From NCBI GenBank assembly GCA_022425465.1, contig JAKMFK010000047.1:1-14309 (forward strand): a stretch of DNA of 14,309 bases. The letters are read 5' to 3'. The notes below the pieces were generated by a model that was not told the DNA's origin, searched no databases, and saw only the letters and a program-made list of their open reading frames with translations. Each line of letters starts with the position of its first letter. Within the stretch, counting starts at the first letter, position 1. The position numbers and the translations under genes were made by a program. Origin of the DNA: Bacteroidia bacterium. Its GTDB lineage: Bacteria > Bacteroidota > Bacteroidia > NS11-12g > UBA9320. Positions 1-14,309 of the stretch are shown here, piece by piece.

Positions 1-975
1 AGATAATAAAGACACGCCAAATTGTGACCGTATTTCAAAGTTACTAGAAATCGATTGTTTGTAGCCAAAATTTAGAGGGATCTCAATAAAATGATACAAA
101 TTTGACCCAACGTGGTTTACATCAACATATGCTAATGGATTAAGTGGGGCGTAATCTGTTATTTCACCATTGGTTACAATAGGAAATTCTGTAATTGTAT
201 ACTTATAGTTCAAGTATTCCGATCGCTGTGTTAAATAAAGCCCACTTGAGATAAATATTTTAGGACTTATATGATACGATAGGTTAATTCCGAAGTTGTT
301 AGCAAATGATGATTTCTCTTGATTTCCAATGTATTGGTTGTAGTTGCGATTGATTAATCCAGAAAGACTATTATTTTCTTGAATAATTTTATTTGATACG
401 CTAGGAGTAAATGACAGGCCATATTCCCACCCTTTAAAAGTTGATTTTATATTATTTGATTTTTCTACATTAGAAATTGGATATATTATAATTTTTTCAA
501 AGTTGAAATCTTGTTGTTCTATACTAATTGCTTTGATTGCCTTTGATTTAATTTTTATAATGAATTCATCGTGATGTGAATTTGATAATTTTAGATCATT
601 TTTTGGAATGACTGAATTGTTTAAAACGATTTTATCCGTTGGATGTATTTTGGGAATTATATCATTTGTTGTTTCAATCGTCAAATCTAGACTCATAGGA
701 TTTTCTACCTTAGCGTCTATAGGTTTGTTTTCAAGGGTGTCAATACTATTGTCTATTTGCAACGCAATTTTTGATGGATTATCATAAACTATATAAGTAA
801 TTACAGAACTAAAAAACATTAATGCAACAAAAGACCACAGGACTATTATGCGTCTTTTTCTGCTATTTAATTTTTGTTCAATAGCATCCCAATCAGAGCT
901 TTGCACTATGCCGCTATGTGGCACGTCAGCTACTGCTTTTTTAAGAATACTATCAATTTGTTTTAATTTATCCAA
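1..975 (-). CDS. Partial dual-membrane anti-sigma-like protein with outer-membrane beta-barrel (Dma-like)
   Basis: An open frame of 325 codons runs to the window edge, so the C-terminus is missing. The only plausible start is TTG at 973-975: an in-frame TAA lies a few codons upstream and no ATG occurs before the membrane helix. Residues 1-40 form a short cytoplasmic head with the SSDWDAIEQKL pattern (residues 26-36) seen at the N-terminus of many Bacteroidota sigma-partner proteins. Arginines and lysines at 39-42 precede one hydrophobic helix at about 43-64. A polar, Asn/Lys/Ile-rich linker follows to about 180. From GWEYGLSFTP (182-191) onward the alternating pattern and the YHFIEIPLNFGYK stretch (294-306) are typical of a small outer-membrane barrel. 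The gene starts 8 nt after the sigma gene stops, so the two are almost certainly co-transcribed. By analogy with Dma proteins of Bacteroides thetaiotaomicron it would hold the sigma factor at the inner membrane and sense the outer membrane. Alternatively it is a plain PorT-like barrel protein. Anti-sigma activity is inferred. Confidence 0.8.
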   Translation of the reverse strand, partial: MDKLKQIDSILKKAVADVPHSGIVQSSDWDAIEQKLNSRKRRIIVLWSFVALMFFSSVITYIVYDNPSKIALQIDNSIDTLENKPIDAKVENPMSLDLTIETTNDIIPKIHPTDKIVLNNSVIPKNDLKLSNSHHDEFIIKIKSKAIKAISIEQQDFNFEKIIIYPISNVEKSNNIKSTFKGWEYGLSFTPSVSNKIIQENNSLSGLINRNYNQYIGNQEKSSFANNFGINLSYHISPKIFISSGLYLTQRSEYLNYKYTITEFPIVTNGEITDYAPLNPLAYVDVNHVGSNLYHFIEIPLNFGYKQSISSNFEIRSQFGVSLLS

Positions 976-983
976 TCTAAATT

Positions 984-1517
984 TTATTTTTTACGCTTCA
1001 GTTTAGCGTTTAACATTGAACGACCTCTGGAAAGTCTGCTTTTTGATGATCCTTCAGAAATCCCTAATTGCTTGGCTATTTCTTTATGGCTTAGTCCGTC
1101 TATGGCATACATATTTAACACTGTTTTATATATTTCAGGTAATTCATTTAATGCTTTGATAACTATTTTGGCTTCTATGTCTTCACTTATGGGTTCTCCA
1201 TCATAATCTGCTTTCTCAAATTTAGTGTCAAACTCGTAGTGGCTGTATTTGTTTCTACCTATTCGATTTCTATTTAAAGCTAAGTTGATAAATATCCTTG
1301 TCATCCAGGTATCTATTTTACTATTTCCTTTAAAGGATTTAATACTAGTTAATACTTTGTAGTATCCATCCTGTAAAAGGTCTTTGGCATCTTCTTGGTT
1401 TTTACAATACCTCATACACACTGCCATCATCTTATTGGCATACTTTTCAAAGAGCATTTTTTGTGCAGATCGATCGTGTTCCTTACATCTTCGTATAAGT
1501 TCTTCTTCACTTATCAA
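984..1517 (-). CDS. ECF RNA polymerase sigma factor
   Basis: The protein has 177 residues, the usual size for an extracytoplasmic-function sigma factor. Region 2 covers about residues 23-90, with the DAKDLLQDGYYKVL core-binding segment (43-56) and the KIDTWMTRIFINLALNRNR segment (67-85) that reads the -10 box. Region 4 covers about 118-172, with a helix-turn-helix around 142-165 (LSHKEIAKQLGISEGSSKSRL). A short acidic linker joins them, and no region 1.1 or 3 is present. The start is TTG at 1515-1517: an in-frame TAA lies just upstream and no ATG fits. There is no clear Shine-Dalgarno sequence. The gene has its own ECF-type promoter (1535-1567), nearly identical to that of the surface protein gene next door, which points to autoregulation. 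The next gene, 8 nt downstream, encodes its likely membrane-bound regulator. Family assignment is firm; the regulon is inferred. Confidence 0.93.
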   Translation of the reverse strand: MISEEELIRRCKEHDRSAQKMLFEKYANKMMAVCMRYCKNQEDAKDLLQDGYYKVLTSIKSFKGNSKIDTWMTRIFINLALNRNRIGRNKYSHYEFDTKFEKADYDGEPISEDIEAKIVIKALNELPEIYKTVLNMYAIDGLSHKEIAKQLGISEGSSKSRLSRGRSMLNAKLKRKK

Positions 1518-1534
1518 TTTGCGTATGTATTAAT

Positions 1535-1567
1535 ATTAGACACTATTTAGAGGTATAGGTTGCAAAA
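1535..1567 (-). promoter_or_regulatory. Putative ECF-type promoter of the sigma factor gene
   Basis: On the minus strand TTTTGCAAC (1559-1567), a 15-nt spacer and GTGTCTAAT (1535-1543) precede the sigma gene. The same two 9-mers recur upstream of the surface protein gene with a 14-nt spacer. An AAC-containing upstream box and a GTC-containing downstream box are the known form of ECF promoters. Transcription would begin close to the TTG start, leaving a leader of roughly 10 nt. The upstream box lies only a few bases after the T-run of the preceding terminator. Confidence 0.65.
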
Positions 1568-1570
1568 GAA

Positions 1571-1608
1571 CAAAAAAAAAGCTCTCCATTTGGAGAGCTT
1601 TTTTTTGA
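1571..1608 (-). terminator. Intrinsic terminator after the surface protein gene, possibly bidirectional
   Basis: GCTCTCCA (1581-1588) and TGGAGAGC (1591-1598) form a perfect 8-bp stem around two T residues (a four-base loop if the closing pair opens). The minus-strand transcript continues into nine consecutive T from 1580 down to 1572, the classic intrinsic form. A run of T also follows on the plus strand, so the hairpin could stop transcription in both directions. It lies 14 nt past the surface protein stop codon and separates that gene from the sigma operon. Confidence 0.9.
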
Positions 1609-1621
1609 TAGGGCTAAATTC

Positions 1622-4600
1622 TTAGTTATTCAAGATAATTTTCTTGGTAACGATAACTCCGTTCAGGTTCATCTTCACGTAGTACATTCCATTTGTATTT
1701 CCTTGAAGGTTCACTGAGAATCTTCCGTTGCTTACTTTACCATTAGCTACTTCAGCTACTTGCTGACCCATGGTGTTGAAGATTGCTATGAATACTTCTT
1801 CATTTTCTGGTAGGTTAACATTGATGTTAACTGGTCCATTTGTTGGGTTTGGAGATACATTAATCATATCCTCCAATGCTAGGTCGCTGATTCCATTAAC
1901 CAATACTTGGTGATCGTAATCTACATCAAAGTATAGTGTGAACTCTCTTGACATGTTTCCTGAGTTATCCTCTGTCTTGAAGATCACTGAGTATAATCCA
2001 GCTTCTTCCAGGTTCAAGTCATTGAATACCAAAGTATGGTTCAATCTCAAGTCTGCAGGTGAGTCGTAGTTGTCAGAGAAGTTTACAAAGTTGATTGCAT
2101 CTACCTTTGATCCTACTCCTATTTTCACGACTCCTCCTACTTTACCTGTGATCTCTGGTGCGATATCATCGATTACATTTACCGTTCTAACTTTTACTGA
2201 CACGTTTCCTGCAGCATCTGTTGCTGTGTATGTATCTTGGTAAGTTCCTAGTGTATATGCATCTACATTCGATGTACTTGTCAAACTAATTTGAGTGTTG
2301 TCATATAAGTTATCTGAAGCACTCGCACTTATAGGTGTGTATGGTGTATTTACTCGGTGGTTTACTACATCTAGTGTACGTAAATCAATTACTGGTGGGA
2401 TGTAATCTCTCACTACATAATCAATACATTGTGTTGCTACGTTTCCACTTTCATCAGTTGCTGTATAGGTTACTGACGTTGTTCCTTGGAATCGCGTATC
2501 TACCGATGCTCCTCCGTTGCTTGCTGCTGGATTTGCTGTAAACACTAACCCATCTCCAATGCTATTGTAGTTATCCGCTGCCGAAGTTACATCAGCAAAA
2601 ATGTTTTGTAGCTGTACGTCCACTGTCCAACATGCAGTTGATTTATCTGCATTTGGATTGTCGATTACAGGTACTTGTGTATCTACCACTCGTACAATTC
2701 GTACATCTGATGATGCATTTCCTTGATTATCCATAACGCTATAAGTTATCGTGTACTCACCAAGTGTATTTACATCTACTTCTCCCGATACAACTATCGC
2801 ACTTGAGATGTTTCCTTCTTTGTTATCGATAGCTACTGCTGGTAAATCTACCCATGCTGTTCCTACTTCTATAGTTGTGTCTGCTGCTCCCGTAATAGTA
2901 ATTACTGGTGGAGTTTGATCCGACACAACATAAACTACTCTAGTTACTGGCAATGCCTCATTTCCTGATGCATCCATTGCAAAGTAGGTCTCGTAGTAGA
3001 TTCCTGGTAATGTCTGATCTACATCTGAAGATACCGTGATATTATTGGTAATATCTCCTTGTGATGGGTCATTTGCAGTTGCTCCTGGCGATACATAGTT
3101 TACATCTGCTTGTGTAGCTACCTGCTCAATGTATAAGGTATCTGCATCAATAAGTGTAATTACTGGCATATCACCATCATTCACTACTTGGATAGCATAG
3201 TCCTCAAACTCTCCAATTCGGTTTGCACTTGCACTAGTAGTTGCTCCACATGGTAAGTTGTCATCTGAACCATAAGAAACACCCACTCTCATTAGTGTTT
3301 TTGAAGCAAATGCTCCTGTGATTGTAGGCACTGTGAAGCTTCCTGTCCAGCTTAATGTGCTAGCCTGAGTCTCTGTACCTACTAGCTCTCCTGCATCATC
3401 AAAATCACCATCTACGTTCCAATCAATCCATACTTTTCTGTTCATGGTGTTTACGTTGGTGTTTCGCTTAATTGTGAAGTTGTACTTTCCTCCAAAGTTT
3501 AATGATGTGGTTCCTAAATCGGTGTAATCGGTGTACTCATGACCCGCTCCTGATTCACTTGTATTTTCAAACTTATCTCCTGAAATAGGATCTTCAATAC
3601 TTACATAATTGATTCCTACGTCATCTGATGTAGTCACTCCAATTACAGGTGTACAGTGTGATACTACTACAATGTATGCCGTCTTTACAACTGTCGCTTC
3701 GGATGCTGCAGAGTCGACACTGTTGTATCCTTTACACTGAACCGTATAAGTTCCCGGTGTATTGAATTTGAATGAACGTACATTAGATGTAGTTGCCGCT
3801 GGTGCATTAGCTACTACATCTGTTCCGCTGTTAGGGAAGAATGTCCACTCCCAGTTATTAGCCTTATCACTTGTTGCAGTGAAGGTCACATCTCCGCCCA
3901 ATGCTGGTCGTTGTGTGTTGGCTGTAAAATCTAAATTCGTTGTAGAGTTTGGTTCAACTACATCAAACGTACGACTCTTTGTGCTTGTTCTTCCATCACA
4001 TGCAATTACTTTAAGTTCTAGGGTATATTTTCCATTCGTTAAGAACGTATATGAGAAATCTTTAGTAGTTGCAGAGGTGTTTACTGGACCTGTTAATGTC
4101 CACTCAAACTTGGTACTTCCTTCTGCATTAGCTGAAGTATTACCAAAAGCTACATTTACTGCATTATACAACGTAGTAGATGGGTAGCTATAATCAGCTA
4201 TAGGTGCTGCAGCTGTTCCTGCTACACTTGTCCAATTGGCTGTAAATCCTGCTGCAGTTGCTCCATTAGTAGATGTCCATAGCATGTACATCGCTCCTGA
4301 ACTAGCCGTAACTGTTCCTGACGGGGCATTTCCTGAAGTAAATCCATTTCCGGTATGCAAAGGTGTTCCTAGTGCATTCACACCGTCATAAATCTTAAGT
4401 GTTGCGTTAGCTCTTAGGTCAAATGAGGTAAAGTCTAAACTTACACTTGATGCACCACATGGGGCGATCAATGCTTCTGTAGTCTTATTATTACCATAGT
4501 TACCTGTTGGACCTCCATCGTCATAGATGGTTCCCGCTGATACGTTAATGACGTTAGCTGGTAAAGCTGTTCCTGCTCCCATGTTGTAGCTTGAACGTTG

Positions 4601-5806
4601 AATCGTAACATAACCTACCTTTTTAGCGTCGTTTCCAGCACCAATACTATTAGATGCAGTTAAGTAAACATCCCAGACTCCAATAGGAACTGCTCCCATA
4701 AAGTTTCCTGTAATTACGCTTGGGCTTTTATTTACATAAGGATCTCCACCTCGAAGTGCGGCAATATCATCTCCATCCAAGGTATCTAAAGTTGTTGGGT
4801 TAACAAATACCCAGTTCCAATAGGTAGGACCATTGGTACTCAAATCCGTAAGCTGAACCGACTCAAATATCTCATATACACTCTTATCTGCAATAAAATC
4901 AGATACCGGTGGTGCAGTTGGGGAAGTAATTGTAATTTTTTTAGTGATTGAGTCAACACCGTTACAATTGGCACTAACTAGTTTTACATCATAAGTACCT
5001 GCAGTAGAGAAAACATGAGTGGTATTGGTTGAGCTGTAGGAAGCACCATCCATTGACCAACTGTGTGAAATATATCCTTCTTGGTTTGCATTGTTAAACT
5101 TTACAGGAGTACCGAGATATGCAGTAGCAGGACTTACAAAGTCTGCAACTGTTGTTGACGGAGCAACATAATCACAAGTGTAATCTTCAGTTTCACCATA
5201 ATAGTTTTGTTGACTATGACTTCCAGAACCCTGTCGTCTGAAGTTGTAATCTGTTCTTACACGTAACCTAACAGTTCCTGTAGTTCCTCCACATGGGACA
5301 GTAAAGTTAAAACTTCTTTTGCCATTGTGGGGTATTAATATATTATTTGGCACAACCCATTCTCCTGCATCAGCAAAATCTTTATCTCCATTGTAATCTA
5401 TCCAAACCCCTAAGCTAGCTGTGTACCATGTTGAGTTGTTTGGATTAGAAGAACCTACTGTCATTTTGTAAGTAGATCCAGCACTTAAATTGAAAGCTGT
5501 TGTGGGCTCAATAAGATTGTAGTGTGCAGCACCTGTTACGTTGACATTAGGGTTTTGGGTACACCCGTCTGAACTTTTCGAGTAAACAACATTTCCATTA
5601 AGATCTTCGATAACAACCTCGTTGATTGATGAATATCTTGTGTAAGTGACACCTGTACCTCTATTATACTGACATCCGTAAGTATGTTTTGGTTGATTGT
5701 AACTTTGAGCTTCTGCTACAAAGTTTAATAAGAGCAAAGACAAGATTGTTAATGCTTTGCTAATCAGGCTTTTAAAAGCCGGCAATTGAGTATTTGTTTT
5801 TACCAT
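1622..5806 (-). CDS. Large secreted multidomain surface protein with T9SS C-terminal sorting domain
   Basis: This 1394-residue protein has a signal peptide (1-33, cleavage probably after AEA). By eye the following domains are: GEVED domain (about 43-214, GETEDY at 204-209), two PKD-like domains (219-295, 299-403), a CUB-like domain (404-529, IYDG at 472-475), two more PKD-like domains (533-618, 622-716), a second GEVED domain (718-876, GEFEDY at 865-870), five HYR/DUF5011-type Ig-like repeats (880-1296, recurring D.SGN motifs) and a type A T9SS sorting domain (about 1310-1394, SPNPTNGPVNI). Both GEVED domains hold Asp-rich loops (137-148 and 795-806) that look able to bind calcium. No enzyme domain is visible. 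The protein is probably exported by the Sec and type IX systems and anchored on or released from the surface as an adhesin or matrix protein. An ECF-type promoter lies upstream and a strong terminator downstream, so it is monocistronic. Codons favour AAC, ATC and AAG near the 3' end, unlike neighbouring genes, which may reflect high expression. The binding target is unknown. Confidence 0.93.
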   Translation of the reverse strand: MVKTNTQLPAFKSLISKALTILSLLLLNFVAEAQSYNQPKHTYGCQYNRGTGVTYTRYSSINEVVIEDLNGNVVYSKSSDGCTQNPNVNVTGAAHYNLIEPTTAFNLSAGSTYKMTVGSSNPNNSTWYTASLGVWIDYNGDKDFADAGEWVVPNNILIPHNGKRSFNFTVPCGGTTGTVRLRVRTDYNFRRQGSGSHSQQNYYGETEDYTCDYVAPSTTVADFVSPATAYLGTPVKFNNANQEGYISHSWSMDGASYSSTNTTHVFSTAGTYDVKLVSANCNGVDSITKKITITSPTAPPVSDFIADKSVYEIFESVQLTDLSTNGPTYWNWVFVNPTTLDTLDGDDIAALRGGDPYVNKSPSVITGNFMGAVPIGVWDVYLTASNSIGAGNDAKKVGYVTIQRSSYNMGAGTALPANVINVSAGTIYDDGGPTGNYGNNKTTEALIAPCGASSVSLDFTSFDLRANATLKIYDGVNALGTPLHTGNGFTSGNAPSGTVTASSGAMYMLWTSTNGATAAGFTANWTSVAGTAAAPIADYSYPSTTLYNAVNVAFGNTSANAEGSTKFEWTLTGPVNTSATTKDFSYTFLTNGKYTLELKVIACDGRTSTKSRTFDVVEPNSTTNLDFTANTQRPALGGDVTFTATSDKANNWEWTFFPNSGTDVVANAPAATTSNVRSFKFNTPGTYTVQCKGYNSVDSAASEATVVKTAYIVVVSHCTPVIGVTTSDDVGINYVSIEDPISGDKFENTSESGAGHEYTDYTDLGTTSLNFGGKYNFTIKRNTNVNTMNRKVWIDWNVDGDFDDAGELVGTETQASTLSWTGSFTVPTITGAFASKTLMRVGVSYGSDDNLPCGATTSASANRIGEFEDYAIQVVNDGDMPVITLIDADTLYIEQVATQADVNYVSPGATANDPSQGDITNNITVSSDVDQTLPGIYYETYFAMDASGNEALPVTRVVYVVSDQTPPVITITGAADTTIEVGTAWVDLPAVAIDNKEGNISSAIVVSGEVDVNTLGEYTITYSVMDNQGNASSDVRIVRVVDTQVPVIDNPNADKSTACWTVDVQLQNIFADVTSAADNYNSIGDGLVFTANPAASNGGASVDTRFQGTTSVTYTATDESGNVATQCIDYVVRDYIPPVIDLRTLDVVNHRVNTPYTPISASASDNLYDNTQISLTSTSNVDAYTLGTYQDTYTATDAAGNVSVKVRTVNVIDDIAPEITGKVGGVVKIGVGSKVDAINFVNFSDNYDSPADLRLNHTLVFNDLNLEEAGLYSVIFKTEDNSGNMSREFTLYFDVDYDHQVLVNGISDLALEDMINVSPNPTNGPVNINVNLPENEEVFIAIFNTMGQQVAEVANGKVSNGRFSVNLQGNTNGMYYVKMNLNGVIVTKKIILNN

Positions 5807-5844
5807 AATAATTAGTTTGTTACGTTCTTTAAAAAATTGAATTT

Positions 5845-5852
5845 CAAATATA
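5845..5852 (-). promoter_or_regulatory. TAnnTTTG-like motif in the leader of the surface protein gene
   Basis: The minus strand reads TATATTTG, an exact match to the Bacteroidota housekeeping -7 consensus, 38 nt upstream of the ATG. No TTG box stands at the usual distance upstream, and the motif falls just downstream of the ECF-type -10 box. It may be a secondary promoter or chance in AT-rich DNA. Confidence 0.25.
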
Positions 5853-5856
5853 TAGA

Positions 5857-5888
5857 ATTAGACACGCTTTTCTTGAATAGTTGCAAAA
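5857..5888 (-). promoter_or_regulatory. Putative ECF-type promoter of the surface protein gene
   Basis: On the minus strand TTTTGCAAC (5880-5888), 14 nt, then GTGTCTAAT (5857-5865). Both boxes are identical to those before the sigma factor gene. Transcription would start near 5850 and give a leader of about 43 nt before the ATG. The shared element suggests that the adjacent sigma factor controls this gene. Confidence 0.65.
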
Positions 5889-5917
5889 AAAATTAGATAA
5901 AGTTTCTTGCAATTATT

Positions 5918-5939
5918 ATTACCCTAATTCAAGGGTAAT
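5918..5939. repeat. Inverted repeat between the divergent genes
   Basis: ATTACCCT (5918-5925) and AGGGTAAT (5932-5939) are perfect 8-bp arms around a 6-nt centre. No T-run follows on either strand, so it is not an intrinsic terminator. It lies about 30 bp upstream of the surface protein promoter and about 110 bp before the helicase gene. It could be an operator for a dimeric regulator. The rest of 5807-6048 is AT-rich and shows no gene. Confidence 0.5.
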
Positions 5940-6031
5940 TCTAGTTCAATCAGAACCGTCAATTGTTTATTATTAAAATGTTCTCAAATTTTGGCTAATT
6001 TTCAATATGAATATTTTTGAATAAATCCTTT

Positions 6032-6039
6032 TACATTCG
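6032..6039 (+). promoter_or_regulatory. Weak -7-like element before the helicase-nuclease gene
   Basis: TACATTCG differs from TAnnTTTG at one position and ends 9 nt before the ATG. The other TAnnTTTG motifs in the window also stand close to their start codons. No TTG box is found at the normal spacing upstream, so support is weak. Confidence 0.25.
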
Positions 6040-6048
6040 AATAAAGTT

Positions 6049-9000
6049 ATGGATTACAAAAAAGCATATGAGCGTTTAAATACCAATCAAAAAACTGCTG
6101 TAGATACCATTGACGGTACAGTAATGGTTGTTGCAGGGCCAGGAACCGGAAAAACACAGGTGCTCGGAGCTCGCATAGCAAATATTTTAAAAAAAACAGA
6201 CACTCAGGCTGAAAATATCTTGTGTTTAACTTTTACCGAGGCAGCAACTTCTGAGTTAAGAAACCGCATAAATTCCATGATTGGCTCTGAATCCTATAAA
6301 GTGGGTATTTACACATACCATGGATTTTGCAACATGGTTATTCAAGATAACAAAGATGTTTTTGGAGTTCAACACTTAGATCCAATATCTGAATTAGAAA
6401 CCATCGAAGTTTTAAGAGAAATTATTGATGAACTCCCACCTCAAAGCTTATTAAAAAGATATGTAGGGGATGTTTATTTTGATGTAAAAAATCTAAAAAA
6501 TCTTTTTGCTCTTCTTAAAAAAGACAACCTATCACCAAGTGAAATAGAAATAAAAGTTAAAGAAGCCAAAGAAGCAGCATTACTTGATGAAACTTATTAT
6601 TACAAGAAAAAATATGGAAATAATTTGGCAGGGGATTTAAATCAAAAAAAATTTGATACCTTCTCGAAAGGCTTGGATAAACTTTGTGAGGCATCAAAAC
6701 TTTTAGATGTCTATCAACGAAAATTGAAATTTAGAAATCGATATGATTTTAATGACATGCTATCATGGGTCTTGGAGGCTTTTGACACAAATGAAGAATT
6801 ATTGCTAAAATATCAAGAGGCCTTTCATTACTTTTTAGTAGATGAATATCAAGATACCAATGGTATTCAAAATAAATTAATCTATAAGTTGATTAGCTAT
6901 TGGGATAACCCTAATGTATTTGTTGTAGGAGATGATGACCAATCAATATACAAGTTTCAAGGTGCTAATGTTGAAAATATTTATGAATTTTATAAGCGTT
7001 ATGAAACAAACATCAAGTTGGTTATTTTAGATCAGAATTATCGATCAAGCCAACACATACTTGATGCAAGTAATTTTTTAATTAAAAACAACAAGGAAAG
7101 GTTGGTGGGTAAAGTGCCTGATTTAAATAAAAATATTATAGCTGCAAATAAAGATGTGGCAAAAATAAAACCAGCCATTTATGTTAATGAATATCCTAAC
7201 GCTTTCCATGAAATAGTGGATATTACATCTAAACTTAATGAACTAAAAGCGAACGGAGTCTCTTTGTCTGATGTGAGCATTATGTATCGCAATCACAAAC
7301 AAAGTGATGAGTTAATTAATTTTTTGGAGAGTGAGGGTATAAGTTACAATGTTGCAAAAACTCAAGATGTTCTTCAAATTCCCATAGTTAAACAACTAAA
7401 CACATTTTTAGAGTATATTAAATATGAGTCAAACAAGTTAGATAGCGGTCAACACTTACTTTTTGAATTATTTCATGCACATAATTTTAAACATATTAAT
7501 TCGATAGAAATAGGATTAATTAGCAACGCTATAGCTAAAGAAAAAAATAGGGGTTGGAGAGAGTGTATCCACTTTAAAATTTCGGATTTTGCTCTATCAA
7601 AAGAGAGTAAATCTGAGTTAAAAGTCTTTTTACAAGACATTGATTATTGGTTAAAAGAAATACATAATTTAACCCTTCAGGATTTTGTTGAGAAATTTAT
7701 GTCTAAAATGGGTTTTGTCTCCAAAGCACTGAAGAGTCAAGATGCAACATTCAAAATCCAATGCTTGAAAACCTATTATAATTTTCTAAAAGAAGAGACA
7801 GGAAGCAACCCATATCTTAATTTGAGTGAGTTTTTAGATAAAATAGAACTCCTGAAGAAAAATAATTTGGGTTTAAAGTTGAATAAGATAATTCATGGCG
7901 TTGAGGGTGTTAATTTAATGACAGTTCACGGTTCAAAGGGATTACAATTTGATTATGTTTTTATGATGGGTTGTACCGAAAATTATTGGGAGAAGGATCG
8001 AAATTCTTTACCATTTAAACTAAATGTATTGTTACCGGGGGAGCCTAAAGAAGCTCTAAAAGAAGAGTCAAGAAGATTGTTTTATGTTGGTCTTACAAGA
8101 GCTAGAAAACACTTGCAAATTAGCTTTTCGCTTAAAGATGATAAAGATAAACCTTTAATGAGAAGTCTTTTTGTAGAAGAGGTATTAGAAAGCAAGGTTT
8201 GTGAGCTTAATAAAGCTCATGCTACTGAAGGAGAATTGCTGCATTTCTTTGACTATATGTTGAAGCCCACTGAGCAAAAAAGTGCTCAACTATTTGAACA
8301 AGAATTTGTCAAAAAAGAGATAGAAAACTTTAGGTTGAGTGCTACTAATTTAAATAGTTACCTAAAATGTCCCGTATCATTTTTTTATCAGAGTATCGTC
8401 CGAGTACCTTCATCTAAAAATGATAGCATGACTTTTGGTTCGGCTATTCATTCAGCAATTGACAAATTTTACTCAGAGAAAAGTAGTATTAAATCAGAGG
8501 CAGATGCAATTAAAATATTGACTAGCGAGTATGAGAGAGAAATGAATGCTAATAGAGAATCATTTACAACAGCAAATTTTGACAGAAGGTTGTTTTATGG
8601 AAAAGATATATTAACGAGGTATTATCAAAATTATTCAGAACAGATTTTAAATGAAGAAAATGTCGAAACAGAATTATCTTTTAATAATTGCGAAATCGAT
8701 GGTGTTCCAATTCGTGGTCAAATAGATAAGTTGACAATCAACGAAGGAAAGGTACATGTTGTAGATTTCAAAACGGGGCAATATAAATATGGTAAATTGA
8801 AGGTAAACTCACCAGTTAGTTTAGTAGATAACCCTTCAGAATCTAATTTTGAGAAAAGGTATGGTGGTGATTATTGGAGACAAATTTTATTTTATAAAGC
8901 ACTCATAGAGAGCAACAAGTCAAAGTCACTTGAGGTCATATCTGGTGAAATTGATTTTATAGAGCCTGTTGATGGCGAGTATAAAAAACATAAAGTGACT

Positions 9001-9132
9001 TTTAACGATGAAGATTATCTGTTTGTTAGAAATCAAATTAAAGAGACCTATCAACGAATTCAGAATCTAGAATTTAATAAAGGGTGCGATGATGAACAAT
9101 GTTTTTGGTGTGCTTTTGATAAATACAATTAA
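6049..9132 (+). CDS. UvrD/Rep-family DNA helicase fused to an AddB/RecB-like iron-sulfur nuclease
   Basis: This 1027-residue protein contains all superfamily 1A helicase motifs: Q motif (Asn13, Gln14), Walker A GPGTGKT (30-36), DEYQDT (265-270), GDDDQSIYKFQGA (294-306), NYRSS (330-334), VHGSKGLQF (626-634) and YVGLTRAR (679-686). From about 760 a PD-(D/E)XK nuclease domain follows: GSAIH with His801, GQIDKL with Asp893, VDFKTG with Asp906 and Lys908, and Gln945 in RQILFYK. Cys774 together with Cys1013, Cys1018 and Cys1021 reproduces the one-plus-three cysteine arrangement that holds a 4Fe-4S cluster in AddB-type nucleases. The expected activity is ATP-driven unwinding with end resection of double-strand breaks in the cytoplasm. 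Helicase plus nuclease in one chain recalls AdnA/AdnB of actinobacteria. No partner subunit is visible here, so it may act alone or with a protein encoded elsewhere. The ATG start is 9 nt after a weak promoter element. Family is firm; the exact repair pathway is inferred. Confidence 0.93.
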   Translation: MDYKKAYERLNTNQKTAVDTIDGTVMVVAGPGTGKTQVLGARIANILKKTDTQAENILCLTFTEAATSELRNRINSMIGSESYKVGIYTYHGFCNMVIQDNKDVFGVQHLDPISELETIEVLREIIDELPPQSLLKRYVGDVYFDVKNLKNLFALLKKDNLSPSEIEIKVKEAKEAALLDETYYYKKKYGNNLAGDLNQKKFDTFSKGLDKLCEASKLLDVYQRKLKFRNRYDFNDMLSWVLEAFDTNEELLLKYQEAFHYFLVDEYQDTNGIQNKLIYKLISYWDNPNVFVVGDDDQSIYKFQGANVENIYEFYKRYETNIKLVILDQNYRSSQHILDASNFLIKNNKERLVGKVPDLNKNIIAANKDVAKIKPAIYVNEYPNAFHEIVDITSKLNELKANGVSLSDVSIMYRNHKQSDELINFLESEGISYNVAKTQDVLQIPIVKQLNTFLEYIKYESNKLDSGQHLLFELFHAHNFKHINSIEIGLISNAIAKEKNRGWRECIHFKISDFALSKESKSELKVFLQDIDYWLKEIHNLTLQDFVEKFMSKMGFVSKALKSQDATFKIQCLKTYYNFLKEETGSNPYLNLSEFLDKIELLKKNNLGLKLNKIIHGVEGVNLMTVHGSKGLQFDYVFMMGCTENYWEKDRNSLPFKLNVLLPGEPKEALKEESRRLFYVGLTRARKHLQISFSLKDDKDKPLMRSLFVEEVLESKVCELNKAHATEGELLHFFDYMLKPTEQKSAQLFEQEFVKKEIENFRLSATNLNSYLKCPVSFFYQSIVRVPSSKNDSMTFGSAIHSAIDKFYSEKSSIKSEADAIKILTSEYEREMNANRESFTTANFDRRLFYGKDILTRYYQNYSEQILNEENVETELSFNNCEIDGVPIRGQIDKLTINEGKVHVVDFKTGQYKYGKLKVNSPVSLVDNPSESNFEKRYGGDYWRQILFYKALIESNKSKSLEVISGEIDFIEPVDGEYKKHKVTFNDEDYLFVRNQIKETYQRIQNLEFNKGCDDEQCFWCAFDKYN

Positions 9133-9171
9133 TCTATTTACTTGTTTGATTTTATTTAGTCTTCAAAAACA

Positions 9172-9191
9172 AATGATACCTTTGTATCGTT
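9172..9191. repeat. Short inverted repeat overlapping the nfu promoter
   Basis: GATAC (9175-9179) and GTATC (9184-9188) are perfect arms around CTTT. With one mismatch the symmetry extends two more pairs to 9172 and 9191. The repeat covers the -7 element of the nfu promoter exactly, which is where a repressor operator would sit. It may also be incidental. Confidence 0.35.
9177..9184 (+). promoter_or_regulatory. Bacteroidota -7 promoter element of nfu
   Basis: TACCTTTG matches TAnnTTTG exactly and ends 17 nt before the ATG at 9202. The upstream region at the expected -33 distance is T-rich but lacks a clean TTG. The element gives nfu its own promoter, independent of the helicase gene that ends 69 nt earlier. 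Confidence 0.6.
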
Positions 9192-9201
9192 AAGATAAAA
9201 A

Positions 9202-9765
9202 ATGGAATTAGCAGACGTAGTAACCGTATATTCAGAGAAAACACCGAATCCAGAATCTATGAAGTTTGTGGCTAATCGAATGATTTTGCCTAATGATAGT
9301 ATTGATTTTAGAGTAAAAGAAAACTTAGAAACTTGCCCAATGGCAAAAGAATTGTTTCAATATGATTTTGTTAAAGGTGTTTTTATCATGAATAATTTTG
9401 TCTCAGTCACTAAAAACCAGGATTATGAATGGTTTGACATCATACCACAACTTAAAAAATTTGTACAGGAGTATCTAGAGGCAGAAAAGCCTATTGTAGT
9501 CATTAAAGAACAGCTCACAGACGAGGAAGAATCTGAAGTGGTAACCAAAATTAAGCAACTCTTAGAGGACCATGTAAAACCAGCTGTGGAAATGGACGGA
9601 GGAGCTATTGATTTTAAGAGTTTTGATTCAGGTGTTGTAACCGTAACTATGAAAGGTTCTTGTAGTGGATGTCCAAGCAGTACTCTTACACTAAAAGCCG
9701 GCATAGAAAATCTACTAAAGAGAATGATTCCGGAAGTTGAGTCAGTTGAAGCAGAAGCAGCTTAA
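9202..9765 (+). CDS. Nfu-type iron-sulfur cluster carrier protein (NifU family)
   Basis: The protein has 187 residues. The N-terminal Nfu_N domain (about 7-93) includes the characteristic TPNPESMKF (14-22) and the CPMAKELF region (45-52). The C-terminal NifU-like domain (about 110-184) includes MDGGAIDF (131-138) and the cluster-binding CSGCPSS with Cys154 and Cys157. Such proteins usually form dimers that hold a 4Fe-4S cluster between their CxxC motifs and hand it to client enzymes in the cytoplasm. The helicase-nuclease just upstream has a predicted Fe-S cluster and could be a client, but adjacency alone does not show this. The gene has its own TAnnTTTG promoter overlapped by an inverted repeat. 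It converges on accC with 11 nt between the two stop codons. No strong terminator lies between them; only an AT-only AAATTC/GAATTT hairpin is visible. Confidence 0.93.
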   Translation: MELADVVTVYSEKTPNPESMKFVANRMILPNDSIDFRVKENLETCPMAKELFQYDFVKGVFIMNNFVSVTKNQDYEWFDIIPQLKKFVQEYLEAEKPIVVIKEQLTDEEESEVVTKIKQLLEDHVKPAVEMDGGAIDFKSFDSGVVTVTMKGSCSGCPSSTLTLKAGIENLLKRMIPEVESVEAEAA

Positions 9766-9776
9766 ATTCAAGAATT

Positions 9777-11117
9777 TTACTTATTAATATCAAATGTTTC
9801 CATAAACTTAGTTGTAAAGTTACCCGCTTTGAAGTCGGGATCTCTCATAAGCTTAAGGTGAAGAGGAATAGTTGTTTTGATTCCTTCTACAACAAATTCA
9901 GATAGTGCTCGCTCCATTTTGACAATACACTCTTCTCTTGTTTGTGCAGACACAATTAATTTAGCAACCATAGAATCATAATGGGGAGGAATGCTATAGC
10001 CTGCATAGATATGTGTATCAACACGAATACCATGTCCACCAGGTTTGTGTAATACTTCAATTCTACCGGGACTAGGTCTGTAATCATTAAAAGGATCCTC
10101 TGCATTAATTCTACATTCAATTGAATGTTTTTGAGGCAAATAGTTTTGGCCGCTAATGGGGTGTCCAGCAGCTATTTTTATTTGTTCCTTAATTAAGTCA
10201 AAGTTGATTATTTCTTCAGTAACGGGATGTTCAACTTGAATTCGAACATTCATTTCCATGAAATAAAAATTTCGATATTTATCAACTAGAAACTCAACTG
10301 TGCCAACTCCTTCATAGTTAATAGCCTCTCCAGCTTTAATTGCAGCTTCACCCATTTTTGTTCTCAACTCTTCATCTGCGAACGGGGAGGGTGCTTCTTC
10401 GATTAATTTTTGATGTCTTCGTTGAATAGAACAATCTCTTTCTGACAAATGACAGACTTTTCCATATTGATCTCCAGCTATTTGAATTTCAATGTGACGG
10501 GGTTCTTCAACAAATTTCTCAAGATACATTCCGTCATTACCAAACGCAGCTTTAGATTCTGTTCTTGCACTTTCCCATGCGTCATCAAATTCTTCTTCTT
10601 TCCAAATTAATCGCATTCCTCTTCCGCCACCACCAGCTGTAGCTTTCAGCATCACAGGATACCCGATTTCTTTGGCTATTTTTTTACCTTCTTTAACATC
10701 TTTAAGTAGACCATCAGAACCAGGGACACACGGAACACCAGCAGCAATCATAGTTGCTTTAGCGTTTGACTTATCTCCCATTCCTTCAATCATTTCAGGA
10801 CTTGCACCTATAAATTTAATGCCATGATCTCGACACATTTCAGAAAATGTTGCGTTTTCAGAAAGGAAACCATATCCAGGGTGTATTGCGTCTGCATTTG
10901 TTATTTCTGCAGCGGCAATAATATTGGGCATATTAAGGTAAGATAATGTGCTAGATGGGGGACCAATACAAACTGCTTCGTCGGCGAACTTTACATGAAG
11001 ACTATCCTCGTCAGCACTTGAGTATACTGCAACAGTAGATATGCCCATTTCTTTGCAGGTTCGAATAACTCGCAAAGCAATTTCACCTCTATTGGCGATT
11101 AATATCTTCTTAAACAT
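9777..11117 (-). CDS. accC: Acetyl-CoA carboxylase, biotin carboxylase subunit
   Basis: At 446 residues this has the normal AccC length and aligns almost without gaps to the E. coli enzyme. It opens with [17 protein letters not shown]. The ATP-grasp parts are visible: Lys116, the glycine-rich [10 protein letters not shown] (158-167), [12 protein letters not shown] (226-237), Glu288-Met-Asn290 and Arg292 in NVRIQVEHP, and the C-terminal [10 protein letters not shown] (380-389). It carboxylates biotin on AccB using ATP and bicarbonate, the first half-reaction of malonyl-CoA synthesis. It is the last gene of the cluster, 14 nt after accB. The carboxyltransferase genes accA and accD are not in the window. 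Propionyl-CoA or pyruvate carboxylase subunits are related, but the length and the adjacent accB favour AccC. Confidence 0.97.
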
Positions 11118-11131
11118 AGGAATGGGTTAAT

Positions 11132-11596
11132 TTATTTAGGTTCAACGACAAACAGTGGCTGTCCATATTCAACAGGTTGTGAGTCATCTACTAATACTTT
11201 AACGATTTTTCCACTTACTTCAGATTCTATTTCGTTGAACAATTTCATAGCTTCGATTATGCATATTACTTGCCCTTTTTCAATTACATCACCTACTTCA
11301 ACAAAAACAGGTTTGTCAGGAGAAGACTTTCTGTAAAATGTTCCAATCATTGGCGATTTAATTTCTTCTGTTTTAGATTCCTCCGGAGCTGGTTTAGCAG
11401 CTTTTTTAACTGCAGGCTTAGCAACTTCTTGAACAACAGGCACTTCTTGAACGGCAACCGGTTTAGGAACAGTAGCAGTTACAGTTTGAGCATTGCGTTT
11501 AATTCGAATTTTGAAATCTTTTTGCTCTATGGCAACTTCATCAACCTTTGATGAAGAAATAAATTTGATTAAAGTCTGAATTTCTTTTAAGTCCAT
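11132..11596 (-). CDS. accB: Acetyl-CoA carboxylase, biotin carboxyl carrier protein
   Basis: The protein has 154 residues. The N-terminal segment MDLKEIQTLIKFISSS is typical of AccB. A flexible linker rich in Pro, Ala, Val and Lys follows (about 36-76), then the biotinyl domain (about 79-153). Biotin attaches to Lys118 in EAMKLFNEIE, and the SPMIGTFYRKSSP segment (81-93) contains the thumb loop of the family. It carries biotin between AccC and the carboxyltransferase. It lies between fabH (44 nt upstream) and accC (14 nt downstream). The 44-nt gap could hold a weak internal promoter (TATTTTCG, one mismatch to the consensus), but this is not convincing. Confidence 0.97.
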   Translation of the reverse strand: MDLKEIQTLIKFISSSKVDEVAIEQKDFKIRIKRNAQTVTATVPKPVAVQEVPVVQEVAKPAVKKAAKPAPEESKTEEIKSPMIGTFYRKSSPDKPVFVEVGDVIEKGQVICIIEAMKLFNEIESEVSGKIVKVLVDDSQPVEYGQPLFVVEPK

Positions 11597-11640
11597 ATCT
11601 TTATAATCTTAAGCGAAAATAGTATAATTAAGTTAATGTT

Positions 11641-12624
11641 TTATGAATTATATGACCACTTTAAATACATAGCTCCCCAGGTAAAACCTCCACCAAAAGC
11701 AGCTAAAACAATGTTATCTCCCTTTTTGAATTTAGATTCAAAATCAGAAAACAATAAGGGAATGGTCCCAGCGGTTGTGTTTCCGTATTTAGAAATGTTG
11801 ATTAAGACTTTTTCTTCATCTAGTTCCATTCTTCGTGCTGTTGCATCAATTATCCTCAGATTTGCTTGATGTGCACATAAATAATCTACAGTGTCGCCTG
11901 TTAAATTGTTTCTGTCCATTATTTCACGACTAACTTCAGCCATATTTGTTACAGCAAATTTAAAGACAGTTTTACCTTCTTGATATAGGTAGTGCATGTC
12001 ATTGTCGATAGTCTCGTATGATGGAGGGTGCTTTGACCCGCCTGCTTTTAGGTTAAGATAGTCAATGCCAACACCATCGGATTTTAACACACTGTCTATT
12101 ATGCCATTTTCATCTTGACTGGGTTCTAATAAAACTGCTGCACCCCCATCGCCAAAAATTACACATGTATTTCTGTCTTTGTAGTTTACGATTGAAGACA
12201 TTTTATCAGCTCCACAAACAATAACCTTTTGATGCTTTCCGCTTTCAATAAATTTAGAGCCTGTGTCAAGTGCATATAAAAAACCAGAGCAAGCAGCACT
12301 CATGTCAAAACCCCAAGCTTTTGTTGCTCCTAGTTTGTGGGTGACAATGTTTGCTGTTGATGGAAAAGCATGATCAGGTGTAATTGTAGCAACGATTACT
12401 AAGTCAATTTCATCAGCTGTTATGCCTCTTTTTTCCAATAATTGCTCTATAGCTTTGATGCACAATTCACTTGTCGGCTTATCTTTCTCTAGAATTCTTC
12501 TTTCTTTAATTCCTGTTCTTGTTCGTATCCACTCATCAGAGGTGTCTACCATTTTTTCAAGGTCGTGGTTTGTCAAAATTTTTTCAGGGACATAACCACC
12601 TACTGCTGTTATAGCTGCTCTCAT
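11641..12624 (-). CDS. fabH: 3-oxoacyl-ACP synthase III
   Basis: I place the start at the ATG at 12622-12624 (327 residues, MRAAITAVGGYVP). A TTG 51 nt further upstream lies inside plsX and would add 17 residues lacking family similarity. With the ATG start the nucleophile in SAACSGF falls at Cys112, the same number as in E. coli FabH, which supports the choice. The other catalytic residues are His252 (CAHQAN) and Asn282 (KYGNTTAG). The GFTWGA motif near the C-terminus is also typical. The enzyme condenses acetyl-CoA or a branched acyl-CoA with malonyl-ACP and so begins fatty-acid elongation; Bacteroidota often make branched chains, but primer preference cannot be read here. The gene begins 16 nt after the plsX stop and precedes accB, whose product helps make its malonyl substrate. 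Confidence 0.96.
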   Translation of the reverse strand: MRAAITAVGGYVPEKILTNHDLEKMVDTSDEWIRTRTGIKERRILEKDKPTSELCIKAIEQLLEKRGITADEIDLVIVATITPDHAFPSTANIVTHKLGATKAWGFDMSAACSGFLYALDTGSKFIESGKHQKVIVCGADKMSSIVNYKDRNTCVIFGDGGAAVLLEPSQDENGIIDSVLKSDGVGIDYLNLKAGGSKHPPSYETIDNDMHYLYQEGKTVFKFAVTNMAEVSREIMDRNNLTGDTVDYLCAHQANLRIIDATARRMELDEEKVLINISKYGNTTAGTIPLLFSDFESKFKKGDNIVLAAFGGGFTWGAMYLKWSYNS

Positions 12625-12640
12625 TTGTATGTTTTTGGCC

Positions 12641-13588
12641 TCAAATTTCTGTAGTTTCAGAAATTGATTGTTCAATTTTAGAAATTAATTCTGATTCTAC
12701 TACATTTTTTGCAAGTTTTATCATATTAGAAAATGTTTTAGAATTAGATATACCATGCCCAACTATTACAGATTTTCGAATTCCTAAAATGGGTGTTCCT
12801 CCATAATTTTGGAAATTAAATTTTGACAAAAAGTCATCTTCAATGCCTCTTTTAAGTAAGTTGTAGAAAAAGCCTTCACATGTTTTGACAACTACATTTC
12901 CTGTAAATCCGTCACAAACGGCAACATCTACTTTATCATTGAATAAATCTCTACCTTCAACATTTCCAATGAAGTTAATCCCTTTTTGTGCTTTTAGCAT
13001 TGGATAGGCAGCTTTAGTGGTGACATTTCCTTTTTCTTCCTCTTCACCAATATTGACCAAACCTACTCTTGGATTTTCAATACCATATACTGCTTTTGCA
13101 TATTCAGTTCCTAATATAGCAAACTTGGGAAGGGTTTCTGGCTTAACATCACTGTTTGCACCTACGTCTACCAAGACACCGGTAACACCACTCTGTTGAG
13201 GCAATACAGATGATAATGCAGGACGATCAATGCCCGGAATTCCTTTGACATTGTATAGTGCAGACACCATCATTGCACCAGTATTCCCTGCACCTAAAAA
13301 GGTGTCAATTTTTCCTTCTGCAAGGAAGTGCATCCCAACATTTATACTTGATTCTTTTTTGGTTGAGACTGCTTTAATAGGGTGTTCCCCCATACTAATA
13401 CTTTCACCAGTGTGAACTATGGTTATGTTTTGGTGACTTAAAATCTCAGCATATTCACTTAAAGCTTTTGGCTCACCAAAAACAAAAAAGTGCGAATCGC
13501 AATTATCAGAATTTGCTTCGTTAACTACTGCGTTGATACATTCCTTGGGAGCATAATCACCCCCCATGGCATCTATGCCAATATTCAT
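12641..13588 (-). CDS. plsX: Phosphate acyltransferase PlsX
   Basis: The 315-residue protein starts with the family signature MNIGIDAMGGDYAP. Further conserved segments are GAGNTGAMM (99-107), DVGAN (141-145), GLVNIGEEEEKGN (176-188), NFIGNVEGRD (205-214), DVAVCDGFTGNVVVKT (221-236) and GGTPILGI (263-270). PlsX converts acyl-ACP and phosphate to acyl-phosphate, which PlsY then uses to acylate glycerol-3-phosphate at the membrane. It lies 6 nt after rpmF and 16 nt before fabH, so lipid and ribosomal protein genes are probably co-transcribed. plsY is not in the window. Confidence 0.96.
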   Translation of the reverse strand: MNIGIDAMGGDYAPKECINAVVNEANSDNCDSHFFVFGEPKALSEYAEILSHQNITIVHTGESISMGEHPIKAVSTKKESSINVGMHFLAEGKIDTFLGAGNTGAMMVSALYNVKGIPGIDRPALSSVLPQQSGVTGVLVDVGANSDVKPETLPKFAILGTEYAKAVYGIENPRVGLVNIGEEEEKGNVTTKAAYPMLKAQKGINFIGNVEGRDLFNDKVDVAVCDGFTGNVVVKTCEGFFYNLLKRGIEDDFLSKFNFQNYGGTPILGIRKSVIVGHGISNSKTFSNMIKLAKNVVESELISKIEQSISETTEI

Positions 13589-13594
13589 ATCTGA

Positions 13595-13777
13595 TTATTC
13601 TGCGTTGGGTTCTAGAACTTGAACTCCACGATACATACCTGTTTCTAAATTCAATCTGTGATATAGATGAATTTCGCCAGTAGATGGGTCTCTGTGAAGC
13701 TGTCTGTTGCCTAATTTGTAATGGGTTCTTCTTTTGTCTCTCCTTGTTTTGGAAATTTTACGTTTAGGATGTGCCAT
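13595..13777 (-). CDS. rpmF: 50S ribosomal protein L32, zinc-free form
   Basis: The protein has 60 residues and begins [21 protein letters not shown], the usual basic L32 head. It contains no cysteine at all, so it lacks the CxxC zinc ribbon of many L32 proteins. The middle reads [13 protein letters not shown] instead, as in other flavobacterial L32 proteins. It is a component of the large ribosomal subunit. It starts 4 nt after the yceD stop, the classic yceD-rpmF pairing. Confidence 0.96.
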
Positions 13778-13781
13778 TTTA

Positions 13782-14279
13782 TTACTTTATTAATTTTTTT
13801 AATTCTGCCCATCTTTCATCTGCTTCTTTGTCTGTTTTGTTAGAATCAAGATGCTCAATAGTGCAATTTTTTTGAATTTCGGAATTTTCGCATATCAGTC
13901 TAGTGGGTATATCTAAACAAATTTGTTCATATATCGAATCATAAACAGCGTATACTGGATGATTGACAGATAAGTAATTCTCCTCGTTGAGAAGGTTATT
14001 ATCAAGTGTCAATTTCAGCACATCTTGTCTGGATGTATTTATATGAATTTTAATTTGGTTTAGGCATCGTTCACATTGTGATTTGATATGACCAATTAAA
14101 GAATAATCTAGAACAATTGTGTCCTCAAATTTTTCGCATTGAATCTCAACATCAAAATCACCATGTTGATATAAACTATTTTCCTTTAATTCAAAGAACG
14201 CATCGGTTAATTTGAATCTGAAAGTGTCTTTTTCGTTTTTAAATTTGTTAAAATCAATATCAAATTCAGACAACTTCAT
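13782..14279 (-). CDS. yceD: YceD/DUF177 family protein (23S rRNA accumulation)
   Basis: I use the ATG at 14277-14279 (165 residues). A TTG two codons upstream (14283-14285) would be at or near the predicted transcription start and is unlikely. The DUF177 hallmark is CERCLNQI (from residue 69), and the C-terminal [10 protein letters not shown] (about 154-163) is also typical. Two further cysteines at 130 and 139 together with CERC could bind a metal. In E. coli and plants this family is needed for normal 23S rRNA accumulation; the molecular activity is not settled. It is the first gene of the cluster and directly precedes rpmF, as in many bacteria. Confidence 0.9.
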
Positions 14280-14292
14280 TTCCAAAAGTTGG

Positions 14293-14300
14293 CAAAGGTA
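14293..14300 (-). promoter_or_regulatory. Bacteroidota -7 promoter element of the yceD-rpmF-plsX-fabH-accBC cluster
   Basis: The minus strand reads TACCTTTG, an exact TAnnTTTG match, 13 nt upstream of the yceD ATG. The matching -33 TTG would lie beyond the window edge and cannot be checked. It probably drives the whole ribosome and lipid cluster, since no other clear promoter or terminator interrupts the genes down to accC. Confidence 0.6.
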
Positions 14301-14309
14301 AGTATTTTA

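Follow-up and report, generated by a model that had tools for sequence, protein, structure and literature searches.

Two identical pairs of 9-nt boxes, one in front of an ECF sigma factor gene and the other in front of the adjacent gene for a T9SS-exported surface protein, are present in a Bacteroidia genome, and the two sites are probably ECF promoters read by the sigma factor encoded at the locus. Judged by comparison with related genomes, the sigma factor and the product of the next gene are likely to form an autoregulated Das/Dma-like pair that controls T9SS-displayed proteins.

Gene order and the paired motif

The window is the whole stretch of DNA analysed, a complete contig of 14,309 nt (G000:C241) from an assembly of 1.78 Mb in 309 contigs that is 87.8 % complete and has MAGs of Bacteroidota as its close named relatives. 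The surface protein gene, an intrinsic terminator, the ECF sigma gene and the anti-sigma gene follow one another in that order, all on the (-) strand. The features, by coordinate, are:

1..975 (-), Dma-like anti-sigma gene, of which the contig end leaves 325 of about 413 aa
984..1517 (-), gene for the 177-aa ECF sigma factor, which probably starts with TTG at 1517
1535..1543 (-), -10-type box GTGTCTAAT of the sigma-operon promoter, identified by pattern search, relatives' loci and matrix
1559..1567 (-), -35-type box TTTTGCAAC of the sigma-operon promoter, core TGCAACC, matrix score 31.8 and window rank 1
1572..1606 (-), intrinsic terminator, GCTCTCC/GGAGAGC stem and T-run, between the surface gene and the sigma promoter
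1622..5806 (-), T9SS-exported surface protein gene, 1394 aa, ATG at 5806
5845..5852 (-), TATATTTG, which fits the housekeeping -7 box TAnnTTTG; possible second promoter
5857..5865 (-), -10-type box GTGTCTAAT of the surface-gene promoter
5880..5888 (-), -35-type box TTTTGCAAC of the surface-gene promoter

The sigma-gene site is TTTTGCAAC-N15-GTGTCTAAT (1567..1535, (-)) and the surface-gene site is TTTTGCAAC-N14-GTGTCTAAT (5888..5857, (-)), and the identity of the 9-mers, their order, strand and coordinates and the spacers of 15 and 14 nt are all as given in a first-pass annotation of this DNA. The -10 box lies 17 nt from the start codon at the sigma gene and 50 nt from it at the surface gene. 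A gene for a surface protein is indeed present there, though the 'giant' of that annotation corresponds to 1394 aa. ECF promoters are marked by AAC in the -35 region and, at a characteristic spacing, GTC in the -10 region; both cores are found at that spacing here.

The pair had been judged unlikely to arise by chance, and it was absent from all 200 dinucleotide-shuffled versions of the window; TGCAAC-N13-18-GTCTAA has two matches in the window against 0.01 expected. Either box alone is short, and the paired 9-mers could in principle be a coincidence, or a repeat that spread from one intergenic region to the other, and not promoters at all, but the shuffles, the spacers and flanks of the two sites, which are unlike one another (little shared sequence in the spacers had been claimed), and the conservation and placement of the motif in relatives make this extremely improbable. 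When the genome-wide check proposed earlier was made, TGCAAC-N13-18-GTCTAA matched twice in the 88 %-complete assembly, at these two sites. With up to three mismatches allowed, one more match was found at spacer 14 (five for a reversed-pattern control) and four more at spacer 15 (control three), and these additional sites were rejected as being at chance level. More than two promoters may belong to the regulon, since the assembly lacks part of the genome and the search of it used a pattern rather than the matrix.

The terminator was found between the surface-gene stop and the sigma -35 box in all ten syntenic loci examined, and as it separates the surface gene from the sigma gene, the latter needs its own promoter. 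The surface-sigma-anti-sigma order recurs in nine further genomes (G017, G012, G009, G006, G016, G027, G033, G024 and G021) and at the MAG locus L105. The anti-sigma gene of G009 and the surface gene of G033 are each broken across two frames.

Conservation of the sigma-gene promoter

The search for the sigma factor covered 58 genomes, and loci were obtained for 30 best matches (47-100 % identity, own included). TGCAACC is found directly upstream of the best sigma match in all 30 loci read. The -10 boxes are GTGTCTAA (15 loci), GTGTCTAT (six), AGTCTAT (four) and GCGTCATT (five), with GTGTCTA as the -10 in 21 of the 30. Two more distant loci, G050 and G053 (42-45 % identity), have on reading TGCAACC with the GTC variants CACGTCAT and CATAGTCAA. 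Among 80 loci from named genomes, six of which appear to repeat genomes already counted, TGCAAC occurs within 150 nt in 28, where about 3.7 are expected from TGCAAC frequency, and a GTC box at promoter distance accompanies it in 14 of those 28. By eye, Cytophagales loci have TCCAAC...GTGTCTAA and Parabacteroides loci TGCAGCGTTT...CATC; hence, promoter and sigma factor seem to have diverged together.

A two-box matrix was built from the sigma promoters of 19 relatives (11 distinct box pairs), with the own sequence and that of the near-identical G007 excluded from the training set. Within the window, the sigma promoter scored 31.8 (rank 1), the surface promoter 27.4 (rank 2) and the next non-overlapping site 10.2. 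In 60 dinucleotide shuffles, the mean maximum was 11.6 and the best score 21.9. The proposal of an ECF-type promoter and an autoregulated sigma factor is therefore supported by comparative evidence, the TGCAACC and GTC boxes standing before the sigma genes of relatives, and autoregulation appears likely. Conservation of the boxes in related genomes, suggested earlier as a check, was found at the sigma gene in 30 of 30 loci for TGCAACC, and at the surface gene eight of 15 upstream regions have an intact or almost intact copy.

The surface-gene promoter and which sigma factor reads it

These 15 surface-gene upstream regions, own included, were read individually. The motif is intact or has a one-change -10, with a score of at least 23.8, in G000, G017, G012, G009 copy 2, G006 copy 2, G003, G010 and G016 copy 1. 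In G027 the matrix score is 23.7 (box GTATCTAA), in G033 the motif is altered (19.4, box GTGTCGAT), in G021 it is degraded (8.1) and G016 copy 2 has a single weak site that is misplaced (12.8). The motif is absent upstream of the surface gene in G006 copy 1, G009 copy 1 and G024. The promoter block is nearly identical in five species of the genus, while the DNA 5' of the block aligns poorly. Use of the motif at the surface gene is thus strong within the genus and patchy beyond it, and comparative support was obtained for the earlier prediction that the neighbouring T9SS protein is a direct target, which the motif in eight of 15 regions makes probable.

The sigma factor that reads the surface gene could also be a paralogue, e.g. 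that encoded at G000:C201, with the neighbouring sigma reading the sigma operon only. In this genus the promoters of paralogous ECF sigmas are of a related kind, their -35 boxes containing GCAAC: of 20 upstream regions fetched, 19 were usable (L205 lies inside a gene and was left out), and eight of these have TGCAACATATTTGCA...GTCT, ten have GGCAAC or GACAAC...CATCT and one has TGCAACCAAAC. In addition, GCAACTATT is common to the surface copy and to the C201-type promoter GGCAACTATTCC...CATCT, which makes the surface copy similar to the second of these kinds. With -35 boxes so similar, cross-reading is possible. However, the -10 core GTGTCTAA matches that of the linked sigma and is found in none of the 20 paralogue regions fetched, which favours the linked sigma as reader of the surface gene; the surface gene and the linked sigma are syntenic across genera, and the matrix derived from the linked sigma's promoters selects the surface site far above background. 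A paralogue as the main reader is, on this evidence, very unlikely, and sequence alone makes the linked sigma the probable reader of the surface gene.

The surface promoter also has an element of another kind. TATATTTG sits 13 nt past the start of the ECF -10 box in the surface promoter, and TAnnTTTG, given as the housekeeping -7 consensus (PMC9723704), is found at this offset in seven of 14 surface-gene upstream regions versus none of 17 sigma promoters. It also stands at the same 13-nt offset before an unrelated T9SS gene (L170). The fixed offset could mean that the housekeeping sigma mainly transcribes the surface gene through TAnnTTTG, with the ECF boxes being either vestigial or a source of added induction. 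Against this, the aligned surface promoters have, by eye, no matching -33 TTTG at the usual distance, the ECF boxes are conserved as strongly as TAnnTTTG, and the two modes can coexist. Transcription mainly by the housekeeping sigma is consequently considered unlikely. As the TAnnTTTG offset is kept in surface regions and is absent from sigma promoters, basal housekeeping transcription of the surface gene together with induction by the ECF sigma is plausible.

Motif occurrences in related genomes

The strict pattern TGCAAC-N14-16-GTGTCTAA gave 23 matches in 19 of 38 family genomes, versus one for the reversed-pattern control. Fifteen of these precede the sigma gene and six the syntenic surface gene; that in G023 precedes a relative of the surface gene, which encodes GEVED and PKD domains and is cut by the contig end, and that in G021 another T9SS cargo gene (1037 aa, type A). 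The first-pass annotation had held that many copies inside coding regions would count against a promoter, and none of the 23 strict matches lies in a frame of at least 100 aa on either strand.

The loose pattern TGCAAC-N13-17-GTCTAA gave 76 matches in 35 family genomes versus 43 for the reversed control, and no excess in 23 genomes of the neighbouring family (32 versus 34), making it a weak stand-alone regulon finder, many of its matches being background. Twenty-one of the 76 are the sigma and syntenic surface promoters, and 40 of the other 55 were fetched and examined. Nine of the 40 stand 6-42 nt ahead of the start codon of ORFs with 150 aa or more (at L171 and L178 the frame is also open upstream through the motif and the starts are assumed). 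L181, L183, L186 and L197 were dropped as targets, longer frames overrunning the motif. Eight of the nine ORFs code for surface or T9SS proteins, of which six have sorting tails and two are contig-cut with GEVED/PKD domains, and the ninth (L168) encodes a 516-aa protein and has a matrix score of 10.6. The probability of eight in nine is about 2e-11 at a cargo share of 3.6 % (the 58 own-genome tail matches over about 1600 genes, the gene number being assumed) and about 8e-8 at 10 %, values that are rough, L178 and L188 being one gene in two species and the set hand-chosen.

With scores near background (11.4, 11.4, 10.6 and 7.5, respectively), L178, L188, L168 and L191 were rejected as targets of the linked sigma; the promoters of L178 and L188 may belong to another sigma. 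The remaining six surface or T9SS candidates score 20.4-32.9, L170 and L171 falling below the best shuffle. Among 15 further loose matches, of which 11 were inspected, only that at G018:C159 has a surface gene; its promoter resembles that of L188, and the contig stops at once. The motif is not a general T9SS-cargo promoter, as the own genome has 58 sorting-tail matches over the cut-off but one motif-bearing T9SS gene.

The sigma factor, its operon and the surface protein

The sigma factor (177 aa) has Sigma70_r2 and Sigma70_r4_2 above cut-off, i.e. regions 2 and 4 only, as is the case for ECF sigmas, and matches the solved ECF sigmas SigW, SigH and sigma-E. Downstream of the sigma gene, relatives have a gene for a protein of mostly 410-480 aa and then one for a protein of about 800-820 aa; the window ends before this third (~810-aa) gene, and the whole operon is visible in relatives only. 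The third-gene proteins include DUF7619 in all four tested and a sorting tail above cut-off in three of the four. In the protein from the nearest relative, G007, Pfam called no tail, although by eye its end resembles one.

The anti-sigma gene adjoins the sigma gene, as in Das/Dma pairs, and the fragment in the window is predicted to begin with helices, to cross the membrane once by a helix, and to continue as a tether that leads into the first part of an outer-membrane beta-barrel. The fold was taken from a full-length relative, L082, which is 38 % identical to the cut window copy. Its predicted structure (made with eight relatives; mean pLDDT 66.5, pTM 0.52) has helices at 3-20, 29-39 and 42-83 at low confidence, the N-terminal part having pLDDT 46-58, a tether with pLDDT <50 over residues 62-196, and a barrel of eight long strands within 198-426, mostly at pLDDT 80-95. 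There is one hydrophobic stretch, near residue 54. In the PDB it is closest to outer-membrane barrels, with OmpA at the top (E 2e-06) and OmpA-type matches below 1e-04. As modelled, L082 combines in one chain the elements of the Dma layout: an N-terminal domain, then a single membrane helix, a disordered tether and, at the C-terminus, a beta-barrel. In hhalign, 67 N-terminal columns of the anti-sigma aligned at 99 % probability with proteins of this layout from Parabacteroides and Dysgonomonas (five in all, themselves not proven Dma), and the barrel remained unaligned. The gene after the anti-sigma counterpart is NigD-like in Parabacteroides L129 and unrecognised in Dysgonomonas L111.

The surface protein includes a signal peptide, GEVED, PKD, three Ig-like stretches and a type A sorting tail, with a CUB-like stretch just below cut-off. 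Its tail matches Por_Secre_tail PF18962 and TIGR04183, both above cut-off, and with this C-terminal sorting domain and the signal peptide (the latter by inspection) it has the features of T9SS cargo. A role in attachment may be proposed for it. PorV was found in the own genome, which has 58 sorting-tail matches over cut-off, and the SprA model found no match there, nor in the controls.

Relation to known systems

Autoregulation is ordinary among ECF sigmas. Das/Dma pairs of Bacteroides thetaiotaomicron consist of an ECF21 sigma and a dual membrane-spanning anti-sigma (PMC13088901). The locus here resembles them in having a sigma gene beside one for a protein with an N-terminal sigma-binding-type domain, a membrane helix, a disordered tether and a C-terminal beta-barrel, and an additional downstream gene is present in both (PMC13088901), a likeness of gene order and protein layout. 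Among the Pfam and NCBIfam matches listed for the sigma there was no ECF21 model. The linked genes differ: here they encode T9SS-exported surface proteins, and the Dma work cited reports on vesiculation, nigD1 (for Dma1), the dma2 operon and PULs (PMC13088901).

In Porphyromonas gingivalis, the ECF sigma SigP is tied to the T9SS via PorXY, sigP is reported to be autoregulated, and PorA, a T9SS-tail protein, acts upstream in signalling (PMC4800418, PMC7712824). However, SigP depends on PorX for its activation and has T9SS component genes as targets, its motif is unlike TGCAAC/GTGTCTAA, and in what these reports describe of SigP there is no counterpart to the Dma-like anti-sigma that adjoins the sigma here (PMC4800418, PMC7712824). 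The sigma here was accordingly not assigned to the SigP type, the adjacent Dma-like gene, promoters and targets all being different (PMC4800418). The SM6 promoters of Flavobacterium psychrophilum are also of ECF type, with CGT in the -10, and include that of an ECF sigma/anti-sigma operon and those of T9SS genes, but the latter are machinery genes (gldN, porU and others) and not a neighbouring large cargo gene, and which sigma reads SM6 was left open in that account (PMC9723704). Control of T9SS component genes by ECF sigmas has thus been reported for P. gingivalis, and there are indications of it in F. psychrophilum (PMC4800418, PMC7712824, PMC9723704). A Dma-like pair with its own operon and a matching promoter serving T9SS-exported surface proteins was not found in the openly licensed literature. 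The component parts are of known kinds, and their coupling, a Dma-like pair to T9SS surface proteins, appears new within that literature.

Proposed mechanism and implications

The analysis shows a conserved motif that is almost confined to these promoters, a gene order with a terminator, and an anti-sigma of predicted trans-envelope architecture; from these we infer that the sigma binds the boxes, that the anti-sigma binds the sigma and that there is a signal. In the resting state, the anti-sigma would hold the sigma at the inner membrane, itself anchored by one helix in the inner membrane and by a barrel of about eight strands in the outer membrane. A signal at the outer membrane would release the sigma, which would then transcribe its own operon (sigma, trans-envelope anti-sigma and ~810-aa protein), giving autoregulation, and also the T9SS-displayed surface protein from the matching promoter. 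Regulator and surface protein are probably switched on together by an outer-membrane cue.

More speculatively, the loop may be closed, with the anti-sigma barrel sensing the T9SS-displayed product, its occupancy or attachment, and releasing the sigma so that the display of the adhesin is adjusted, with small RNAs driven by the sigma as an addition in some relatives; we regard this as unlikely. Under such a scheme, the product sensed may be the giant surface protein or the ~810-aa operon protein. Rfam, at the gathering threshold, gave no match in seven candidate loci and the window. If the closed loop were true, one polypeptide would carry surface-display information to a promoter.

What Dma-type anti-sigmas sense, and which genes they govern outside Bacteroides, are open questions in the Dma work cited (PMC13088901). 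The module described here links a Dma-type anti-sigma to a very small regulon, two promoters having been found in an incomplete genome, the known product of which is T9SS-exported and surface-displayed. It would provide a clean system for asking how an outer-membrane event reaches RNA polymerase via one protein, and the promoter motif picks out surface-protein genes in uncultured Bacteroidota.

Small RNA candidates downstream of ECF-type promoters

Two homologous elements that contain no ORF, sharing 81% identity over approximately 70 nt, were identified in two members of the genus:

L184 (genome G002, contig C1), 6926-7069: ECF-type promoter, approximately 100 nt, terminator
L179 (genome G015, contig C131): homologue of the L184 element

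Both have an ECF-type promoter, TGCAACCATTTAA...GGGTCTAA, which scores 23.7 (L184) and 27.3 (L179) with the two-box promoter matrix, and this is followed by approximately 100 nt that contain ACTAC(A/G)TGTTGTAG, with a strong terminator after them. Neither was matched in Rfam, and no element of this type was found in the genome that includes the window. The element is a candidate small RNA driven by the sigma factor.

A further ORF-less region, L173 (G022, contig C71), lies behind a fair ECF-type promoter (matrix score 23.1) and is possibly also a small RNA. At four loci in genus g3 (L191, L193, L196 and L198), TGCAAC...CGTCTAA precedes a conserved ORF-less stretch that ends in GGGGCTTTTTC or GAGGCTTTTTC and may be a structured RNA. 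L191, the only one of the four scored, reached only 7.5 with the matrix, and hence the g3 boxes are probably under the control of a different regulator.

Other promoters

Upstream of a paralogous ECF sigma factor, a separate block is conserved, TGCAACATATTTGCA...GTCT (L203, L208, L209, L211, L214, L215, L219 and L221), in which the sequence surrounding the -35 box is palindromic. At L170 (G032, contig C10), upstream of a T9SS type B gene with a domain make-up unlike that of the surface gene, the housekeeping -7 consensus TAnnTTTG is again located exactly 13 nt past the start of the ECF -10 box.

Split reading frames and possible repeats or variation at the surface gene

Two genes were each spread over two reading frames, due to either an assembly error or a frameshift:

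L064 (G009), 9185-10550: anti-sigma gene
L072 (G033), 2941-7181 as oriented: surface gene

At L185 (G003, contig C92), an ECF-type promoter is followed by a signal peptide like that of a surface protein. The reading frame is then interrupted, and beyond the interruption lies a C-terminal tail resembling that of the large surface protein; this locus is either a deletion remnant or a collapsed assembly. In many assemblies, contigs break inside or at the surface gene, and in several genomes it is present in two tandem copies:

Contigs broken at or inside the surface gene, or with tandem copies: G007:C85, G018:C178, G004:C8, G013:C139, G011:C11, G002:C33, G003:C237, G010:C15

Together, the breaks and the tandem copies point to repeats or variation in the surface-gene region.
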